Below, one piece after another: positions 1-64,000 of a stretch of 64,000 nt of DNA. The notes beneath the pieces were generated by a model. The model was not told the DNA's origin. It searched no databases and saw only the letters and a list, made by a program, of their open reading frames with translations. Source of the stretch: Natronococcus sp. AD-5. Its GTDB lineage: Archaea; Halobacteriota; Halobacteria; Halobacteriales; Natrialbaceae. The DNA lies in assembly GCF_030734285.1 (NCBI RefSeq), contig NZ_CP132295.1:372001-436000 (forward strand), given 5' to 3'. The position numbers and the translations under genes were made by a program. Positions within the stretch are counted from its first letter, which is position 1, and the number at the start of each line of letters is the position of its first letter.

Positions 1-1179
1 CGCGTCGGTATCCTCGCCGAGCAGCGGCGGTGCCTCGTCGAATCCGCTCTCGGCCGTTTCGAAGTTCAGCGGGTGCTCGAGGATCGGAATTTCGCCGGCG
101 GCGGAGTGCGAGAGCGTGTCGACCGCGCCTCGCGCTCGTACCTGTTCGCTGTTCAGCGCCTCGCTAACGTCATAGACGGGACCGACCGGCAGGCCGGCGT
201 CGTCGGCGAGGCGTTCGACCCACTCCTCGGTCGGTCGCTCGGTGAACGTTTCGGCGAGTTCGTCCTCGAGGGTGTCCATGTTTTCGACGCGGTCGGCGTT
301 CGACTCGAATCGCGGATCCGAGGCGAGGTCTTCGCGACCGATCTCCTCGCAGAGCTGTCGCCACAGCTTCTGGTTCCCACAGGCGACGTTCAGGTAGCCG
401 TCGGCGGTCGGATAGCTCTGGTAGGGCGCGAGGACGGGGTCCTTCGTCCCCATTCGGGCCGGCTCCTCTCCGACGAAGGCCTTCGCTGCCTGTTTCGTCA
501 GCCACGGGAGCGACGCGTCGAGCATCCCGAGTTCGACGCGTTCGCTCTCGCCGGTTCGCTCGCGCCGGTAGAGCGCGGTAACGATCCCGAACGCCGACCA
601 CATCGCCGTGATGAGGTCGGTCTGCGGGAGTCCGACCTTGGCTGGATCACCGTCCTCGGGACCGGTGACGCTCATCATCCCGCTCATCCCCTGGATCAGC
701 AGATCGTAACCGGGCCGCTCGCTCCAGGGACCGGACTCGCCGAATGCGGAGATAGAACAGTAGACGAGTTCGGGATGGTCTTCGCGTACCTCCTCGTAGC
801 CGAGTCCGAGCCGTTCCGCCGTTCCCGGTCTGAAGTTCTCGACCAAGACGTCGGCTTCGTCGATCAGTTCCCGACAGATCTCGTACCCCTCCTTCGACTT
901 GAGGTCGAGCTCGACGCTTCGCTTGTCGTAGTTGACCGTCCAGAAGTAGGGTGATTCGCCGTGTTGCGACGCCGATCGCCCCTCCCCTTCGTAATCGGAA
1001 GTGTCGACGAACGGCGGCCCGGAGTGGCGACTGTCGTCTCCTACCTCGGGACGTTCGATCTTGATTACCTCCGCCCCTTGGTTCGCGAGCATCAGCGTCG
1101 CGAACCCGCCGGTGACGAAGGTCGTGAGATCGACTACAGTAATGCCTTCGAGGATCGCACCGCTAGCATCGGATCCCAT
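1..1179 (-). CDS. Class III (CaiB/BaiF-type) CoA-transferase, 3' end outside window
   Basis: Minus-strand reading from the ATG at 1179 stays open to the window edge (393 codons visible, C-terminus missing). It reads as a family III CoA-transferase moving CoA between carboxylates: N-terminal ITVVDLTTFVTGGFATLMLA and GAEVIKIERP, NYDKRSVELDLKS (about 83-95), VENFRPGTAERLGLGY, and GLPQTDL with Asp188 at the place of the aspartate that forms the acyl anhydride in formyl-CoA transferase. It lies 71 bp downstream of an MFS gene on the same strand and near an IclR regulator, thiolase and second MFS gene, suggesting uptake and CoA activation of an organic acid. The substrate cannot be told from sequence. 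Confidence 0.9.
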   Translation of the reverse strand, partial: MGSDASGAILEGITVVDLTTFVTGGFATLMLANQGAEVIKIERPEVGDDSRHSGPPFVDTSDYEGEGRSASQHGESPYFWTVNYDKRSVELDLKSKEGYEICRELIDEADVLVENFRPGTAERLGLGYEEVREDHPELVYCSISAFGESGPWSERPGYDLLIQGMSGMMSVTGPEDGDPAKVGLPQTDLITAMWSAFGIVTALYRRERTGESERVELGMLDASLPWLTKQAAKAFVGEEPARMGTKDPVLAPYQSYPTADGYLNVACGNQKLWRQLCEEIGREDLASDPRFESNADRVENMDTLEDELAETFTERPTEEWVERLADDAGLPVGPVYDVSEALNSEQVRARGAVDTLSHSAAGEIPILEHPLNFETAESGFDEAPPLLGEDTDA

Positions 1180-1250
1180 ACACGGAGCATACAAGAATAC
1201 GGTATTAAACCTTGTCGTTGGTTACTCATTCTCACTGTCAAACCGCGTCG

Positions 1251-2528
1251 TTAGTTACCGTTCGCACCGTATAACGTAAAGAGGCTCAGAACGATTCCCG
1301 CACCGAGGAGCGCGAGTCCGCCGAGCGTCACGAGCAGGACCGTTTCGTTCGCGTAGGTGAGCAGCGAGCCGGCGAGCGCCGCTCCGGCCGCCCCGAAGCC
1401 GAACATGCCCAGGTACGCGTAGCCGTAAGAGAGCCCGTGTACGTCGGCGGCCGCGTACTCCGCGATTACCACCTGATAGATCGGTGCGGTCGCGTACAGG
1501 CAGAATCCCAGCGCGGCGCAGACGAGCAGAAACGGAGCGAGCCCCCACCCGACGGAGGGAATGAACACGAACGCGAGTACGCCGAGCGCGAACATCGTCG
1601 AGAAGAACGCGCACTCCGTCCGGACACGATCGGTGATCCGCCCACCCGCGTACTGACCCAGAATGCCGATCATCAGGATACCGGTGTAGACGTACTGCGC
1701 CGGCTCGGCTTCCTGCCCGAGTATTTCGTACGTTCCGAACTGCGGTAGACCGCCGATCATATCCGGCAGGAAAGTCAGGAGGCCGCGGTAGTAGACGCCG
1801 TAGGTCATGATCGCGGCGAACGTGAGGAGGAAGCCGGTCGTAAAGAGCAGTCTCGAGTCGTCGATAATCGATTCGAGCGTCATCGGCGAATCGTCCTCGC
1901 TGTCGGCGCCGTCGGTACCACCGTCGGCCGCGGTGGCGGCGGTCTCGTCGAACTCGATCATGGAACCGAACGCAACGACGGCGATCGCCGGCACGGTGAG
2001 CGCGACGACGACGATTCGCCAGTCGAAAAACAAGAGCATGAGCGCGGTCAGTAGGGGACCGAACGCGGTCCCGATGTTGCCGCCGACGCCGTGATAGGCG
2101 AACACCGTTCCGCGGTTCTTCGCTCCGCGGCTGATCAACGAGAGTCCGGCCGGATGATAGACGCTCGCCGCGACGCCCCAGACGACGATCGCGATCATCA
2201 GGACGAAGACGGTGGGCGCGAGCGCGAGGAGGAAGAACCCGCCGCCCATCCCGATCACGGACGCGACGATCAGCTGGCGCGAGCCGTAGGTGTCCGAGAG
2301 GAGCCCGCTCGGGATCGCGCCGATACCGATGAGTCCGTACCCGATACTCACGACGACGCCGAGAACGAACGCCGATACCTCGAAGACGTCCAGCCAGATG
2401 ACGATGAAGATCGGGATGCTCAACTCGTAGGTGTGAAAGATACCGTGTGCGAGCATCGTAAATCCGGTAATCGATCGATCGTTCTCATCCATCGAGAGCC
2501 ACCACCGGATTTGAGCCTGCGGGTTCAC
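1251..2528 (-). CDS. MFS transporter (12 TM)
   Basis: 425 aa with about 12 hydrophobic segments and the MFS loop 2-3 motif (GLLSDTYGSRQ, about residues 75-85). A central acidic loop (about 195-215, DGGTDGADSEDD) separates the two halves. A start at Met13 (MDENDRS) is also possible. The TATA-like GATTAAGT at about 2560 sits the right distance from the upstream ATG. It precedes the CoA-transferase gene on the same strand and probably imports the carboxylate that enzyme activates; substrate is inferred from neighbours only. Confidence 0.85.
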   Translation of the reverse strand: MNPQAQIRWWLSMDENDRSITGFTMLAHGIFHTYELSIPIFIVIWLDVFEVSAFVLGVVVSIGYGLIGIGAIPSGLLSDTYGSRQLIVASVIGMGGGFFLLALAPTVFVLMIAIVVWGVAASVYHPAGLSLISRGAKNRGTVFAYHGVGGNIGTAFGPLLTALMLLFFDWRIVVVALTVPAIAVVAFGSMIEFDETAATAADGGTDGADSEDDSPMTLESIIDDSRLLFTTGFLLTFAAIMTYGVYYRGLLTFLPDMIGGLPQFGTYEILGQEAEPAQYVYTGILMIGILGQYAGGRITDRVRTECAFFSTMFALGVLAFVFIPSVGWGLAPFLLVCAALGFCLYATAPIYQVVIAEYAAADVHGLSYGYAYLGMFGFGAAGAALAGSLLTYANETVLLVTLGGLALLGAGIVLSLFTLYGANGN

Positions 2529-2828
2529 CTAGCATCGTCGTAACGAACGGTACCGGATCTACTTAATCGATTCCCCGGACGTTCCGCTCCCGGTTCCTGC
2601 GCGTGACCGCCACGTCATCCCGCATACTCGGGCGTCCGCTGTGGAACTCGAGCGCCACAAATTCGCGGACAATCGTCGATCTCGAAGACGCGATACTATG
2701 ATTCCTCCGATTCGAATGGACGGGATCACGACCGCTCGAGGCACCCGGTCGACGACGAAAACCGGCGAGTCGGTCCTCGTAGTCGACCGTCCCCGGCGAT
2801 CTGGCGAAATCGCCGTTCGTCAATAATA

Positions 2829-2845
2829 GTGTGAAACGTTCACAC
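2829..2845. promoter_or_regulatory. Inverted repeat, candidate operator
   Basis: Perfect 7-3-7 palindrome GTGTGAA-ACG-TTCACAC, followed by CACACATATTG. It lies between the divergent MFS and IclR genes. Binding by the adjacent IclR protein is inference. Confidence 0.4.
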
Positions 2846-3010
2846 CACACATATTGTATTACACCAGTACCATCGTAAAAACCGTAAGTATATCATTGGG
2901 AAAGGGGAGTTCGGCGTCGAAATGCGTGATACTGCAGAGTTACCGCCCGTTTTCGAGACCCGCTAGTCCCGTATAATAGAATGTGTAGAATTAGCGCCGG
3001 AGACTGGCGT

Positions 3011-3038
3011 AATTACGTAGGAACGTAATTTTTTATAG
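3011..3038 (+). promoter_or_regulatory. IclR gene promoter with overlapping palindrome
   Basis: Perfect 8-4-8 inverted repeat AATTACGT-AGGA-ACGTAATT at 3011-3030 runs into a TATA-like TTTTTATAG (3030-3038). The ATG at 3061 is about 27 bp from the TATA centre, implying a leaderless mRNA. The palindrome covers the BRE/TATA position, as expected for autorepression. Confidence 0.55.
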
Positions 3039-3060
3039 CCAGCGTGCTACAATATCACCC

Positions 3061-3834
3061 ATGCCAAGCAAACCCAAATCGGGTGCACGAACGACGGAAA
3101 CGTCGTTGGAGATCATGGACGCGCTCCGCGAATTGGACGGCGGATCGATCGACGAACTATCCGAACACCTCGAACTCGCGCCAAGCACCGTCCACCGTCA
3201 CCTCGTGACCCTCCGCGAACACAATTACGTGGTTCAGACGGACGGCGTCTACCGGATCGGGCTTCAGTTCCTGACCGTCGGCGGCTATGCCCAGCGAAAG
3301 ACGACCGCCTACCCGATGATCAAGGAGAAGGTCGACTCCCTGGCGGCGGAAACGGGGGAACGCGTCCAGTTCATCGTGGAGGAACACGGCGAGCGCGTCT
3401 ACCTCTACACGGAGGTCGGAAAGAGCGCGGTCGAGACCGGCGCTCACATCGGACGACGCGGCCCGCTCCACACGAGCGCCGCGGGGAAAGCGATCCTCGC
3501 GAACATGCCGCCGGACCGCGTCGACGAGATCATCAGGACCCGCGGACTGCACGGCGTCAGCGAGAACACCATCACGACGCGCGACGAACTCCGGGAGGAG
3601 TGTGATCGTATCCGCGAACGAGGTTACGCGTTCAACCGGCAGGAAACCACCGAGGGGGTTCACGCCGTCGGCGCGGCCGTTACCGACTCGGCGGACGAAG
3701 TGATCGGCGCGCTGAGCATCTCCGGACCCGCACACCGCGTAAAGGGCGATCAACTGACGAGCGAACTCCCCGAGCGCGTGCTCAGCGCCGTCAATGAACT
3801 CGAACTCTACATCGAACACTCGATCCAGTCGTAA
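3061..3834 (+). CDS. IclR-family transcriptional regulator
   Basis: 257 aa, full length for the family. Residues 10-70 form the winged helix (TTETSLEIMDALRELDGGSI, then LELAPSTVHRHLVTL), and about 80-250 form the IclR effector domain (GERVQFIVEEHGERVYLYTE, GPLHTSAAGKAILANMP, RERGYAFNRQETTEGVHAVG). It is flanked by divergent carboxylate/acyl-CoA genes on both sides and probably controls them in response to a pathway metabolite. An operator-like palindrome overlaps its own promoter. Confidence 0.93.
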   Translation: MPSKPKSGARTTETSLEIMDALRELDGGSIDELSEHLELAPSTVHRHLVTLREHNYVVQTDGVYRIGLQFLTVGGYAQRKTTAYPMIKEKVDSLAAETGERVQFIVEEHGERVYLYTEVGKSAVETGAHIGRRGPLHTSAAGKAILANMPPDRVDEIIRTRGLHGVSENTITTRDELREECDRIRERGYAFNRQETTEGVHAVGAAVTDSADEVIGALSISGPAHRVKGDQLTSELPERVLSAVNELELYIEHSIQS

Positions 3835-3863
3835 CTCGCACGATCCCGTCCGTCACCGATTTG

Positions 3864-4199
3864 TTACTCGCCGCGGCTCCCGGCTGTCTCGGCCGGAACG
3901 AGACGCGGCGCCGACTCCGCACCCTCGTCGGTTTCGTCCGTCTCGAGCGAGACCGAATCGCCCGCCTCGAGGTCCTCGTCGAGCGCGGCGATGATGTTCG
4001 CGTCGCCGTCGAACGACGCGAGGCCGAGTCGATTCGGCTGGTCGACGCCCTCCGGCGTGACGTGGACCGTGGTCACCGCCTGAACCGTCCCGACGCCCGG
4101 CTCGCAGGTCCGGAGTCCGTCGGCGCCGCAGTCGAGACACCGCCGCTTGGTGTAGAACGTTCGCCGACCGCAGTCAGCACACTCGAGAGCGCGGCTCAT
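3864..4199 (-). CDS. DUF35 Zn-ribbon/OB-fold acyl-CoA-binding protein
   Basis: 111 aa. Four cysteines of a rubredoxin-like zinc ribbon (C7, C10, C21, C24: ECADCG and CLDCGAD), then an OB-fold stretch (VGTVQAVTTVHV, LASFDGDANIIAALDEDLEAGDSVSLE). In archaea DUF35 proteins pair with thiolases and HMG-CoA synthase, bridging or channelling acyl-CoA. Here the ATG overlaps the stop of the thiolase gene, so the two are very likely co-translated as a complex. The C-terminal 20 residues look disordered. Confidence 0.88.
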   Translation of the reverse strand: MSRALECADCGRRTFYTKRRCLDCGADGLRTCEPGVGTVQAVTTVHVTPEGVDQPNRLGLASFDGDANIIAALDEDLEAGDSVSLETDETDEGAESAPRLVPAETAGSRGE

Positions 4200-5386
4200 C
4201 CGTTCGCCTCCACGATCGTACAGACGGAGTTATTTCCGAAGCCGGCGACGTTGATCGCGAGTCCGTACCGCGGCGCGTCGACGGCGCGTTCGTCCGGGAC
4301 GTCGCCCCGGAGCTGCCAGACGAGTTCGATGAGCTGTGAGATCCCCGTCGCGCCCAGCGGGTGACCCCGCGCTTTTAGCCCCCCACCCGGATTGACCGCG
4401 AAACCGACGCCGTCGATTTCGGTGTTCCCGTCGCGGGTAAGTTTCCAGGCCTCGCCCCGCTCGGCGAATCCGAGGTCTTCCATCTCGAGCCACTCCAGGA
4501 TCGCAAACGCGTCGTGGACGCACGCGACGTCGATCTCTTCGGGACTCGTTCCGGCGGTCTCGTAGGCCGCTCGTCCGGCCGTCTCGGCGCTCTCGATCCG
4601 GAGGGGGTCGCGCCGGTCAGCGACGGCGTGCGTGCCGACCGCGCTCTCGCAGGCCTCGACGGTCACGTCGGTCTTTTCGTCCGTGACGACCACCGCGGCC
4701 GCACCGTCAGAGGTCGGACAGCAGTCGTACAGCCGAAGTGGCGTGGCGACCTTCGGTGACTCGAGGACGGTCTCCACCGTGACGGCCGTATCGAACTGCG
4801 CGTACCGATTCACCCTCGCGTTCGCGTGGTTCTTCACCGCCACGCCCGCGAGGTCGCGCCTGGTCGCGTCGTACTCCTCGAGGTACCGCGCGGCTGCGAG
4901 GCCGGCGAACGAGGGGAGCGTGATCCCCTGTCGATACTCCTGTTCGTGCGTGATCCGTCCGATGATCTCCGTCGCCGCCGTGGTATCCGCGGCTGACATT
5001 TTCTCGCCGCCGACGGCGAGGGCGACGCTCGAACGCCCGGATCGAACGATGTCGACCGCGTCGAGAACCGCACTCGCCCCGCTCGCGCTCGTGTTCTCGA
5101 TCCGGCGCGCCGACGCTCGTTCGAGGCCGAGGCTCGAAGTCAGCGCGTTGGCTAGCCCGGATCTCCCGTTGAACGCTTCGGCAGCCATGTTCCCGACGTG
5201 GACCGAGTCGACGTCGCTCGAGTCGATTCCCGCGTCGTCGATCGCTCGTTCCGCGGCGGTCTCGAGGAGTTCGAGAAGCGACCTCTCGTCGTCGTTCGTG
5301 AACGCGGTCATTCCGACGCCCGGAATTCCCAAACCGACCGATGATACCTCTGGACGATCCGCTATCGAATCGTGGGTCTCCATCAC
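4196..5386 (-). CDS. SCP2-type thiolase with Ser in place of the nucleophilic Cys
   Basis: 396 aa, thiolase superfamily, archaeal/SCPx-like branch: SVHVGNMAAEAFNGRSGLAN (about 61-80), IENTSASGASAVLDAVD (97-112), CVHDAFAILEW, and C-terminal NPGGGLKARGHPLGATG. The catalytic Cys lies in a (C)xSG/xTG context; here it is Ser100 (AGC at 5087-5089), while the His motifs HDAFA and GHPLGATG are intact. It may be a non-classical acyl-CoA binding or condensing enzyme rather than a standard acetyl-CoA acetyltransferase. It overlaps the DUF35 gene by 4 bp. Two adjacent ATGs (5386, 5383); the TATA at about 5417 fits a leaderless transcript. Confidence 0.85.
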   Translation of the reverse strand: MMETHDSIADRPEVSSVGLGIPGVGMTAFTNDDERSLLELLETAAERAIDDAGIDSSDVDSVHVGNMAAEAFNGRSGLANALTSSLGLERASARRIENTSASGASAVLDAVDIVRSGRSSVALAVGGEKMSAADTTAATEIIGRITHEQEYRQGITLPSFAGLAAARYLEEYDATRRDLAGVAVKNHANARVNRYAQFDTAVTVETVLESPKVATPLRLYDCCPTSDGAAAVVVTDEKTDVTVEACESAVGTHAVADRRDPLRIESAETAGRAAYETAGTSPEEIDVACVHDAFAILEWLEMEDLGFAERGEAWKLTRDGNTEIDGVGFAVNPGGGLKARGHPLGATGISQLIELVWQLRGDVPDERAVDAPRYGLAINVAGFGNNSVCTIVEANG

Positions 5387-5430
5387 ACACGCTGAAAGAA
5401 CAAACTACGGAGACTTATAGATATCGTTGT

Positions 5431-5456
5431 GAACACCCATCGAGTTCGAGGTGTTC
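5431..5456. promoter_or_regulatory. Inverted repeat between divergent thiolase and MFS genes
   Basis: GAACACC-(12 bp)-GGTGTTC, perfect 7-bp arms. It sits just upstream of the thiolase TATA-like CTATAAG (about 5414-5420, read on the minus strand), between two divergent promoters, which is a typical operator position. No regulator can be assigned from sequence. Confidence 0.4.
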
Positions 5457-5545
5457 GAGGTATTCGGCCGGTCGATGCTAAATACGGAAATTACCGTGCC
5501 CGACAAAACTGCTAAGAGAGCGGGTGTGTTTCGACGAAGTATCGC

Positions 5546-6757
5546 GTGAAAGTGAAGCGAATCGGCGGCGTTCGAGACGCGGCTCACGAACTGTGGAGCG
5601 ACGGACGGGGATGGATCTTAGTAGGGGTCGCGAGCGGCTGGTTCCTCTCACTCGGCGTCCGGTTGATCTTTCCGGCGCTCTTACCGGCGATCCGAGAGAC
5701 TTTCGAAATCAACCTGATGGTCCTCGGGTTGCTCGTCACTGTCCTCTGGACGGCGTACGCGCTCGGACAGTTCCCCGGCGGGATCGTCGGCGACTGGTTT
5801 GGCGAGGGGAACGCACTCGTCGTCAGTACGGTCTGTTCGGGAATAGCGATCGCGGCCGTCGCCGTCTCGGCGACGCCGATGATGCTCTTCGTCGCCACTG
5901 CGGTCTTCGGCTTCTCGACTGCACTGTTCGGTCCCGCACGATTTACGATCCTCTCGGCGATTTACAAAGATCGTGACGGAACGGCCGTCGGGATAACGCT
6001 CTCAGCCGGCGAAGCCGGTAACGCGTTACTCCCGGTCGTCGCGGGCCTTCTCGCCGGGACACTGTCGTGGCGGGCCGGATTCGGGATAACCGTACCGCTC
6101 TTCTTTTTGGTCACGGTACTTATTTCCCGGACGATTCCCGGTCAGGTGTCGACCGCAACCGACGAATACTCGTTTTCAGTCGAAATGTTCCGGGAGGTTA
6201 TCGACGGAATCGCGGATCGGCTCGTCCTGCTCATCAGCAGCGTTCATCTCACGTTGTTTTTCGTTTACCAGGGGTTCACGGGGTTTTATCCGACATACCT
6301 CGTCGAGATAAAAGGCATGTCACCGGTAGTCGCTGCGATGTTTTTTGGGTGGTTCTTCGTTGTCGGAATTGCCGTTCAGCCGATCTCAGGCGCCGGTGGC
6401 GATCGATTCGGGTATCGGCCGGTCCTTCTGGTAGTTTCGGGCGTCTCGGCGGTCGTACTTCTGGCGGTTCCGTTCGCCGACGCTCTCGTTTCGCTGCTTC
6501 TCGTTACGACGGGTGCGAGCGTACTGCTCGGCTCGACGCCGCTCACCCAAACGTATCTCGTCAACGAGCTGCCCGCACACGTGAAGGGTACAGGACTCGG
6601 TCTCCTTCGAACGGGGTACATCGCACTGGGTGCAACCGGCCCACTGTTCGTCGGCACGGTCGCAGAATGGGGGTATTTCAACGAATCGTTTTTCGGACTC
6701 GCAGCGGTCGCCGGTCTTGGTCTTCTGCTGACCGTTCTGCTCCCGGAAGGACCGTAA
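5546..6757 (+). CDS. MFS transporter
   Basis: 403 aa, about 12 membrane segments, with the MFS signatures GQFPGGIVGDWFGEGNALVV (loop 2-3) and GGDRFGYRPVLLVVSG (loop 8-9). Start is GTG at 5546; no better ATG lies before the first membrane helix (RGWILVGVASGWFLSLGVRL). It is divergent from the thiolase/DUF35 pair and close to the IclR regulator. It may be a second carboxylate carrier of this cluster; specificity is unknown. Confidence 0.85.
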   Translation: MKVKRIGGVRDAAHELWSDGRGWILVGVASGWFLSLGVRLIFPALLPAIRETFEINLMVLGLLVTVLWTAYALGQFPGGIVGDWFGEGNALVVSTVCSGIAIAAVAVSATPMMLFVATAVFGFSTALFGPARFTILSAIYKDRDGTAVGITLSAGEAGNALLPVVAGLLAGTLSWRAGFGITVPLFFLVTVLISRTIPGQVSTATDEYSFSVEMFREVIDGIADRLVLLISSVHLTLFFVYQGFTGFYPTYLVEIKGMSPVVAAMFFGWFFVVGIAVQPISGAGGDRFGYRPVLLVVSGVSAVVLLAVPFADALVSLLLVTTGASVLLGSTPLTQTYLVNELPAHVKGTGLGLLRTGYIALGATGPLFVGTVAEWGYFNESFFGLAAVAGLGLLLTVLLPEGP

Positions 6758-7343
6758 CGTTCGTCGACGAAAGACCACCGAGTCCCGTTGCGCTCTTTCC
6801 GGAGGTGAGAATCTCGCCGTCCAACCAACTATTGTCACGACGAATCGACTTTTGAAACACTCGAGCGGGTGTTCGCCGTGGGAGAAATAGCGATCCATCA
6901 GCCCGTACAACCCATCAAAACGCTCCGAATTCTGCGGGACAATATCATTACTATCTTGTTATTTATGGAGATCGTGACGAGATTAACAGCGATTGGTAGT
7001 GGGCTTGGGTTACAATATACAATGAGTGAATAGAAATCACCAATATCGGCATCTTCGGATGGGAAGACACCGATTCAGCCACTTTATTTTCCCTAATTTC
7101 CCTGATAGGAGTTGAATAGTCAGCTCAATTATTAGACCAAAGCCTGCTCAAGAAACAGTTTCATACCCTCGAGATGCGGTTCACCTATAATTATATCAGG
7201 CTCTTGGTAGTCTGGTAATTGCCAAAGAGTGTATACAACGTCTACACCGGTCATTTGACGGGTAAACACTATTAGAGGTACTAACTATCTTAGTATTACT
7301 CCTATAGTATTTTGGTCACTCCGCAATCATAATGGTGTGATTG
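6758..7343. other. AT-rich intergenic region left of the origin
   Basis: 586 bp with clearly lower GC from about 6940 onwards than flanking genes. No intact gene was recognised. It holds one short decayed-looking frame on the minus strand (7132-7269). The drop in GC suggests acquired or decaying DNA at the border of the origin block. Confidence 0.5.
7132..7269 (-). pseudogene. Short C-terminal gene remnant, unknown family
   Basis: Minus-strand frame of 45 codons ending in TAA (7132-7134). It reads protein-like (MTGVDVVYTLWQLPDYQEP, then DIIIGEPHLEGMKLFLEQAL) but is preceded by an in-frame TAG, with no plausible N-terminus. The composition resembles the end of a haloarchaeal protein, but no family was recognised. 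Confidence 0.3.
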
Positions 7344-7664
7344 GTGTGTCTGAGTATCGATGGAAAACGTGACTGCGATGACGAGACCGAGAACGACGAG
7401 GTCGTCGCGAACGGCATCCGCGAGATGAACGCGGCGGACGACGAGATAGTGACCGACCTCGTGTCAAGAGACACCAGTCCCGGCGAGACGGAGGATACTG
7501 CAACTGGCGATGACGTCACTCGAGCACTCGAGTTGCTACTCGAGGCCATCAGCGAGGAGGGTGCTGAGTCGACGGGGCCCGTCGGAGTGATCGGCTTTGT
7601 GGAGTCGTCACGAGATCCGGATGATAGAACGGGAATCGGGTTCTCCTCGGCATATCGTGGGTAG
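7344..7664 (+). CDS. Acidic hypothetical protein upstream of the origin
   Basis: About 106 aa from GTG at 7344 (a TTG at 7341 and Met31 are alternatives; a stop lies at 7338-7340). Third codon positions are mostly G/C and the product is strongly acidic (CDDETENDEVVANGIREMN, VTRALELLLEAISEEG), matching genuine haloarchaeal coding sequence. No family recognised; a C-terminal helix-rich segment at about 53-72 stands out. It ends 16 bp before the first ORB-like element, so it could be a remnant or an origin-associated gene. Confidence 0.4.
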   Translation: MCLSIDGKRDCDDETENDEVVANGIREMNAADDEIVTDLVSRDTSPGETEDTATGDDVTRALELLLEAISEEGAESTGPVGVIGFVESSRDPDDRTGIGFSSAYRG

Positions 7665-7679
7665 TGCGAGTGGAGTAAG

Positions 7680-7709
7680 ACACACACACCGGGTTTCCGG
7701 TGAAATGGA
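7680..7709 (-). repeat. Left arm of perfect 30-bp inverted repeat containing an ORB
   Basis: Minus-strand ORB-like element TTTCACCGGAAACCCGGTGT plus flanks. The whole 30-bp block is exactly complementary to 8115-8144. A weaker same-orientation copy (TTTTACCGGAAATTTGGTGT) lies at 7816-7836. Confidence 0.8.
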
Positions 7710-7815
7710 ATCGATGGGGGGGGTGGTAGTGTCCCGTCGGATTTCACTTCATAATTCACTCCGTGTGACATTACCCGTTCACTTTCACTGGGACATTACA
7801 CGGTTTCGTTCGTCT

Positions 7816-7836
7816 CACACCAAATTTCCGGTAAAA
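7816..7836 (-). repeat. ORB-like element (variant)
   Basis: Minus strand reads TTTTACCGGAAATTTGGTGT, one change in the TTTCACCGGAAA core; same orientation as the element at 7681-7705. Confidence 0.65.
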
Positions 7837-8114
7837 CCCCCGTGTTCTATGGATGATCTATCTTCCCTCTCTCATAGATAGTTTTATCACAGTTAGAAGA
7901 GTAAAGTCCATTGGCTAAATCGCTGATCAGTAATAGAAGCGACTAAGATCGCTTCGAGATATTGGTAGCTCCAATCGCTATACTCTTGACGCGTCTCTTT
8001 TCGAGTTCTTTCGAACTCCCGAAGAATGATCGCGCGCCGTACTGATGCTTCTCACGACGATCTTTCCGGTGTGTTCTACCCCCCGTTTCTCCTGCAACTC
8101 AACCACCCTTACAC

Positions 8115-8144
8115 TCCATTTCACCGGAAACCCGGTGTGTGTGT
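8115..8144 (+). repeat. Right arm of perfect 30-bp inverted repeat containing an ORB
   Basis: Plus-strand ORB-like TTTCACCGGAAACCCGGTGT at 8119-8138 with a (GT)n tail. All 30 bp match the reverse complement of 7680-7709, 405 bp away. Confidence 0.8.
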
Positions 8145-8166
8145 CTCGCCGAAACTCTCAAGTCAA

Positions 8167-8187
8167 TTCACCGGAAACACGGTGTCT
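8167..8187 (+). repeat. ORB-like element abutting the orc1/cdc6 start
   Basis: TTCACCGGAAACACGGTGTC, ending 7 bp before the initiator ATG (8194). Initiator binding here would probably also repress its own gene. Confidence 0.75.
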
Positions 8188-8193
8188 GAGTAA

Positions 8194-9408
8194 ATGCCCA
8201 AGTCCGACGATCTATTTATCCGAGAGGATCCGATTTTTATCAACAAGGAACTCCTCGAGATCAGTCACCTCCCGGACGAAGGCCGGATCGTCGGCCGAGA
8301 CGAAGAGATCAGCCATCTGGCTAACGCGGTTAATCCCGCGATCTTCGGTCAGAGCCCGAGCAACGTGCTCATCTACGGGAAAACCGGCACCGGGAAGTCT
8401 CTCTGTGCGAAGTACGTTTCCAGACGTCTCGTCGAGACTGCCGAGGAAGAGGGGATAACCGCCGTCTTCGCGTACGTCGACTGTGCTCAGGACACTACCG
8501 AGACCCAGGCCGTCCAGACGATTGCGAGCTCCGTCAACACCGGGTCAACTGACATCTACATTCCCGACAAAGGAATCAGTACGGCGACGTACTACAAACG
8601 ACTCTGGCGGCTACTCAACCAGGTGTACGACGTAGCATTGATCATCCTCGACGAGATCGACAAACTCGAGGACGACGCAATTCTAATGCAGCTTTCCCGT
8701 GCCGGAGAGGCCGGGAAAGTCACGGACTGCAAGATCGGTGTCATGGGGATCAGTAACAAGATCAAGTATAAGGATCGGATGGACGAGCGGGTCAAGTCCA
8801 GTCTGTGCGAACGCGAGTTCGTCTTTCCGCCGTACAACGCGAGCCAACTCAACGAGATTATGGTTGCGAGGAGCGATGCGTTCCGCAACGGCGTCCTCGA
8901 GGATGCGGTTATTCCGCGAGCAGCGGCGCTTGCCGCTCGCGAGCACGGTGACGCCCGAAAAGCGATCGACATTCTCCGATACGCTGGCGAGATCGCGCAA
9001 GCGAAGGATGCCGATATCGTCCGCGAAGAGTTCGTCGTGCAGGCCCGCGAGCGCGCTGAAGTCGACCGGTTCCGAGAGCTCATCCGTGGGTCGACGCCGC
9101 ACTCCCGGTACGTTTTGCAAGCGTTGACCGTGCTCTCGCTCGACCAGCAGCGCGACGGTGATCCCACGGAGCACGACGGATTCCGTACGACACGCATCTA
9201 CGACGTCTACGAGCAGATCTGTCGGCAGGAGGGAACCGATGCGCTGTCACTCCGTCGTGTTCGTGATCTGCTAAAAGAGCACGCGTTCCTCGACATTCTC
9301 GAACAGACACGCCATAGCGGCGGAAGTGCCGAAGGGAGCTATACCGAACACACGCTCCTCGAGAACCCTGAAGTCGTTAAAGACGTGCTCGAAGATACCG
9401 TCGAATGA
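8194..9408 (+). CDS. orc1/cdc6: Orc1/Cdc6 replication initiator
   Basis: 404 aa AAA+ initiator that binds ORB elements and loads the MCM helicase. Walker A GKTGTGKS at 62-69, Walker B LIILDEID at 149-156, sensor 1 Asn188 (GVMGISNKI), sensor 2 Arg in GDARKAIDILRYA (about 252-264), and a C-terminal winged helix from about 300 (SRYVLQALTVLSL, TRIYDVYEQICRQEG, LRRVRDLLKEHAFLDI). ORB-like repeats lie on both sides and one touches the start codon, suggesting autoregulation. The ATG at 8194 precedes the conserved FIREDPIFINKELLEISHLP. Confidence 0.97.
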   Translation: MPKSDDLFIREDPIFINKELLEISHLPDEGRIVGRDEEISHLANAVNPAIFGQSPSNVLIYGKTGTGKSLCAKYVSRRLVETAEEEGITAVFAYVDCAQDTTETQAVQTIASSVNTGSTDIYIPDKGISTATYYKRLWRLLNQVYDVALIILDEIDKLEDDAILMQLSRAGEAGKVTDCKIGVMGISNKIKYKDRMDERVKSSLCEREFVFPPYNASQLNEIMVARSDAFRNGVLEDAVIPRAAALAAREHGDARKAIDILRYAGEIAQAKDADIVREEFVVQARERAEVDRFRELIRGSTPHSRYVLQALTVLSLDQQRDGDPTEHDGFRTTRIYDVYEQICRQEGTDALSLRRVRDLLKEHAFLDILEQTRHSGGSAEGSYTEHTLLENPEVVKDVLEDTVE

Positions 9409-9431
9409 TCCCCGTCATCCGAACGAACTGG

Positions 9432-9657
9432 ATTCACCGGAAATCCAGTGTGTTTCGTAATACCGCTCTTCTTTCACCGGAAACCTGGTGTGTTTCGGGA
9501 GATAGCACCTTTTCACTGGAACGTCTGTGTGCCTCGTGACGCGTCGCTCAGTTTCACCGGAAATTCAGTGTGATTCGCGATACGGCTCTTCTTTCACCGG
9601 AAACACGGTGTGTCTCGAGAGTCGGCTCTCCTCTCACCGGAAATCCAGTGTGTTTTC
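9432..9657 (+). repeat. Tandem array of six ORB-like elements, 40-bp period
   Basis: Copies start at 9432, 9472, 9511, 9552, 9592 and 9632, all on the plus strand, with core TTCACCGGAAAnnnnGTGTG and usually a trailing TTTCG or TCTCG. The third copy is degenerate (TTTCACTGGAACGTCTGTGT). Spacing of 39-41 bp is close to four helical turns, so initiators would bind one DNA face. The array begins 24 bp after the initiator stop codon. Confidence 0.85.
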
Positions 9658-9770
9658 TCTCGTTCGAACTGAGTGGCGCGTACTGAGATCGGCTCATCGC
9701 CACTCACGATTTCTTCTTTACTCTCATCCCCGTCCTGAAGGATCGCCGTTATGCACGGCTGGTAGCTCGT

Positions 9771-9914
9771 TCTTCACCGGAAACCCGGTGTCCGAAATTA
9801 CCGAGATTCCACACCGCCCACACCACGTTTCCGGTGAATTTTGGTGATCACACCAGTCTTTATCACCACCAGATTCCAGATATACGGATCAAACTTCACC
9901 GGAAACAAGGTGTG
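9771..9914. repeat. Three dispersed ORB-like elements
   Basis: Plus-strand copy at 9772-9792 (TTCACCGGAAACCCGGTGTC), minus-strand copy at 9819-9840 (reads TTCACCGGAAACGTGGTGTG) and plus-strand copy at 9895-9914 (TTCACCGGAAACAAGGTGTG). The first two face each other, and the last borders the AT-rich stretch from about 9970. Confidence 0.7.
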
Positions 9915-9969
9915 CAGTCGGGCGGGTCTCCCCGAATTCGGACGGGACAGATAGAGACTTACTTCATTT

Positions 9970-10130
9970 GGTTCGCAAAATCGAACGTCTGAGCAATTAA
10001 TAGCGCTAATAATTCTCTCTACTATGTACTGAACATTCTATAGTCAGCGGAACATCAATATTTACTAAACTCTGAATAAATATATCAAAATACATTAGAT
10101 TAGAAATAAGTACTGTCTCATGTACGTACT
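9970..10130. other. AT-rich stretch, possible unwinding element
   Basis: About 160 bp dominated by A and T (for example AATATTTACTAAACTCTG and AATAAATATATCAAAATAC), bordered on its left by an ORB-like element. It is either a DNA-unwinding element of the 3' origin half or the promoter region of the subtilase gene; the two are not exclusive. Confidence 0.4.
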
Positions 10131-10136
10131 GTTTGC

Positions 10137-11471
10137 ATGACACGGAATCTCAAACGGCGAAGTGTACTGAAAACGATCGGTATTTCGGGAGCGGCCCTTA
10201 CGTTCGCAGGCCTCGCAGCGGCTACCGACGGCCAGGCGCGCTATATTGCTGAAACTGACGGGGACGCGAACAGCGAGATCGAATCGGCCGGTTTCGAGAT
10301 ACTAGCGAAACTGGCCGATGACACCGTCGTCCTTGTGAAAGGCACCGAGGATGCAGCCGACGACCTCGGCGATGTGCGCGGTGTATCCACCGCAGTTCCC
10401 GACTTCGCTGTCGAGTTCAAGGGGCCGAACGTCTCCTCGGACGACGTCGGTACTGACGGTGACGGCGTTGACGCTGGTGACGTGTACGACGAGTATCTCT
10501 GGGACAAACGGGTCCAGCAGGTCCGGGAGGCCCACGAGTACGCGACCGGCGCGGGACAGACGGTTGCAGTTATCGATACCGGTGTCGACGATACGCATCC
10601 CGATCTCGACGTCGACGTCGAACGCAGTGTGACGATCGTTGACGGCCGGCCGGCCGAACACACCGGTGACTCCGGATTCCACGGAACTCACGTTGCGGGT
10701 ACGATCGCCGGAGCGGATGACGTCGCGATGGTCGGCACTGCGCCGGACGCGACGCTCGTTTCCGTTCGCGTTCTCGGGCCCGATACGGGCACGTTCGGTG
10801 ATATCCTGGTCGGCATGCAGTACGCCGGGGAGATCGGTGCTACTGCCGCAAACATGAGCATCGGCTACATGCGATTACCGCGGGACGCAGACGTCGGAGC
10901 GTACCGACAGCTGTTCGAGCCGGTCGCTAACAGCGTAGCGCGCGACGGAACGGTACTGGTCGGATCGGGCGGGAACGACGAGACCGATCTCAAAGGCGGC
11001 TGGTTACGTCTCTGGAACGGCCTCGCTGGTGTAATGGGCGTCAGTGCCCTGACGCACGAGGACGAATTATCGTACTACTCTAACTATGGGACGAATGACA
11101 TCGATGTCGGTTCGCCCGGTGGCGGCTACGAGACGATGGAGAAAACGTTCGTCGAGGACCCCGACGAAGTCGCGCGTCCCTGGCCGCTCAATGCGGTTTT
11201 CTCGACCGTCCCAAAGGAGAATTCGCTTCCCGATCCCTACGTCGATACGACGATCAATGGGGAGGCGTACGGTTGGCTTATGGGCACCTCGATGGCGGCT
11301 CCACAGGTAACGGGCCTCGCTGCACTCGTCCGAGAGCTCGAGCCGGATTTCAGTTCCCGCCGAGTCGAGAACGCGATTAAGCGGGGTGCGGAGGGTGCAA
11401 ACGGACAGGGCGACGACGCCCTCGGCGCGGGTCGCACGAACGCGCTGAATACTGTCGAGTCTCTCGATTGA
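10137..11471 (+). CDS. Tat-exported subtilisin-like serine protease (halolysin-type)
   Basis: 444 aa, MEROPS S8-like. N-terminal twin-arginine signal (NLKRRSVLKTIGISGAALTF), a propeptide-like region of about 35-120, then the catalytic triad: Asp147 (AVIDTGVDDTHPDL), His182 (FHGTHVAGTIAG) and Ser385 (MGTSMAAPQVTG), with oxyanion Asn280 (GSGGN). Classical halolysins carry a C-terminal extension; this protein stops after the catalytic domain. It should be exported folded by the Tat system. Its position directly beside the origin may be incidental. Confidence 0.93.
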   Translation: MTRNLKRRSVLKTIGISGAALTFAGLAAATDGQARYIAETDGDANSEIESAGFEILAKLADDTVVLVKGTEDAADDLGDVRGVSTAVPDFAVEFKGPNVSSDDVGTDGDGVDAGDVYDEYLWDKRVQQVREAHEYATGAGQTVAVIDTGVDDTHPDLDVDVERSVTIVDGRPAEHTGDSGFHGTHVAGTIAGADDVAMVGTAPDATLVSVRVLGPDTGTFGDILVGMQYAGEIGATAANMSIGYMRLPRDADVGAYRQLFEPVANSVARDGTVLVGSGGNDETDLKGGWLRLWNGLAGVMGVSALTHEDELSYYSNYGTNDIDVGSPGGGYETMEKTFVEDPDEVARPWPLNAVFSTVPKENSLPDPYVDTTINGEAYGWLMGTSMAAPQVTGLAALVRELEPDFSSRRVENAIKRGAEGANGQGDDALGAGRTNALNTVESLD

Positions 11472-11922
11472 CCTCTCGAAGTGAGAGTGGCGCTCGCCGT
11501 TCAACTTCGGTTTTCACTCGATACCTACTCCCTCTCGCCCCTATCTCGCTGCCGGTCCGAGTCGACGATCAACTACCAACTGACTCGGATAGCGAAGCTA
11601 CCTTCGGCACCTTTCCGACCTCGAGTCGTTATACTACCTTCCGGGGCTAACTGACGTACAGCGCCTTTACTGCCTAAAATCGGAACGATAGGCTAAATAG
11701 GTGTAATATGTTCACTGTCTATAATAGCTAACTCTCCTTCCTATCCTGTTTTACCTATCGTATTTATTTCGCCTATTATATCTATTGCATCTATGGTAGC
11801 TACTATATCTGCCTGCGGTAGAATTATATGCCTCTCGTTGGATGTGTGTACTGTCCGCTGAAACAGACGTTCGTGGTACAATAGGTACCTATCGGAATCT
11901 GAAGCGGGTGGAGTCACACAAT
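11472..11922. other. AT-rich leader of the parA operon, possible centromere
   Basis: 451 bp, AT-rich from about 11690 to 11880. No gene recognised. Hexamer ATAGGT/ACCTAT occurs at 11697, 11753, 11881 and 11887, the last two forming a 12-bp palindrome. A TATA-like GAATTATATG lies at 11820-11829. Short repeats upstream of parA are where many plasmid partition systems carry their centromere/operator. Confidence 0.45.
11881..11892. promoter_or_regulatory. Palindrome upstream of parA
   Basis: ATAGGTACCTAT, a perfect 12-bp palindrome 30 bp before the parA ATG; its half-site recurs at 11697 and 11753. Candidate partition or autoregulatory site. Confidence 0.4.
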
Positions 11923-12810
11923 ATGGCAGTAACAGACGAGCCGCGCGCCGTGAGCGTGGTAATCCTGAAAGGTGGTGTCGGCAAGTCAACAACCTCGATG
12001 AACCTCGCGCGCCAGCTCGCCGAGCGTGGTCGGACGCTGTTCGCGGATCTGGATCCGAACGGTCACGCGACGAACGGTCTCGGGTTCACGGACGCCTACC
12101 AGAGCGACACGAATCTCGGCGACGTCATCCTTGAGGGGAACGCGACGCCGAACGACATCATCCGAGAGACCGAGCACGACTTCGATCTGCTCCCGTCGTC
12201 GAACACGCTCGAGGACGTCGAGAAAGATCTCGCCGGTGCAATGCAGGGATCGGCCCGCGTCAAGTCCAAGATCGTCGAACCGCTGCTCGGCTCCGAGTAC
12301 GAGTACATGGTCTTCGACTGCCCGGCCTATCCGGGAATGCTCAACAACAACGCCCTGGTCGCGACGGGCAACGTCATGATTCCGATCGAACCCGGCTCGA
12401 GCGCGATCGGCGGGTACAAGCGAACGATGGAACGGCTGATCGAACCGGCCCGCGAGTACATCGACGTCGACGTCCTCGCGATCGTCCCGAACAAACTCGA
12501 GGATCGGATCGATCAACGGACCGAAGACCGGGAACTGCTCGAGAATCTGAACACGGCGAGTTACGAGGTAAATCCCGGCCAACCGCTTCCCGAGGTCGTG
12601 CCGGCGTTCGCTCGCATCACGGCCGAGGAATTCGAGCGGATCGATGCGGGGGAGTGTAAACCGCCGAAGCCCGGTATCCGACACCGCGCGGCGCTTTCAC
12701 GGTCGCTCAGTGCCGAGCAACCGCTCCAGGACTACGATCCGGAAAGCGACCAGATCGAGTACTACGAAGAACTCGCGTCGATCGTCGCGGCGGGAGGCGT
12801 TGAACGATGA
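11923..12810 (+). CDS. parA: ParA/Soj-family partition ATPase
   Basis: 295 aa. Deviant Walker A LKGGVGKSTTSMNL (signature Lys16, Lys21), then FADLDPNGHATNGLGF and Walker B-like YMVFDCPAYPGMLNNNALVA. Start chosen at 11923; an upstream in-frame extension of 27 codons lacks the family N-terminus. The stop overlaps the ATG of the next gene (ATGA), a common ParA-partner arrangement. It acts in DNA segregation, probably of the replicon using the adjacent origin. A palindrome with ATAGGT half-sites precedes it. Confidence 0.93.
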   Translation: MAVTDEPRAVSVVILKGGVGKSTTSMNLARQLAERGRTLFADLDPNGHATNGLGFTDAYQSDTNLGDVILEGNATPNDIIRETEHDFDLLPSSNTLEDVEKDLAGAMQGSARVKSKIVEPLLGSEYEYMVFDCPAYPGMLNNNALVATGNVMIPIEPGSSAIGGYKRTMERLIEPAREYIDVDVLAIVPNKLEDRIDQRTEDRELLENLNTASYEVNPGQPLPEVVPAFARITAEEFERIDAGECKPPKPGIRHRAALSRSLSAEQPLQDYDPESDQIEYYEELASIVAAGGVER

Positions 12811-13259
12811 GCAATCCGTTCGACGACCTCAAAGAAGACGACGACAGCGACGACGATCTCGAAGGAAACGGCGAGACCGTCGGTGACGAGAGCACCTCGG
12901 GTTCGGTTGCGTCCGAACCCGAAGTTACCCAGGAAACACCGCCCTCGAGCCCGGACCCGAACCCGGGGTCACAATCGACAGTTACTACCGAACGGCAGTC
13001 ACGCGAACCGACTCCACCGTCGGAGTCCGGTCCGGCCTTCGAGTACTCGGAGGTGCGTCAGCGCCCGCTGTACGCTCGGTCCGAGACGTGGGACGACTTC
13101 GAAAAAACGCTTCGGACGTCGATCGCTCCCTCGCTGGCCGAGGAAGACGTCTTCGACGAGGAAACTCGCGAGATTCACGACGCCGTGCTTCGCCTTGCAG
13201 CCGCCGAACCGGAACAGATTGCGGAACTGGTTCTCGAGGCTCGCCGCCGATCGGATTGA
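12807..13259 (+). CDS. Small acidic ParA partner, candidate centromere-binding or adaptor protein
   Basis: 150 aa. Residues 1-70 are low-complexity and acidic (FDDLKEDDDSDDDLEGNG) with a Ser/Pro/Thr linker; 75-150 look folded and helical (YSEVRQRPLYARSETWDDFE, LAEEDVFDEETREIHDAVLR, AAAEPEQIAELVLEARRR). No ParB HTH or CTPase motif (GxxR, ENxxR) is present. The ATGA overlap with parA indicates translational coupling, so it probably supplies the ParB-like function or regulates the ATPase. No named family recognised. Confidence 0.75.
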   Translation: MSNPFDDLKEDDDSDDDLEGNGETVGDESTSGSVASEPEVTQETPPSSPDPNPGSQSTVTTERQSREPTPPSESGPAFEYSEVRQRPLYARSETWDDFEKTLRTSIAPSLAEEDVFDEETREIHDAVLRLAAAEPEQIAELVLEARRRSD

Positions 13260-13623
13260 TCGACGAGAACTCGAGTTCCCGTTCTACTGCTATACGTAAT
13301 AGCTATTCATTCCGGGAGGCGGCTATCGGCGTTACTCTCCTACCTTCCCTCGTGGAAGCGGCGTTCAGTTCCCATTGTACTCGACGAACCGAACGTGAAC
13401 CGTCGCATCGAATCCTGTCCGATCGTCGATTCGCTTGTTCGACGTCGACGACGGTTACGGGTTCGAATTATCGACGGAACGCATCGAGCGCTCTGTGAGC
13501 ACGGATACGCGAACCTCACGCTCTAGCACATCGAACCTGTTGCTGTTCGTGCCGGCCGCGTTCCCGGCGGAGATCAGTGCCGCAACGTGACGGTCGCTGG
13601 CACGGACAGTTCGTCGCGAGCGA
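13260..13623. other. Intergenic region with a regulator scrap
   Basis: 364 bp after the par operon. No intact gene; it contains a TetR-like fragment with an internal TAG (13458-13541). Otherwise nothing recognisable. Confidence 0.5.
13458..13541 (+). pseudogene. TetR/AcrR-family regulator remnant
   Basis: One plus-strand frame reads RVRIIDGTHRALCEHGYANL followed by TL-stop(TAG 13524-13526)-HIE. This matches the first helices of haloarchaeal TetR repressors (pattern IIDATYRALCEHGYADLT..DI). The HTH is lost after the amber codon and there is no C-terminal ligand domain, so it is a scrap. Confidence 0.45.
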
Positions 13624-14049
13624 TTAGCGAACGACGACGACGGGGGTCGGTGATCGACGGACGACCTTCTCCGCGACGCTGCCGAGCAGGATTCGCGAAA
13701 TCCCTTCCCGTCCGTGACTCCCGATGACGATCGCGTCGTACGGTGCGTTCTCCGCTTTCCAGACGATCGCGTGGTCCGGTTTGCCGAGTTCGATCTCGGT
13801 ATCGAGTTCGCGGTCGTGCTCCGCCGCGATTTCCGTCGCCTCGTCGAGGATGTCGCGCCCTCGATCGCGGCCTCTGTCCGCGTTGGGCACCCTGACGTCC
13901 GGATCCTCGAAGGCGGCCCAGTATCCTTCGGGTGCCGGGACGACGTACAGCGCGGTCGCGTCCGCGTCGGGGAACGTTTCGAAGGTGTACTCGAGCGCCC
14001 TCTTCGACGGCGGCGATCCGTCGTACGGAACGAGGATTTTGTCGCTCAT
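13624..14049 (-). CDS. Universal stress protein, UspA family
   Basis: 141 aa from MSDKILVPYDGSPPSKRALE. The C-terminal ATP-binding pattern G-2x-G-9x-G(S/T) is present (GSHGREGISRILLGSVAEKV), ending in PVVVVR. A start 12 codons upstream is possible, but the TATA-like GTATTATG at about 14073-14080 favours a leaderless transcript from 14049. Usp proteins bind ATP and aid stress survival; the partner is unknown. It sits among decayed genes. Confidence 0.9.
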   Translation of the reverse strand: MSDKILVPYDGSPPSKRALEYTFETFPDADATALYVVPAPEGYWAAFEDPDVRVPNADRGRDRGRDILDEATEIAAEHDRELDTEIELGKPDHAIVWKAENAPYDAIVIGSHGREGISRILLGSVAEKVVRRSPTPVVVVR

Positions 14050-14210
14050 GTGCGTCCGTACGTCGTCTGCCAGCATAATACGCACCCACGAAAACCGGAC
14101 CTGGGAATTCGACTCGAGGAACGCTACTTATCGGCGTTGCTCTCGCCCGCACACCGACGTCGCCGGCGCGGTCACGACGACCGTGTGACGATTGCGCTCT
14201 GGCGGGACGG

Positions 14211-14744
14211 CTACCACCCCGTTCCGCCGTTGATCCTGATGACCTGTCCGGTCAGAGCGAATGCGAGGTTCTCGCGAGAGGGGCCGCTCAGATCGACGTG
14301 ACAGCGCCAGACGACGGCGGCGTTCGGCATCGTCTCCGCGAGCACCTCGACCATTCCGAGGGGGTGGGGTCGTGCAACACGACGTCGTACTTGTCGCCGA
14401 CCGCGCTCGCGTTCCGCTCGGTAATTGCGCGATAATCACTTTCATCTCGTCAGTCAACGGCGACCCCGCTCCTTGGAGCCCGTTGTGGAGGGACTTGGTT
14501 ACCTCGAAGAAGGCGTCGTCGTCGGCCACGCGAGCCAGTCGGTGTCGACGCCGAGATCGGGACACGAAGGGACGATCAACAGGAGGACCTCCGCGACGCC
14601 ACCGCCGGTCGCCGTCGAGTTCACGCGGAGTATCCGGGCGTCCTTGAGGTCGGCGGCGAGCGCGCGGAGCCGCTGGACCTGGTCGCGGTCCGACACGGAG
14701 CCGTCGGCCGCTATCGATCGATCTTCCGGAACTGGTGAACGCAT
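14211..14744 (-). pseudogene. Chimeric pseudogene: TreT-like glycosyltransferase N-part joined to an SDR C-terminus
   Basis: From 14744 the minus strand reads, across three frames, pieces of a trehalose glycosyltransferring synthase: RVNSTATGGGVAEVLLLIV, then DDDAFFEVTKSLHNGLQG, then YRAITERNASAVGDKYDVV, then GMVEVLAETMPNAAVVWRCH. After NLAFAL (about 14254) it turns into TGQVIRINGGTGW-stop, the usual C-terminus of 3-oxoacyl-ACP-reductase-like SDRs. This is what a deletion fusing two genes leaves, followed by frameshift decay. The catalytic second half of the glycosyltransferase is absent. Confidence 0.7.
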
Positions 14745-15046
14745 AGTGTGATGGGTCCGTCCACGGCCACGAGACGGGTACGGGTTACACCTGTACCGAT
14801 AGAACGCTCTGCGAGATACCGATTACAGGAATGTGCCTCCGAAGACCGGCCGACACTCTGTCTTTTCGACGCTCCGTTCGAAGGCGCTTCGTCGCATAAC
14901 TAGCGGTAGTGGCGATACCGGCGGTCGCGCGTCTCGAATCCGCCCCGGTTCTCGTCGCTCCGCTCGTGCGGAAGTCCAGTTGAGCTGCGTCGAACCCACG
15001 TTCGAACGCGGTCGCTTTTGGCCTCGCGACGACATACTACACCACG
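14745..15046. other. Intergenic region, nothing recognised
   Basis: 302 bp between the start of the decayed gene and the ABC ATPase gene. It must hold the promoter for the ABC operon, but no strong TATA element or palindrome was evident. Confidence 0.4.
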
Positions 15047-15718
15047 ATGGTTTCAAAAGTCGAGGCGGATTCCCTTACGCGGGTCGTCGACGGCGAGGCG
15101 ATCGTCGACTCGATCTCCCTGCGCGTCCGGACGTCCGACGTCGTCGCGATCATCGGCCCGTCGGGATCGGGAAAATCCTCGTTCCTCCGACTCCTCAATC
15201 GGCTGGACGAACCCACCGCAGGCACGGTGTTTCTCGACGGTACCGACTACCGAGAGATCGATCCGCAGGAGTTACGCCGGCGGATCGGGCTCATCCCGCA
15301 GGATCCCGCTCTCAACCGCGGCACCGTCGTCGAAAACGTCGCCCTCGGGGCGCGCGTCCGCGACGACCCCGCCGACGAGGAGCGCGTCGCGGCGCTGCTC
15401 GAGCGGATGGGACTCGAGGGGTACGAAGACCGCGTCGTCGACGACCTCTCCGGGGGCGAAAAACAGCGCGTGTCCGTCGCCCGGACGCTCTACGTCGACC
15501 CCGAGGTACTGCTCCTCGACGAGCCGACCGCGCACCTCGATACGACGACTGAAGAGCAGATCGAGGATCTGATCGCCGAACTGATCCGCGAGGACGACCT
15601 GACCTGCGTGCTCGTCACGCACGACACCGCACAGGCAAGCCGGCTCGGTGACCGCATCGTCAAGTTCGTGGACGGAAGCGTCGCTGCGGCGGGCACGCCG
15701 ACAGAGGTCATCGGATGA
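15047..15718 (+). CDS. ABC transporter ATPase (FetA/YbbL-like)
   Basis: 223 aa. Walker A GPSGSGKSS (about 38-46), Q-loop IPQDPAL, signature LSGGEKQRVSVARTL, Walker B VLLLDEPTAHLD and H-loop LVTHD. Its stop overlaps by 4 bp the start of a UPF0014 permease gene, identifying it as the ATPase of a FetAB-type exporter, linked in bacteria to iron export and oxidative-stress resistance. PstB-like similarity is only general ABC similarity. Confidence 0.88.
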   Translation: MVSKVEADSLTRVVDGEAIVDSISLRVRTSDVVAIIGPSGSGKSSFLRLLNRLDEPTAGTVFLDGTDYREIDPQELRRRIGLIPQDPALNRGTVVENVALGARVRDDPADEERVAALLERMGLEGYEDRVVDDLSGGEKQRVSVARTLYVDPEVLLLDEPTAHLDTTTEEQIEDLIAELIREDDLTCVLVTHDTAQASRLGDRIVKFVDGSVAAAGTPTEVIG

Positions 15719-16539
15719 CCGAGGCGACGCTCGACACTTTCGTCGATCAGGCGACCGATCCGATCGTGATCACGGGGTTCGTCCAGATCGTGACGGCCGC
15801 CGCGCTCGCCGCGATCGTACTGGGTGTCGTGTACGCTCGCGATCTCGACTTCGAGCGCGAGGTCCTCACGACGTCCGGCCGCGGACTGGTACAGGTCGTC
15901 GCGGCCGGCGCAGTGATCGGCGTGCTGCTGGCGGCCCACCTCGCGTGGGCGACGGTCGTCCTCGCGTTCATGATCTGCGTCGCAGGGTGGATCTCGCACG
16001 AGCGCGGCGACGCGATCCCCGGCGTGTTTCGCACCTCCGTTCTCTCGATCGGATTCGGTGCAGGGCTGGTGATCGTGATGATGGCGCTCGCGGGAGCCAT
16101 CGAGACGACGATGCGCGATCTCATCGTCATCGGGAGCATGATCATCGCGAACGCGATGAAGACGAACTCGCTGGTGCTGGATCGATTCACGGGGGAACTG
16201 GCGGCGAATCGCCCGGAAATCGAGGCGGTGCTGAGCGTCGGCGGCTCGCCCGAACGGGCCATCAACCGGTACGTGTCGACCAGCGTCTACGCGTCGATCA
16301 TTCCGATCCTCGACAGTATCAAGAGTCTGGGCATCGTCCAGATTCCGGGACTGATGGCGGGGATGATCATCGCCGGTGCAAATCCGATTTACGCGGCCCA
16401 GTATCAGTTCGTGATCATGCTCATGATCTTCGCCGCCGGTGGGCTCACGGTCGTGGTGAATACGATCCTGATCAGTCGCCGCGTGTTCACCGACGCGAAG
16501 CAGTTGGACGATAGCATTCTCAACGCGATCGAGACATAA
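15715..16539 (+). CDS. UPF0014/FetB-family ABC permease
   Basis: 274 aa with about seven membrane segments. Family hallmarks: VLGVVYARDLDFEREVLTTS, ATVVLAFMICVAGWISHERG, MIIANAMKTNSLVLDRFTGE, GGSPERAINRYVSTSVYASI, IPGLMAGMIIAGANPIYAAQ. It overlaps the ATPase gene by 4 bp (ATGA). By homology to E. coli FetB it is a metal (iron) exporter subunit; substrate in haloarchaea is inferred. Confidence 0.88.
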   Translation: MTEATLDTFVDQATDPIVITGFVQIVTAAALAAIVLGVVYARDLDFEREVLTTSGRGLVQVVAAGAVIGVLLAAHLAWATVVLAFMICVAGWISHERGDAIPGVFRTSVLSIGFGAGLVIVMMALAGAIETTMRDLIVIGSMIIANAMKTNSLVLDRFTGELAANRPEIEAVLSVGGSPERAINRYVSTSVYASIIPILDSIKSLGIVQIPGLMAGMIIAGANPIYAAQYQFVIMLMIFAAGGLTVVVNTILISRRVFTDAKQLDDSILNAIET

Positions 16540-16705
16540 TACGGGGCCGGCACCCGGTTCTCCGCGCGTTTTCGCGTTCGCGAGCACCTCTCTCATCTGG
16601 ATCGATACTGAGGTTCGCTGCCCAGTAGGGGTCCCAGACGCCGTAGCGGGTCATCTTCGAGCCCTTTATGCTGGTCTATGCCAATGCGTCACATAGTGGG
16701 GGCCG

Positions 16706-17212
16706 ATGAGCGAGAACGGAAACGGTTCAGACGAAAACGACTCAGAAGCGAATACGAGCGATGAACGGCACCATAGGTCCCGTTTCGAGGCCGGACTGCG
16801 ACCGTTCGCCGGTCTGCTCGGTCGTTTGATCGAAGGAAACGTGAGCGGCGTTCCACCCCCGTCAGCGGAACCGATCGAGCGGGCAGACGTCGACGATGGT
16901 AAAGCGGCCCGGCGACGCGAAACGTCCGACTCGAAACGTAAACGGAAGAAACGAACGCGCGAACGGCCGTCCGAGGAGTGTCTGGTCGATACCCACCTCA
17001 TCGACGACGAGTTCATCGTTACTGCCGATATTCCCGGCGCGAGAAAGGGCGACGTCGCCGCCGGTCTCAATCCGAGGACGGACGAACTCGTGATCAGCAA
17101 GAACGGGGCGATCGTCGGGCGCGTTACCCTCCCCTAGGAGTCGCCGGAGGCGACGAGGGGCTGGTTCAACAACGGCGTCCTCGAAGTTCGCGTCCGACCG
17201 GAAGGGGCGTGA
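16706..17212 (+). pseudogene. GvpH-like Hsp20 protein with an in-frame amber codon
   Basis: The frame runs from ATG 16706 to TAG at 17135-17137, then continues in the same frame for 24 more codons to TGA at 17210-17212 (ESPEATRGWFNNGVLEVRV, then RPEG). The Hsp20/alpha-crystallin domain starts at about 92 (LVDTHLIDDEFIVTADIPGA, GRVTLP). In relatives a Trp follows VTLP, so TGG to TAG is the likely change; only the last strand of the domain is cut off. The 143-aa product could be partly functional, or this could be a base-call error. The N-terminal 90 residues are charged and probably disordered. Confidence 0.7.
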
Positions 17213-17362
17213 CCGACCCCGCCGCCGACTCCCACTCCCGTGTGTTACGACGCCGAGCGGGACCGACGAATTCGATACCCGGTTCTGTGCCATCGAGAGA
17301 ACTCGAGCGATCGCTCGGCGCTCGAAACGCTTCCGCCGATCCCCACCTGGGGTTCGGGCTGA

Positions 17363-17370
17363 GTAATTAA
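17363..17370 (+). promoter_or_regulatory. TATA element of the HTH-10 gene
   Basis: GTAATTAA centred about 28 bp before ATG 17395, implying a leaderless transcript. Confidence 0.5.
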
Positions 17371-17394
17371 TGCGTTCCAGGCGAACCTGTTCGT

Positions 17395-18054
17395 ATGGCG
17401 CAGGCAACGATCGCGGTCACGCTTCCCGAGGACGTCTGGGTCCAGCAGGTCTCTACCGCCCACCCGGAGGCGACGTTCCAGGTCGTCGCCGCCGTTCCCG
17501 GCACCGATTCCGGGTTCGCACTGGTGCGCATCATCGGCCCCGATATTTCGACCATCCTCGAGGACATGGACGATCACTCGCAGATCGTCGAACTGTCGCT
17601 CGTCCAGTCGAGCGACGACGAGGCGACGGTCCACTTCGAAACGACGATGCCGCTCCTGCTCTTTTCCTCGCGAAACCCGGGGATGCCGATCGAACTCCCG
17701 GTCGCCGTTCGAAACGGGGAGGCGACGATCGAGGCGACGGGCTCCCGAGAGCGCCTCTCGCAGTTCGCCGGGCAGCTCTCGCAGTACGGCCTCCAGTACC
17801 GCATCGAGACCCTGCAAGAACGGCTCCGCGACACGCAACTCCTCTCCGAGCGCCAGCGGGAACTCGTCGTCGCCGCCGTCGAAGAGGGGTACTACGACAC
17901 GCCGCGGCGGTGTTCGCTGACCGAACTCGCGGACCACCTCGACATCGCGAAGTCGACGTGCAGCGAGACGCTTCACCGCGCCGAAGAGGTGATCGTCAAG
18001 CAATTCGTCGACGACCTAGCCACCGCCGAGACGGAACCGCTGCTGGAGAACTGA
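17395..18054 (+). CDS. HTH-10 (Bat-type) transcriptional regulator
   Basis: 219 aa. The N-terminal about 155 residues are a sensor-like alpha/beta domain (QATIAVTLPEDVWVQQVSTA, ALVRIIGPDISTILEDMDDH). The C-terminus is the bacterio-opsin-activator HTH: LSERQRELVVAAVEEGYYDT, RRCSLTELADHLDIAKSTCS. The promoter is leaderless. Such proteins are numerous in haloarchaea; the target is unknown. Neighbours give no clear pathway, although the sugar dehydrogenase gene lies on the opposite strand. Confidence 0.9.
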   Translation: MAQATIAVTLPEDVWVQQVSTAHPEATFQVVAAVPGTDSGFALVRIIGPDISTILEDMDDHSQIVELSLVQSSDDEATVHFETTMPLLLFSSRNPGMPIELPVAVRNGEATIEATGSRERLSQFAGQLSQYGLQYRIETLQERLRDTQLLSERQRELVVAAVEEGYYDTPRRCSLTELADHLDIAKSTCSETLHRAEEVIVKQFVDDLATAETEPLLEN

Positions 18055-18253
18055 GCGGCGACGTCCGGTGCGGTTCGATCGCGAACTCGAGCCAGGGCTC
18101 GTGCGCGTAGCTGTCCGGTGAACCAGCCGTTTACTGGGCGTTGATCACGACGCGCGTATGTAGGACGGGAAGCGGGACTACTTCGGAACATCTCCTGGAG
18201 TTCGGACGGCTCAATGGGACGCTCCAGTTCGCTCTTCCCTCGTTCGCGGCCTG

Positions 18254-19420
18254 CTAGTCGGGTACCAGTCGGACGAGAGGGGCGTTTTCACCGTCCACTG
18301 CGACGTACAGCGCACCGGTCTCGGGATCGACCTCGACGTCGCGAATCCGCCATCCGCGATCCTCGAGTAGCGAGTCGGTTTCCTCGACGTCGGTCCCGTC
18401 GACGGTAAACCGGCCGAGGTACGCTCCGGCCAGGTTCCCGACGAACAGGTCGCCCTCCCAGTCGGGAAAGGCGTCGCCGTCGTAGAAGGTCATTCCGGTG
18501 GGTGGAAAGCCGCCGGAGTTGCACTCCCAGTAGAAGACCGGATCGACGAGGTCTTCGCGTCTGCGCGGATCGTCGCCGACCGGGTCGTCGGTCCCGTACT
18601 CGCAGCCGTAGCTCGCGACGGGCCAGCCGTAGTTGCCACCTTCTTCGACGATATTAATCTCGTCCCCGTCCTCCTCGCCGTGCTCGGACTGCCAGAGGTC
18701 ACCCGTTTCGGGATGGACCGTCATCCCCTGGGAGTTCCGGTGCCCGTAGCTGAAGACGGCGTCCTTCGCACCGCTCTCGTCGACGAACGGATTATCATCG
18801 GGGATCGAGCCGTCCGGTTCTAGTCGCAACGTCGTTCCGAGGTCGTTGGTCGGATCCTGCGAGACGTGGTCGGGGCCGAAATTTTTGAACGCTCGGTCGC
18901 CGACGGTTACGTAGACCCTGCCGTCGTCACCGAAGACGACCCGGGAGCCGTAGTGGTCGTCCGAATCGACGAACGGTTCGGCTACGTAGAGCTCCTCGGC
19001 GTCCTCGAGCCGCGCTGCCTCGCCGTCGAGTCGGCTCCGGCCGAGCGCCGTGGTCGACTCGCCGTCGTCGTTCGCCGTCGAATACGTCAGGTAGAGCCAC
19101 GGCTCGTCCGGGAAGTCGGGGTGGAGCGCGACGTCGAGCAGGCCACCCTGGCCGTCCGCGTACACGCTCGGCGTCCCCTCGAGTTCCTCGACGGTGCCGT
19201 CGTCCGGATCGTGGAGAGACAGCCGTCCGTCGCGCTCGGCGACGAGCAGCCGGGTATCGTCCGGAAGGAACGCCATCCCCCAGGGATGACTGAGGTCCTG
19301 GGCCACCTCTTCGACCTCGAAGCCGTCGGTCTGCCCGGCAGCATCGAGGACGCCGGTACAGCCGGCGACGGCCGCCGAGAAGATGCCTCCGGAAACCGAG
19401 AGGATCGTGCGTCGCTTCAC
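18254..19420 (-). CDS. Glucose/sorbosone-type PQQ-dependent sugar dehydrogenase, lipoprotein
   Basis: 388 aa. N-terminal KRR with a hydrophobic stretch and lipobox AVAGC (Cys21), so Tat-exported and lipid-anchored. A six-bladed propeller of the soluble aldose dehydrogenase family follows: LSHPWGMAFLPDDTRLLVAE, GGLLDVALHPDF, YVTVGDRAFKNFGPDHVSQD, YGHRNSQGMTVHPETGDLWQ, SEHGEEDGDEINIVEEGGNY. In relatives the reaction is oxidation of aldoses with PQQ outside the cell. No PQQ synthesis gene is in the window, so the cofactor source is open. Confidence 0.9.
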   Translation of the reverse strand: MKRRTILSVSGGIFSAAVAGCTGVLDAAGQTDGFEVEEVAQDLSHPWGMAFLPDDTRLLVAERDGRLSLHDPDDGTVEELEGTPSVYADGQGGLLDVALHPDFPDEPWLYLTYSTANDDGESTTALGRSRLDGEAARLEDAEELYVAEPFVDSDDHYGSRVVFGDDGRVYVTVGDRAFKNFGPDHVSQDPTNDLGTTLRLEPDGSIPDDNPFVDESGAKDAVFSYGHRNSQGMTVHPETGDLWQSEHGEEDGDEINIVEEGGNYGWPVASYGCEYGTDDPVGDDPRRREDLVDPVFYWECNSGGFPPTGMTFYDGDAFPDWEGDLFVGNLAGAYLGRFTVDGTDVEETDSLLEDRGWRIRDVEVDPETGALYVAVDGENAPLVRLVPD

Positions 19421-19795
19421 AGGACAACGTGGCGGCGCAGACGGGTAAAAACCTTCTACAGTAGTACCCGAACGTTCGTTTTCACACGAGTTCCAGACGT
19501 GAATTCGATCGGGACTGCTCGAGCTCCGATCCGGCGTTCAGTAACTACACTCTCTGAAATAGGTTCAATAGCTACCTCAACTACCTCACCTACCTCAACT
19601 ACCTCGCCTCTCTATTCAATGCTGGATACCTCCGTCACTCGAACGAAAAGCCCGCTACGCGAAATCGGCAGTATCGCGACCGCCTCTTTTTCGCATCGAC
19701 ACGGCTCGAGCCGTCACGTACGGCCGGCTGACACAGTACGAGACGAGCCAAACAGCCCTCACCGTGGCAACGGCTATTCTGCGCCGGTCCCGTTC
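19421..19795. other. Intergenic region with a 9-bp tandem repeat
   Basis: 375 bp upstream of the sugar dehydrogenase. Four tandem CTACCTCAA-like units at 19572-19607; no gene supported. Confidence 0.5.
19572..19607. repeat. Tandem 9-bp repeat, four copies
   Basis: Units CTACCTCAA, CTACCTCAC, CTACCTCAA, CTACCTCGC in direct succession, about 150 bp upstream of the minus-strand sugar dehydrogenase start. Could be a slippage microrepeat or a multi-site operator. Confidence 0.6.
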
Positions 19796-20236
19796 TTACC
19801 GATCCGTTTGCGTCTCGTATAGTCGAGCCATTCGACGGAAGAACGCAAGCATGAGGACGATCGAAGCCACGGTCCCGACGCCCGTTCGCAGGGACCGCCG
19901 TTCGACGGCCGATTTGAGCATGAAGAGGAAGACCGGTGCGCTTGCGGCGGTGAACAGCGTATTCGTCGATCGTAGCGTTCCCTGTTCGAGCCAGATTCGT
20001 TCGCCGAACACGACGCGAGTCGCCCACGCGCTATCGTCCGCTGGTTCGGGAGCCACCAGCGGATTGATCGCGACGAGCGGGAGGACCTCGGTCAGGAGCG
20101 TCCGGTTCCGCCGGTAAATCGCCAGAACGAGCGTCAGATACGCAGCGACGAACGCCCAGACGCTCCACGGATTGGCGTGTCCGGACCAGAAATACCGATC
20201 GACGAGACGGTCGCCGGCGCCCGCTCGAGTGAACAT
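19796..20236 (-). CDS. DUF6653-like small membrane protein
   Basis: 146 aa from MFTRAGAGDRLVDRYFWSGH. The motif HANPWSVWAFVAAY is followed by a membrane segment, a second hydrophobic stretch (LLTEVLPLVAINPLVAPEPA), and two near the C-terminus (LFTAASAPVFLFMLKSA, VASIVLMLAFF). The pattern matches a haloarchaeal membrane family I recall as DUF6653; that name is from memory. Longer frames upstream of this ATG lack coding character. Function unknown. Confidence 0.7.
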   Translation of the reverse strand: MFTRAGAGDRLVDRYFWSGHANPWSVWAFVAAYLTLVLAIYRRNRTLLTEVLPLVAINPLVAPEPADDSAWATRVVFGERIWLEQGTLRSTNTLFTAASAPVFLFMLKSAVERRSLRTGVGTVASIVLMLAFFRRMARLYETQTDR

Positions 20237-20795
20237 GTCTGTATATATGACAGGAGCGAACGTAGCGTTTGCGCACGTTCCGCGTAGCGAGAGCCGTCTA
20301 CGGCGAGAGGCGTACGATAGGCTGGCCGAGATTGACCCTCTTCCGAGAGCGTCGCGCCCGCCGCTTGAATCGGTAGACGAGCCGTGTTCCATCCGATATC
20401 CAGTCTATCGAGTTCGGTCCGAACTTCTGAACGATTGGTCGATTTCGGTCCTGGAATCACCGTGTCCTTTCCTCCCGGTCGAGATCTCGTCGCGTGGACG
20501 CGAAGGAGGACGTCAAACGCGCCCGAATCGACGCAGTAACTCCCCTGAGCCTCGCAGTTACTTCAGGCAGACGTATCGGATAGGCGTCCTTGGCGATAGC
20601 AACGACTGCCACTTTCGTTTGTGGATAATTAGGGCGAGATAACGAGTGATCCGAAATGGGCGATCAGAGCACGGGCGAATCCGACCGCTGTTACGGGCGA
20701 CGGCCGACAGCGGTTCGGACGGTCGTCTCTCGCCCCGAGTCCCTTCGCCGTACCGAGTCCGAACTGAATCAGACGAAACCGAAGCGAATGCCGGC
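20237..20795. other. Intergenic region, no gene supported
   Basis: 559 bp upstream of two divergent small genes. Several open frames exist but all are Arg/Ser-rich and lack acidic haloarchaeal character. A TATATATGA lies just upstream of the minus-strand gene (about 20241-20249). Confidence 0.4.
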
Positions 20796-20924
20796 ATGAA
20801 CGACGACTCGAAGCGCCGCGTGCATCCGAAAGGACACTGTCAGAGCTGCGGCGAACCGCTTCGGTTCGTGCCGTGTCTGAACTGTTCCGCGCTCCGCGAG
20901 TTGAAGGAGGCGGACGAAGAGTGA
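20796..20924 (+). CDS. Small two-CxxC zinc-finger protein
   Basis: 42 aa from MNDDSKRRVHPKGHCQSCGE. Two CxxC knuckles (CQSC and CLNC, 10 residues between) form a single zinc site, typical of the very small zinc proteins common in haloarchaea. Longer in-frame starts give a basic, unlikely N-terminus. Role unknown; some relatives affect biofilm or stress phenotypes. Confidence 0.65.
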   Translation: MNDDSKRRVHPKGHCQSCGEPLRFVPCLNCSALRELKEADEE

Positions 20925-21120
20925 TCGCTCCCGGAACTGCCGTCCGATAGATGCCGTCAGCGACGGTGCTCGGTTCCTCGTCGTCCTCGGAACGGAACGG
21001 ATCGCGGACCAAACTGGCGGAACGGCCAGAGGCGGTTACGATCGGCGTCCGCGGGCGTTTTTCGAGATCGATCCCCCGACCTCCGTCACGTTCTTCCAAA
21101 CGGACGAGCGATCATCCCGT

Positions 21121-21645
21121 TCACGTCCCTGTTAGTCTGCTCCAGAGCGTTCTGCGGTCCGCGCCCCCGGCGAGCGCCTGAAGCTTCCGGAGCGTCTTCG
21201 ATTCTTGCTCGAGGTTCCCCCGTAGCGGCTCGGTTACGTCCGCTCCGAGGTTCGCCTTCTCGGCCGTCATGAGCAGTTCCTCGTAGCTCGAAATTTCGAG
21301 TCGCTCCGTCTTCATCGCCGCGTTAAGGTAGTAGGTGTTCAGGAGGGTGTCGCCCGTCACGCTGGCGTCGAACTGCTCTCGCTCCGCCAACAGGCCGTCG
21401 ACGATTCGGTTGTCCCGTCTTGTCGGCTCCCGGCCGAGCGCTTCGAAGGCCGCTTCGACGCTCTGGACTTGCGTTTCCGTCTCGGTTCGGTGAACGGCGA
21501 AGCCCTTGCTGAGGTTGTCGTTCGTGGCCGTTTCCGACATCTCGTCTAGGGCGTCGACCAGCTTCAACTCCATGTCGTAGACGGCCTCGAGGCCGTACAC
21601 GAACAGGTCTTCGAAGTCTCGGATTTCGGTCTGATGTGCGCTCAC
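21121..21645 (-). CDS. DUF892 ferritin-like protein (YciE/YciF family)
   Basis: 174 aa. Four-helix ferritin-like protein: FEDLFVYGLEAVYDMELKLV at the N-terminus, LSKGFAVHRTETETQVQSVE mid-protein, and YLNAAMKTERLEISSYEELL, with carboxylates and His spaced for a possible diiron site. YciE/F-type proteins are stress-induced. Stand-alone gene. Confidence 0.88.
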   Translation of the reverse strand: MSAHQTEIRDFEDLFVYGLEAVYDMELKLVDALDEMSETATNDNLSKGFAVHRTETETQVQSVEAAFEALGREPTRRDNRIVDGLLAEREQFDASVTGDTLLNTYYLNAAMKTERLEISSYEELLMTAEKANLGADVTEPLRGNLEQESKTLRKLQALAGGADRRTLWSRLTGT

Positions 21646-21837
21646 GGTAGTTCCGTTCGGCGATTCGAGAAGGAGTCACAAAGCCGTTTTTCCGACGGGA
21701 CGGACTCTCTCGGGACCGTGAGACACCTCGTGAACGCCGCCGGCCCGTCGCGGTCCGTTACCGGTGACTCTACGTTAGCGAGTGAGATCCGTCGGACGCG
21801 GTGAATCCCACAGCCGGTTACAGCCGCCAGCGTGCGG

Positions 21838-22743
21838 CTACCGTTCGCTGGGCTCGGGGCGGTCCGCCCGGTGATGTCGAGCGAACCACCACTGGAGGAA
21901 CCGCTTCGCCGGGCGCGAGGTAGCGACGCGGATCCCGGCGGACATCACCGGCGTCCGCCACGACTCGGGGAGTACGGCCGCGACGACCGCGCCGATCTTT
22001 CCGGTGGAGCCGACGCTGTACCGTCGCTTCGGCGACTCACTGTTCGCAGCCTCGAGTATCGTCTCGGCGACCGCTTCGGACGTCGTGATCCCGGGACCGC
22101 CGCTTTTGATCGTGTGGAGTTGCTCGTGCAGTTCGTAGAGGTCGGTGTACGCCGTGCCGTGATCGACGTCGATGAGTTCGTCGCGCGTGCGGTCGTAGTG
22201 ATCCGTCGCCACGACCGTCGGCTCGACGACGACGACGTCGATACCGTACTCGCGAACCTCCTGGCGGAGAGTCTGGCTGACCGCGGCGAGCGCCGCCTTC
22301 GATGCGCTGTAGACTCCCATTCCAGCGATCGGGAACCGGTCGGTGATGCTCGTGACGTTGACGATCGTCCCGGCGCCCCGCTCGCGCATGTGGGGGACGA
22401 CGGCGCGCAGCAGCCGGTGGGGACCGAAGACGTTGACGTCGTACTGCTCTCGCACCTTCTCGATCGGCACGTCCTCGACGGGTCCGGCCTGACTGAAGCC
22501 GGCGTTGTTGACGAGACAGTCGATGCGGCCGCGCTCCGAGATGATACGGTCGACCACCCGTTCGACGTCCGCGTCCGAGGTCACGTCGAGCGCTGCCGTC
22601 GTCGCGCCGGTCGTCTCGAGTTCGGCCAGGTCGTCCCGATTCCGCGCGGTCGCGTAGACGTGCCAGCCGTCGTCGAGGAACGCGCGGGCGGTCGCGCGGC
22701 CGATACCCGACGAACAGCCGGTGATGAGGACGGTGTCGCTCAT
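21838..22743 (-). CDS. Short-chain dehydrogenase/reductase
   Basis: 301 aa from MSDTVLITGCSSGIGRATAR. Rossmann TGxxxGIG, NNAGFSQAGP (about 86-95), catalytic Ser and YSASKAAL (YxxxK). The C-terminal extension (WRTPVMSAGIRVATSRPAKR) resembles classical SDRs acting on lipids or steroids. A 45-codon upstream extension is rejected for lack of family match. It lies 85 bp downstream of the E1 beta gene on the same strand, so could be co-transcribed. Confidence 0.9.
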   Translation of the reverse strand: MSDTVLITGCSSGIGRATARAFLDDGWHVYATARNRDDLAELETTGATTAALDVTSDADVERVVDRIISERGRIDCLVNNAGFSQAGPVEDVPIEKVREQYDVNVFGPHRLLRAVVPHMRERGAGTIVNVTSITDRFPIAGMGVYSASKAALAAVSQTLRQEVREYGIDVVVVEPTVVATDHYDRTRDELIDVDHGTAYTDLYELHEQLHTIKSGGPGITTSEAVAETILEAANSESPKRRYSVGSTGKIGAVVAAVLPESWRTPVMSAGIRVATSRPAKRFLQWWFARHHRADRPEPSER

Positions 22744-22828
22744 TACGACGCGTTCCACGCTCTCCCAGATAGATCCAGGGGCGACCGCCACCGGCGCTGA
22801 ACCGTCACGAGCGCGGGGGGAACGGCGC

Positions 22829-23806
22829 TCAACCGAACTCGAGGGCGTTACGAATCCCCGCCTCGATACGATCTGCATCGGGCAGGTACGCGTCCTCGCG
22901 GGCGAACAGCGGCACGGGGACGTCGTAACCGGTCACCCGTTCGACGGGGGCCTCGAGGTAGAGGAACGCCTCTTCGTTGATGCGCGCGGTGATCTCGCCG
23001 GCCATGCCGCCGGTCCGCGGCGCCTCGTGGACGACGACGCACCGACCGGTCTTCTTCGCCGAGTCGACGATCGTCTCCGCGTCCAGCGGATAGAGCGTCC
23101 GCGGGTCGATCACCTCGACGCTCGCGTCGACGTCCTCGACGGCCTCGAGCGTCTCGCGGAGCATCGATCCCCAGGCGATCACCGTGACGTCGTCGCCGGG
23201 GTCGACCACGCGAGCCTCGCCGAGCGGGATCTCGTGGTCGTCGGGCACCTCCTCGCGGAACGAGCGGTACAGCCGCGTCGGTTCCATAAAGACGACCGGG
23301 TCGGGGCTGCGGATCGCCGACGTGAGAAGCCCCTTCGTTTCGGCCGGCGAAGAGGGGAAGACGACCTGCAGGCCGGGGACGTGCGCGAATCCCGCCTCGA
23401 AGCTCTCGGAGTGAAGCTCCAGGGCGTGGATGCCGCCGCCGTACGGCGTTCGGACCGTCATGGGACAGCTGATCGTCCCTCGAGTGCGGCTCCGGATGCG
23501 CGCGACGTGCTGGGCGAGCTGGTGGAACCCCTGGTAGAGGAAGCTCTGGAACTGGATCTCTGGAACGGGCCGCATGCCGGTGGCCGCGAGTCCGACGCCG
23601 ACCCCGACGATCCCCGCTTCCGCGACCGGCGCGTCGAACACCCGGTCGGGGTAGTCGTCGAGCAGGCCTTCCGTCGCCCGGAACACCCCGCCCGCGCGGC
23701 CGACGTCCTCGCCGTAAACGACAACGTCGTCGTCGCGCTCGAGTTCGCCGCGCAGCGTCTCCCGGACGGCCTCGATCATTCGGAGCCGTTCACTCATCTC
23801 CATCAC
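22829..23806 (-). CDS. 2-oxoacid dehydrogenase E1 component, beta subunit
   Basis: 325 aa transketolase-like protein: VVVYGEDVGRAGGVFRATEG, DAPVAEAGIVGVGVGLAATG, PEIQFQSFLYQGFHQLAQHV, C-terminal transketolase_C (VEVIDPRTLYPLDAETIVDS). The start overlaps the alpha-subunit gene by 17 bp (9 bp if the second ATG at 23797 is used). The heterotetramer decarboxylates a 2-oxoacid with thiamine diphosphate; branched-chain acid or acetoin-type substrates are as likely as pyruvate. No lipoyl E2 or E3 gene is adjacent. Confidence 0.92.
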   Translation of the reverse strand: MMEMSERLRMIEAVRETLRGELERDDDVVVYGEDVGRAGGVFRATEGLLDDYPDRVFDAPVAEAGIVGVGVGLAATGMRPVPEIQFQSFLYQGFHQLAQHVARIRSRTRGTISCPMTVRTPYGGGIHALELHSESFEAGFAHVPGLQVVFPSSPAETKGLLTSAIRSPDPVVFMEPTRLYRSFREEVPDDHEIPLGEARVVDPGDDVTVIAWGSMLRETLEAVEDVDASVEVIDPRTLYPLDAETIVDSAKKTGRCVVVHEAPRTGGMAGEITARINEEAFLYLEAPVERVTGYDVPVPLFAREDAYLPDADRIEAGIRNALEFG

Positions 23807-24863
23807 CTCCGAAGGCCTCGAACTGGCGCTCGAGTTCGGGCGGCATCTCGGCGTACACGTGTCGGAACATGTCCGCCGGATCGAGCTCCTCGCGATCCTC
23901 CTGCGCCCGATCGATCGCCTCGGCGATCTCGGTCTCGACCCTGTCGTCGATCGCCGCCTTCGTCTCCTCGTCGAGGATCCCCCGATCCTCGAGGTACACC
24001 TGGAAGCGGACGATCGGATCGCGAGCCTCCCACTCCGTTTCCTCCTCGGGCTCGCGGTAGACGGAGGGATCGTCAGAGGTCGTGTGCATCGAGCGCCGGT
24101 AGGTGAGCGCTTCGATCATGACCGGATCCCCGTCCCTGGCTTTCTCGATGGCGTCTCGCGCGACGCGGTAGACGGCCAGGACGTCGTTCCCGTCGACCCG
24201 GATCCCCTCGATGCCCGCCGCGACGGCTTTCTGGGCGAGGGTCTCCGCGTCGGTCTGCTTCTCGAGTCGCGTGGAGATGGCGTACCGGTTGTTCTGACAG
24301 ACGAACACCGTCTGGGCGTCGTAGACGCCGGCGAAGTTGAGCGCCTCGTAGACGTCCCCCTCGCTGGTCGCGCCGTCGCCGAAGTAAGTGAGCGCGACGT
24401 TTGATCGGCCCTGTAGCGCTTCCCCCCATCCGACCCCGACGGCGTGCAACGGCTGCGTTCCGACGGGGATCGCCGGCGGCAGCGCCCCCTCGCCGCCCGG
24501 GATCTCGGCACCCTCCTCCATCCCCATCGCGTACTGGAGAACCTTGTGAGGCGACGTCTCGCGGACCAGGAGCGCGGGCTGCTCGCGGAACGACGGGACG
24601 ATCCAGTCGTCCTCGGCCATGGCGAACGCGCTCCCGATCTGTGCCGCCTCCTGTCCGATCGCCGGTGCGTACGTCCCGAGTTCGCCGCGACGCTGCAGCG
24701 CGATGGCGCGCTCGTCGAGTCGGCGCGACCGCTTCATCTGCTCGTACAGCTCCAGTAACTCCTCGTCGGTCAGCGAGGGAACCAGCTCTTCGTCGACCGT
24801 TTCGTCCTCCGAGAGCACCTGTACCGATCTGATGGTGAACTGAGCGATATCCTCTGTGGGCAT
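23790..24863 (-). CDS. 2-oxoacid dehydrogenase E1 component, alpha subunit
   Basis: 357 aa. Thiamine diphosphate motif GDGATSEGDVYEALNFAGVY ending in NN (CQNNRYAIS), phosphorylation-loop-like TYRRSMHTTSDDPSVYR, and N-terminal YEQMKRSRRLDERAIALQRR. Overlaps the beta-subunit gene. Divergent from a class III aminotransferase across a 298-bp promoter region; a transaminase and 2-oxoacid dehydrogenase side by side would suit amino-acid degradation. Confidence 0.93.
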   Translation of the reverse strand: MPTEDIAQFTIRSVQVLSEDETVDEELVPSLTDEELLELYEQMKRSRRLDERAIALQRRGELGTYAPAIGQEAAQIGSAFAMAEDDWIVPSFREQPALLVRETSPHKVLQYAMGMEEGAEIPGGEGALPPAIPVGTQPLHAVGVGWGEALQGRSNVALTYFGDGATSEGDVYEALNFAGVYDAQTVFVCQNNRYAISTRLEKQTDAETLAQKAVAAGIEGIRVDGNDVLAVYRVARDAIEKARDGDPVMIEALTYRRSMHTTSDDPSVYREPEEETEWEARDPIVRFQVYLEDRGILDEETKAAIDDRVETEIAEAIDRAQEDREELDPADMFRHVYAEMPPELERQFEAFGGDGDE

Positions 24864-25044
24864 AGTGGTGCTACTTGTCCAGAACGCTTAACGCGTCACC
24901 CAGTATGCGACGGTGATGCACACCTCCGACCCGACGGACCTACGCGGCCAGGTCCCGTTTGCCGAACGCTGCCGAAAGAGGCGTACTTCCGAGGAGGTGA
25001 CGGGATTCAAAGCCGGCGCATCCTATATCGCCGCCTTCTGTTAG

Positions 25045-25054
25045 TTATAAATTA
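25045..25054 (+). promoter_or_regulatory. TATA element in the E1 alpha/aminotransferase divergent region
   Basis: TTATAAATTA, the strongest TATA in the 298-bp gap 24864-25161. It would start transcription near 25075 with an 85-90-nt leader for the aminotransferase. Nothing else recognised in the gap. Confidence 0.5.
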
Positions 25055-25161
25055 CCCCACTCGTATCCGATTCGTCCGCCGAGCCTCCGGCGGTCCCAAC
25101 CGGGCTCTCCCCTTCGCTTATCTACGTCCCCGTCGTTGTGCTACAGCGGGTGTGCCAACCA

Positions 25162-26481
<1,320 letters not shown>

Positions 26482-26535
26482 GCCAGTATTCGAGGCCGGC
26501 GCGGCCGACACTTCCGCGCCGGCGAGCGTTCCCTC

Positions 26536-27936
26536 TCACTGCCAGAGGTTCGGTACGTACCGTCCGAAATAGGGTATCTCCTGTGCCGCGGGCGAGAGGG
26601 AGAACAGGACGAGGCCGAGGCCGGTCCAGGCGAAGACGATCACCCACTCGTACGGCCAGACGAGTTCCGACGGTCCGCCGGGAAGGTACAGGAAGATGAG
26701 AAACGCCGTGAGGACGAACGCCGCGGCTCCGACTGCGTATCCCGCGGGAACTCTGTACGGTCGGTCCATCTCCGGTTCGCGACGTCGGAGGACGAGGAAC
26801 GAAACCGCCACGAGGAACCACGCGACGACGATCCCTAACCCGCCCGCGTTGATGATCCAGGTGAGCATCTGCTCGCCGAAAAACGGCGCGAGCACCGAAA
26901 GGACCCCGATGAGCAGGATCGCGTTACTCGGCGTGTTGTACGTCGGATGGACATTCGAAAGGGAGCCCGGAAGCATTCCCGATTCCGAAAGCGCGTAGAT
27001 CGCCCGACTCCCGCCGATGATAAACGCGTTCCAACTCGTCAGGATCCCGGCGATACCCGCGATAGCCATGATCTGGCCAATCCGGTCGCTACCGAAGAGC
27101 GTCGCCATGGCCGCTGCGGCCGGAAGTGGACTTTCGACGAGCTGGGTTCCCGGCATCGCCCGACTCGCCCCCCAGATGACGGCGATGTAAAAGAGCGCAG
27201 CGAAGACGACGGACGCGAGAATCAGCATTCCGAGCGATCCCGAGGAGAAATCGATTTCTTCGGCCGATTGCGGGATGACGTCGAAGCCGACGAACATGAA
27301 CGGCGTCATGAGGGTGACGGCGAAGATACCCGCGACACCCGCCGTTATCGGCGGATCGGGCGAAGGTTCGCCGCCAGCGATCGATCCTGCAACGAGCGTA
27401 ATTCCCGCTAATCCGATTACGACGGTCATAATGACCTGAAATTGGGCTGCCGGGCGAATGCCGAGATAGTTCAATCCCGTCATCCCGGCCGCACCGACGA
27501 TACCGACGAGGATCCACGTGGCGTAAACGGGTTCGCCAGCTATCTGCCATAATTCGATCGTGTTGAACCCTGGCACGACGAACGCCATCGCAGACGGGAG
27601 CGCGACCGCTTCGAACGCTACCACGGCCACGTATCCAAACGTGATCGCCCACGTACAAATGAACGAACCGATCGGTCCGAGTGCGCGCAAGCTGTACACG
27701 TGTTCGCCGCCCGCGAACGGCATCGCCGCTGCCAGTTCGCCGTACACCAAGGCGACGATGCATACGATAAACCCGCCGAGCACGAACGCTAAAATCGCCC
27801 CTACTGGGCCGCCTTGAAGTATCCAGTCTCCGGTCAGGATGATCCACCCCCACCCGATCATCGCACCGAACGACAGCACGAGTACGTCGCGCCGCGAAAG
27901 AACTTTCGCGAGCTCGCTCGTTTCCGGTTCGGCCAT
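26536..27936 (-). CDS. APC-family amino acid permease
   Basis: 466 aa, about 12 membrane segments. APC features: SFGAMIGWGWIILTGDWILQ (unwound TM1 glycine motif), PFAGGEHVYSLRALGPIGSF, GFDVIPQSAEEIDF (the conserved TM6 region) and RRREPEMDRPYRVP near the C-terminus. It lies between the aminotransferase and the biotin carboxylase gene, which suggests import of an amino acid or lactam used by the 5-oxoprolinase-like set; substrate is inferred. Confidence 0.9.
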   Translation of the reverse strand: MAEPETSELAKVLSRRDVLVLSFGAMIGWGWIILTGDWILQGGPVGAILAFVLGGFIVCIVALVYGELAAAMPFAGGEHVYSLRALGPIGSFICTWAITFGYVAVVAFEAVALPSAMAFVVPGFNTIELWQIAGEPVYATWILVGIVGAAGMTGLNYLGIRPAAQFQVIMTVVIGLAGITLVAGSIAGGEPSPDPPITAGVAGIFAVTLMTPFMFVGFDVIPQSAEEIDFSSGSLGMLILASVVFAALFYIAVIWGASRAMPGTQLVESPLPAAAAMATLFGSDRIGQIMAIAGIAGILTSWNAFIIGGSRAIYALSESGMLPGSLSNVHPTYNTPSNAILLIGVLSVLAPFFGEQMLTWIINAGGLGIVVAWFLVAVSFLVLRRREPEMDRPYRVPAGYAVGAAAFVLTAFLIFLYLPGGPSELVWPYEWVIVFAWTGLGLVLFSLSPAAQEIPYFGRYVPNLWQ

Positions 27937-28093
27937 TATAATCGTGACAAATCTCCTTTCGAAAGGTTAGTTCCGCACCCTGCACTTGCCGGAATCTGAC
28001 GTAACTCCGTACGTTCTGGCGGTTTCTATCGAATGTGGTTCTTCGACGGATCCGAGAAACGACGCGCCCCCGATCCGCCGCGAGAGCATTCCT

Positions 28094-29440
28094 TCAGTCG
28101 AGTCCGTCGAACTGCTCGTCGAGATACTTGGTCGTGTGTTCGTTCTCGCGGAACCGCTCGTCCCCGAGCACGGCAAGGTGGAACGGAATCGTCGTCGAGA
28201 TCCCCTCGACATCGGCCTCCTCGAGCGCGCGTCGACCCCGCTCGAGGACTTCGTCGCGATGCTCGCCGAAGACGACGTACTTGCCGACGAGCGAGTCGTA
28301 GTACGGGCTGATCCGATTGCCCTGGTCGACGCCGTCGTCGACGCGAACGCCCATCCCGGTCGGCGGGCGGTACGTCTCTAGCGTGCCGGGCGTGGGCGAG
28401 AAATCGGCCGACGGATCTTCGGCGTTGATGCGGAACTCCATCGCCGCGCCGCGGGGCTCGACCGCGTCCTGTTCGAAGTCGAGTTCCTCGCCCGCGGCGA
28501 TGCGGAGCTGCCACTTGACGAGGTCGATCCCCGTCGCGACCTCGGTGACCGTGTGTTCGACCTGGATGCGGGCGTTGACCTCGAGGAAGTAGAACTCGCC
28601 GTCTTCGTAGAGGAACTCGACGGTCCCGGCGTTGACGTAGCCGGCCTCGGAAACGCCCTTGCAGGCGACGGTACAGAGCTCTTCGCGCGTCTCGCCGTCG
28701 AGCGACGGCGACGGCGTCTCCTCGATGAGCTTCTGCTGGCGGCGCTGGACCGAGCAGTCGCGCTCGTACAGGTGCCGGGCGTTGCCGTGCGTATCGACGA
28801 GTACCTGTACCTCGATGTGCCGCGGGTTCTCCAGGAACTTCTCGACGTAGACCTCGGGATTGTCGAAGTACGCCTCTCCCTCGCGCTTGGCCTCCTCGAG
28901 CGCGTCTTCGATCTCGTTCTCCTCGTCGACGACTTTGAGGCCGCGACCGCCGCCGCCGCCGTCGGCTTTGACGGCGACCGGATACCCGTGCTCGTCGGCG
29001 AAGGCGCGTACGCGATCCGGAGAATCGACGGTGTCGTCGGTCCCAGGAACGACCGGGACGTCCGCCTGTCGCATGAGGGCTCGGGCCTTCGTTTTCTCGC
29101 CGAAGTCGGCCATGACGTCCGCCGGGGGGCCGATCCAGGCGACCTCCGACCGCTCGACGCGGCGGGCGAACTCCTCGTTCTCGGCGAGGAACCCGTAGCC
29201 CGGGTGGATCGCCTCCGCGTCGGTCTCGCGGGCGTCCTCGAGGAGGGCCTCGCCGTCGAGGTAGCTCTTTCTGGCCGGCGACGAGCCGATATGATAGGTG
29301 ACGTCGGCGTGGCGGACGTGCTTCGCCGTCTCGTCGGCGTCGCTGTAGACGCCGACAGTTTCGACGCCGAGTTCCCGAGCGGCCTGTATTACCCGGACCG
29401 CGATCTCCCCGCGGTTCGCGACGAGTATCCTGTCGAACAT
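28094..29440 (-). CDS. Biotin carboxylase subunit (AccC-like)
   Basis: 448 aa from [23 protein letters not shown]-grasp biotin carboxylase: [14 protein letters not shown], glycine loop [70 protein letters not shown]. Length equals free-standing AccC. The TATA-like ACTTAAGTT at about 29463 gives a leaderless start at 29440. Divergent from pxpB and near a BCCP gene; with these it forms the domain set of urea carboxylase (BC, AHS1, AHS2, BCCP) in separate genes. No carboxyltransferase of the PCC/ACC type is nearby. Confidence 0.93.
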
Positions 29441-29610
29441 CGTTTGTAACTCGGTGGCACGGAACTTAAGTGGAAACCCGGTTACGACGAGCAACGAATT
29501 GCCCGTTCGCGACACCGTCGGTAGCACGTATCACACATTCGGCGATTATCGAATCACGGGTCCCTCCCTGCGGTGGACGATAGACTCGCCGATCCGGTCC
29601 ACCGGCACCG

Positions 29611-29635
29611 TTAATATATCACACGGTGACGTGTG
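29611..29635 (+). promoter_or_regulatory. pxpBC promoter with inverted repeat
   Basis: TATA-like TTAATATAT (29611-29619) about 28 bp before the pxpB ATG, followed by perfect 6-4-6 palindrome CACACG-GTGA-CGTGTG (29620-29635) between TATA and start. Repression of a leaderless transcript from this position is plausible. Confidence 0.5.
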
Positions 29636-29643
29636 CCACACCA

Positions 29644-30549
29644 ATGACCGAAGCGCGAATCGAGCGCACGGAACTCCCGGAACCCCGGTACGAGTTCGGC
29701 GGCGACGATCACGTGTTCGTCGAACTCGACGAGGCGATGAGTTTCGACGCCAATTTCCAGGCGATGGCGATCACGCAGCAGATCGGCGAGCGCGACATCG
29801 AGGGCATCGTCGAGATCTGCCCCGCCAACGCCTCGTACATGATACGGTTCGACCCCGACGTCATCCGTCCCGACGCGATGGTCGACGAGTTACGAGAGAT
29901 CGCCGCGGAAACGGACATCGAGGAGTACTCCTGGAAGACGCGCATCGTCGACGTTCCCGTTCTCTTTCAGGATCCCTGGACGCACGAGACGCTCATGGAG
30001 TTCCGCGATCGCCATCAGGACCCCGACGCGACGGACCTCGAGTACTCCGCGCGGATCAACGGCCTCGACGGAGCCGAGGAGTTCATCGACGCCTTCGTCG
30101 GCGCGCCGCACATGACCACGATGGTCGGGTTCGTTCCCGGACTCCCGTGGTGCTTTCAGATGGTCCCGCGAAGCGAGCAACTCGAGGTTCCCAAGTACGA
30201 GCAACCCAGGACCAACACGCCGAGCCGGGCGGTCGGATTCGGCGGCGCATTTTCGGTCATCTATCCGGTCCAGGGGGCGGGCGGCTACCAGCTGTACGGG
30301 CGGACGCCGATCGAGGTACTGGACGCCGACCAGCGGCTCCCAGACTTCCAGGAGTCGATCGTCTTCCCCAATCCCGGAGACATCCTGAACTACCGGCCCA
30401 TCGATCGAGACGAGTACGACGCGGTGCGCGAGGAGGTCGAAGCCGGAACCTACGAGTACACGACCGCGGCGGTCGAGTTCTCACCCGAGGAGTTCTTCGA
30501 GACTCCACACGAGTACAACGAGGAGATAACGGAGGTGCTGTACCGATGA
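29644..30549 (+). CDS. pxpB: 5-oxoprolinase subunit B / KipI-AHS1 family
   Basis: 301 aa from MTEARIERTELPEPRYEFGG. Cyclophilin-like AHS1 domain: MTTMVGFVPGLPWCFQMVPR, EVPKYEQPRTNTPSRAVGFG, VYPVQG-like IYPVQGAGGYQLYGRTPIEV. It is longer than bacterial KipI. Translation is coupled to pxpC (ATGA overlap). With PxpA and PxpC it cleaves 5-oxoproline using ATP; the same fold is part of urea carboxylase/allophanate enzymes, which matters here because biotin genes flank it. Confidence 0.88.
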   Translation: MTEARIERTELPEPRYEFGGDDHVFVELDEAMSFDANFQAMAITQQIGERDIEGIVEICPANASYMIRFDPDVIRPDAMVDELREIAAETDIEEYSWKTRIVDVPVLFQDPWTHETLMEFRDRHQDPDATDLEYSARINGLDGAEEFIDAFVGAPHMTTMVGFVPGLPWCFQMVPRSEQLEVPKYEQPRTNTPSRAVGFGGAFSVIYPVQGAGGYQLYGRTPIEVLDADQRLPDFQESIVFPNPGDILNYRPIDRDEYDAVREEVEAGTYEYTTAAVEFSPEEFFETPHEYNEEITEVLYR

Positions 30550-31514
30550 TCACCGTTCTCGACGGCGGTATCTCGACGACGGTGCAGGACCTCGGTCGAT
30601 TCGGCCAGTACCACATCGGAATGCCGCCCTCCGGTGCCATGGATCTGTTCTCGCACGAGGTGGCAAACGCCCTCGTCGGCAACGACTCCGAGGCGGCCAC
30701 CGTGGAGATGACCTACGGCGGGGCCGACCTCCGGTTCGAGGGGGACGCTGTCGTCGCGCTCGCGGGTGCGGAGATGCCCGCCCGCGTCGACGGCGACGAG
30801 ATTCCCACGCACGAGGCGGTGCGGGTCGAGAGCGGACAGAAACTGGAGACCGACTTCACCACGACGGGGGCGCGAACGTACCTCGCCGTCGCCGGCGGAA
30901 TTGACGTCCCCGAGGTGATGGGCAGTAAATCGACCTACACGCTGGTCGGAATCGGCGGCCACGAGGGCCGAACGCTCGAGGAGGGCGACGAACTAGCGAT
31001 CGGCGAGAACGGCGTCGACCGCGAGGCCGTGATCGGTAACAGCGCCCCCGAAGCGCGACTCCGGGATTTCGAGGAGATCGACAGCGTTCGCATCGTCGTC
31101 GGACTCTGCGATTACCGGCTCACCGACGAGAGTCGGGAGCGACTCTGCGAGATCGACTGGAAGGTGACGCCAGAGGCGGATCGAGTCGGCTACCGACTCG
31201 AGGGTCCGGAACTCGAGTTCGTCGAGCGCGAACAGCCGTTCGGCGCGGGAACCGATCCGTCGAACGTCGTCGACGTCGGCTACCCGATTGGCTCGATCCA
31301 GCTGCCGCAGAAGCCGATCGTATTGATGCGAGACGCCGTGACCGGCGGCGGATACGCGACCGTCGCGACGGTGATCAGCACGGACCGCGACCTGCTCGCC
31401 CAGGTGCGCACCCACCAGACCGTCCGCTTCGACGCCGTCACGGTCGACGAGGCGCTCGAGGCTCGCGAGGCGGCCCAGGCGGACCTCGACGCGATCCGGG
31501 ACGCACTCGAGTGA
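30546..31514 (+). CDS. pxpC: 5-oxoprolinase subunit C / KipA-AHS2 family
   Basis: 322 aa from MITVLDGGISTTVQDLGRFG. AHS2/carboxyltransferase-C signatures: GRFGQYHIGMPPSGAMDLFS, LVGNDSEAATVEMTYGG, TYLAVAGGIDVPEVMGSKST, SDGV-like region replaced by DPSNVVDVGYPIGSIQLP, and MRDAVTGGGYATVATVIS. Overlaps pxpB by 4 bp; the two are subunits of one enzyme. Followed by a BCCP gene 121 bp on. Confidence 0.88.
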   Translation: MITVLDGGISTTVQDLGRFGQYHIGMPPSGAMDLFSHEVANALVGNDSEAATVEMTYGGADLRFEGDAVVALAGAEMPARVDGDEIPTHEAVRVESGQKLETDFTTTGARTYLAVAGGIDVPEVMGSKSTYTLVGIGGHEGRTLEEGDELAIGENGVDREAVIGNSAPEARLRDFEEIDSVRIVVGLCDYRLTDESRERLCEIDWKVTPEADRVGYRLEGPELEFVEREQPFGAGTDPSNVVDVGYPIGSIQLPQKPIVLMRDAVTGGGYATVATVISTDRDLLAQVRTHQTVRFDAVTVDEALEAREAAQADLDAIRDALE

Positions 31515-31605
31515 CGCCGTCGTCAACCCGTCCGACCAATAGTAGTTTACGAACGCGCCCGTGAGCGGTTCGAAGCCGCCGAAATCCGACGGACCGGCGT
31601 CAACG

Positions 31606-31614
31606 ATTAAATAG
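31606..31614 (+). promoter_or_regulatory. BCCP gene promoter
   Basis: TTAAATAGT about 26 bp before ATG 31636 implies a separate, leaderless transcript for the BCCP gene. ACACACGTG at 31625-31633 echoes the pxpB operator arm. Confidence 0.4.
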
Positions 31615-31635
31615 TGAGAGAACAACACACGTGGT

Positions 31636-31884
31636 ATGACGACCGAACACGTGACCGCTCCGATGCCCGGCGTATTTTATCGACAACCGGATCCGGAGGA
31701 TCCACCGTTCGTGGAGGTCGGCGACGACGTGAGCGAGGGCGACAAAGTGGCGGTCGTCGGGGTGATGAAGAACTTCCACGACGTCACGGCGTCGCACGAC
31801 GGAACCGTGACCGACATTCTGGTCGACAACGAGGCGGAGATCGAAGCCGAACAGGAACTAATCGAACTGACGGTCGACGAGTGA
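31636..31884 (+). CDS. Biotin carboxyl carrier protein (short)
   Basis: 82 aa biotinyl domain: APMPGVFYRQPDPEDPPFVE, VGDDVSEGDKVAVVGVMKNF, GTVTDILVDNEAEIEAEQEL. The biotin-accepting lysine is Lys45 in VMKN, where AccB proteins have (A/V)MKM. It lacks the Pro/Ala-rich N-terminal arm of AccB and resembles the carrier domain at the end of urea carboxylase. Its partner is presumably the biotin carboxylase at 28094-29440. Confidence 0.88.
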   Translation: MTTEHVTAPMPGVFYRQPDPEDPPFVEVGDDVSEGDKVAVVGVMKNFHDVTASHDGTVTDILVDNEAEIEAEQELIELTVDE

Positions 31885-32433
31885 CGAGCCGGATTATCAC
31901 CGCCGGAGCGGCTGATCAGGACCGACAGGCTGCCACTCGTTCATCCCTGATCGCGGGCCACGCTCGGTCGAAAACGCTCGACGTACACCGTTAGTGGTCG
32001 GCGACGCTCCGTATCTACGGAGAAAATAGGCCGAGCGCCTCGGGGATCGGCCTCGAGGCGGCCCACAGGTAGAATAATCCGAGGCAGTTTACGAATCTTT
32101 TAACGGGAGACGATGTGGATAGCGGGTATATTATATTTTGCCAACGGGGAACGTGATTCTCGTCGAACGCAGCCGCGTTATCGGAAGGGCGAGAGATAAT
32201 CGAGCGTGACGTTTCCCTGACCGTAAACGGAACTGAACACGAACTAACCGTCGAACGATCGATACCGAACGCGTGCTCCGGAGCGTGCTCGGACTGGACG
32301 CGGACTGAGGGATCGAACCAATAGCCCCTACTCTCGAACCAGAGGGTACAACGTTCGTCACCGAAATCAATTGGAGAACACCGAGAGACCTCCGCTCCAC
32401 AAAGATAAAGAGATCCGGCGGAGATCGTTATAT
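31885..32433. other. Intergenic region with a CoxS-like scrap
   Basis: 549 bp between the BCCP gene and pxpA. AT-rich segments at 32090-32145; one fragment resembling the N-terminus of a molybdenum hydroxylase small subunit (32157-32330). No intact gene. Confidence 0.5.
32157..32330 (+). pseudogene. Fragment of a [2Fe-2S] molybdenum hydroxylase small subunit
   Basis: After a TGA at 32154 the frame reads LSEGREIIERDVSLTVNGTE, HELTVERSIP and then diverges; the adjacent frame continues RTIDTERVLRSVLGLDAD-stop. This matches the start of CoxS/XdhC-type subunits (xxSLTVNGxxHExxVxxxxTLLxVLRxxLGL) just before the cysteine motif, which is missing. The match is short, so the call is tentative. Confidence 0.35.
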
Positions 32434-33213
32434 ATGGTAGCAATTGACATCAACTGTGACATGGGGGAGAGCTTCGGCAACTACTCCATGGGACGCGACG
32501 TGGAAGTCATGCCGTACATCACGTCGGCCAACGTGGCGGGCGGCTTCCACGCCGGCGATCCGCACGTGATGCGCGAGACGGTCGCGCTGGCCGAGGAGCA
32601 CGGCGTCGGCATCGGCGCTCATCCCGGTCTGCCGGACATGATGGGGTTCGGACGGCGGAAGATGGACGCGACGCCACGGGAAGTGCGCGACTACGTCGTC
32701 TATCAGCTCGGCGCACTCACCGGCTTCGCCGAGCGGGCCGGGGCCGAGGTGCAACACGTCAAACCCCACGGCGCGATGTACTCAATGCTCTCCGAAAGCG
32801 AAGACCACGCTCGAGCCGTCATGGAGGCTATTCTCGACGTCGACCCGAATCTGGTCTATCTGGCGACGGACATGAACATCTACGAAATTGCCGAGGAGTA
32901 CGACGAACTCGACGCGGTGTTCGAAGGATACGTCGACCTCGATTATCGCGCGGATCGCACCCTGATCGTCGAAAAGGAGATGACGGCAACCGACCCCGAA
33001 TTGGCGGCCGACAGAGCCGTGAGCATCGCGAACCGGGGCGAAGTCGAGTCCGTCGACGGGACGACGATCGACGTCCCCGCCGATAGTCTCTGCATTCACG
33101 GTGATTCCCCTAATTCCGTGGAAGTACTCGAGACGATCCACGAGCGCTTCGAGGAGGAAGGGATTGAACTGAAACGACTCGACGAACTGGTGGCGTCATC
33201 AGCCCGCAGCTAG
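32434..33213 (+). CDS. pxpA: 5-oxoprolinase subunit A (LamB/YcsF family)
   Basis: 259 aa from MVAIDINCDMGESFGNYSMG. Family motifs: DINCDMGESFG, ITSANVAGGFHAGDPHVMRE, GIGAHPGLPDMMGFGRRKMD, HVKPHGAMYSML, VFEGYVDLDYRADRTLI and CIHGDSPNS. It is the catalytic-type subunit acting with PxpB and PxpC on 5-oxoproline. It is separated from pxpBC by the BCCP gene and a 549-bp gap, so it probably has its own promoter. Confidence 0.93.
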   Translation: MVAIDINCDMGESFGNYSMGRDVEVMPYITSANVAGGFHAGDPHVMRETVALAEEHGVGIGAHPGLPDMMGFGRRKMDATPREVRDYVVYQLGALTGFAERAGAEVQHVKPHGAMYSMLSESEDHARAVMEAILDVDPNLVYLATDMNIYEIAEEYDELDAVFEGYVDLDYRADRTLIVEKEMTATDPELAADRAVSIANRGEVESVDGTTIDVPADSLCIHGDSPNSVEVLETIHERFEEEGIELKRLDELVASSARS

Positions 33214-33250
33214 CTCGTCAGTCGTACGGATGTGCCTCCATAGAGATACG

Positions 33251-33712
33251 TCACCACGGGAGTAACGTTCGCAGCCCGCTCCCCATGAGACCGCCGACGA
33301 GACCGTCGACGGCGGTAAGTAGCGCGAAGGCGAGTACGATCAGGACGACGGTGGCCAATCCGAGACCCGAGAACTGCGGACTGACGGGTCCGAGCGAGCT
33401 AAGCACCAGCAGCGGTGGTTCGTTGTACAATCCGAGCGTCACGCCCATTAGCGCCGTGATCATTCCCGCGATGCCGCCCACGACCGCGCTCGCGATCACC
33501 GCGTGAACGATGCCGGACGCGATCCGCCCGACGGCGTACGCCGCGACGAAACCGGCGACGGTTCCGCCGCCGATCCGACCGAGTAGCGGTACCATCAACG
33601 CGTTGAGGTTGACGAGGGCCCCCACGACAACGGCCGCAAGGACGATCCACTTGTCGATCGCCTCGAGTAGAACCCCCGTCTCCGTGAAATCATACGACTC
33701 GTATTCGTTCAT
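33251..33712 (-). CDS. Small haloarchaeal membrane protein (DUF5518-like)
   Basis: 153 aa. A short acidic N-terminus then three to four membrane segments rich in Gly/Ala (VLAAVVVGALVNLNALMVPL, GGGTVAGFVAAYAVGRIASG, ASAVVGGIAGMITALMGVTL, TVVLIVLAFALLTAVDGLVG). The Gly-zipper pattern with a conserved soluble N-terminus recalls DUF5518, an assignment from memory. Last gene of the DUF6230 operon, 54 bp downstream of the repeat protein gene. Confidence 0.65.
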   Translation of the reverse strand: MNEYESYDFTETGVLLEAIDKWIVLAAVVVGALVNLNALMVPLLGRIGGGTVAGFVAAYAVGRIASGIVHAVIASAVVGGIAGMITALMGVTLGLYNEPPLLVLSSLGPVSPQFSGLGLATVVLIVLAFALLTAVDGLVGGLMGSGLRTLLPW

Positions 33713-33766
33713 ATTTGATGAATCCTGTGTAATCGAAAAATGTCGCGCCGGTAGTGCGAATATCTC

Positions 33767-35056
33767 TCACGATCCCGGAAGATCCGCCGTCGATGCGGTC
33801 GTCTCGTGAAGGGAATCGGTGTCGTCTTCTGAATCTCCGGCGTCGTCGTCCGTTTCGTCAGCGGTTTCGTCGGTTTCGTTGGTCGCGTCGTCGACCGACT
33901 CCTCGGTATCGTCGACCGTTTCATCGCTGGTATCTTCGGCCTCGTTGAGGGTGTCGTCGGCCGACTCCTCGGCGTCATCGGCCGTTTCATCGGCGGATCC
34001 CTCGGTGTCGTTGACCGTTTCGCCGACTAACTCCTCGGTGTCGTTGGTCGTGTCGTCGCCGGTCTCTTCGATGTGATCGGTCGTTTCGACGATCGACTCT
34101 TCGGTGTCGTCGACCGTCTTCTCGGCAGTTTCTTCGGTCTCGTCGAGGGTGTCGTCGATTTTCTCTTCAGCGTCATCGACCGTCTTTTCGGTCTCCTCGA
34201 CCGTGTCATCGACCGCCTCGCCGACCGACTCTCCGGTGTTATTTACCGTTTCGTTGACCGACTCTCCGGTGTTATTTACCGTTTCGTTGACCGACTCTCC
34301 GGTATCGTCGACCGTTTCGTTGACCGACTCTCCGGTGTCGTCGACCGTTTCATCGACGGTGTCGTCGGTCTCGTTGAGGGTGTCGTCGACCGACTCCTCG
34401 GTATCATTGACCGCTTCATCGGTGTCGTTGGCCGTTTCGTCGGCGGTCTCTTCAGTGTCATCGACGATTTCATCGGCTGTCTCCTCGGTATCGTCAACCG
34501 ACTCTTCGGTATCATCGACGGCGTCGTCGCCAGTCCCGTCGATCCCTTCCGATACGCCGCTCGAGTTCTCGTCGCTGTCGTTACCCTCATCGACGTCGAA
34601 GCCGCCGGCGCTGGGAACCTCGGTATCCGGACCGACTTCGACGTGGTACCCGCTCGCCGAGAGCCCGTACGTCGTGATGGCGTCGGTGTTGACGACGACG
34701 TCCATCTGGTCGGTGGCGAAGCAGTCGTCGCGATCCGCGAGCCGGTTGAGCCCTTCGTTCTGGCGGTCGGTGTGTAACACTATCGTCGCTTCCGGCTGTG
34801 TCTGCTCGAGTTCGACTCGCCGGTTTTCGTCGAAGTAGATGGTAACGTCGTCGTAGCTCGCGTTCTGGACGATCACCTGGTTAGTGTCTTCCGTGAGCTG
34901 CTGGGCGCAGACGGTGCTGCCCTCGATCGAACCGAATTCGACTGTGACGCGGTCGCGCTCGGATTCCTGCGCGAGTGCCGGCGCCGTGCCGATCCCCGCG
35001 CCGATACTGCCGAGGACGACCAGCGCCGCGATGATGACCGTGCTCGTTCGGCTCAT
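33767..35056 (-). CDS. Exported protein with long 11-residue Thr/Asp/Glu repeats
   Basis: 429 aa from MSRTSTVIIAALVVLGSIGA. A Sec signal peptide (cleavage near ALA-QES, about 29) leads into a globular domain of about 30-150 with two cysteines (Cys50, Cys112) possibly disulphide-bonded. Residues 178-415 are about twenty units of an 11-residue repeat, roughly DDTEESVDETV, with hydrophobic V/A at a fixed place. An 11-residue period suits a right-handed coiled coil or LEA-like amphipathic helix. Units at DNA level are 33 bp and two are identical (34227-34292). A 101-codon upstream extension overlapping the DUF6114 gene is rejected. Confidence 0.8.
   Translation of the reverse strand: MSRTSTVIIAALVVLGSIGAGIGTAPALAQESERDRVTVEFGSIEGSTVCAQQLTEDTNQVIVQNASYDDVTIYFDENRRVELEQTQPEATIVLHTDRQNEGLNRLADRDDCFATDQMDVVVNTDAITTYGLSASGYHVEVGPDTEVPSAGGFDVDEGNDSDENSSGVSEGIDGTGDDAVDDTEESVDDTEETADEIVDDTEETADETANDTDEAVNDTEESVDDTLNETDDTVDETVDDTGESVNETVDDTGESVNETVNNTGESVNETVNNTGESVGEAVDDTVEETEKTVDDAEEKIDDTLDETEETAEKTVDDTEESIVETTDHIEETGDDTTNDTEELVGETVNDTEGSADETADDAEESADDTLNEAEDTSDETVDDTEESVDDATNETDETADETDDDAGDSEDDTDSLHETTASTADLPGS
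34227..34358. repeat. 33-bp tandem repeats inside the repeat-protein gene
   Basis: Four consecutive 33-bp units beginning GACTCTCCGGTGTTATTTAC. Units 1 and 2 are identical; units 3 and 4 differ by a few bases. They encode the NETV-(N/D)-(N/D)TGESV units and mark recent expansion. Confidence 0.75.
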
Positions 35057-35096
35057 GGGTCGGCCCGGTCGGTCGCTCGATGCCGTTGCAACCGTT

Positions 35097-35612
35097 TCAC
35101 TCGTCGACACCTCGTTGTTTGAAGTTCTCGGCATCGTCGCGCAACAGCGTAGCCGTTTTGCTGCCGATCCGCCGGGTGTTTTCGCGCAGTCGCGCGACCG
35201 CTTTGTCGACTTTACTCGGTTGCGATGCAGCCTCCCCGTCGTCGGGTCGCCACGCGATGCAGAGGTTTCCGCCGAGGATCCCGAACAGCATCCCGACGAG
35301 TAACCCGCCGAGCGACCCGAACAGCGAGAGGACCGACAGGACGACGCCAACGACGCCAATCATGTCGGAGTACTTCGGCCGGTACAGCGCGAACACGCCC
35401 GTCACGAAGACGAACACGCCGAACATCGCGCCGATGGCGAGAAAGCCCGTCATCTCTCCGCCGATGAAGATGATGTCGGGCAAGATCTGCATCGGCACCC
35501 AGGTGATGAGGATCCCGGCTAGGCACAGCAGGATACCGCCCAGGAAGGGACGCTGGAGACGCCAGTCGTTGAACCGTTCCCGTCGACTCCCGGGACTATT
35601 TTCGGTGGCCAT
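35097..35612 (-). CDS. DUF6114-family membrane protein
   Basis: 171 aa. Four membrane segments: RPFLGGILLCLAGILITWVP, IIFIGGEMTGFLAIGAMFGV, VFVFVTGVFALYRPKYSDMI, GVVLSVLSLFGSLGGLLVGM, then a charged cytoplasmic tail (about 128-171). The pattern RPFxGGxLLxLAGxxI matches DUF6114, known mostly from actinobacteria and haloarchaea. It starts 6 bp after the DUF6230 gene, the same pairing remembered from actinobacteria. Function unknown. Confidence 0.78.
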   Translation of the reverse strand: MATENSPGSRRERFNDWRLQRPFLGGILLCLAGILITWVPMQILPDIIFIGGEMTGFLAIGAMFGVFVFVTGVFALYRPKYSDMIGVVGVVLSVLSLFGSLGGLLVGMLFGILGGNLCIAWRPDDGEAASQPSKVDKAVARLRENTRRIGSKTATLLRDDAENFKQRGVDE

Positions 35613-35618
35613 CGGTGA

Positions 35619-36257
35619 TCACTTCTTGTCCTCGTCCTCGCCCTCGCCTTCGCCCTCGTAGTGCACGTTGACGTCGAGACCGGGAAGGGTGATCTCGTTA
35701 GAGGCGAGGTACACCATGTCGATCTCCGCGTTTTGCTGTTCCATGGCGGGTCCTTCTCCCTTGATATCGGTCAGATACCCCTCTTCGGGCTCGGCGTTCT
35801 CACCGGCCGTCTGCTGGAACTGCTCGTTCGGATCGTCGCTCTGCTGGGCGTTGATGACCTGTCCGTTGAATGACGCTTCCTCCGCTTCCTGCCCGGTCAT
35901 CTTGAGGTACTGTTGGTCGGCCTCGACGGTCTCGTCGGCGGTGAACTCGATCACCATGGAGCCGCTGAGCCCGGGCAGTGTGTCGACGGGCTGTTCTCTC
36001 GTCAGCGTCATTCCTTCGAGTTCGACATCTCGCTGTTCGACGACGACGACCGGCGTCGCGCCCTCGTCGCTTTCCCCAACGCCGGGATAGAGGAGGAACT
36101 CCTGGGCTGTGATCTCGTCGGCTTCGACGGTGAAGCCGCCGGCACCGGCGAGCGGTGCGGCGTACGCGGTTCCCGACGACACGACGATGAGGCCGACCAA
36201 CGCGACGACCAAAAACGATGCACCGGTTCCCGTCAATAGTCGCTTTAAATTATACAT
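35619..36257 (-). CDS. DUF6230-family exported protein
   Basis: 212 aa. N-terminal membrane segment/signal (LTGTGASFLVVALVGLIVVS, then SGTAYAAPLAG), a beta-rich middle (GGFTVEADEITAQEFLLYPG, MTLTREQPVDTLPGLSGSMV) and an acidic tail (EGEGEGEDEDKK). The organisation matches DUF6230. A GGGGAG ribosome-binding site lies 9 nt before the ATG, unusual in this mostly leaderless window. First gene of a four-gene operon (DUF6230, DUF6114, repeat protein, membrane protein), so the products probably form one envelope complex. Confidence 0.75.
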   Translation of the reverse strand: MYNLKRLLTGTGASFLVVALVGLIVVSSGTAYAAPLAGAGGFTVEADEITAQEFLLYPGVGESDEGATPVVVVEQRDVELEGMTLTREQPVDTLPGLSGSMVIEFTADETVEADQQYLKMTGQEAEEASFNGQVINAQQSDDPNEQFQQTAGENAEPEEGYLTDIKGEGPAMEQQNAEIDMVYLASNEITLPGLDVNVHYEGEGEGEDEDKK

Positions 36258-36600
36258 CTTACTCTCCCCTGTCGATGACTATGTTCACGTTTTCTAACTT
36301 ATTCGATCGTGACTTTCTAGCTTCGATCACGTGGCCGCGGAATAACTGGTATCTTTGGTGTGACACAGGACAACAGTTACTACAATTCCACATTATCTTT
36401 CCTCCTTGAATACGGGTGGTTTTTTATACAACTCGATAGGAATTGGTTTTTATCTGATACGATCGGTCCGCACGGCACCTTGATTTTTCGGCGAGGTATC
36501 GATCTGCAACGGTACGATTCGTCGTCCGTGACTGACTAAATATAAAGCGTCGTGGAAACGCGGGAGAACGACTATCAGCTAGAACCGAGCGTGTCGGAGC
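36258..36600. other. Divergent promoter region
   Basis: 343 bp between the DUF6230 operon and a methyltransferase gene. AT-rich at 36290-36440. TATA AAATATAAAG at 36538-36547 serves the methyltransferase; GAATAAG at about 36300 on the minus strand may serve DUF6230. No gene. Confidence 0.5.
36538..36547 (+). promoter_or_regulatory. TATA element of the methyltransferase gene
   Basis: AAATATAAAG, giving a transcript start near 36570 and a leader of about 30 nt before ATG 36601. Confidence 0.5.
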
Positions 36601-37452
36601 ATGCAACTGAAGTCGTTCGGCAATGAGGAGATCGTCGACTTCTACAACGACACCGCGTGGGAGTACCGCTTCTTCTGGAGCGACGTCAACCTCCACTACG
36701 GGTTCTACGACGACGAACACACGACCCATCCGGAGGCCATGGCGAACTCGAATAAGGTCTACGCCGAGAAACTCGACGTCGACGAGACGGACACGGTCTT
36801 AGACATCGGTACCGGACGCGGCGGGTTCCCGACCCACGTCGCGGCCGAGTACGACGCCGACGTCCACGGAATCGACATCGACCCCCTTCACGTAGCAGAG
36901 GCGAAGGAAAACGCGCGCAAACGCGGCGTTTCGAAGTCCACCGAGTTCGACGTCGGCGACTACCACGAGATACCGTATCCCGACGAGACGTTCGACGCGG
37001 TCTCCGGGATCGAAACGGTCTGTCACTCCGACCGGAAAGACCGCGTACTCGAGGAGATCCGTCGCGTCCTCAAACCCGGCGGCCGACTCATGATCGCCGA
37101 TGGCTACATGAGTCGGACCGACCTGACGGATCCGGAAGCGGAGAAGATGCGAACAGTCCTCGACGGCTGGGCCGTCCCGGAGCTCGCCCACGTTAGCGCG
37201 TTTCGGGAAACGCTCGAGGAACTCGGGTTTGCGAACGTGACGTTCGACGATCACTACGATCGAATCGCTCCGTCCTCCCGTCGCCAGTGGTGGCTCTCGC
37301 TCGGCGTCACGCCCCTTCTCAAGATCGCGTCCGCGCTCGGGATCAAGAACGAGTCGTCGGTCGACCAGGGGATAACGCTCTACCACCAGCGCGACATCAT
37401 CGAGCGCGGGATCGCCGTTCACGGCGATTTCACCGCCGAACTCCCGGCGTGA
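36601..37452 (+). CDS. SAM-dependent methyltransferase (tocopherol/sterol C-methyltransferase-like)
   Basis: 283 aa class I methyltransferase. N-terminal substrate segment (IVDFYNDTAWEYRFFWSDVN, LHYGFYDDEHTTH) typical of the gamma-tocopherol/sterol/SAM-cyclase-like group; motif I VLDIGTGRGGFPTHVA (about 65-80); GIDIDPLHVAEAKENA; SGIETVCHSDRKDRVLEEIR; LKPGGRLMIADGYMS. A lipid or quinone substrate is likely. Followed 151 bp on by an HTH-10 regulator. Confidence 0.85.
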   Translation: MQLKSFGNEEIVDFYNDTAWEYRFFWSDVNLHYGFYDDEHTTHPEAMANSNKVYAEKLDVDETDTVLDIGTGRGGFPTHVAAEYDADVHGIDIDPLHVAEAKENARKRGVSKSTEFDVGDYHEIPYPDETFDAVSGIETVCHSDRKDRVLEEIRRVLKPGGRLMIADGYMSRTDLTDPEAEKMRTVLDGWAVPELAHVSAFRETLEELGFANVTFDDHYDRIAPSSRRQWWLSLGVTPLLKIASALGIKNESSVDQGITLYHQRDIIERGIAVHGDFTAELPA

Positions 37453-37603
37453 GGGCGGCGATACGAGCGACGACGGCATCGGCGTCGGGCGAAGCGTTGC
37501 CGTCCCCGGTTCGAGCGGGCGTATCAGTTTTCCGTTCGCCCCTCGAAACGGCAGTGATAAACGTTAGCAAGAAGTACTCTCACAACGAGAGGACCCTCGT
37601 GAG

Positions 37604-38254
37604 ATGAGATACGCAAAGTGTATTATTATTCCCGACGACAACGGATTGCATCCGGTCGATCGGCAGATTGCGGATCATCCCGACGTGCGGCGGGAACTCC
37701 TGCACAACGTCAACCTGCTCGCCGACGAGACGATCGTCACGCTCTATGAACTCTCGGGCGATAGAGACACGCTCGAGGTGATCCTGGACGAATCGCCGAT
37801 GGTCCGCAAGTACCACCTCTCGGGGGTCGACAACGAGATTCACGCGTACATCCACCTCGAGGCCTACGAACGCCTCGTCCAGCTGTTGAGCGTGATCCGG
37901 AAGTTCGAGTTCATCTTCGATACGCCCCTCGAGTACACGCGGCGAGGCGGGCTCCGCGTGACGGTGATCGGCGACGTCGGGAGCTTCCAGAAGGCCCTGC
38001 CGGACATTCCTGACGGGATTCGACTCAAACTCCTCAAGACGGGTACCTACGAGCCGAACACGGATCGCCTGTTCTCCCAGCTCACCAAGCGACAACAGGA
38101 GATCCTCCAGACCGCCGTCGATCTGGGGTACTACGACGTTCCTCGACAGGTGACTCACAAAGAAATCGGAAAGGAACTCGGCTGTACCGGCGGAACGGTC
38201 GGCGGCCACCTGCGAAAGATCGAGGCGACGATTCTCGCGCAGATCGTTCCGTAA
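37604..38254 (+). CDS. HTH-10 (Bat-type) transcriptional regulator
   Basis: 216 aa. N-terminal sensor domain MRYAKCIIIPDDNGLHPVDR, ending in a C-terminal HTH-10: LTKRQQEILQTAVDLGYYDV, RQVTHKEIGKELGCTGGTVG, HLRKIEATIL. It stands beside the SDR, acyl-CoA synthetase and SCP2 genes and may control the lipid island; this is a positional inference. Confidence 0.9.
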   Translation: MRYAKCIIIPDDNGLHPVDRQIADHPDVRRELLHNVNLLADETIVTLYELSGDRDTLEVILDESPMVRKYHLSGVDNEIHAYIHLEAYERLVQLLSVIRKFEFIFDTPLEYTRRGGLRVTVIGDVGSFQKALPDIPDGIRLKLLKTGTYEPNTDRLFSQLTKRQQEILQTAVDLGYYDVPRQVTHKEIGKELGCTGGTVGGHLRKIEATILAQIVP

Positions 38255-38270
38255 CGAACCGATCGTTACG

Positions 38271-39047
38271 TTAGAAGCTGAAGAGATCGACTCCGCCGGT
38301 GACGCCGACGACCTGGCCTGTGACGTAGTTGGCCTGCTCGGAACAGAGGTACGCGATCAGGTTCGCGACGTCCGCTTCCCGCCCTAGCCGTCGCATCGGC
38401 GTGGCCTTGGCGATCCGGGCGAAGTGTTCGTCGACCTGCTCTAGCTGCTCGACCGGCAGGTCCGCGAGCGCTCCGACGACGATACTCGGCGTGACGACGT
38501 TGCTCGTGACGCCGTGCTGGGCTCCCTCGAGGGCGATCGTCTTGCCGAACCCGATCAGGGCCGCCTTCGTCGCGCTGTACGACAGCTGTCCGAAGCCGCC
38601 CTGCCAGCCGGCCACCGACGACATGTTGACGATCCGCCCCCACCCGCGTTCTTTCATGCCGGGGTAGACCGCGCGGGTGACGTTGTAGGTTCCCGTCAGG
38701 TTGACCTGCACGTCGCGATCCCAGATCTCGTCGTCGAAGTCTTCGACCTTGTCGCGAGCGTCGACCAGTCCGGCGTTATTGATCAGGATGTCGATACCGT
38801 CGACGTCCTCCTCAATGGCCGACACCGTCGCCGCGACCGCGTCGCGATCGGTCAGATCGCACTCGACGGCGTGGGCCGTCCCTCCCGCGTCTTCGACGTC
38901 GCCGACGACCGTCTCCGCGGCGTCGACGTCGACGTCCAGCGCGACGATCTCGGCACCCTCCTCGGCGAGCGTCTCGCAGTCGACGCTTCCGATACGACCG
39001 CCCGCCCCCGTGACGAGCGCGGTCTTGTCGTCCAGTCCGAAGTCCAT
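38271..39047 (-). CDS. SDR, 3-oxoacyl-CoA/ACP reductase type
   Basis: 258 aa from MDFGLDDKTALVTGAGGRIG. Cofactor motif TGAGGRIG, DVDVDAAETVVGDVEDAGGT, INNAGLVDARD, catalytic MSSVAGWQGGFGQLSYSATK (Ser, YxxxK), C-terminal YVTGQVVGVTGGVDL. Divergent from the acyl-CoA synthetase gene; the short shared promoter suggests joint control. Likely reduces or oxidises a hydroxyacyl-CoA in the same pathway. Confidence 0.92.
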   Translation of the reverse strand: MDFGLDDKTALVTGAGGRIGSVDCETLAEEGAEIVALDVDVDAAETVVGDVEDAGGTAHAVECDLTDRDAVAATVSAIEEDVDGIDILINNAGLVDARDKVEDFDDEIWDRDVQVNLTGTYNVTRAVYPGMKERGWGRIVNMSSVAGWQGGFGQLSYSATKAALIGFGKTIALEGAQHGVTSNVVTPSIVVGALADLPVEQLEQVDEHFARIAKATPMRRLGREADVANLIAYLCSEQANYVTGQVVGVTGGVDLFSF

Positions 39048-39232
39048 ACCTCGAGAGCGAACGGCGACGACGAAGGAAATTGCTCGCCGGATCGCAGGTC
39101 GTTTATTACGGGCTCTGCGACCGCTCGCGGCCCGACGGGCGCGTTCCCGCGCACGGGGCGCCGCGCGTCTCTTCAACTCCCGCGTATCCCAGTGAGTACG
39201 CTTTAGCGAATCAGTAGTGGTAGTGCGAATGA

Positions 39233-40924
39233 ATGTCAAACGAGACACTCTGGACGGCGGAATACGAACGGTTCGGCATTCCGGAGACGCTCGAGCCGTA
39301 CCCCGACGAACCGGTCCACCACTTCCTCTACGACGCCGCGGACGAACACCCCGATCGGGGGATCGTCCAGCAGGGTCGGCGGTTCACCTATCCCGACCTC
39401 CGCGAGGACGTCGACCGCCTCGCGACGGCGCTGCGCGAGCGCGGCGTCGAGAAGGGAAGTCGGGTCGCGACGATCCTGCCGACCTCGGTCCAGTTCGTCG
39501 TCGCCACGAACGCCGTCTCGCGGGCCGGCGGCGTCCACATTCCCAACGACTTCCTCGACGCCGAGGACGATCTGGTCTACCGCCTCGAGCAGGGCGAACC
39601 GGAGGTGCTGATCGGCCACGACGAACACCGGGACCTGCTGCTCTCGCTGCGGGAGGAACTGGACCTCGATCGCGTGATTCTGACGTCGCTCGCCGATTAC
39701 TCGGACGACCCGCCCGAGCGCGAGGAGCTCGACGGCGTCGAGTGGCTCGCGGACATCATCGCCGAGACGGAGCCCGATCCACCGGACGTCTCGTTCGACG
39801 TCGAGTCCGACGTCCACACGCTGCTGTTCACGGGCGGGACGACCGGTCTGCCGAAGGGGTGTCTGCTGACTCACCGGAACCTCGTCGCGAACGCGCTGCA
39901 GGGCGTCGCCGCGCAGTCGCAGATGGCCCAGATGATGCGCGGCAGCGAGGCCGCGGTGATGGCGCTGCCGATGTACCACGCCTACGGCTACTCCATCGCG
40001 CACAGCCTGCTCGAACTCGCGCTCGACGTGCTGATCGTGTCCGACGCCCGCGACACGGGCCATATGAGCGACCTCGTCCGGCGGTACGAACCGCTGATCG
40101 TGCTCGGCGTTCCGACGCAGTTCATGGAACTGGTCAACGAGGAGTTCTCGTCCGAAGTCATCGGCATCTCCGGCTCGGCGCCCCTCGCGACGGAGACGAA
40201 AGAACGGTTCGAACGCGAGGCCGGCGGCGTCTCTCAGGGATACGGCCTCTCGGAGATGTCGCCGATCACCCACTTCAACGTCCGCGGACTTCGCGAACTC
40301 CTCCTGGGGTCGGGGTCCGACGATGACGACGGACTGGACCACCCCACCGTCGGGGTCCCGGTCCCCGACACGGACGTCAAACTCCGCGACGTCGACACCG
40401 GCGAGGAGATTCCGCTCGAGCGCGCCGCCGAGGAGGGCCTCGAGGGCGAGATGCTGGTGAACGGCCCGCAGCGAATGAAGGGCTATCTGGATCGGGAGAA
40501 AGAGCCCTTCGACGAGGAGGGGTACGTCGAGACCGGCGACGTCGCGAAGGTCGATTCGCAGGGGCGGTTCTACGTCGTCGACCGAGTTAAGAACATGATC
40601 AACGTCTCGGGGCTGAAGGTCTACTCGGAGGAGGTCGACGAGGTCCTGTTCGGCCTCGAGGGGGTCAAACGCCCCGCCACGATCGGCGTCCCCGATCCGG
40701 AGCGGCCGGGTAGCGAGCGCGTACGGATCTTCATCGAGCGAGAGTCCGACGCGGGCGTCGAACCGACCGAGGAGGACGTGATCGACCACCTCGAGGGGAA
40801 GGTACCGAAACACGCGATGCCCTCCGAAGTGACGTTCGTGAAGTCGATTCCCCTAACCGACGTGGGGAAGACGGACAAGAAGGCGCTCGAGGAGCGCGCG
40901 ACGGTCAGCGCGGACGCCAGTTGA
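39233..40924 (+). CDS. AMP-forming acyl-CoA synthetase
   Basis: 563 aa ANL-family adenylating enzyme. P-loop LLFTGGTTGLPKGCLLTHRN, A5 region GYGLSEMSPITHFN, A7 YVETGDVAKVDSQGRFYVVD, A8 RVKNMINVSGLKVYSEEVDE, C-terminal LTDVGKTDKKAL with the adenylation lysine. It activates a carboxylic acid to the CoA thioester. First plus-strand gene of the lipid island (SCP2, acyl-CoA dehydrogenase follow). Chain-length preference cannot be read. Confidence 0.93.
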   Translation: MSNETLWTAEYERFGIPETLEPYPDEPVHHFLYDAADEHPDRGIVQQGRRFTYPDLREDVDRLATALRERGVEKGSRVATILPTSVQFVVATNAVSRAGGVHIPNDFLDAEDDLVYRLEQGEPEVLIGHDEHRDLLLSLREELDLDRVILTSLADYSDDPPEREELDGVEWLADIIAETEPDPPDVSFDVESDVHTLLFTGGTTGLPKGCLLTHRNLVANALQGVAAQSQMAQMMRGSEAAVMALPMYHAYGYSIAHSLLELALDVLIVSDARDTGHMSDLVRRYEPLIVLGVPTQFMELVNEEFSSEVIGISGSAPLATETKERFEREAGGVSQGYGLSEMSPITHFNVRGLRELLLGSGSDDDDGLDHPTVGVPVPDTDVKLRDVDTGEEIPLERAAEEGLEGEMLVNGPQRMKGYLDREKEPFDEEGYVETGDVAKVDSQGRFYVVDRVKNMINVSGLKVYSEEVDEVLFGLEGVKRPATIGVPDPERPGSERVRIFIERESDAGVEPTEEDVIDHLEGKVPKHAMPSEVTFVKSIPLTDVGKTDKKALEERATVSADAS

Positions 40925-41075
40925 ATCGACCGCCTCGCGCGCAGTTTTCCGTCGGACGGATTCGAAATCCGATACCCGTTTATTGCCGTTGTCTCGGACA
41001 GCGCTCTCTGCGATCCGGTAGCGGCGATTCTCGGCGCGCGCCGAAGGTGTCGGTTCCCCGACCGTCGCGGGTTCG

Positions 41076-41084
41076 AATATAAAG
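41076..41084 (+). promoter_or_regulatory. TATA element of the SCP2/ACAD operon
   Basis: AATATAAAG in the 251-bp gap 40925-41175, giving a leader of about 65 nt before ATG 41176. It suggests the SCP2 gene starts a new transcript. Confidence 0.45.
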
Positions 41085-41175
41085 CTCCGCGTATTCCACG
41101 GATCAAACTGTTCGCCGTGTACGCCCTCTCCTCTCGTAGCGGGAGTCACCCTCCGGGTGCCCCGTATCGATACCC

Positions 41176-41748
41176 ATGACAGACGACGAACTCATCCGAG
41201 AGATCGAGGAATCGCTCGCGAAATCCGACGACGAACTCGAAGACGACCTGCCGGACCTGCTCGACGAGATGGAGGGTCGCACCGAGGAACTCGTCCGCGA
41301 ATACCCCGAGACGTTCGGTCGCGTGGTCCAGCGCATGGAGACGATGGACATCGCGTCGTTCGTCTCCGACAACCCCGAGACGGCCGACCAGTTCCAGGAA
41401 CTGCTGTGGGCCGGCATGAACGTCCTCGTCGAGAGCTCGCCCGACGTGCGAGAGAGCATCGACGACGACATCACCGTCAACTTCGAAGCCGACGACTGCC
41501 CGATGGAGGGCCACCTCGAGGTCGACCAGGAGGAGCAGACGATGCGCGGCGGATCGGGACAGCTCGACGACGCGATGCTCGAGATCACCGGCCCGGCGGA
41601 CACGCTGGTCGGTCTCATCGTCGGCAGCGTCGACCCGATCCAGGGCTTCATGCAGCAGAAGTACGAGATGGACGGACCGGTCCACAAGGGGACCCGACTC
41701 GCGCCGATCATGAACTCGCTGTCCGAGAAGGTCCCCGCGGAGTCGTAG
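41176..41748 (+). CDS. SCP2 sterol-carrier domain protein
   Basis: 190 aa. N-terminal acidic helix region (1-60), then an SCP2 lipid-binding fold: SPDVRESIDDDITVNFEADD, GHLEVDQEEQTMRGGSGQLD, LEITGPADTLVGLIVGSVDP, KYEMDGPVHKGTRLAPIMNS. SCP2 domains bind acyl-CoAs, fatty acids or sterols and hand them to enzymes. It ends 1 bp before the acyl-CoA dehydrogenase start, so the two are co-translated and probably interact. Confidence 0.85.
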   Translation: MTDDELIREIEESLAKSDDELEDDLPDLLDEMEGRTEELVREYPETFGRVVQRMETMDIASFVSDNPETADQFQELLWAGMNVLVESSPDVRESIDDDITVNFEADDCPMEGHLEVDQEEQTMRGGSGQLDDAMLEITGPADTLVGLIVGSVDPIQGFMQQKYEMDGPVHKGTRLAPIMNSLSEKVPAES

Positions 41749-41749
41749 G

Positions 41750-42955
41750 ATGCGCCTGACCGACGACCAGACGGCGTTTCGCGACGATCTCCGAGGGTAC
41801 CTCGAGTCCGAGATTGAACCGATCGTCGACGAAGAGGATCGCAACGGGCCGATGGCGCGCGACGACCTGGTCGGCTACCTCGACGACTTACAAGAACTCG
41901 GAATCGGCTTCACTCCGGATACCGTTCACCGGTACTTCGGCGACGTCTGGCGGTTCGTCATCGCCTCGGAGGAGATCAGCCGTGTGTGGCCGAGTCTGAA
42001 CGTCGCCCTGCAGATGTCGTTCCCGGCGCTGTTCGTCCGGTTCGCCGCCGACGAGACGCAGCAGGCGATGCTGCCGAAACTCGAGGAGAACCGCTGTATC
42101 GGCTGCCTCGCGGTAACCGAGCCGGAAGGGGGCTCCGACACGGCCCACCCGAACACCGTCGCCAGAAAGGACGGCGAGGAGTTCGTCCTCAACGGCGAGA
42201 AGGTCTGGGTCGGCAACGCACAGATCGCCGACGTCGCGCTCGTCATCGCCCGCGACGCGTCCGAGGGCGTACAGGACATGTTCCTCGTCGATCGCGCGAA
42301 CGCCTCCTTCGAGACCGAGGAGATGAACAAGCTGGGCTGGAAGGGCGTTCCGAACGGCCGCATGATCTTCGACGACGTCCGGATCCCGGTCGAGAACCGG
42401 TTCTCGACCATCTTCGGCGACGCCATCGCCGACGGCCACGACATCTCCGAAATCGTGCCGTTCCCCCAGAGCGTCAGCCAGCTCTTCTTCGAGCACAAGC
42501 CGCTCAACGTCATGTTCTCGTTCATGCGAACGGGGATGGCCTTCATGGCCGTTGGGATCATGCAGGCCGCGTTCGACGACGCGCTGGCCTACGCCCAGGA
42601 GCGGGAGACCTTCGGCGACCCGATCGGTCAACACCAGCTGGTCCAGGAGAAACTCTACGACGTCCGGGCGTCGATTGAGGCTTCGCGGGGACTCTCGCGA
42701 AGCGCGGCGGAAGCGCTCGTCGACGGCGACCCCGACGCGCGGCTGCTCTCGTCGCTCGCGAAGGGGTACGCCTGCGAGCGCTCGATCGAGGCGACCAGCG
42801 ACGCGCTCCAGGTGCTCGGCGCCGCGGGGCTCGACCTCGAGAACCGCATGGAACGCTACTACCGCGACGCGCGGGTGATGACGATCCCGGACGGGACGAC
42901 CGAGATCCAGAAGCTCATCGTCGGGAAGGAACTGACCGGCATGAGCGCCTACTGA
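41750..42955 (+). CDS. Acyl-CoA dehydrogenase
   Basis: 401 aa, full-length ACAD. ACAD signatures CLAVTEPEGGSDTAHPNTVA (FAD/substrate), LNGEKVWVGNAQIADVALVI, YAQERETFGDPIGQHQLVQE and C-terminal MERYYRDARVMTIPDGTTEI. A catalytic Glu is plausible in the last motif. It introduces the alpha-beta double bond in an acyl-CoA. Co-translated with the SCP2 gene, which may present the substrate. Confidence 0.93.
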   Translation: MRLTDDQTAFRDDLRGYLESEIEPIVDEEDRNGPMARDDLVGYLDDLQELGIGFTPDTVHRYFGDVWRFVIASEEISRVWPSLNVALQMSFPALFVRFAADETQQAMLPKLEENRCIGCLAVTEPEGGSDTAHPNTVARKDGEEFVLNGEKVWVGNAQIADVALVIARDASEGVQDMFLVDRANASFETEEMNKLGWKGVPNGRMIFDDVRIPVENRFSTIFGDAIADGHDISEIVPFPQSVSQLFFEHKPLNVMFSFMRTGMAFMAVGIMQAAFDDALAYAQERETFGDPIGQHQLVQEKLYDVRASIEASRGLSRSAAEALVDGDPDARLLSSLAKGYACERSIEATSDALQVLGAAGLDLENRMERYYRDARVMTIPDGTTEIQKLIVGKELTGMSAY

Positions 42956-43132
42956 TCCGTCGGCTCGCTTGAGACGAGTTTCCCCCTCGCGGACGGCCGT
43001 CGACGTGACGCGCGCAAAACGCGGTGGTATCGCGGCGCGCTCTCCGAATTACGACTTCGTCGTAATAAATAGCCGCGAATACGCGAAACAACACTGAGGC
43101 ACGTCACCGATGAACGATGCAGGTGATCGATC

Positions 43133-43756
43133 ATGGCGGATCCCGATCCCAGCACCACTACCGACGGCAGTTCCAGCACCGACGCCGACGAGTCACCGTT
43201 CCGCGCCGCAGTGACACCCCTCTTCGAAAAAGTCGTCGCCCTCGAGGTCGACGCCCGGGAGATCGAAGCCGCCCTCGCGGGGGGGCTCGCCGGCGGATTC
43301 CAGGCGGCGTTGGTGCTCCAGTTACACGATACCGACGCCATCAGACGGGTCGGTGCGATCTTCGGCGCGCCGACGCTCGACGGCGGGTGGATCACGATGC
43401 TCGCGCTGGGCGCGCTGTTCGCGTTGCCGTTTAGCGCGTTCGTCTCGAGTTCGATCGACTCGTTCGTCCAGAAGGTGATGATGCTCTCGAGTCGTAACGA
43501 CTACCTCCGGAAACTCCTCGTGCCGCTGCTCCAGCGGTCCGCGCTCACGACGACCACCCTCGGCCTCGGCAACGGGTACGGCATCGCCGTGGGCGTGCTC
43601 TTTTCCCTGTTCCTGATGCCGGCGTGGCTAACGTTCGCGATGGGCGTTCCGATGCCCGTCCCGAACGTTACGGGCGATGGCCTCTTCGGTATCCTTCCGT
43701 GGACGCTGTACGGCGGTACGCTCGGACTGGTGTACGGGCTGATCCTCGAGTACTGA
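43133..43756 (+). CDS. Membrane protein of unknown function
   Basis: 207 aa. A polar Ser/Thr/Asp N-terminus (1-35), an amphipathic stretch (VVALEVDAREIEAALAGGLA), then about four membrane segments (WITMLALGALFALPFSAFVS, NGYGIAVGVLFSLFLMPAWL, LPWTLYGGTLGLVYGLILEY). AGGTGAT 10 nt upstream of the ATG may serve as ribosome-binding site. No family recognised. It stands alone between the ACAD gene and the SCP2-like genes. Confidence 0.7.
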   Translation: MADPDPSTTTDGSSSTDADESPFRAAVTPLFEKVVALEVDAREIEAALAGGLAGGFQAALVLQLHDTDAIRRVGAIFGAPTLDGGWITMLALGALFALPFSAFVSSSIDSFVQKVMMLSSRNDYLRKLLVPLLQRSALTTTTLGLGNGYGIAVGVLFSLFLMPAWLTFAMGVPMPVPNVTGDGLFGILPWTLYGGTLGLVYGLILEY

Positions 43757-43897
43757 CGAGTCCTTTTTCGCTCGAGAGTGCGCGAAAATTTTTCGCGAAC
43801 GAGTCGTCCCGTCGGCGGTGACTTATCTCGAGCGATTACGGTCGAAAACGCCGACGGGCGGAACCGCCGGCCGGAAGCCAGTCCTCGGGAGAGGGAC

Positions 43898-44626
43898 TCA
43901 GAAGATAAACCGGGACTCGACGTCGGCGGAGATTTCCGCCAGGTCGACCGCCGCGTCGGAGTACTGGAGGATCTTCTGCATGTCGCCGTCGAGTTCGAGC
44001 TCGCCGGACATGAGCATGTTGATGACGTCTCCTTCGCCGCGGACGAGTTTCGTCCACTTCTCGTACTCGCCGGCGAGACGGAACCCGTACTCCCGCTCGT
44101 CGAGGTCGGTGATCGTGTCCACCGCTCGACAGTCGCCGTCGTAGAGGTCCAGGTACGCGTAGATCGTGCCGTCGTCGGCCATGTTTTCCTCGAGTTGCGT
44201 GATCAGGTCGTCGATGAGGTCGGGCAGTTCGGCCCGGAGTTCCGGCCAGATTCGATCGGGGAGCTCCGCCATCGTCGTCCCCTGGATCTCCTCGGTGACC
44301 CGTTCCTCGAGCGATCCCTCGCGGGCTTCGACGCTCTCCCGGACCGCCGGCGGGGCGTCTTCGAGGAGGTCCTCGATCCGGTCGTCGGAACGCGCCGAGA
44401 GTTCGTCGTCGATTGCGTCGGCGATCTCCGACGGGAGGTCGGTCATCGTGGTGGTTTCGATCGGGACGTCTTCGATCTGGAAGATGAACGAGCCGTCGAA
44501 GTCGACGCCCCAGCCTGCCGAGCTCTCGCCGTACTCGTCGCTCTCGTTGATCGCCGCTCGATACTCCTCGAGCCACGGTTGGGTCGGGAAGTACTGTTCG
44601 ATCGGTCGGAGTTGGTGCGTACTCAT
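43898..44626 (-). CDS. SCP2-like sterol-carrier family protein, paralogue A
   Basis: 242 aa. N-terminal signature FPTQPWLEEYRAAINESDEY, then WGVDFDGSFIFQIEDVPIE; an acidic helical insert (80-165); C-terminal TIYAYLDLYDGDCRAVDTIT, GFRLAGEYEKWTKLVRGEGD, LMSGELELDGDMQKILQYSD. The C-terminal block matches the SCP2-type core (GELELDG...ILQY). Two paralogues follow on the other strand. Binding of lipids is inferred from the fold. Confidence 0.75.
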   Translation of the reverse strand: MSTHQLRPIEQYFPTQPWLEEYRAAINESDEYGESSAGWGVDFDGSFIFQIEDVPIETTTMTDLPSEIADAIDDELSARSDDRIEDLLEDAPPAVRESVEAREGSLEERVTEEIQGTTMAELPDRIWPELRAELPDLIDDLITQLEENMADDGTIYAYLDLYDGDCRAVDTITDLDEREYGFRLAGEYEKWTKLVRGEGDVINMLMSGELELDGDMQKILQYSDAAVDLAEISADVESRFIF

Positions 44627-44825
44627 GGGTGGTGATCGGATCGTCGCGGACCCGATATAGATCTGTGTTCACAATGAACACTCGTTGCGATTTCTCCGGT
44701 TATCCGAGGGAGTTTATGACGGCCGGCTTCCGCCGCGTGTCAACTCTTTGCCATGCTATGCCGCGTTAAAGAACCTCGAATCCCCGTGAGAATGCCTATA
44801 CTCGAGTCGCTGATTATTCCGGCGT

Positions 44826-45374
44826 ATGGTCGACGTAAGCTGCGATCCGAATCCGCTGGTCTTTCCGAGTCAGGCGTGGTTCGCGGCGTACGAAGGCGAG
44901 ATCAACGCCGACGAAGGGTACCGGATCGCGAGCGAAGACTGGGGCGTCGGATTCGACGGCGACATCGTCTTCGAGATGATTCAGATTCCCATCGACGAGA
45001 TGGATTTTGGCACGATGCCGAGGTATTTGCGGAACGAATTCGATGCGTACGTCACCGAGGACGACGTGACGGGGTACACCGGCTACGCGTATCTCCGCCT
45101 CGAAGGCGGCGAGTGTACGGGCGCGCGGCTCCTCGAAGGTCCCGGGGAGGTCGAGTACGGCTTCCTGCTCTCCGCGACCGCGGCGAAGTGGAAGTCGCTG
45201 CTGAAGGGCGAACTCGGGATCGTCGATGGCCTGATGGGTGGCGGCTTCGAACTCGACGGTAATATGCGGACGATTCTGCAGTACTCTGACTCCGTCGCTC
45301 GGCTGACGGAACTGTCCGCGTCGATCGACGCGGAGTTCGCGGACGAGTGGTTCCAGACCATCGAAACCGGGTAA
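44826..45374 (+). CDS. SCP2-like sterol-carrier family protein, paralogue B (short)
   Basis: 182 aa. Same signature FPSQAWFAAYEGEINADEGY and WGVGFDGDIVFEMIQIPID as paralogue A, but without the middle insert. C-terminal TGYAYLRLEGGECTGARLLE, GGGFELDGNMRTILQYSDSV. It appears to be the minimal form of the family. Divergent from paralogue A. Confidence 0.75.
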   Translation: MVDVSCDPNPLVFPSQAWFAAYEGEINADEGYRIASEDWGVGFDGDIVFEMIQIPIDEMDFGTMPRYLRNEFDAYVTEDDVTGYTGYAYLRLEGGECTGARLLEGPGEVEYGFLLSATAAKWKSLLKGELGIVDGLMGGGFELDGNMRTILQYSDSVARLTELSASIDAEFADEWFQTIETG

Positions 45375-45562
45375 TTCGATCAGTCCTGAGGCCCTGTTCG
45401 ATCGGCGGACGGATTCATCGTTCCACCCGTTCCTTCCGCGGAGGGCGTGGTGATCACGGCATCGCGACTGTCCGCGCGATCGCTTCCCGTGCGATTCGAC
45501 TACAAGTATCGCCTCGTATCCGGAGACGAAGGCTAAAGCCGTCGAACCCGGTCGTTCGACGT

Positions 45563-46264
45563 ATGACTGACTGGTTTCCGTCCGAAGAGTGGCTCGAGAG
45601 TTACCGCGCCAACCTTAACGAGGACGACGTCTACGCCGCCGAGAGCGACGACTGGGGCGTGGACTTCAACGGAAATTTCCTCTTCGTCCTGACGCGACTC
45701 CCCCTCGAGGAGACGACTTTCGGGGACCTCCCCGACGAGTTGACCGCCGAGCTGTACGACCGGATCGACGCGCTCTCCGACGACGAGTTCGGTCGCCTGC
45801 GGGAGACGGCGACGCCGGCCTTCGACGAGCGACTCGAGTCCGTCGAGGGCGACGACGAGTCGGAACGGTTCCGGCGGGCGCTCTCGGACGTGACCCTCGC
45901 CGACGCTCCCGACGTCGTCTGGCCGGAACTCGAGGAGTTGATCCGGGGCGATCTGGACTCGCTGCTCGCGCAACTGGAGACGTACGTCGACGACGCGACG
46001 GTTCACGCCTACCTCGAACTGGAAGACGGCGCCTGCCGGCGGGCGGACCTCGTCGAAGATTCGGCGGCGTGCGAACCGGGGTTCGAACTCGAGGCGCCCT
46101 ACGAAACGTGGACGGACCTCGTCGAGGGCGCCGACGTCATCGAATCGGTGATGTCCAACGAGATGGACCTCGAGGGGAGCGTGACGCGCGTCCTCCACTA
46201 CGGCGACGCCGCGGCGGCGATGGGCGACGTCGCCGGCGAAACTGACGCGAGGTACCTGTTCTGA
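45563..46264 (+). CDS. SCP2-like sterol-carrier family protein, paralogue C
   Basis: 233 aa from MTDWFPSEEWLESYRANLNE. Shares WGVDFNGNFLFVLTRLPLEE and has an insert like paralogue A; C-terminal TVHAYLELEDGACRRADLVE, SNEMDLEGSVTRVLHYGDAA. A 72-codon upstream extension is rejected as it is Arg-rich and outside the family. It lies 90 bp before the diiron protein gene on the same strand, so could be its substrate carrier. Confidence 0.75.
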   Translation: MTDWFPSEEWLESYRANLNEDDVYAAESDDWGVDFNGNFLFVLTRLPLEETTFGDLPDELTAELYDRIDALSDDEFGRLRETATPAFDERLESVEGDDESERFRRALSDVTLADAPDVVWPELEELIRGDLDSLLAQLETYVDDATVHAYLELEDGACRRADLVEDSAACEPGFELEAPYETWTDLVEGADVIESVMSNEMDLEGSVTRVLHYGDAAAAMGDVAGETDARYLF

Positions 46265-46354
46265 GCCGCGTCGCGGCGAGAGCGGGACGCCTCGACTTCA
46301 ATAACCGGTCATCCGAACGGATAATCTCATTGCTAGAACCGGCGAACTATTCCT

Positions 46355-47407
46355 GTGTCACAAGCTATCACACAACCCGGATTTCGGGCTGAACGGATCG
46401 ACACGCAGAGCAAGTGGTACGACCTCTTCCAGAAGGGGGTCGAACTCGGGACGTGGAACGTCGAGAAGCTGTTCGAGGAGGTCGGCTTCGAGGAGGATCG
46501 CGAGATCTGGGACTCGCTCGAACCCGGCGAGCGGAAACAGCTCCGGTACCTCGTGTCGGGCTTTCTCGACGGCGAGTTCGCGGTCGGCGAGGACGCGAGC
46601 CACCACCTCCAGCGCATCATGGGCGCGCCGTGTTTCGACGACAACGAGGAGATGGAGATGTACATGACGATGTTTACCCTGACCGAGCACAAACACACGC
46701 AGTTCCTCGACGTCTACATGCACGAGGTGATGGGTGAACAGGACGTGTTCGCGGATCTGAACCCGAAGCGAGGCGGCGCACGGATCCCGATCGTGCAGGC
46801 GACCGGACTCGGCGAGATCTTCGACCGACAGGGTCAGTTGACCGCGCGGGCCGCCCACTCGCAGGACCCCGTCGACGTCGCCGAGGCGCTGACGGTGTAC
46901 CACATGATCGTCGAAGGGCTGCTCGCCCGCGGCGGCTTCTACTCGATCAACAAGCTCTCGCGGAACGCCCCGCTGCCGCTTTTGAACCACGGGTTCAAGT
47001 TCATCAGCACCGACGAGGGTCGCCACATCACCCACGGCGTCGAGGCGCTCTCCGAACTGATCGAGAAGGAACGCGCCGGCGAGCCCGAGTTCCAGGGCGT
47101 CAGCCAGGCCATCGAGGACGTGCTCTACGAGAACGTGGGATCGGTCGCGGACTTCGGCTACATGTTCACGGACGCCGTCGACGACCCCCTCGAGATTAGC
47201 TTCGACGACCTCCTGTTGCGGGTGGGCAACCTCATCGACGGCCAGTTCAACGAGGCGCTCGACCTCGACATCAACCACCGCACCGTGGTCGGACTCGTCG
47301 CCGACCGACACCAGGAGTGTCTCGAGAAGGACATCGACGAAGAGGTCCGGCAGTACCGGGAACTGTACCAGCGAAAACGCGGCGTCGCGGCCGGCGGGGA
47401 ACGATAA
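46355..47407 (+). CDS. R2-like diiron protein, probable oxidase/oxygenase
   Basis: 350 aa, GTG start. Ferritin/R2-fold helices with ligand pattern E79 (VGEDASHH), E111xxH114 (LTEHKHTQFL), E187 (IVEGLLARGG) and E221xxH224 (STDEGRHITHG), matching spacing in ribonucleotide reductase R2 and R2-like ligand-binding oxidases. No R1 subunit is nearby. Instead a small protein and a [2Fe-2S] ferredoxin follow 1 bp apart each, pointing to a monooxygenase or desaturase acting on a lipid carried by the SCP2-like proteins. Ligand numbers are read by eye. Confidence 0.85.
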   Translation: MSQAITQPGFRAERIDTQSKWYDLFQKGVELGTWNVEKLFEEVGFEEDREIWDSLEPGERKQLRYLVSGFLDGEFAVGEDASHHLQRIMGAPCFDDNEEMEMYMTMFTLTEHKHTQFLDVYMHEVMGEQDVFADLNPKRGGARIPIVQATGLGEIFDRQGQLTARAAHSQDPVDVAEALTVYHMIVEGLLARGGFYSINKLSRNAPLPLLNHGFKFISTDEGRHITHGVEALSELIEKERAGEPEFQGVSQAIEDVLYENVGSVADFGYMFTDAVDDPLEISFDDLLLRVGNLIDGQFNEALDLDINHRTVVGLVADRHQECLEKDIDEEVRQYRELYQRKRGVAAGGER

Positions 47408-47408
47408 C

Positions 47409-47696
47409 ATGGCGGACGACACCGAACTCAAGGAGCTGTCCCGCGGCGCCGAGTTCACGGCCTCCGAGGAGGAGGTGGTCGACGCCATCGAGGAGGCCGC
47501 CGACGAACTCGGGCAGAGCTTCGAGGAGGTCCGCGAGAACGTCGCCTACATCATGGACTCGACGTTCGAAGACGAGGGCGTCAGTACCTCGTTCAACGAG
47601 AGCGTCAGCGGCGCCAGCTTAGAGCACGACGAGGTCGGGACCGGCGACCCGCGGCTGGAGGCGCTGGAACTGTACAAACTTCGCCAGCGAATATAG
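47409..47696 (+). CDS. Small acidic protein of the diiron operon
   Basis: 95 aa, begins 1 bp after the diiron gene stop and ends 1 bp before the ferredoxin start. Helical and acidic (LSRGAEFTASEEEVVDAIEE, LGQSFEEVRENVAYIMDSTF), with a conserved-looking C-terminus DPRLEALELYKLRQRI. No family recognised. By position it may be a coupling/effector protein, like the small regulatory subunits of multicomponent diiron monooxygenases. Confidence 0.7.
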   Translation: MADDTELKELSRGAEFTASEEEVVDAIEEAADELGQSFEEVRENVAYIMDSTFEDEGVSTSFNESVSGASLEHDEVGTGDPRLEALELYKLRQRI

Positions 47697-47697
47697 G

Positions 47698-48006
47698 ATG
47701 TACGACGTCACGTTTCACTTCGAGGACGGGACGGAGACCGTCGAGATCGCCCCGGACGAGTACGTCCTCGACGCAGCCGAACGCGCCGGTCTCGAGCTCC
47801 CCCACTCCTGTCGAAACGGGATGTGTACCTCGTGCGCCGGCGAACTGCTCGAGGGCGACCTCGACGGGAGCGAGGGGACGGCGCTGTCGCCACAGCAGGA
47901 GGTCGACGGCTACGTGCTGCTCTGCTGTTCGTACCCCCGTGCGGACTGCGAGATTCGCGTCGGTGAGCGCGTGCAGGACGGCCTGCTCGGGTTGGACGCG
48001 CTCTGA
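47698..48006 (+). CDS. Plant-type [2Fe-2S] ferredoxin
   Basis: 102 aa. Cluster ligands Cys38, Cys43, Cys46 (CRNGMCTSCAG) and Cys76 (YVLLCCSYP, Cx29C). N-terminal beta strand YDVTFHFEDGTETVEIAP. Closely follows the diiron protein and the small acidic protein, so it is the likely electron donor; no dedicated reductase is in the window. The extra Cys77 is unusual but non-ligand. Confidence 0.92.
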   Translation: MYDVTFHFEDGTETVEIAPDEYVLDAAERAGLELPHSCRNGMCTSCAGELLEGDLDGSEGTALSPQQEVDGYVLLCCSYPRADCEIRVGERVQDGLLGLDAL

Positions 48007-48080
48007 GGCGGAGTCGCCGACGGTTTCGGTCAGCTCCGTTCGTTTTCGCTCGAGCGGCTGGTATCGCCGAGGGGTAGCGG

Positions 48081-48941
48081 CTACCGAGGCTCGACGTGGA
48101 GCGGATTCTCTCGGGATTTTCGACCGGCAGTAACCAGCTCGTGATCCTGGATTGGGCGTGCCTCTTTTCGACGCCGCTCGTAGACGGCTTCCGCCCATTC
48201 GCGAGCCTCCGGGGAGGCCGTGTCGATCACGGCTTCGAGCTGGGCCGTTTTGGGATCGTGACCACAGATGCCGATACGGTCGTCCATGATGTTGAGTCCG
48301 CAGCGGTTGTCGTCCGGAAGGGAATCGTGGAACAGGACGGTGCAATTGTCACATTCGAACGCTCGAGCGGTGAGATCGGGGTTCCACTCCACGATCGCCC
48401 GGAGGACCGGACGGGAGTAGATGTACTCCATCTCCATTTCGTCGATCACGCGCCGACAGAACACCTCGAGGTTGCCCGACTTGTAGATCGTCGTTCCGAG
48501 TCCCCGAATGGAATCCGTCGACTCGAGCAGGCGCGTAACCCGTTCGACGGGCTCGTAAGGGTAGTTCGGACCGGGATACGAGACGACGGCGTCCTCGAAG
48601 TATTCGACCGCGAACCCCTCCATCTCCCGGGGGAGCCACTGCCAGACATCGCGGAGCGTTTCACCCGTTCGCATTCCCTCGCGCAGGTCCAGGAACCGGG
48701 CGGTAACGTACTCGCCCAGCGGCGTGAGTTCGTAGGCTGGACCGCTTCGGACGATCCAGGAGCGGTCCTCGAGGTCGCGGACGACGCGTCCGACCGTGGG
48801 GTCGGACGCCCCGGTCGCCGCGCGGAGGTCGCGCCGATCGTGCCGTCCGTCGAACAGCGCTTCCAGCGCCCCGACGCGGTGTTCCGACCGCGCCAGAAAC
48901 TGGATGTCCCGAATCGCGGAATCCATGTGGGTTGTTCGCAT
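48081..48941 (-). CDS. wHTH transcriptional regulator with DUF1724/FilR-like C-terminal domain
   Basis: 286 aa from MRTTHMDSAIRDIQFLARSE (a start at Met6 is possible). Winged helix at 10-75 (RDLRAATGASDPTVGRVVRD, LEDRSWIVRSGPAYELTPLG), then a sensor domain (MEGFAVEYFEDAVVSYPGPN, EVFCRRVIDEMEMEYIYSRP, CDNCTVLFHDSLPDDNRCGL) of the type found in archaeal FilR1-like regulators. The CDNC pair may bind metal. Upstream extension of 90 codons rejected. Convergent with the diiron/ferredoxin operon. Confidence 0.85.
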   Translation of the reverse strand: MRTTHMDSAIRDIQFLARSEHRVGALEALFDGRHDRRDLRAATGASDPTVGRVVRDLEDRSWIVRSGPAYELTPLGEYVTARFLDLREGMRTGETLRDVWQWLPREMEGFAVEYFEDAVVSYPGPNYPYEPVERVTRLLESTDSIRGLGTTIYKSGNLEVFCRRVIDEMEMEYIYSRPVLRAIVEWNPDLTARAFECDNCTVLFHDSLPDDNRCGLNIMDDRIGICGHDPKTAQLEAVIDTASPEAREWAEAVYERRRKEARPIQDHELVTAGRKSRENPLHVEPR

Positions 48942-49006
48942 AGGCGGTATAATACTCTTCGTGCGAGGTGCGAATATCGGAGCGAGAGGCGAAGCGACGC
49001 CCACCC

Positions 49007-49204
49007 TCAGCAGTAGTTCACCCAGAATTTGTGCCCGGCCGAACAGTGGACGACGCTGTGTTCTCCGAACGCTGCGACGGACGGGCTCACCGTCGGTTCG
49101 ACCTCGGTATCCGGCGCCGATACCGCCACGCGTTCGTCGCACTGTGGACACACGACCGCCGTACCCTGCTCCGGATCCGCCGGCGTCGACGTGGATCGTC
49201 CCAT
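49007..49204 (-). CDS. Small zinc-ribbon protein coupled to a cupin gene
   Basis: 65 aa from MGRSTSTPADPEQGTAVVCP. CPQC knuckle near residue 20, then a His/Cys-rich C-terminus (HCSAGHKFWVNYC). The start overlaps the cupin stop (TAATG), so the pair is co-translated. Function unknown; the zinc protein may regulate or chaperone the cupin protein. Confidence 0.6.
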   Translation of the reverse strand: MGRSTSTPADPEQGTAVVCPQCDERVAVSAPDTEVEPTVSPSVAAFGEHSVVHCSAGHKFWVNYC

Positions 49205-49596
49205 TACGCACTCCCGTCCAGTTTCGCCGACATGTGTTCGAGGACCGCAGCGTGTTCGTCCTGCGGGCTGAACATGACGATCTCGGAGTCGTCGTTCGCT
49301 CGAACCGTGTGGCCCGGCGGCCAGTAGAACAGTTCGCCGGCCTCGGTTACGTCCTCGCTTCCGTCCGTGTAGCTGGCGGTGAGCGTCCCCTCCAGGACGT
49401 ATCCCCAGTGAGGGCACTGACAGTGATCGTCCTCGAGTCCCTCCAGGAGCGGCGTGATATCCGTCTCCGCAGCTAACGTGAAGTATTCGCCGCTGAGCTC
49501 TCCGTACCGGCTCGCGTCCCCGAACCCCATCTGCTGGCGCGCGATGGCGTCCGGCGTGTCGATCCTGGCTGGCATATCCCGTTTAGCTTGTCTCAT
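49204..49596 (-). CDS. Cupin-domain protein
   Basis: 130 aa from MRQAKRDMPARIDTPDAIAR (Met at 49575 also possible). Cupin motif 1-like HCQCPHWGYVLEGTLTASYT, then EDVTEAGELFYWPPGHTVRA (motif 2 with His). Metal ligands probably include the His residues in the first strand pair. It may bind a small molecule or act as a dioxygenase-like enzyme; the family is too broad to specify. Confidence 0.75.
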   Translation of the reverse strand: MRQAKRDMPARIDTPDAIARQQMGFGDASRYGELSGEYFTLAAETDITPLLEGLEDDHCQCPHWGYVLEGTLTASYTDGSEDVTEAGELFYWPPGHTVRANDDSEIVMFSPQDEHAAVLEHMSAKLDGSA

Positions 49597-50092
49597 TTCG
49601 TTCACCCGCGCTGGGAGACGAACCCGCCTGTTGCGCGTGAACGCCGCATCCGAGTCCGGCACGACCGGGGCGGCCGGTAGCGGTTCGCCCGTCGAACCGG
49701 CCGTCTGCAGCGATTGCCTCCCGTACTACGACGGTCGGTCCCGAAGAACGTGTACTTATCTAGTGAATATTTTCACCGGGTGACGTTCGTGGCAGATTTC
49801 GTGATGGATTCGATTGAACGATAGCGAATCTCTTCCGATCACACCGGCGAGATGCGGTCGGCCAGCGTTTAAAGCTAACCGCGTTTCCAAGGGGTCACGC
49901 TAACGATTGCCGGGGGTGATGGCACCGCTACAGGCTATGCGTACCAATTCTACACAGGTGAAAGGGAGCTCGGATCGAATTGCGGGCTCGCGCGAGTCGA
50001 CGGCCGGCGCCCGCGGCGAGACGGTCGTTCGGACGCCGGAGTCGGATCCGTTCACCGACCGAAATCGGGATCGGATGGGGGGACGCTGATCC
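49597..50092. other. Intergenic region before the aldehyde dehydrogenase gene
   Basis: 496 bp. A small Arg/Ser-rich frame ends at 50089, 3 bp before the dehydrogenase ATG (possible leader peptide, no family match). TTTAAAG at about 49868 is a possible TATA. Nothing else seen. Confidence 0.4.
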
Positions 50093-51649
50093 ATGCAGGA
50101 GGCGTTTTACGAGGGAGATCGCTACGACGTCGGCGACGACATCCTCGAGCGCCACCGATCGGCGGCCGACGCGGTTCTCTCGCGGGATCGGTACGGACAC
50201 CTGATCGACGGCGACTGGATCGACGCCGCCGACGGCGAGGAAGGCGTTACGATCGACGCGACCACGGGCGAGCCGCTCGCGACGGTCCAGATCGGCTCCC
50301 CGGCGGACGTTGATCAGGCCGTCGAGGCCGCGCGGGAGGCGTTCGACGGAAGCTGGGGCCAGCTCTCCCCCAAACAGCGCGCCGAACGCCTCGAGGAGAT
50401 CGCCGATCGCGTCGAGGACCGGAAGACGGAGATCGCGAAGATCGACAGCCTCGAGGCGGGGAAGCCGAACCTCCACGCGCTGTTCGTCGACTGCGAAGTG
50501 CTGATCGAGCAGTTCCGACACTTCGCGTCGCTCGCGCGGTCGGTCGACGAGGGTCGCGTCGTGCCGACGGGCGACGAGAAGCACGTCTTCACGCGCCGCG
50601 AGCCCTACGGCGTCGTCGGCGCCATCTCCGCGTGGAACTTCCCCGCGATGTTCGTGGCGTGGAAACTCGGCCCGGCGCTGGCCGCCGGGAACGCCGTCGT
50701 CTTCAAACCGTCCGAACGAGCCGCGCTGTCGACGCTCGAGATCGCGCGTCTCTGCGACCGCGTCCTCCCGCCGGGGACGATCAACGTCGTTACGGGCGTC
50801 GGCGAGGAGGTCGGGGCGGCGATGACCGCCCACGAAGGCATCGACAAGCTGACCCTGACCGGCTCGCACGCGTCGGGGGTCGCCACGCTCGAGAACGCCG
50901 CCCGGACGATCACGCCGGCGTCGCTCGAACTCGGCGGGAAGAGCCCCAACATCGTCTTCCCCGACGCCGACCTCGAGAAGGCGATCGAGGGGACGATCGT
51001 GAGCATCTTCTTCAACTCCGGCCAGCAGTGTACCGCCGGATCGCGGCTCTACTTGCACGAGGACGTCCGCGACGAGTTCCTCGACCGACTCCGGGACGCG
51101 GTCGCGGACCTCGAGGTCGGCGATCCGCTCGGTCCGACGACCGACGTCGGGCCGATGATCGACCACTCCCATCAGGCGACCGTCCGCGAGTACGTTGACG
51201 CGGCGATCGCCGACGGCGCCACGCTGTTCGCCGGCGGCGAGAACGAGGCGATCGACGACGGCCTCGAGGGAGCGCCGTTCGTCCAGCCGACGGTGCTGAC
51301 CGACGTCGACGACGACGACGCCGTCGGCTGCGAGGAGGTGTTCGGTCCCGTCCTGTCCGTCTTCGAGTGGAGCGATCGCGAGGAGGTCCTTCGTCGCGCG
51401 AACGACACGACGTACGGCCTCGCGGCGGGCGTCTGGACCGACGACCTCCGGACGGCCCACGAGTTCGCCGCCGACCTCGAGGCTGGGACGGTCTGGATCA
51501 ACACCTACAACGACCTCTTCGATCCGGCGCCCCACGGCGGCTACAAGGAAAGCGGTACGGGTCGCGAACTCGCCGAGGAAGCGCTCGAGGACTACTCGCA
51601 GGTGAAGACGGTCAAGGTGAACCTCGGCGGGGTTCCGAAGTTCGGCTGA
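50093..51649 (+). CDS. NAD(P)-dependent aldehyde dehydrogenase
   Basis: 518 aa. ALDH features: AISAWNFPAMFVAWKLGPAL (Asn of oxyanion hole), KPSERAALSTLEIARLCDRV, LTGSHASGVATLENAARTIT, catalytic Glu in LELGGKSPNIVFPDADLEKA and catalytic Cys in FFNSGQQCTAGSRLYLHEDV, plus EEVFGPVLSVFEW. Substrate probably an aliphatic or amino aldehyde. The next gene is an alcohol dehydrogenase, consistent with an alcohol-aldehyde-acid route. Confidence 0.93.
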   Translation: MQEAFYEGDRYDVGDDILERHRSAADAVLSRDRYGHLIDGDWIDAADGEEGVTIDATTGEPLATVQIGSPADVDQAVEAAREAFDGSWGQLSPKQRAERLEEIADRVEDRKTEIAKIDSLEAGKPNLHALFVDCEVLIEQFRHFASLARSVDEGRVVPTGDEKHVFTRREPYGVVGAISAWNFPAMFVAWKLGPALAAGNAVVFKPSERAALSTLEIARLCDRVLPPGTINVVTGVGEEVGAAMTAHEGIDKLTLTGSHASGVATLENAARTITPASLELGGKSPNIVFPDADLEKAIEGTIVSIFFNSGQQCTAGSRLYLHEDVRDEFLDRLRDAVADLEVGDPLGPTTDVGPMIDHSHQATVREYVDAAIADGATLFAGGENEAIDDGLEGAPFVQPTVLTDVDDDDAVGCEEVFGPVLSVFEWSDREEVLRRANDTTYGLAAGVWTDDLRTAHEFAADLEAGTVWINTYNDLFDPAPHGGYKESGTGRELAEEALEDYSQVKTVKVNLGGVPKFG

Positions 51650-51708
51650 GCGGCTGCACGGGCGAAATCGACGCGTTTCGGCCGATCGACAGCGACGGCT
51701 CCCACAGT

Positions 51709-51733
51709 TTACTTAACTATTAATAATTAATTT
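51709..51733 (+). promoter_or_regulatory. AT-rich promoter deciding the alcohol dehydrogenase start
   Basis: TTTACTTAACTATTAATAAT followed by TAATT, immediately before ATG 51735. A TATA centred near 51722 would start transcription near 51749, downstream of that ATG, so ATG 51762 is the better start. Confidence 0.5.
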
Positions 51734-51761
51734 TATGGTCGAAGGCGTCGTGCGAGACGGT

Positions 51762-52829
51762 ATGAAAGCGGTAGTCTTCCAGGGCGCGAACGAACCGCTC
51801 GAGGTACGGGAGGTCGACCGACCGACGTGCGAGGACCACGGCGTCGTCGTCGAAACCGAGGCCTGTGGCGTCTGTCGAAGCGACTGGCACGCCTGGCAGG
51901 GCGACTGGGACTGGATCGGACTGATCCCCACGCCGGGGCTGATCTTCGGGCACGAGCCCGTCGGTCGCGTCGTCGAAGTCGGCGACGATGTCGAGCGCTT
52001 CGGCGAAGGCGACCTCGTGACGAATCCGTTCAACCTGAGCGACGGGACGTGTCCGTACTGTCGGGCGGGACGGGCGAACATCTGCGAGAAATCGGTCCCG
52101 ATGGGGTTCGTCTCGTTCCAGCAGGGCGCGTTCGCCGAGGAGTATCCCGTTCGGAACGCCGACCAGAACCTCGTTCCCGTTTCCGAATCGGTCGATCCCG
52201 CCGAGGTCGCGGGCCTCGGCTGTCGGTTCGCGACCGCGTTCCACGGAGTCGTCCACCGCGTGGACGTCACCCCCGGCGACTGGGTCGCGGTCCACGGCTG
52301 CGGCGGCGTCGGCCTCTCCGCGGTTCACGTCGCCAGCGCGCTCGGCGCCAACGTCATCGCCGTCGACATCGTCCCCGACAAACTCGAGCTGGCCCGGGAA
52401 CTGGGCGCCGTCGAGACGGTCCACGTCGACGTCGTCGACGACGTTCCGCAGGCCGTCAAGTCGTACACCGACATGAGCCGCGGCGTCGACGTCTCGATCG
52501 ACGCGCTCGGAATCGCGAAGACGGTCCGCAACTCGATCGATTCGCTCGGCAAGGGTGGTCAACACCTCCAGATCGGAATGACGACCTCAGAGGAGGGCGG
52601 CGAAGTGGCCGTTCCGGTCGACACCATGGTCACCGACGAACGCGAGTTCTACGGCTCCTACGGCATGCCTCCGAACGAGTACGACGAGATCTTCAAGATG
52701 ATCGACGGCGGGAAGATCGATCTCGGAACGATCGTCACCGAAACCTGCTCGCTCGAGGAGGTTCCCGACGTGCTGGATCGACTCGGGGAGTACGATACGA
52801 TGGGAATCCCCGTCTGTACCGAGTTCTAA
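51762..52829 (+). CDS. Zn-dependent alcohol dehydrogenase (MDR superfamily)
   Basis: 355 aa from MKAVVFQGANEPLEVREVDR. Catalytic zinc site: CGVCRSDWHAWQGDW (Cys, with Asp/His following), GHEPVGRVVEVGDDVERFGE (His-Glu). Structural zinc region FNLSDGTCPYCRAGRANICE. Rossmann VHGCGGVGLSAVHVASALGA. Medium-chain alcohol dehydrogenase; substrate unknown, paired by position with the aldehyde dehydrogenase. An ATG at 51735 adds nine residues but conflicts with the promoter position. Confidence 0.93.
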   Translation: MKAVVFQGANEPLEVREVDRPTCEDHGVVVETEACGVCRSDWHAWQGDWDWIGLIPTPGLIFGHEPVGRVVEVGDDVERFGEGDLVTNPFNLSDGTCPYCRAGRANICEKSVPMGFVSFQQGAFAEEYPVRNADQNLVPVSESVDPAEVAGLGCRFATAFHGVVHRVDVTPGDWVAVHGCGGVGLSAVHVASALGANVIAVDIVPDKLELARELGAVETVHVDVVDDVPQAVKSYTDMSRGVDVSIDALGIAKTVRNSIDSLGKGGQHLQIGMTTSEEGGEVAVPVDTMVTDEREFYGSYGMPPNEYDEIFKMIDGGKIDLGTIVTETCSLEEVPDVLDRLGEYDTMGIPVCTEF

Positions 52830-53051
52830 ACTGGTACGGGCGTCGTTCAGGCCCGCTGACACTCGTCGACGGGTTACGCTCGTCCGGCTCACGCCGTCGG
52901 TCGACTATCGGAGTCCGAGCCGTCGCTCCGTCGCAGGTCTCTCTGGTTTCGCGCGCCACTGTCAGACGGGTCAGATGACGAGACTCGTGCGTTCGGTTCA
53001 CGGTGAATTTCGAGACAGAGAGCTTTTCTGGGTTTGTGACAGCCACACAGT

Positions 53052-53918
53052 ATGGACGATGAAACGGTCGGGATCGGACTCGTGCTCACCTCCGCGATCG
53101 GGTTCGGCACGCTCGGCATCTTCGGCGTCATCGCCGCAGAAGAGGGCCTTTCGATCCCGACGGTCCTCGCGCTTCGGTTCAGCCTCGCGGCGGTCGTCGT
53201 CTGGGCGGTCCTCTGGCTGCGGGGCCGGTTTCGCGTTCTCACCGGTCGGACGCTCGCGATCGCACTCGCGCTCGGCGGGATCGGCTACGCCACGCAGAGC
53301 GGACTCTACTTCCTGGGACTCGAGTTCATGACCGCCGGGATGGTCGCGATCGTCCTCTACACCTATCCCGCGTTCGTCGTCTGTATCGTCGCGATCACGA
53401 ACCCGGACCGGGTGACGAGGGTCGTGATGCTCGCGCTCGGTCTGTCGATCGGCGGCGTCGCGCTCATTACCGGCGCGGACCCGGCTGGCGTCGATCCTCG
53501 AGGCGTCGCGGTCGTCCTCGGTGCGGCGCTCGCGTATTCGCTGTACATCGTCGTGAGTCAGCGGGCGCTCACGGCGGTCGACGCCGAGATACTGACGGCG
53601 TTCGTGCTGCCCGCTGCGGCCGTGACTTTCGTCGGGTTCGGAATCGGGACGAACACGCTCGCGCTGCCCGGCAGCGCGAGCGGCTGGGGAGTCGCGCTCG
53701 CCATCGCGATTTTCGCGACGGTGGTGCCCGTCCTCACCTTTTTCGCCGGCATTGCGAGGATCGGAGCGAGCCGGGCGAGCATCATCAGTACCGCCGAACC
53801 CGGCGTCACCGTCGCGCTCGGCGCGCTCGTGCTCGGAGAGCCCGTCACGATCGTGACGATCGTCGGCGGGACGCTCGTCGTCGCGGGCGTCATCCTCATT
53901 CAGCGGGAAAACGCCTGA
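53052..53918 (+). CDS. EamA-family (DMT) transporter
   Basis: 288 aa with ten membrane segments in two EamA repeats: GLVLTSAIGFGTLGIFGVIA, PTVLALRFSLAAVVVWAVLW, FMTAGMVAIVLYTYPAFVVC; and in the second repeat ALAYSLYIVVSQRALTAVDA, SRASIISTAEPGVTVALGAL. Drug/metabolite exporter superfamily; substrate unknown. Stand-alone gene. Confidence 0.9.
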   Translation: MDDETVGIGLVLTSAIGFGTLGIFGVIAAEEGLSIPTVLALRFSLAAVVVWAVLWLRGRFRVLTGRTLAIALALGGIGYATQSGLYFLGLEFMTAGMVAIVLYTYPAFVVCIVAITNPDRVTRVVMLALGLSIGGVALITGADPAGVDPRGVAVVLGAALAYSLYIVVSQRALTAVDAEILTAFVLPAAAVTFVGFGIGTNTLALPGSASGWGVALAIAIFATVVPVLTFFAGIARIGASRASIISTAEPGVTVALGALVLGEPVTIVTIVGGTLVVAGVILIQRENA

Positions 53919-53987
53919 AGCGCTCCCGCTGCCCTATGAGCGTCACGGTCGATCGGCCTCCGTTACGCGACCGTCTCGAAAACTCCG

Positions 53988-54584
53988 TCACGGGATCGAT
54001 TTCACCGCTTCCGGAAGATCCTCGGGGTGTTCCCACGTGATAACCCGATCGCTGACCGCTTCCTCGAGCGCGGTCAGGTGGGACGCCGCCATCCCGTTGT
54101 CGTAGCGTTCGCGCATCTCCGCTTCGCCGTCGTAGACGCGTTTCAGCATCCAGAACGCGTTCCGGACGGTCGTCTGGTAGCGGTAGAGATATCCGAGCTC
54201 CCAGACGTGCCCGCCGTCGTAGTCCTCGAGGACGCCCACGGTGGACGACGACATCTCGGAGAGGATGTCGAACGCGGGAGCCCACAGATCCAGTTCGTCG
54301 CCGGTGAAGCCGAAGTCCTCGAGTCGGAACGCGATCGCTCCCCTGCGCTCGTCGAGGAGCTCGCAAACCTTCCGGCGCCGTTCGCCCGGCTCGCCGGAGC
54401 CGCGACCGATAACCAGGTACCGGCGATCGGCGCGCCGGATGTCGGTAAACAACTCGCCGTGCAGTCCGTTCTTCAGCCGCTCGTGCTGTTCCGGAGTCGG
54501 ATTCAGTCGGCCTTCGTCGCCTACCTCCTCCGGCTTGACGTCGCCGATGTACGTCCCTCGCTTCTCCTGTCCGTCGTCCTCCAT
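53988..54584 (-). CDS. DUF7509-like haloarchaeal protein
   Basis: 198 aa. Central alpha/beta domain: RRYLVIGRGSGEPGERRRKV, GAIAFRLEDFGFTGDELDLW, FDILSEMSSSTVGVLEDYDG, GHVWELGYLYRYQTTVRNAF. The GGHVWELGYL segment resembles the conserved Glu-containing motif of nucleoside 2-deoxyribosyltransferase/TIR-like folds, where Glu is catalytic. I recall this family as DUF7509; function is unknown. Its divergent neighbour is a small wHTH gene. Confidence 0.6.
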   Translation of the reverse strand: MEDDGQEKRGTYIGDVKPEEVGDEGRLNPTPEQHERLKNGLHGELFTDIRRADRRYLVIGRGSGEPGERRRKVCELLDERRGAIAFRLEDFGFTGDELDLWAPAFDILSEMSSSTVGVLEDYDGGHVWELGYLYRYQTTVRNAFWMLKRVYDGEAEMRERYDNGMAASHLTALEEAVSDRVITWEHPEDLPEAVKSIP

Positions 54585-54710
54585 ACCGTTACCTGATAAG
54601 TCCCATCACTAATAGAGGCACTGGTTGTGTTATTGCTCGGTGAAACAGTTGTAGTATCACCCTATTCTATCGACCGAGTGTTTATGGTGGTCGCCCGTGT
54701 ACGATCTCAC

Positions 54711-55145
54711 ATGCACCCGAAAACGCAGCGGACGAACGCCGGCGGGGATCAGGGAGACCCCGGCGCGTTCGATTCGTGGACGGCGCTCCAGAAGTCGACC
54801 GACAGGACTCGAGCGAACCTGATCGCCGACATCGTGGGTCACCCACAAGGTGCGCCCAGCGTAAAGGAACTGGACTACATGAACCCAAGTCTCGAGGGCG
54901 ACGCAATCCGTCGTCACCTCAGCATTCTGCAGGACGTCGGCGTCGTCGAGGAACTCGTGGTCGAGCCGGGGAACCGGATTCGCGGCTACCCGTACAAGTT
55001 CTATCGGTTGAGCGACGAGGCGCGCGAGTTGTTCGATCGGAACGACTTGTTCCCCCGGGAGGCGTGGCAGCGCCAGTACGCTCGCGTCCAGCGCACGGGC
55101 GAGATCAAGGATCTGGAAGAGATGCCCCGTCCGACTGCCGATTGA
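54711..55145 (+). CDS. wHTH (ArsR/PadR-like) regulator
   Basis: 144 aa from MHPKTQRTNAGGDQGDPGAF. A winged helix spans about 25-105: TRANLIADIVGHPQGAPSVK, EGDAIRRHLSILQDVGVVEE, GYPYKFYRLSDEARELFDRN. A TATA-like GTTTATGG about 30 bp upstream supports this start. Divergent from the DUF7509-like gene, which it may control. Confidence 0.75.
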   Translation: MHPKTQRTNAGGDQGDPGAFDSWTALQKSTDRTRANLIADIVGHPQGAPSVKELDYMNPSLEGDAIRRHLSILQDVGVVEELVVEPGNRIRGYPYKFYRLSDEARELFDRNDLFPREAWQRQYARVQRTGEIKDLEEMPRPTAD

Positions 55146-56323
55146 ATCTCTCCCGTTCTTCTCGCTTCTCTTTTCGGCAGCGTGGATGACGGACGGTGAC
55201 CGCGCTCTTGGCCGAGACCGGATGGCGTCGGCTGTCGACTTCGAGATAGGTGGGAAGGGACGATCGAGAGCGTATCTGTCCACGCGCCGGCCCACACCAC
55301 CTGACGGTGAGGAGAAATCCGGATGGCGACGGTCGCCGTCCGGATTCTAGCGGTAGCTACGGGTGCCGCTCCACTGGCGGAACCAAAATGCTGGTATCCA
55401 GCCGTCGTCGCACGGTTATCCGTACGCCGCTCTATCCTCTGTATGGCGTTCGGTCTTCTCGAGCGCCGTTTTGTCTCGGAATACCCAGGTACCAGGGATA
55501 TCGCGAAATCTGCGCATAACCCATCTACAGACCATCTGGGCTGGATTGCGGCAAATTATAACAATTCACTGCCATAGTTGCTGGGCTGCTGTGCCGTTTC
55601 ATCGTTCGATCCTTCCCGAAGCACGATAGTTATGCACCAGTAGCGAGATAGAATGTGAAATCGCGGCACTAAACCCGCTATATTTATCAGACTGATTTTT
55701 ATTATTCTAATTTGGTATTATCAGACACTAGGTGGCCACTACATATATGACTCTCGCTCACTTGAGTCAGAAACTAAGAACTTTATTCGTGATATCTGGC
55801 GGCAGCTGCTTTTATTCCTATATACAGTAGTTGTATCGCAGCAAAACATTCATATATTATAGTTATATAGGAAATATGTGGATAGTACCCAATCATCATA
55901 TAAATTACTTCTATAAAGAATCATAGTATTCATTTGAGGTATACTGATACGATTTTGCGGCGTATGAGAAGCGTATCCGTCCGAGGATTCTATTTCGAGT
56001 TCGAAGTGCCCTCAGAATTAAGGACTTTCGGGTGAACGGTACCGAACGGTGCGCAGAGGCAATTGCGAGTTACCCTCGGTGACGGCGGGGTTGTCATACG
56101 AGCAGACGGAATTTTCATAGTTGGTCGAACGATAGCTACTCGGACGGCGGAAAGTGACTGTAGTCGTACTGACCGGCACACGACTCGTTCTATCACGCAT
56201 TTTTATTCGAATATTTACCCATAAGTACAAAACCCGATTCACTGTGGATAGCCGGTAGGTTCGGTGAGTGACCCGATACCGGTACGCGAGCGTTTCAAAC
56301 GGGAGGCTACAAATCCGGTCTTC
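55146..56323. other. AT-rich gap between convergent genes
   Basis: 1178 bp, the longest gene-poor stretch. From about 55640 to 55960 it is strongly AT-rich (runs such as TTTTTATTATTCTAATTTGG). One plus-strand frame at about 56040-56150 looks weakly protein-like (GGVVIRADGIFIVGRTIATR) but has no start and may be a remnant. No tRNA, IS ends or repeats were found; it may hold terminators, an unrecognised small RNA or decayed foreign DNA. Confidence 0.45.
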
Positions 56324-57076
56324 TCATGTGACGACCGTGAGGCGATCCGTTTCGAACGAGGATACGAGTCCTCGATCGAAACGCGAGGTGTGCTCGAGCG
56401 CGACCGACAGGACTTCTTCTGCGCGTCTTTCGAGGGCGGCATCGTCCGCTTTATTTATAAGCGGGACGACCGTGGCGTCGTCAGGGACGCGTTTCATTCC
56501 ACCGTCGGGATGAGCAAGCACCTGACCCACGACCGAGGGTGTGAGACGCTCTCCTTCGGAGATATCGGCGCACCGTTCGATTTGTTCGACGCGGTGAGCG
56601 ACGTCGTCCGCGAGCGGTTGACCGACGGCCTGAACGGACGCGACCGGAACGACGTATGTACTCCTCCGGGGAATCGGCGGTTCGTTCGGACCCGGCGCTT
56701 TACATTCGCGCATTCTGGCACCATCAGCCTTGACGAGAACCCAGTCGAAGTAGCCGTCTCTAAACATCGAACTCAGGACGGCGGGCTGGAACCCTCGAAC
56801 TTTGTCGTCGACACGGTCCGGATCTACCACTCGCTCACTCGCCAGTGCGACCGGCGGTGTGGTGTCGTCCAGATTGCTCTGAATGCGAGTAGGGTCGGCG
56901 AGAACGAGCGGGAGATCCGGGGGTGGCGGCATATGTACCGACGTGGTATAGCCCGCTTTGAGGCCACGGTCGCCCGCTTCGGCAATCAACTGGCTCATGG
57001 CGGTCTTCTTTCCGCCGGCGCCGACGAACGAGACGAGTTCTTCGTCCCCCAACCCGAGCGCATCGGCAAGATTCAT
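56324..57076 (-). CDS. yqeC: Selenium cofactor biosynthesis protein YqeC
   Basis: 250 aa. P-loop-like VSFVGAGGKKTAMSQLIAEA (GAGGKKTA at 19-26), then KAGYTTSVHMPPPPDLPLVL, LVKADGARMRECKAPGPNEP and PIPRRSTYVVPVASVQAVGQ, all characteristic of YqeC. It belongs to the third selenium-utilisation trait, the labile selenium cofactor of molybdenum hydroxylases. Divergent from the tusA-selD pair. Confidence 0.9.
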   Translation of the reverse strand: MNLADALGLGDEELVSFVGAGGKKTAMSQLIAEAGDRGLKAGYTTSVHMPPPPDLPLVLADPTRIQSNLDDTTPPVALASERVVDPDRVDDKVRGFQPAVLSSMFRDGYFDWVLVKADGARMRECKAPGPNEPPIPRRSTYVVPVASVQAVGQPLADDVAHRVEQIERCADISEGERLTPSVVGQVLAHPDGGMKRVPDDATVVPLINKADDAALERRAEEVLSVALEHTSRFDRGLVSSFETDRLTVVT

Positions 57077-57171
57077 ATCCGCACCTCACTGCCCGACGAA
57101 ATGAGGGTTACGACGAGAAACGTCCTCCGTGGACGGTAACGACACCTCCACGAAACTCAGTGTCGGCGATA

Positions 57172-57179
57172 CAATTATT
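57172..57179 (+). promoter_or_regulatory. TATA element of the tusA-selD operon
   Basis: CAATTATT centred about 28 bp before ATG 57203, implying a leaderless transcript. Confidence 0.5.
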
Positions 57180-57202
57180 CGGGCAGGCTATCTAGGTTCC
57201 GT

Positions 57203-57463
57203 ATGGAACGTGTGGACGTCACCGGTGAAGTGTGTCCGCGTCCCGTTCTCATCGTCCGGCGACGGCTGTCTGAACTCGATCGGGATGATGAACTGCTCGT
57301 TCGTGGGGACTATCCGCCGGCCGAAAGCAATCTTCGTCGAACGTGCACGAAACACGGATACGAAGTCGAGGGCCGACCAGCCTCCGAAGGGGGAGATGGC
57401 GGCTTCGAGTTGCTCATTCGTCCAACCGCTGACGCGAGCCGGTCGGAGGCGGACAATGAGTGA
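57203..57463 (+). CDS. TusA/SirA-family sulfur-carrier protein
   Basis: 86 aa. Family signature CPRPVLIVRRRLSELD with the persulfide Cys11 (CPxP), then DDELLVRGDYPPAESNLRRT. Overlaps selD by 8 bp. TusA proteins pass persulfide sulfur; YedF-like members pair with selenium metabolism. Here the neighbour SelD suggests it may hand selenium or sulfur onward to DsrE, whose gene is on the opposite strand. Confidence 0.88.
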   Translation: MERVDVTGEVCPRPVLIVRRRLSELDRDDELLVRGDYPPAESNLRRTCTKHGYEVEGRPASEGGDGGFELLIRPTADASRSEADNE

Positions 57464-58484
57464 CGAGGGGGACGATCACTGGCCAGCACTGACCGAATAT
57501 GCGGAGCTCCACGGCTGTTCGTGTAAGGTCGAACAGGGCGAACTCGAATCGCTGCTCACGGACGTCGGTTTGACGGGAGCACAACAGGAACTGCGTTTCG
57601 GCGTCGGTGAGGACGCGAGCGCCCGTGCGATCGCCGACGATCTCTGCCTCGTGACGACGATCGATTTCTTCACGCCGATCGTGGACGATCCGTACGAATT
57701 CGGCCGCGTTGCCGCGTGCAACGCGGCAAGCGACGCCTTTGCAACGGGCGCCGGCGACGATCTGACGTTCCTGGTCGTTCTCGGCCTCCCGCAAGAGGTG
57801 ACGGACGCCGCCGCCGAAATTTTACGCGGTATCGTCGACGCGGTTGACGAAATGGGCGGCGTCGTCGCGGGTGGACATACGATCATGAACCCGTGGCCGA
57901 TCGCCGGCGGAACTGTTGTCGCGACCGCGCCGCCGGAGGATCTTCTGCAGACGAGCGATGCATCGCCGTCCGAGCGACTGTACCTGACGAAGCCCCTCGG
58001 TACTCAGCCAGCGATGGGCGCATTGCGGGTCCGAGACGGAGAGTTCGGCGAAACGATCGGAGAGGCGTCTAACCGACCCGTTCAGGATATCGCTGATGAG
58101 GCGCTCGCGTGGATGACAACCCCGAACAGGGATGCGATGCTCGCAGCCCGCGAGTTTGCGACCGCCGCGACCGATATCACGGGGTTTGGCCTTCTCGGGC
58201 AAGCGCGTCTCCTCGCCGAGAACGCTGGCGTCGGCGTCGAACTCGCTCACCTCCCCGTCATCGACGGCAGCCTCGAACTCTCGCGGCTCTTCGGCTACGG
58301 CCTCGAGGACGGCGAGAGCGCCGAGACGAGCGGTGGACTACTGGTGTCGGTACCGGAACGCCACACTGAGGCCGTCGAAACCGCCTTCTCGGATGCCGAC
58401 GTCTTCCACCGCGAGGTCGGCCGTGTCACGACCGGCTCCGGCGTCGCGCTCGTCGACCCTACGATAGAACGAGTTCGCGGATAG
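57456..58484 (+). CDS. selD: Selenide, water dikinase (selenophosphate synthase)
   Basis: 342 aa from MSDEGDDHWPALTEYAELHG. Catalytic motif GCSCK (Cys21, Lys24; E. coli Cys17 and Lys20), then GVGEDASARAIADDLCLVTT, DFFTPIVDDPYEFGRVAACN, GGHTIMNPWPIAGGTVVATA and ITGFGLLGQARLLAE. It makes selenophosphate from selenide and ATP. No SelA, SelB or SECIS-like partner lies here, so the product is presumably for the molybdenum hydroxylase cofactor. A 109-codon upstream extension covers tusA in another frame and is rejected. Confidence 0.96.
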   Translation: MSDEGDDHWPALTEYAELHGCSCKVEQGELESLLTDVGLTGAQQELRFGVGEDASARAIADDLCLVTTIDFFTPIVDDPYEFGRVAACNAASDAFATGAGDDLTFLVVLGLPQEVTDAAAEILRGIVDAVDEMGGVVAGGHTIMNPWPIAGGTVVATAPPEDLLQTSDASPSERLYLTKPLGTQPAMGALRVRDGEFGETIGEASNRPVQDIADEALAWMTTPNRDAMLAAREFATAATDITGFGLLGQARLLAENAGVGVELAHLPVIDGSLELSRLFGYGLEDGESAETSGGLLVSVPERHTEAVETAFSDADVFHREVGRVTTGSGVALVDPTIERVRG

Positions 58485-58528
58485 CTGTCACCGCCGTCGA
58501 CTGCAAACGGCAGGCGTGTGAACGGCTG

Positions 58529-60106
58529 CTACGAGAGCTTGAGCACTGCCTCGAGAACGCCACCGCCGAGGCAGAGCGCTTTGTCGGATATTTTCGTGTA
58601 ATCGACCGCTTCGCGGGGATCGATGTCGCCGAGTTTTGCGTTCGGTGAAACGGAAACACCATCGTGGACGAGTCCCCGTACGAGCCCTCCTATCTCCGTA
58701 ACGACCGGATCGTCGTCGACGTAGCCGACGGTCGCATCTGCTTCGACGACCTCCCCGATTTCGACCGACGGTGACCAGCTTCCTTCGCTCGGCGCTCGGA
58801 GAACGCGCTCGTGAGTGTACCCCCGCCGTTCACCGGGTTCGCCGTCGTACGGACTCGGTTTGCCATCGTAGATGACGCGCCCGAGTTCGTGGCCCCGATC
58901 GGTTTCGACGACCGCGTCCACGTTCTCGCCGGCCTCGAATCCCGGTCCGAGACCGACGACGACATCCGCGAGATCCTTCCGGGTCCCGGTGTCCGTCTTG
59001 CCTTTCGCCATAATCGCGTCGACGACCGCCCCGGGCTCGAGTTCATCGATGACGGCGGCGTTTGGGTCCTCGAGCACCGGTACCGCATCGTCGGCCAGGA
59101 CGGCGAGGGCGTCGTCCACGTCGTGGACGCGCTGGCCCGTCACGCCCTGGACGGTGACCGTCTCCTCGTACATCGCCGTCGCGAAGGCGACCTCGCGGCG
59201 GACGACGGTCGGCCGAGCCACCTCGGTTACGATAACCGGAAACCCTGCCTGGTGGAGACGATAGCCCACGCCGGTTCCGAGATCCCCGCCGCCTCGAAGG
59301 ACGACGAGATCCTCGTGATCGTGTCGGGTTGCACGCTCCCCGGTCACACCGTGACGATCACGATGCATCTCTGCGAGAATCGAGAGAGCGACGTCCTCGG
59401 GCCCGCCTCCACCGAGATCGAGTCCGACAGGGGAACGAACGCGAACGAGGTCCCGGCGCGAGTACCCGTCTTCGAGCAGCGAATCGAAAATGTGCGCTGC
59501 TTTGTCTTCGCTGGCGACGACGCCGACGTAACCGGCACCGCCGTCGAGTGCAGCGGCGACGGCCTGCTGGTCGAACGTTCCGCTCCGCGTCGCGACGGCA
59601 ACCGCCGTTTCCGACGTCATCGGGAGTTCGGAAAGCGCCTCGTCGTAGTCGCCGTGAATGGTGTCGGTCCCCGCGGGAAACCGATCCGGTGACGCGTACC
59701 CTTCGCGGTCGTCTACGACGGTGATGTCGTAGCCGAGTCGGTCGCCTATCGCCGCGAGTTCGACCGCGATGTGTCCGCCGCCCGCAACGTAAAGGCGCGA
59801 GCGGCCCCGGATTCGGTCGATGAAGACGTCCATAGAGCCGCCGCAGACCATGCCGGTATTACCCCCGGGACGCAGTTCGTAGGTCCGCACGCCAGGCTCG
59901 GCGTCGCCCCGGAGGATCTCACGGGCTTCATCGATAGCGAGGCTTTCGACCGTCCCGCCGCCGATCGTGCCGTACTCGTCCTCTTCGGTCACGAGCATTT
60001 TCGCCCCCACGTCTCGCGGCGCGCTTCCGTTTTTGTCTACGACCGTCAACATCGTCGCCGGTCGGCCCTGTTTGACGAGTACGTCCACGCGATCGAAGAG
60101 CGTCAT
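58529..60106 (-). CDS. XdhC-YqeB fusion, molybdenum hydroxylase maturation protein
   Basis: 525 aa. Residues 1-260 form XdhC/CoxI: LTVVDKNGSAPRDVGAKMLV, GTIGGGTVESLAIDEAREIL, Rossmann LYVAGGGHIAVELAAIGDRL, VGVVASEDKAAHIFDSLLED. Residues 266-525 form YqeB (EF2563 type): LVVLRGGGDLGTGVGYRLHQ, AGFPVIVTEVARPTVVRREV, VGLGPGFEAGENVDAVVETD. XdhC inserts and sulfurates molybdenum cofactor; YqeB is the diagnostic marker of selenium-dependent molybdenum hydroxylases. The two halves are usually separate proteins. Overlaps the DsrH gene by 4 bp, so it ends the DsrEFH operon. Confidence 0.9.
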   Translation of the reverse strand: MTLFDRVDVLVKQGRPATMLTVVDKNGSAPRDVGAKMLVTEEDEYGTIGGGTVESLAIDEAREILRGDAEPGVRTYELRPGGNTGMVCGGSMDVFIDRIRGRSRLYVAGGGHIAVELAAIGDRLGYDITVVDDREGYASPDRFPAGTDTIHGDYDEALSELPMTSETAVAVATRSGTFDQQAVAAALDGGAGYVGVVASEDKAAHIFDSLLEDGYSRRDLVRVRSPVGLDLGGGGPEDVALSILAEMHRDRHGVTGERATRHDHEDLVVLRGGGDLGTGVGYRLHQAGFPVIVTEVARPTVVRREVAFATAMYEETVTVQGVTGQRVHDVDDALAVLADDAVPVLEDPNAAVIDELEPGAVVDAIMAKGKTDTGTRKDLADVVVGLGPGFEAGENVDAVVETDRGHELGRVIYDGKPSPYDGEPGERRGYTHERVLRAPSEGSWSPSVEIGEVVEADATVGYVDDDPVVTEIGGLVRGLVHDGVSVSPNAKLGDIDPREAVDYTKISDKALCLGGGVLEAVLKLS

Positions 60107-60354
60107 ACGAAACTTTTCACCTCGTGTTCGACCACGAGCTCGATCAGTTTGTCGTACGTGACGGTGTCGATCCGATCGGGGAGGGTAACGCCGCGCATCT
60201 CGACGTCCCGTTCGACAGCGATCGTTGGTGCCTCGAGATCCGGATCGAGTAGGACGCCGTCCTGTATCAGGACGACGGTTCCGTCGGTGTCGGTCGCTGC
60301 TGTTCTGAGTCCGATCTCCGCCATCGGTTCGTCTATCAGATAGAGCATCGTCAA
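60103..60354 (-). CDS. DsrH/TusB-family sulfur relay protein
   Basis: 83 aa. DsrH-like fold: MLYLIDEPMAEIGLRTAATD, TVVLIQDGVLLDPDLE. The cysteine used by some DsrH proteins is absent. Third gene of a DsrE-DsrF-DsrH run with 4-bp overlaps; ends overlapping the XdhC-YqeB start. Confidence 0.75.
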   Translation of the reverse strand: MTMLYLIDEPMAEIGLRTAATDTDGTVVLIQDGVLLDPDLEAPTIAVERDVEMRGVTLPDRIDTVTYDKLIELVVEHEVKSFV

Positions 60355-60704
60355 AAGTCGAGCGTGTGATCCGCCCGTTCGATCGTCGACGCGATCTCCT
60401 CGCCGGTCTGGATACCGACGTCAGGGGCGATCTCCTCGGGCGCGACGTCTCGTACTGTCATCGATTCCCCATCGACGAATAGTTCCCCATCTTCCGCAGC
60501 CAGATCGATGAGGTGGTCCGTCATATTGAGCGCGTCCCGGTCGACGTCCGCACGAGCGGCGTAGACACCGTCCTGAGTGAACACGACTGAGACGTTGTGC
60601 CGATCGAAGCCGGCCGCGACGCCGCGCGCTACCCGGAGTCCCTCGGGGACGTGTACTCGTCCATACGGGGCTCGCGTGAGCATGACGACGACGTCCCGTT
60701 TCAT
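60351..60704 (-). CDS. DsrF/TusC-family sulfur relay protein
   Basis: 117 aa, MKRDVVVMLTRAPYGRVHVP, RVARGVAAGFDRHNVSVVFT, QDGVYAARADVDRDALNMTD. It has no Cys, like other structural TusC subunits. Overlaps its neighbours by 4 bp on both sides; forms a heterohexamer with DsrE and DsrH in characterised systems. Confidence 0.78.
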   Translation of the reverse strand: MKRDVVVMLTRAPYGRVHVPEGLRVARGVAAGFDRHNVSVVFTQDGVYAARADVDRDALNMTDHLIDLAAEDGELFVDGESMTVRDVAPEEIAPDVGIQTGEEIASTIERADHTLDF

Positions 60705-61072
60705 AGCGAGATCACCCTGTCGGCCTCGCCGAGCGTGTCCGCGAGATCGGGAAGTAAGCCGACCTCGACGCTGTCCGGATAATCGGTTTCGGCGTCGATG
60801 CCCCGAGCGCTGACACAGAGACCGCAGCAGATCACTTCTGCACCGTCAGCTATCAACTCCTGAAATTTCTCCGTCGGCATCTCATCGAACAGTCCCGCTT
60901 CCGAACAGTCGGGAAGACGCTGGTCGGATACTGGAACGTACGCGCCGTCGAGATAGTGAAAATACGTGACCTCGTGGCCGGCGTCGAGCGCCGCACGGCC
61001 GAGCTCGTAGGCGGTACGCCACCGTTCGCTGTCGAAGGGACCGCCGGTGAGCAAGAATCCGACGTGGATCAT
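60701..61072 (-). CDS. DsrE/TusD-family sulfur relay protein
   Basis: 123 aa. MIHVGFLLTGGPFDSERWRT, YELGRAALDAGHEVTYFHYL, and the active-site loop EVICCGLCVSARG (Cys82, Cys83, Cys86), containing the acceptor cysteine that receives persulfide from TusA in TusD. Promoter TATA TTATTATAG at about 61094-61102 (minus strand) gives a leaderless start. First gene of the operon ending with the XdhC-YqeB fusion. Confidence 0.82.
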   Translation of the reverse strand: MIHVGFLLTGGPFDSERWRTAYELGRAALDAGHEVTYFHYLDGAYVPVSDQRLPDCSEAGLFDEMPTEKFQELIADGAEVICCGLCVSARGIDAETDYPDSVEVGLLPDLADTLGEADRVISL

Positions 61073-61074
61073 GT

Positions 61075-61103
61075 CTGAGACATTGGCTCAGTACTATAAT
61101 AAG
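61075..61103 (-). promoter_or_regulatory. DsrEFH operon promoter with small inverted repeat
   Basis: CTGAG-(7 bp)-CTCAG palindrome at 61075-61091 sits between the start codon and the TATA-like CTTATTATAG (61094-61103, minus strand). Confidence 0.4.
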
Positions 61104-61164
61104 AGTTAGCATCCCGCAAAATCGCGATCACACGCGACGAGTGTCGCTCGCCGGATGGTCCAGC

Positions 61165-62835
61165 TCACTCGATCACGACATCGACGTGGTCCCAGCGTTC
61201 GACGTCTACCAGCCCCCGATTCGTCAGCCGATACTCGGGGATCACCTCGAGGGCGAGGAACGAGAGGGTCATCAGTCCGTGGCGGTCGAGACCGAGGTCT
61301 CTCGCCCGATCGATGACCGCTTTGAATCGTTCGCAGACGTCAGTCAACGGATCGTCGGACATCAGCCCCGCGACCGGGAGCGGCACCGCTGTGATCGCCT
61401 CTTCCTCCAGGGTCGGATCGCAGACGGCGATGCCGCCGTCGATTTCCCGGAGATGGTTTGCGACTCGCGCCATCACATCGAACCTCGTGCCCGTGACGAC
61501 GCAGTTGTGTGCGTCGTGGGCGACCGTCGAACCGATCGCCCCGCGCGTAAGGCCGAGTCCGCGAACGAAGCCCCGACCGATACCGGCATCGCGATCGTGC
61601 CGTTCGATAACCACGATCGGTAGCACGTCTCCGTCGGGACTCGGCTCGATCGTCCCCTCAACGACGGGGAGCGACGCTTTCGTGCGTCCGGTCTGGATTC
61701 CCCCGGTAAGCTCGATAACGCGTACATCGGTTCGTCCCGATGCCGGATTCGGGGCGGTGAGCGCCAGGTCACGGCCCGCGACTGGATCGAAATTGACGGT
61801 GCCCGTCGAAAGCGCGGTCGGTGATGGATCGCGATCGCCGTTCGTCGGATCGAGCCGGCCGTCGATGAGAACGTGGTCGACGGTCCACGTCTCGAGGTCC
61901 TCGAGCAGCACCAGATCAGCCGGTGCACCGGGTTCGATCCGTCCGAACGGGAGATCGTAGCACTCCGCCGTATTCAGCGACGCCATCTGAACCGCCTCGA
62001 CCGGGTCGACCCCTTCTTCGATCGCTTTTCGGACCGCAAAGTCAACACCGCCGTTTTCGACCAGATCGACTACGTCTCGATCGTCCGAACACAGCGACAG
62101 CCGCCGCGTCGGGACGTCGTCGACGAGTCCGATGAGATCGGCAAGGTTCTTCGACGACGACCCCTCGCGCAGGTAGACTCGAAAGCCGAGGTCGACCTTC
62201 TCGCGAGCCTCGGCCTCGGAGATGCTCTCGTGATCGTTGTCGAGGTAACGCGCCGCTTCCTGCAGGTCCGATCCGGACACTCGCGGAAGGTGTCCATCGA
62301 CGGTGAGTCCACGCCCTCGGGCGGCCCGAATCTTCGCGTGCAGGTCCGACTCGCCCGAAAGGAGCGCTGGGAGGTCCATCACCTCACCGAGTGCGACGGC
62401 GTGTTCGTGATCGAGCAACTCCGCGACGTCGTCCGCGTCGAGCGCGGCACCGCCGTCTTGAAGGTTCGAAGCGGGAACGCTCGAGGGGACGCTAAATCGA
62501 ACCTTCAACGGCGTTTTCGTCGCGTCCTCGAAGACAGCACGGACGCCATTGACGCCGAGCACGTTCGCTATCTCGTGCGGATCGTGGATGATGCTGGTCA
62601 CGCCGCGTGGAACCATCGCTTCGCTGTACTGTGGCACGGTAACCATGCTCGATTCGACGTGCTTGTGGGCGTCGATCAGCCCAGGCGCAACGTATTCAGC
62701 CTCGAGTTCGCGGTCGGCTGGCCGCTCCTCGAGTGCGATTACTTCTCCACCGTCGATCGCAATTGCGCGGTCTTCGAGTACACCCGTGTTGACGTTGACG
62801 AGCGTTCCGCGAACGAGCGTATCGACGGTGTTCAC
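61165..62835 (-). CDS. ade: Adenine deaminase
   Basis: 556 aa from GTG at 62835; no ATG exists between the upstream in-frame stop and this codon. Amidohydrolase fold: VAPGLIDAHKHVESSMVTVP (metal HxH-type site), VTSIIHDPHEIANVLGVNGV, VDGHLPRVSGSDLQEAARYL, MASLNTAECYDLPFGRIEPG, and C-terminal GSTVAHDAHNCVVTGTRFDV. Converts adenine to hypoxanthine, which a xanthine dehydrogenase-type hydroxylase would oxidise. Sits between the maturation operon and a purine permease. Confidence 0.94.
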   Translation of the reverse strand: MNTVDTLVRGTLVNVNTGVLEDRAIAIDGGEVIALEERPADRELEAEYVAPGLIDAHKHVESSMVTVPQYSEAMVPRGVTSIIHDPHEIANVLGVNGVRAVFEDATKTPLKVRFSVPSSVPASNLQDGGAALDADDVAELLDHEHAVALGEVMDLPALLSGESDLHAKIRAARGRGLTVDGHLPRVSGSDLQEAARYLDNDHESISEAEAREKVDLGFRVYLREGSSSKNLADLIGLVDDVPTRRLSLCSDDRDVVDLVENGGVDFAVRKAIEEGVDPVEAVQMASLNTAECYDLPFGRIEPGAPADLVLLEDLETWTVDHVLIDGRLDPTNGDRDPSPTALSTGTVNFDPVAGRDLALTAPNPASGRTDVRVIELTGGIQTGRTKASLPVVEGTIEPSPDGDVLPIVVIERHDRDAGIGRGFVRGLGLTRGAIGSTVAHDAHNCVVTGTRFDVMARVANHLREIDGGIAVCDPTLEEEAITAVPLPVAGLMSDDPLTDVCERFKAVIDRARDLGLDRHGLMTLSFLALEVIPEYRLTNRGLVDVERWDHVDVVIE

Positions 62836-62944
62836 CGTCGGGACACCCCCGCTACCGACGTCGCGTAGCTCATCGAGTTGGCGGGCCCACGTCTCGACGC
62901 GTTCGTGAACAGTCGATGCCTACGATCGTTCGAGAGCGACATCG

Positions 62945-64000
62945 TTAGTCGTCTTCTCGAGGGACCGCAGGATCGGTGGGTGACGGTGCATCGTCCCCAT
63001 CGATCGGCTCTTCCAGGCCCGCCTCATATTCGCCGTCCGGACGCGGCACGAGCGTGTTCAGAAAGATCGCTGCTATCGCAGTCATGATCACCGCGTTGCC
63101 GAAGAAAATCTCGGCGCTTCCCGGCAGCGCCTCGAGTGCTTCGGGACGGAGTTCGACACCGAGCCCCAGTCCGATCGAGACCGCGATGATGACCATATTG
63201 CGACGGGTCATCCGTTCGTTGAGGAAGATGAGGCGGAGACCGCTCGACATCACCATTCCGAACATGACTAGTACGGCGCCGCCGAGGACGGAGTCGGGAA
63301 TCGTCGCGACCACTGCACTAACCTTCGGAATGAAGCCGAGTCCGAGCAAGACGACACCGCCGACTCCCACGACGTATCGGCTCATCACGCCGGTGAAGTT
63401 GATGATACCGACGTTCTGAGAGAAGGTCGTCAGGGGGAACGCACCGAAGATCCCACCGAGGGAACTCCCGAACCCGTCGACGAACAGGCCACCGCGAATT
63501 TCTTCGTGTTTGGGGTTACGGCCCTCCGCGGCTGTGATGCCGGACATATCTCCGACGGACTCGATCGCAGCCGTGATGAATAGCGCGGTGAACGTGAGGA
63601 TAGCAATCGGTTCGAAAGCGAACCCGAAGCGGCCGGGTACCGGGACCGCGAACCAGCCCGCTTCGGCGACCGGAGCGAAGTCGACGATCCCGATCGCGAT
63701 CGCCGCAACGTAGCCGACGACGATGCCGATCAGGATGCTGAGTATCCGCCAGATCCCATCCATGAACAGATTCATCCCGACGGTGATCGCTAGGACGAGA
63801 CCTGCAAGGCCGAGGTGGTACACCGCACCGTAATCAGGCGCTTCAGCCCCACCGGCGGCGTAGTCCATTCCGACCGGAATGAGGTAGAGACCGATGATCA
63901 TCACGATCAGGCCGGTTACCAGCGGCGGGAAAAACCGTTCGATCCGTTTGTACTGCCATCCGATGAGAACCTCGACGAGGGCGGCGATGACGATCGCACC
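62945..64000 (-). CDS. NCS2-family xanthine/uracil permease, 5' end outside window
   Basis: The frame is open from the window edge to TAA/TAG at 62945 (about 351 codons visible, N-terminus missing). NCS2 signatures: FPPLVTGLIVMIIG, LFITAAIESVGDMSGITAAE, and the cytoplasmic loop GGLFVDGFGSSLGGIFGAFP-LTTFSQNVGII. Polar C-terminal tail. With adenine deaminase directly downstream on the same strand, a purine substrate (xanthine, urate or adenine) is likely. Confidence 0.92.
   Translation of the reverse strand, partial: GAIVIAALVEVLIGWQYKRIERFFPPLVTGLIVMIIGLYLIPVGMDYAAGGAEAPDYGAVYHLGLAGLVLAITVGMNLFMDGIWRILSILIGIVVGYVAAIAIGIVDFAPVAEAGWFAVPVPGRFGFAFEPIAILTFTALFITAAIESVGDMSGITAAEGRNPKHEEIRGGLFVDGFGSSLGGIFGAFPLTTFSQNVGIINFTGVMSRYVVGVGGVVLLGLGFIPKVSAVVATIPDSVLGGAVLVMFGMVMSSGLRLIFLNERMTRRNMVIIAVSIGLGLGVELRPEALEALPGSAEIFFGNAVIMTAIAAIFLNTLVPRPDGEYEAGLEEPIDGDDAPSPTDPAVPREDD

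Follow-up and report, generated by a model that had tools for sequence, protein, structure and literature searches.

The locus examined here raises the question of why a DsrEFH gene set should lie among selD, yqeB and yqeC in a haloarchaeon, and whether its products take part in supplying selenium (Se) to molybdenum (Mo) hydroxylases. Of the routes by which selenium is incorporated, its entry into Se-dependent Mo hydroxylases is said to be the one least well understood, and in C. difficile yqeB and selD are required for Se-dependent purine use (PMC11448449). From the analysis of the window, i.e., the whole stretch of 64,000 nucleotides, and its relatives, we consider it likely that the locus represents a haloarchaeal Se-cofactor trait for purine-breakdown Mo hydroxylases, with DsrEFH as its dedicated chalcogen-transfer component.

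Gene content and layout of the locus

Gene identities were assigned by NCBIfam and Pfam profile searches against curated cut-offs, and all the genes named in an earlier note on this DNA were recovered (Table 1). That note had described the locus as fused to the DsrEFH relay, a term that holds for XdhC-YqeB alone (TIGR03309 above cut-off, together with both XdhC domains), the other genes being neighbours. Likewise, its two operons of overlapping genes were found to be three transcription units: yqeC alone on the minus strand; tusA-selD on the plus strand, with an 8-nt overlap; and dsrE-dsrF-dsrH-yqeB on the minus strand, joined by 4-nt overlaps, with 44 bp between its end and the stop codon of selD. 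A longer selD reading frame opening at GTG 57129 in the mechanical ORF list was rejected as the gene start. In the clade of the window, ade precedes dsrE on the same strand with 92 bp between them, and the full pbuX-like reading frame, seen in locus sequence L004, encodes 463 aa.

Table 1. Features of the selenium-cofactor locus, in window coordinates
Feature	Coordinates	Strand	Evidence
yqeC, selenium-cofactor accessory protein	56324..57076	-	TIGR03172 2e-52, 178 bits (cut-off 73)
tusA-like carrier (SirA/YedF-N-terminal-like)	57203..57463	+	PF01206 1.9e-15, 57 bits; CPRP motif 57233-57244
selD, selenophosphate synthetase with Cys	57456..58484	+	TIGR00476 1.6e-75, 254 bits (cut-off 125); CSCK 57516-57527
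xdhC-yqeB fusion, hydroxylase cofactor maturation factor	58529..60106	-	TIGR03309 3.5e-101, 338 bits (cut-off 220); XdhC domains PF02625/PF13478
dsrH/tusB-like	60103..60354	-	PF04077 24.8 bits (cut-off 24.4); TTG start
dsrF/tusC-like	60351..60704	-	PF02635 3.8e-10, 40 bits
dsrE/tusD-like with CCGLC	60701..61072	-	PF02635 5.6e-19, 69 bits (cut-off 22.7)
Codons of DsrE CGLC motif, residues 83-86	60815..60826	-	sequence
ade, adenine deaminase	61165..62835	-	TIGR01178 470 bits (cut-off 472.5)
pbuX-like xanthine/NCS2 permease, runs beyond window end	62945..64000	-	TIGR03173 2.9e-89

The TusA-like protein and the Cys form of SelD were both borne out, with CPxP and the CSCK active site, respectively, kept in 30/30 orthologues. 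The former reached neither the TusA nor the YedF equivalog cut-off (31.7 vs 110 bits for YedF, TIGR03527). For XdhC-YqeB, the predicted model (pLDDT 88.5) gave convincing Foldseek matches for the XdhC half only, to XdhC structures of the Rv0376c family and BH1974, and a blastn search of yqeB against E. coli returned no match.

A Mo hydroxylase had been proposed as the target of the pathway; none is encoded inside the window, and two lie 3-8 kb past its end (XdhA-like, 652 bits against a cut-off of 780). These are the sole PF02738 hydroxylases of the genome, both in the locus region, and they share 82% and 75% identity with the pair at the H. marismortui locus. SelD, YqeB and YqeC all scored above curated cut-offs and, with a Mo hydroxylase and an XdhC-type factor in the locus, match the gene content of the Se-cofactor (SDMH) trait.

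Distribution of DsrEFH among haloarchaea

With a DsrE profile as class-wide probe, 391 haloarchaeal genomes were surveyed. YqeB, SelD and DsrE occurred in an identical set of 30 genomes from 9 genera, and the remaining 361 had none of the three. The 30 are not independent of one another, 15 belonging to a single genus. DsrE scored 219-254 bits in the 30, followed by a 53-bit fragment and then by nothing above 33 bits. DsrEFH could have proved equally frequent in haloarchaea lacking yqeB; instead, DsrE was absent from all 361 of them. The Pfam DsrH model (PF04077), used as a class-wide probe, matched in three genomes only, all among the 30, being too insensitive for these DsrH proteins. Among haloarchaeal plasmids, 14/14 with YqeB also have DsrE, and vice versa.

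The order dsrE-dsrF-dsrH-yqeB was contiguous in 30/30 YqeB-bearing genomes, so the arrangement is not due to chance. The DsrEFH/Se set was found in five further haloarchaeal MAGs or genomes. In one MAG (L113), DsrEFH lies inside the locus but apart from yqeB. In 26/35 loci, dsrE is preceded on its own strand, at a distance of 42-112 bp, by the gene for a Mo-hydroxylase large subunit, a neighbour annotated in H. marismortui. In a congener (G130), ade and pbuX are retained, dsrE is cut after residue 34, and there is no strong YqeB or SelD match. Since DsrEFH is found in haloarchaea only with the Se-cofactor cluster, and nearly always inside it, we think that it probably belongs to the poorly understood Se-delivery machinery as a part hitherto missing.

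The cassette is often carried on plasmids or secondary replicons and is patchy within genera, as would be expected if DsrEFH had some unrelated function in sulfur or redox chemistry and merely travelled with the Se genes. We regard this as very improbable, given that DsrEFH is present in 30/30 YqeB loci, that its genes overlap translationally with yqeB, and that none of the other six locus proteins is as conserved as DsrE (86% mean pairwise identity).

At least ten haloarchaea carry PF02738 hydroxylases and have no strong match to YqeB, SelD or DsrE. Because such relatives have hydroxylases, lack the Se genes and lack DsrEFH, a role of DsrEFH in serving Mo hydroxylases generally was rejected. 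The same genomes bear on another proposal, in which DsrEFH and TusA form a persulfide relay that supplies or protects the cofactor sulfur of these hydroxylases, Se coming separately from SelD via YqeB. Characterised DsrEFH/TusBCD complexes do move sulfur (PMC3397948, PMC13293266), and dsrEFH adjoins the hydroxylase genes; however, the hydroxylase-bearing haloarchaea without DsrE indicate that cofactor sulfuration does not generally depend on DsrEFH, and DsrE tracks SelD exactly, so that we hold this relay to be unlikely.

A search of bacterial YqeB loci found no DsrEFH nearby, and consequently the complex is not universally needed for the Se-cofactor trait. Some bacteria have YedF instead of DsrEFH.

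Relation to known sulfur and selenium carriers

Parts of this locus type have been described before. A core of selD, yqeB, yqeC and a SirA-like gene was published in 2008 for H. marismortui, the trait of orphan SelD, YqeB, YqeC, SirA-like protein and Mo hydroxylase being recognised on its plasmid pNG700 and in E. faecalis, and the XdhC-YqeB fusion was noted already then (PMC2276186, PMC2432076). The present locus shares its core genes and gene order with pNG700. We found that dsrEFH sits in the H. marismortui locus too (RR_RS03340-03350); the searched parts of those papers contain no description of it there, one not mentioning DsrE and the other doing so only for the C-terminal domain of a SirA-like/YedF protein (PMC2276186, PMC2432076).

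Three adjacent E, F and H homologues were identified (PF02635 twice, then PF04077). Against the NCBIfam TusB, TusC and TusD equivalogs, all scored below cut-off (27/49.2, 36/94 and 20/89 bits), which marks them as divergent homologues rather than orthologue-grade members. Profile searches of the PDB linked DsrE to DsrE/YchN structures, DsrF to A. vinosum DsrF (2hy5_B, 4e-7) and DsrH to TM0979 (1rhx, 2.6e-7). As in DsrEFH type I (A. vinosum), type II (cable bacteria) and TusBCD (E. coli), the haloarchaeal set has the E-F-H order, a TusD-type Cys in DsrE and a TusA partner. The CCGLC of DsrE noted earlier is conserved in 30/30 orthologues, CGLC being kept also in the more divergent DsrE of L106, L113 and L114, and its Cys83 aligns with the catalytic Cys78 of E. 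coli TusD in an alignment with TusD and YedF; unlike TusD, which has a single Cys, haloarchaeal DsrE has CxxC. In contrast to the known complexes, the haloarchaeal set lies in a Se-locus context without DsrA or MnmA and lacks a conserved DsrH Cys. DsrH has no Cys in 27/30 orthologues and no conserved Cys position, leaving no counterpart of A. vinosum DsrH Cys20, which is required in vivo (PMC3397948); DsrF has no conserved Cys either.

Homology and an inherited database annotation (GO term) would place these proteins as canonical TusBCD in tRNA 2-thiouridine synthesis or as DsrEFH in sulfur oxidation. The genome search returned no MnmA, with just two partial PF03054 matches (25 and 21 bits) in the ATP-PPase part, no DsrA (best score 28 bits, cut-off 393) and no SelU, which argues against both roles, and this DsrE is missing from 361/391 haloarchaea. 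Thus, in agreement with the earlier note, we rejected tRNA thiolation and sulfur oxidation, a canonical function being scarcely credible here. Halobacteriales are reported to lack selenocysteine machinery (PMC5322559).

Methanogen DsrEFH (L187-L200), with CPRC or CARC in DsrE, also has the E-F-H order and CxxC at the equivalent place, and provided the best DsrE scores outside haloarchaea in the phylum sample (about 40-58 bits). No Se or YqeB context was found within the 3.3 kb examined around these genes. CxxC, common to methanogen and other haloarchaeal DsrE-like proteins, was rejected as a selenium signature, and the existence of DsrEFH with a CxxC DsrE in methanogens without a known Se link counts against a Se role. 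In favour of such a role, Se depletion in the archaeon M. maripaludis raises the level of TusA/TusD transcripts by about 4.5 log2-fold (PMC11097638).

The bacterial TusA-DsrE fusion YedF (TIGR03527) likewise combines TusA-like and DsrE-like parts, with CPxP and CGxC, beside selD. It is reported to be absent from archaea and to associate with SelD across bacteria, bearing the CGxC motif (PMC5322559), and in E. faecalis we found it beside selD and a selenocysteine lyase. Unlike YedF, haloarchaeal TusA and DsrE are separate genes, accompanied by DsrF and DsrH. These likenesses, together with the overlap of tusA and selD, favour a placement of DsrEFH upstream of SelD, where with TusA it would act as a split YedF, taking Se from selenite or from a cysteine desulfurase/selenocysteine lyase and feeding selenide to SelD for general Se acquisition, rather than delivering it to XdhC-YqeB. 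Still, dsrEFH shares its unit with yqeB, and often with hydroxylase genes, not with selD; we judge this placement less likely than not, if the most plausible of the alternatives. It is a variant of our preferred explanation in which the transfer runs in another direction.

Candidate route of selenium to the hydroxylases

A functional link between DsrEFH and the Se-hydroxylase machinery, as claimed earlier, is strongly supported by identical genome sets, invariant synteny, the operon position behind Mo-hydroxylase genes in most species, the lack of MnmA and DsrA, and the absence of DsrEFH from Mo-hydroxylase genomes without Se genes; DsrEFH is very probably a dedicated part of Se-dependent hydroxylase maturation. 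In the mechanism that we favour, the TusA-like CPxP protein would receive or hold activated selenium (perselenide/persulfide), which DsrEFH would take over on Cys83 of the DsrE CGLC and hand on through a pathway involving SelD (selenophosphate) and the XdhC-YqeB fusion. The latter would present the molybdopterin cytosine dinucleotide cofactor, destined for the xanthine-dehydrogenase-like enzymes encoded next door. Persulfide transfer from TusA to DsrE is established for a DsrEFH type II (PMC13293266).

The earlier note had TusA and DsrE carrying Se or S to XdhC-YqeB, and we infer that both would carry selenium and that the fusion would be the acceptor. That the atom moved would be Se and not S, the order and direction in which the steps occur, and which partners make contact, we infer likewise. 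DsrE may carry sulfur in the same hydroxylase maturation step. Tentatively, we put forward that haloarchaeal DsrEFH could be a dedicated Se-transfer complex, with perselenide on TusA and on DsrE Cys83 for a labile Mo-Se cofactor, and so the first DsrEFH/TusBCD member with a Se rather than a S job. In any case, these loci, carried on a plasmid in Haloarcula hispanica and H. marismortui, offer a new candidate component: an exactly co-occurring, operon-linked three-subunit carrier with a defined active Cys.

Finally, structure prediction points to a SIMIBI-type P-loop GTPase for YqeC, a protein for which the literature gives no predicted domains, and YqeC may act as an accessory GTPase of the pathway. 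Its AlphaFold2 model (pLDDT 95.5) matched best in the PDB to SRP/FtsY, MeaB and MinD (Z 12.9-11), the SRP GTPase giving Z 12.9 over 175 aligned residues at an rmsd of 3.3. The protein carries a GAGGK Walker A and a G4-like NKxD motif, and its orthologues keep GxGGK in 30/30 and NKxD in 29/30. The predicted fold provides a second testable handle on the system.

Organization of the locus and its purine-related surroundings

Family searches recovered every gene that the earlier note had named, each where it had been placed within the window (contig C2, 372001-436000, of a 5.17 Mb haloarchaeal genome in two contigs). The dsrE-dsrF-dsrH-yqeB genes overlap by 4 nt at each junction, and the features located by coordinate or distance are collected in the table.

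Features of the selenium locus and of the adjoining region (window positions unless a neighboring stretch is named)
Feature	Position	Strand	Basis and remarks
yqeC	56324-57076	-	family search; divergent from tusA
tusA	57203-57463	+	family search; 8-nt overlap with selD
selD	57456-58484	+	family search; convergent with xdhC-yqeB
xdhC-yqeB fusion	58529-60106	-	family search; final gene of dsrE-dsrF-dsrH-yqeB
adenine deaminase gene	92 bp upstream of dsrE	same as dsrE	
xanthine-type permease gene	upstream of dsrE, extending beyond the window end	same as dsrE	
first hydroxylase	13927-16894 of L004 (stretch reaching beyond the window end)		
second hydroxylase	17061 to about 20065, spanning L004 and the stretch L005		

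The GTG at 57129, from which a long ORF of the mechanical list runs, does not mark the beginning of selD.

Beyond the window end lie two molybdenum hydroxylases, each comprising a [2Fe-2S] and a large subunit, which are the only PF02738 hydroxylases found in this genome and share 82% and 75% identity with the pair in the H. marismortui locus. The best curated match of the one large subunit scanned was xanthine dehydrogenase XdhA, below the model cut-off. Farther along, the genome encodes a 5'-deoxyadenosine deaminase and a member of the allantoate-amidohydrolase family, together with relatives of both allantoinase and the selenium-associated SsnA that stay under the respective cut-offs; the SsnA relative (putative selenium metabolism protein, L005:13543-14922) reached 270 of 455 bits. 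The entire region looks like a purine-breakdown module.

Co-occurrence of DsrEFH with the selenium genes

In a sample of 391 haloarchaeal genomes, evenly drawn from the larger group, YqeB scored above its curated cut-off in 30, SelD was found in 30 (238-277 bits; next best, 97 bits), and a profile of the window's DsrE also matched 30 (219-254 bits, followed by a 53-bit fragment and nothing above about 33). The earlier note had named DsrEFH being equally common in haloarchaea without yqeB/yqeC as the outcome that would speak against its link with selenium; the three sets proved identical, and the link stands, with the 30 genomes representing nine genera, 15 of them in one genus, and not 30 independent events, so that a hypergeometric value computed for the overlap is nominal and no true probability. 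Moreover, dsrE, dsrF, dsrH and xdhC-yqeB were contiguous in 30/30 loci with selD, tusA and yqeC alongside, slightly farther away in one (L062). For each of the other six proteins, the distances between pairs of loci correlated with those of YqeB (r 0.90-0.96), matching the expectation for a co-inherited cassette. In a plasmid collection, all 14 haloarchaeal plasmids carrying YqeB carried this DsrE, and vice versa. A genome-contig scan yielded additional haloarchaeal loci with the same gene set; in a Halodesulfurarchaeum MAG (L113), dsrEFH lies inside the locus without adjoining yqeB.

In 26 of 35 loci, dsrE is preceded on its own strand by a molybdenum hydroxylase large-subunit gene that ends 42-112 bp away, and the annotated records of H. 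marismortui and Haloterrigena alkaliphila show this gene before dsrE. Adenine deaminase occupies its place in the window's clade (L004, L060, L063, L064). PF02738 hydroxylases were present in 18 of 39 relatives, and at least ten hydroxylase-bearing relatives covered by the DsrE, YqeB and SelD searches (G390, G248, G264, G132, G047, G116, G020, G204, G031, G060) gave no strong match to any of the three; thus, hydroxylases alone do not bring DsrEFH. The congener G130 keeps the permease and adenine deaminase, with dsrE broken off after residue 34 (L101:2274-2513, contig C102) and adjoining a more distant hydroxylase (62-66% identity); its genome has no strong YqeB or SelD match, a pattern that fits the selenium module having apparently been lost in nature as one unit. 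Taken together, DsrEFH is very probably dedicated to the maturation of these hydroxylases.

Active-site motifs and a possible selenium route

TusA CPxP, SelD CSCK, DsrE CCGLC, YqeC GxGGK and YqeB SDKALC were kept in all 30 orthologue sets, and YqeC NKxD in 29; the more divergent L106 and L113 retain DsrE CGLC and lack the first cysteine. DsrE Cys83 aligns with the catalytic cysteine of E. coli TusD. In A. vinosum, DsrE Cys78 is the sulfur-binding residue, and a requirement for DsrH Cys20 has been seen in vivo (PMC3397948); haloarchaeal DsrH, in contrast, lacks a Cys20 counterpart, and no conserved cysteine was found in DsrF or DsrH across the 30 sets. Stand-alone haloarchaeal DsrE-like proteins with CGTC are encoded away from any selenium locus (L103:4813-5136, L104:4489-4866, L102:5335-5709), and methanogens of the same phylum (L187-L200) carry DsrEFH clusters whose DsrE has CPRC or CARC.

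Persulfide passes from TusA to DsrE in a type II DsrEFH (PMC13293266), and selenium-dependent purine growth of C. difficile requires selD and yqeB, yqeC less clearly (PMC11448449). In Methanococcus maripaludis, TusA/TusD transcripts rose 4.5-4.6 log2-fold upon selenium depletion, for which its authors did not consider tRNA thiolation an obvious explanation (PMC11097638); we count this as support from another archaeon for a selenium role. In haloarchaea, activated selenium would be held on TusA and DsrE Cys83, and then handed via a SelD/XdhC-YqeB route to the hydroxylase cofactor. That selenium is the atom moved by DsrEFH has, in our estimate, close to an even chance. DsrEFH could act before SelD, as a split form of YedF (the bacterial TusA-DsrE fusion linked with SelD), or after it: DsrE CGLC aligns with CGAC of Enterococcus YedF, and the tusA-selD overlap suggests that TusA acts before SelD, whereas the dsrEFH-yqeB unit suggests that DsrEFH acts after it.

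YqeC, in the literature without known predicted domains, is a predicted SIMIBI-class P-loop NTPase with the NKxD GTPase motif. Since its modeled structure (pLDDT 95.5) resembles those of SRP-type, MeaB and MinD P-loop NTPases (best Z 12.9, 175 residues, rmsd 3.3), we propose that it may serve as a GTPase in cofactor insertion, a shared fold being no proof of role.

Relation to the known system and other lineages

The text of two 2008 papers describes the H. marismortui orphan-SelD locus with YqeC, a SirA-like protein and the XdhC-YqeB fusion (PMC2276186, PMC2432076), and Halobacteriales were later named as the archaea bearing the selenium-cofactor trait (PMC5322559). In the searchable text of these papers and of a library of freely accessible literature, dsrEFH does not come up in such a context; database annotation already has these genes as DsrE-family and, in some records, DsrH/TusB-family. 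At bacterial YqeB loci, the genome-contig scan found no DsrEFH, and YedF in a few. Consequently, the DsrEFH-bearing locus is a variant of the known selenium-cofactor system, not a new kind of system.

YqeB-like genes 51-55% identical to that of the window were also seen in mostly Chloroflexi MAGs (L117-L119, L121, L122, L146, L151, L152), with no SelD, YqeC or hydroxylase match in the flanks examined; a role without the usual partners, or partners located elsewhere, is possible. Finally, the Archaeoglobi MAG JdFR-42 (L162), with no SelD or DsrEFH in the stretch examined, carries YqeB, MocA and a molybdenum hydroxylase, and represents a second archaeal lineage as a candidate for the selenium-cofactor trait.
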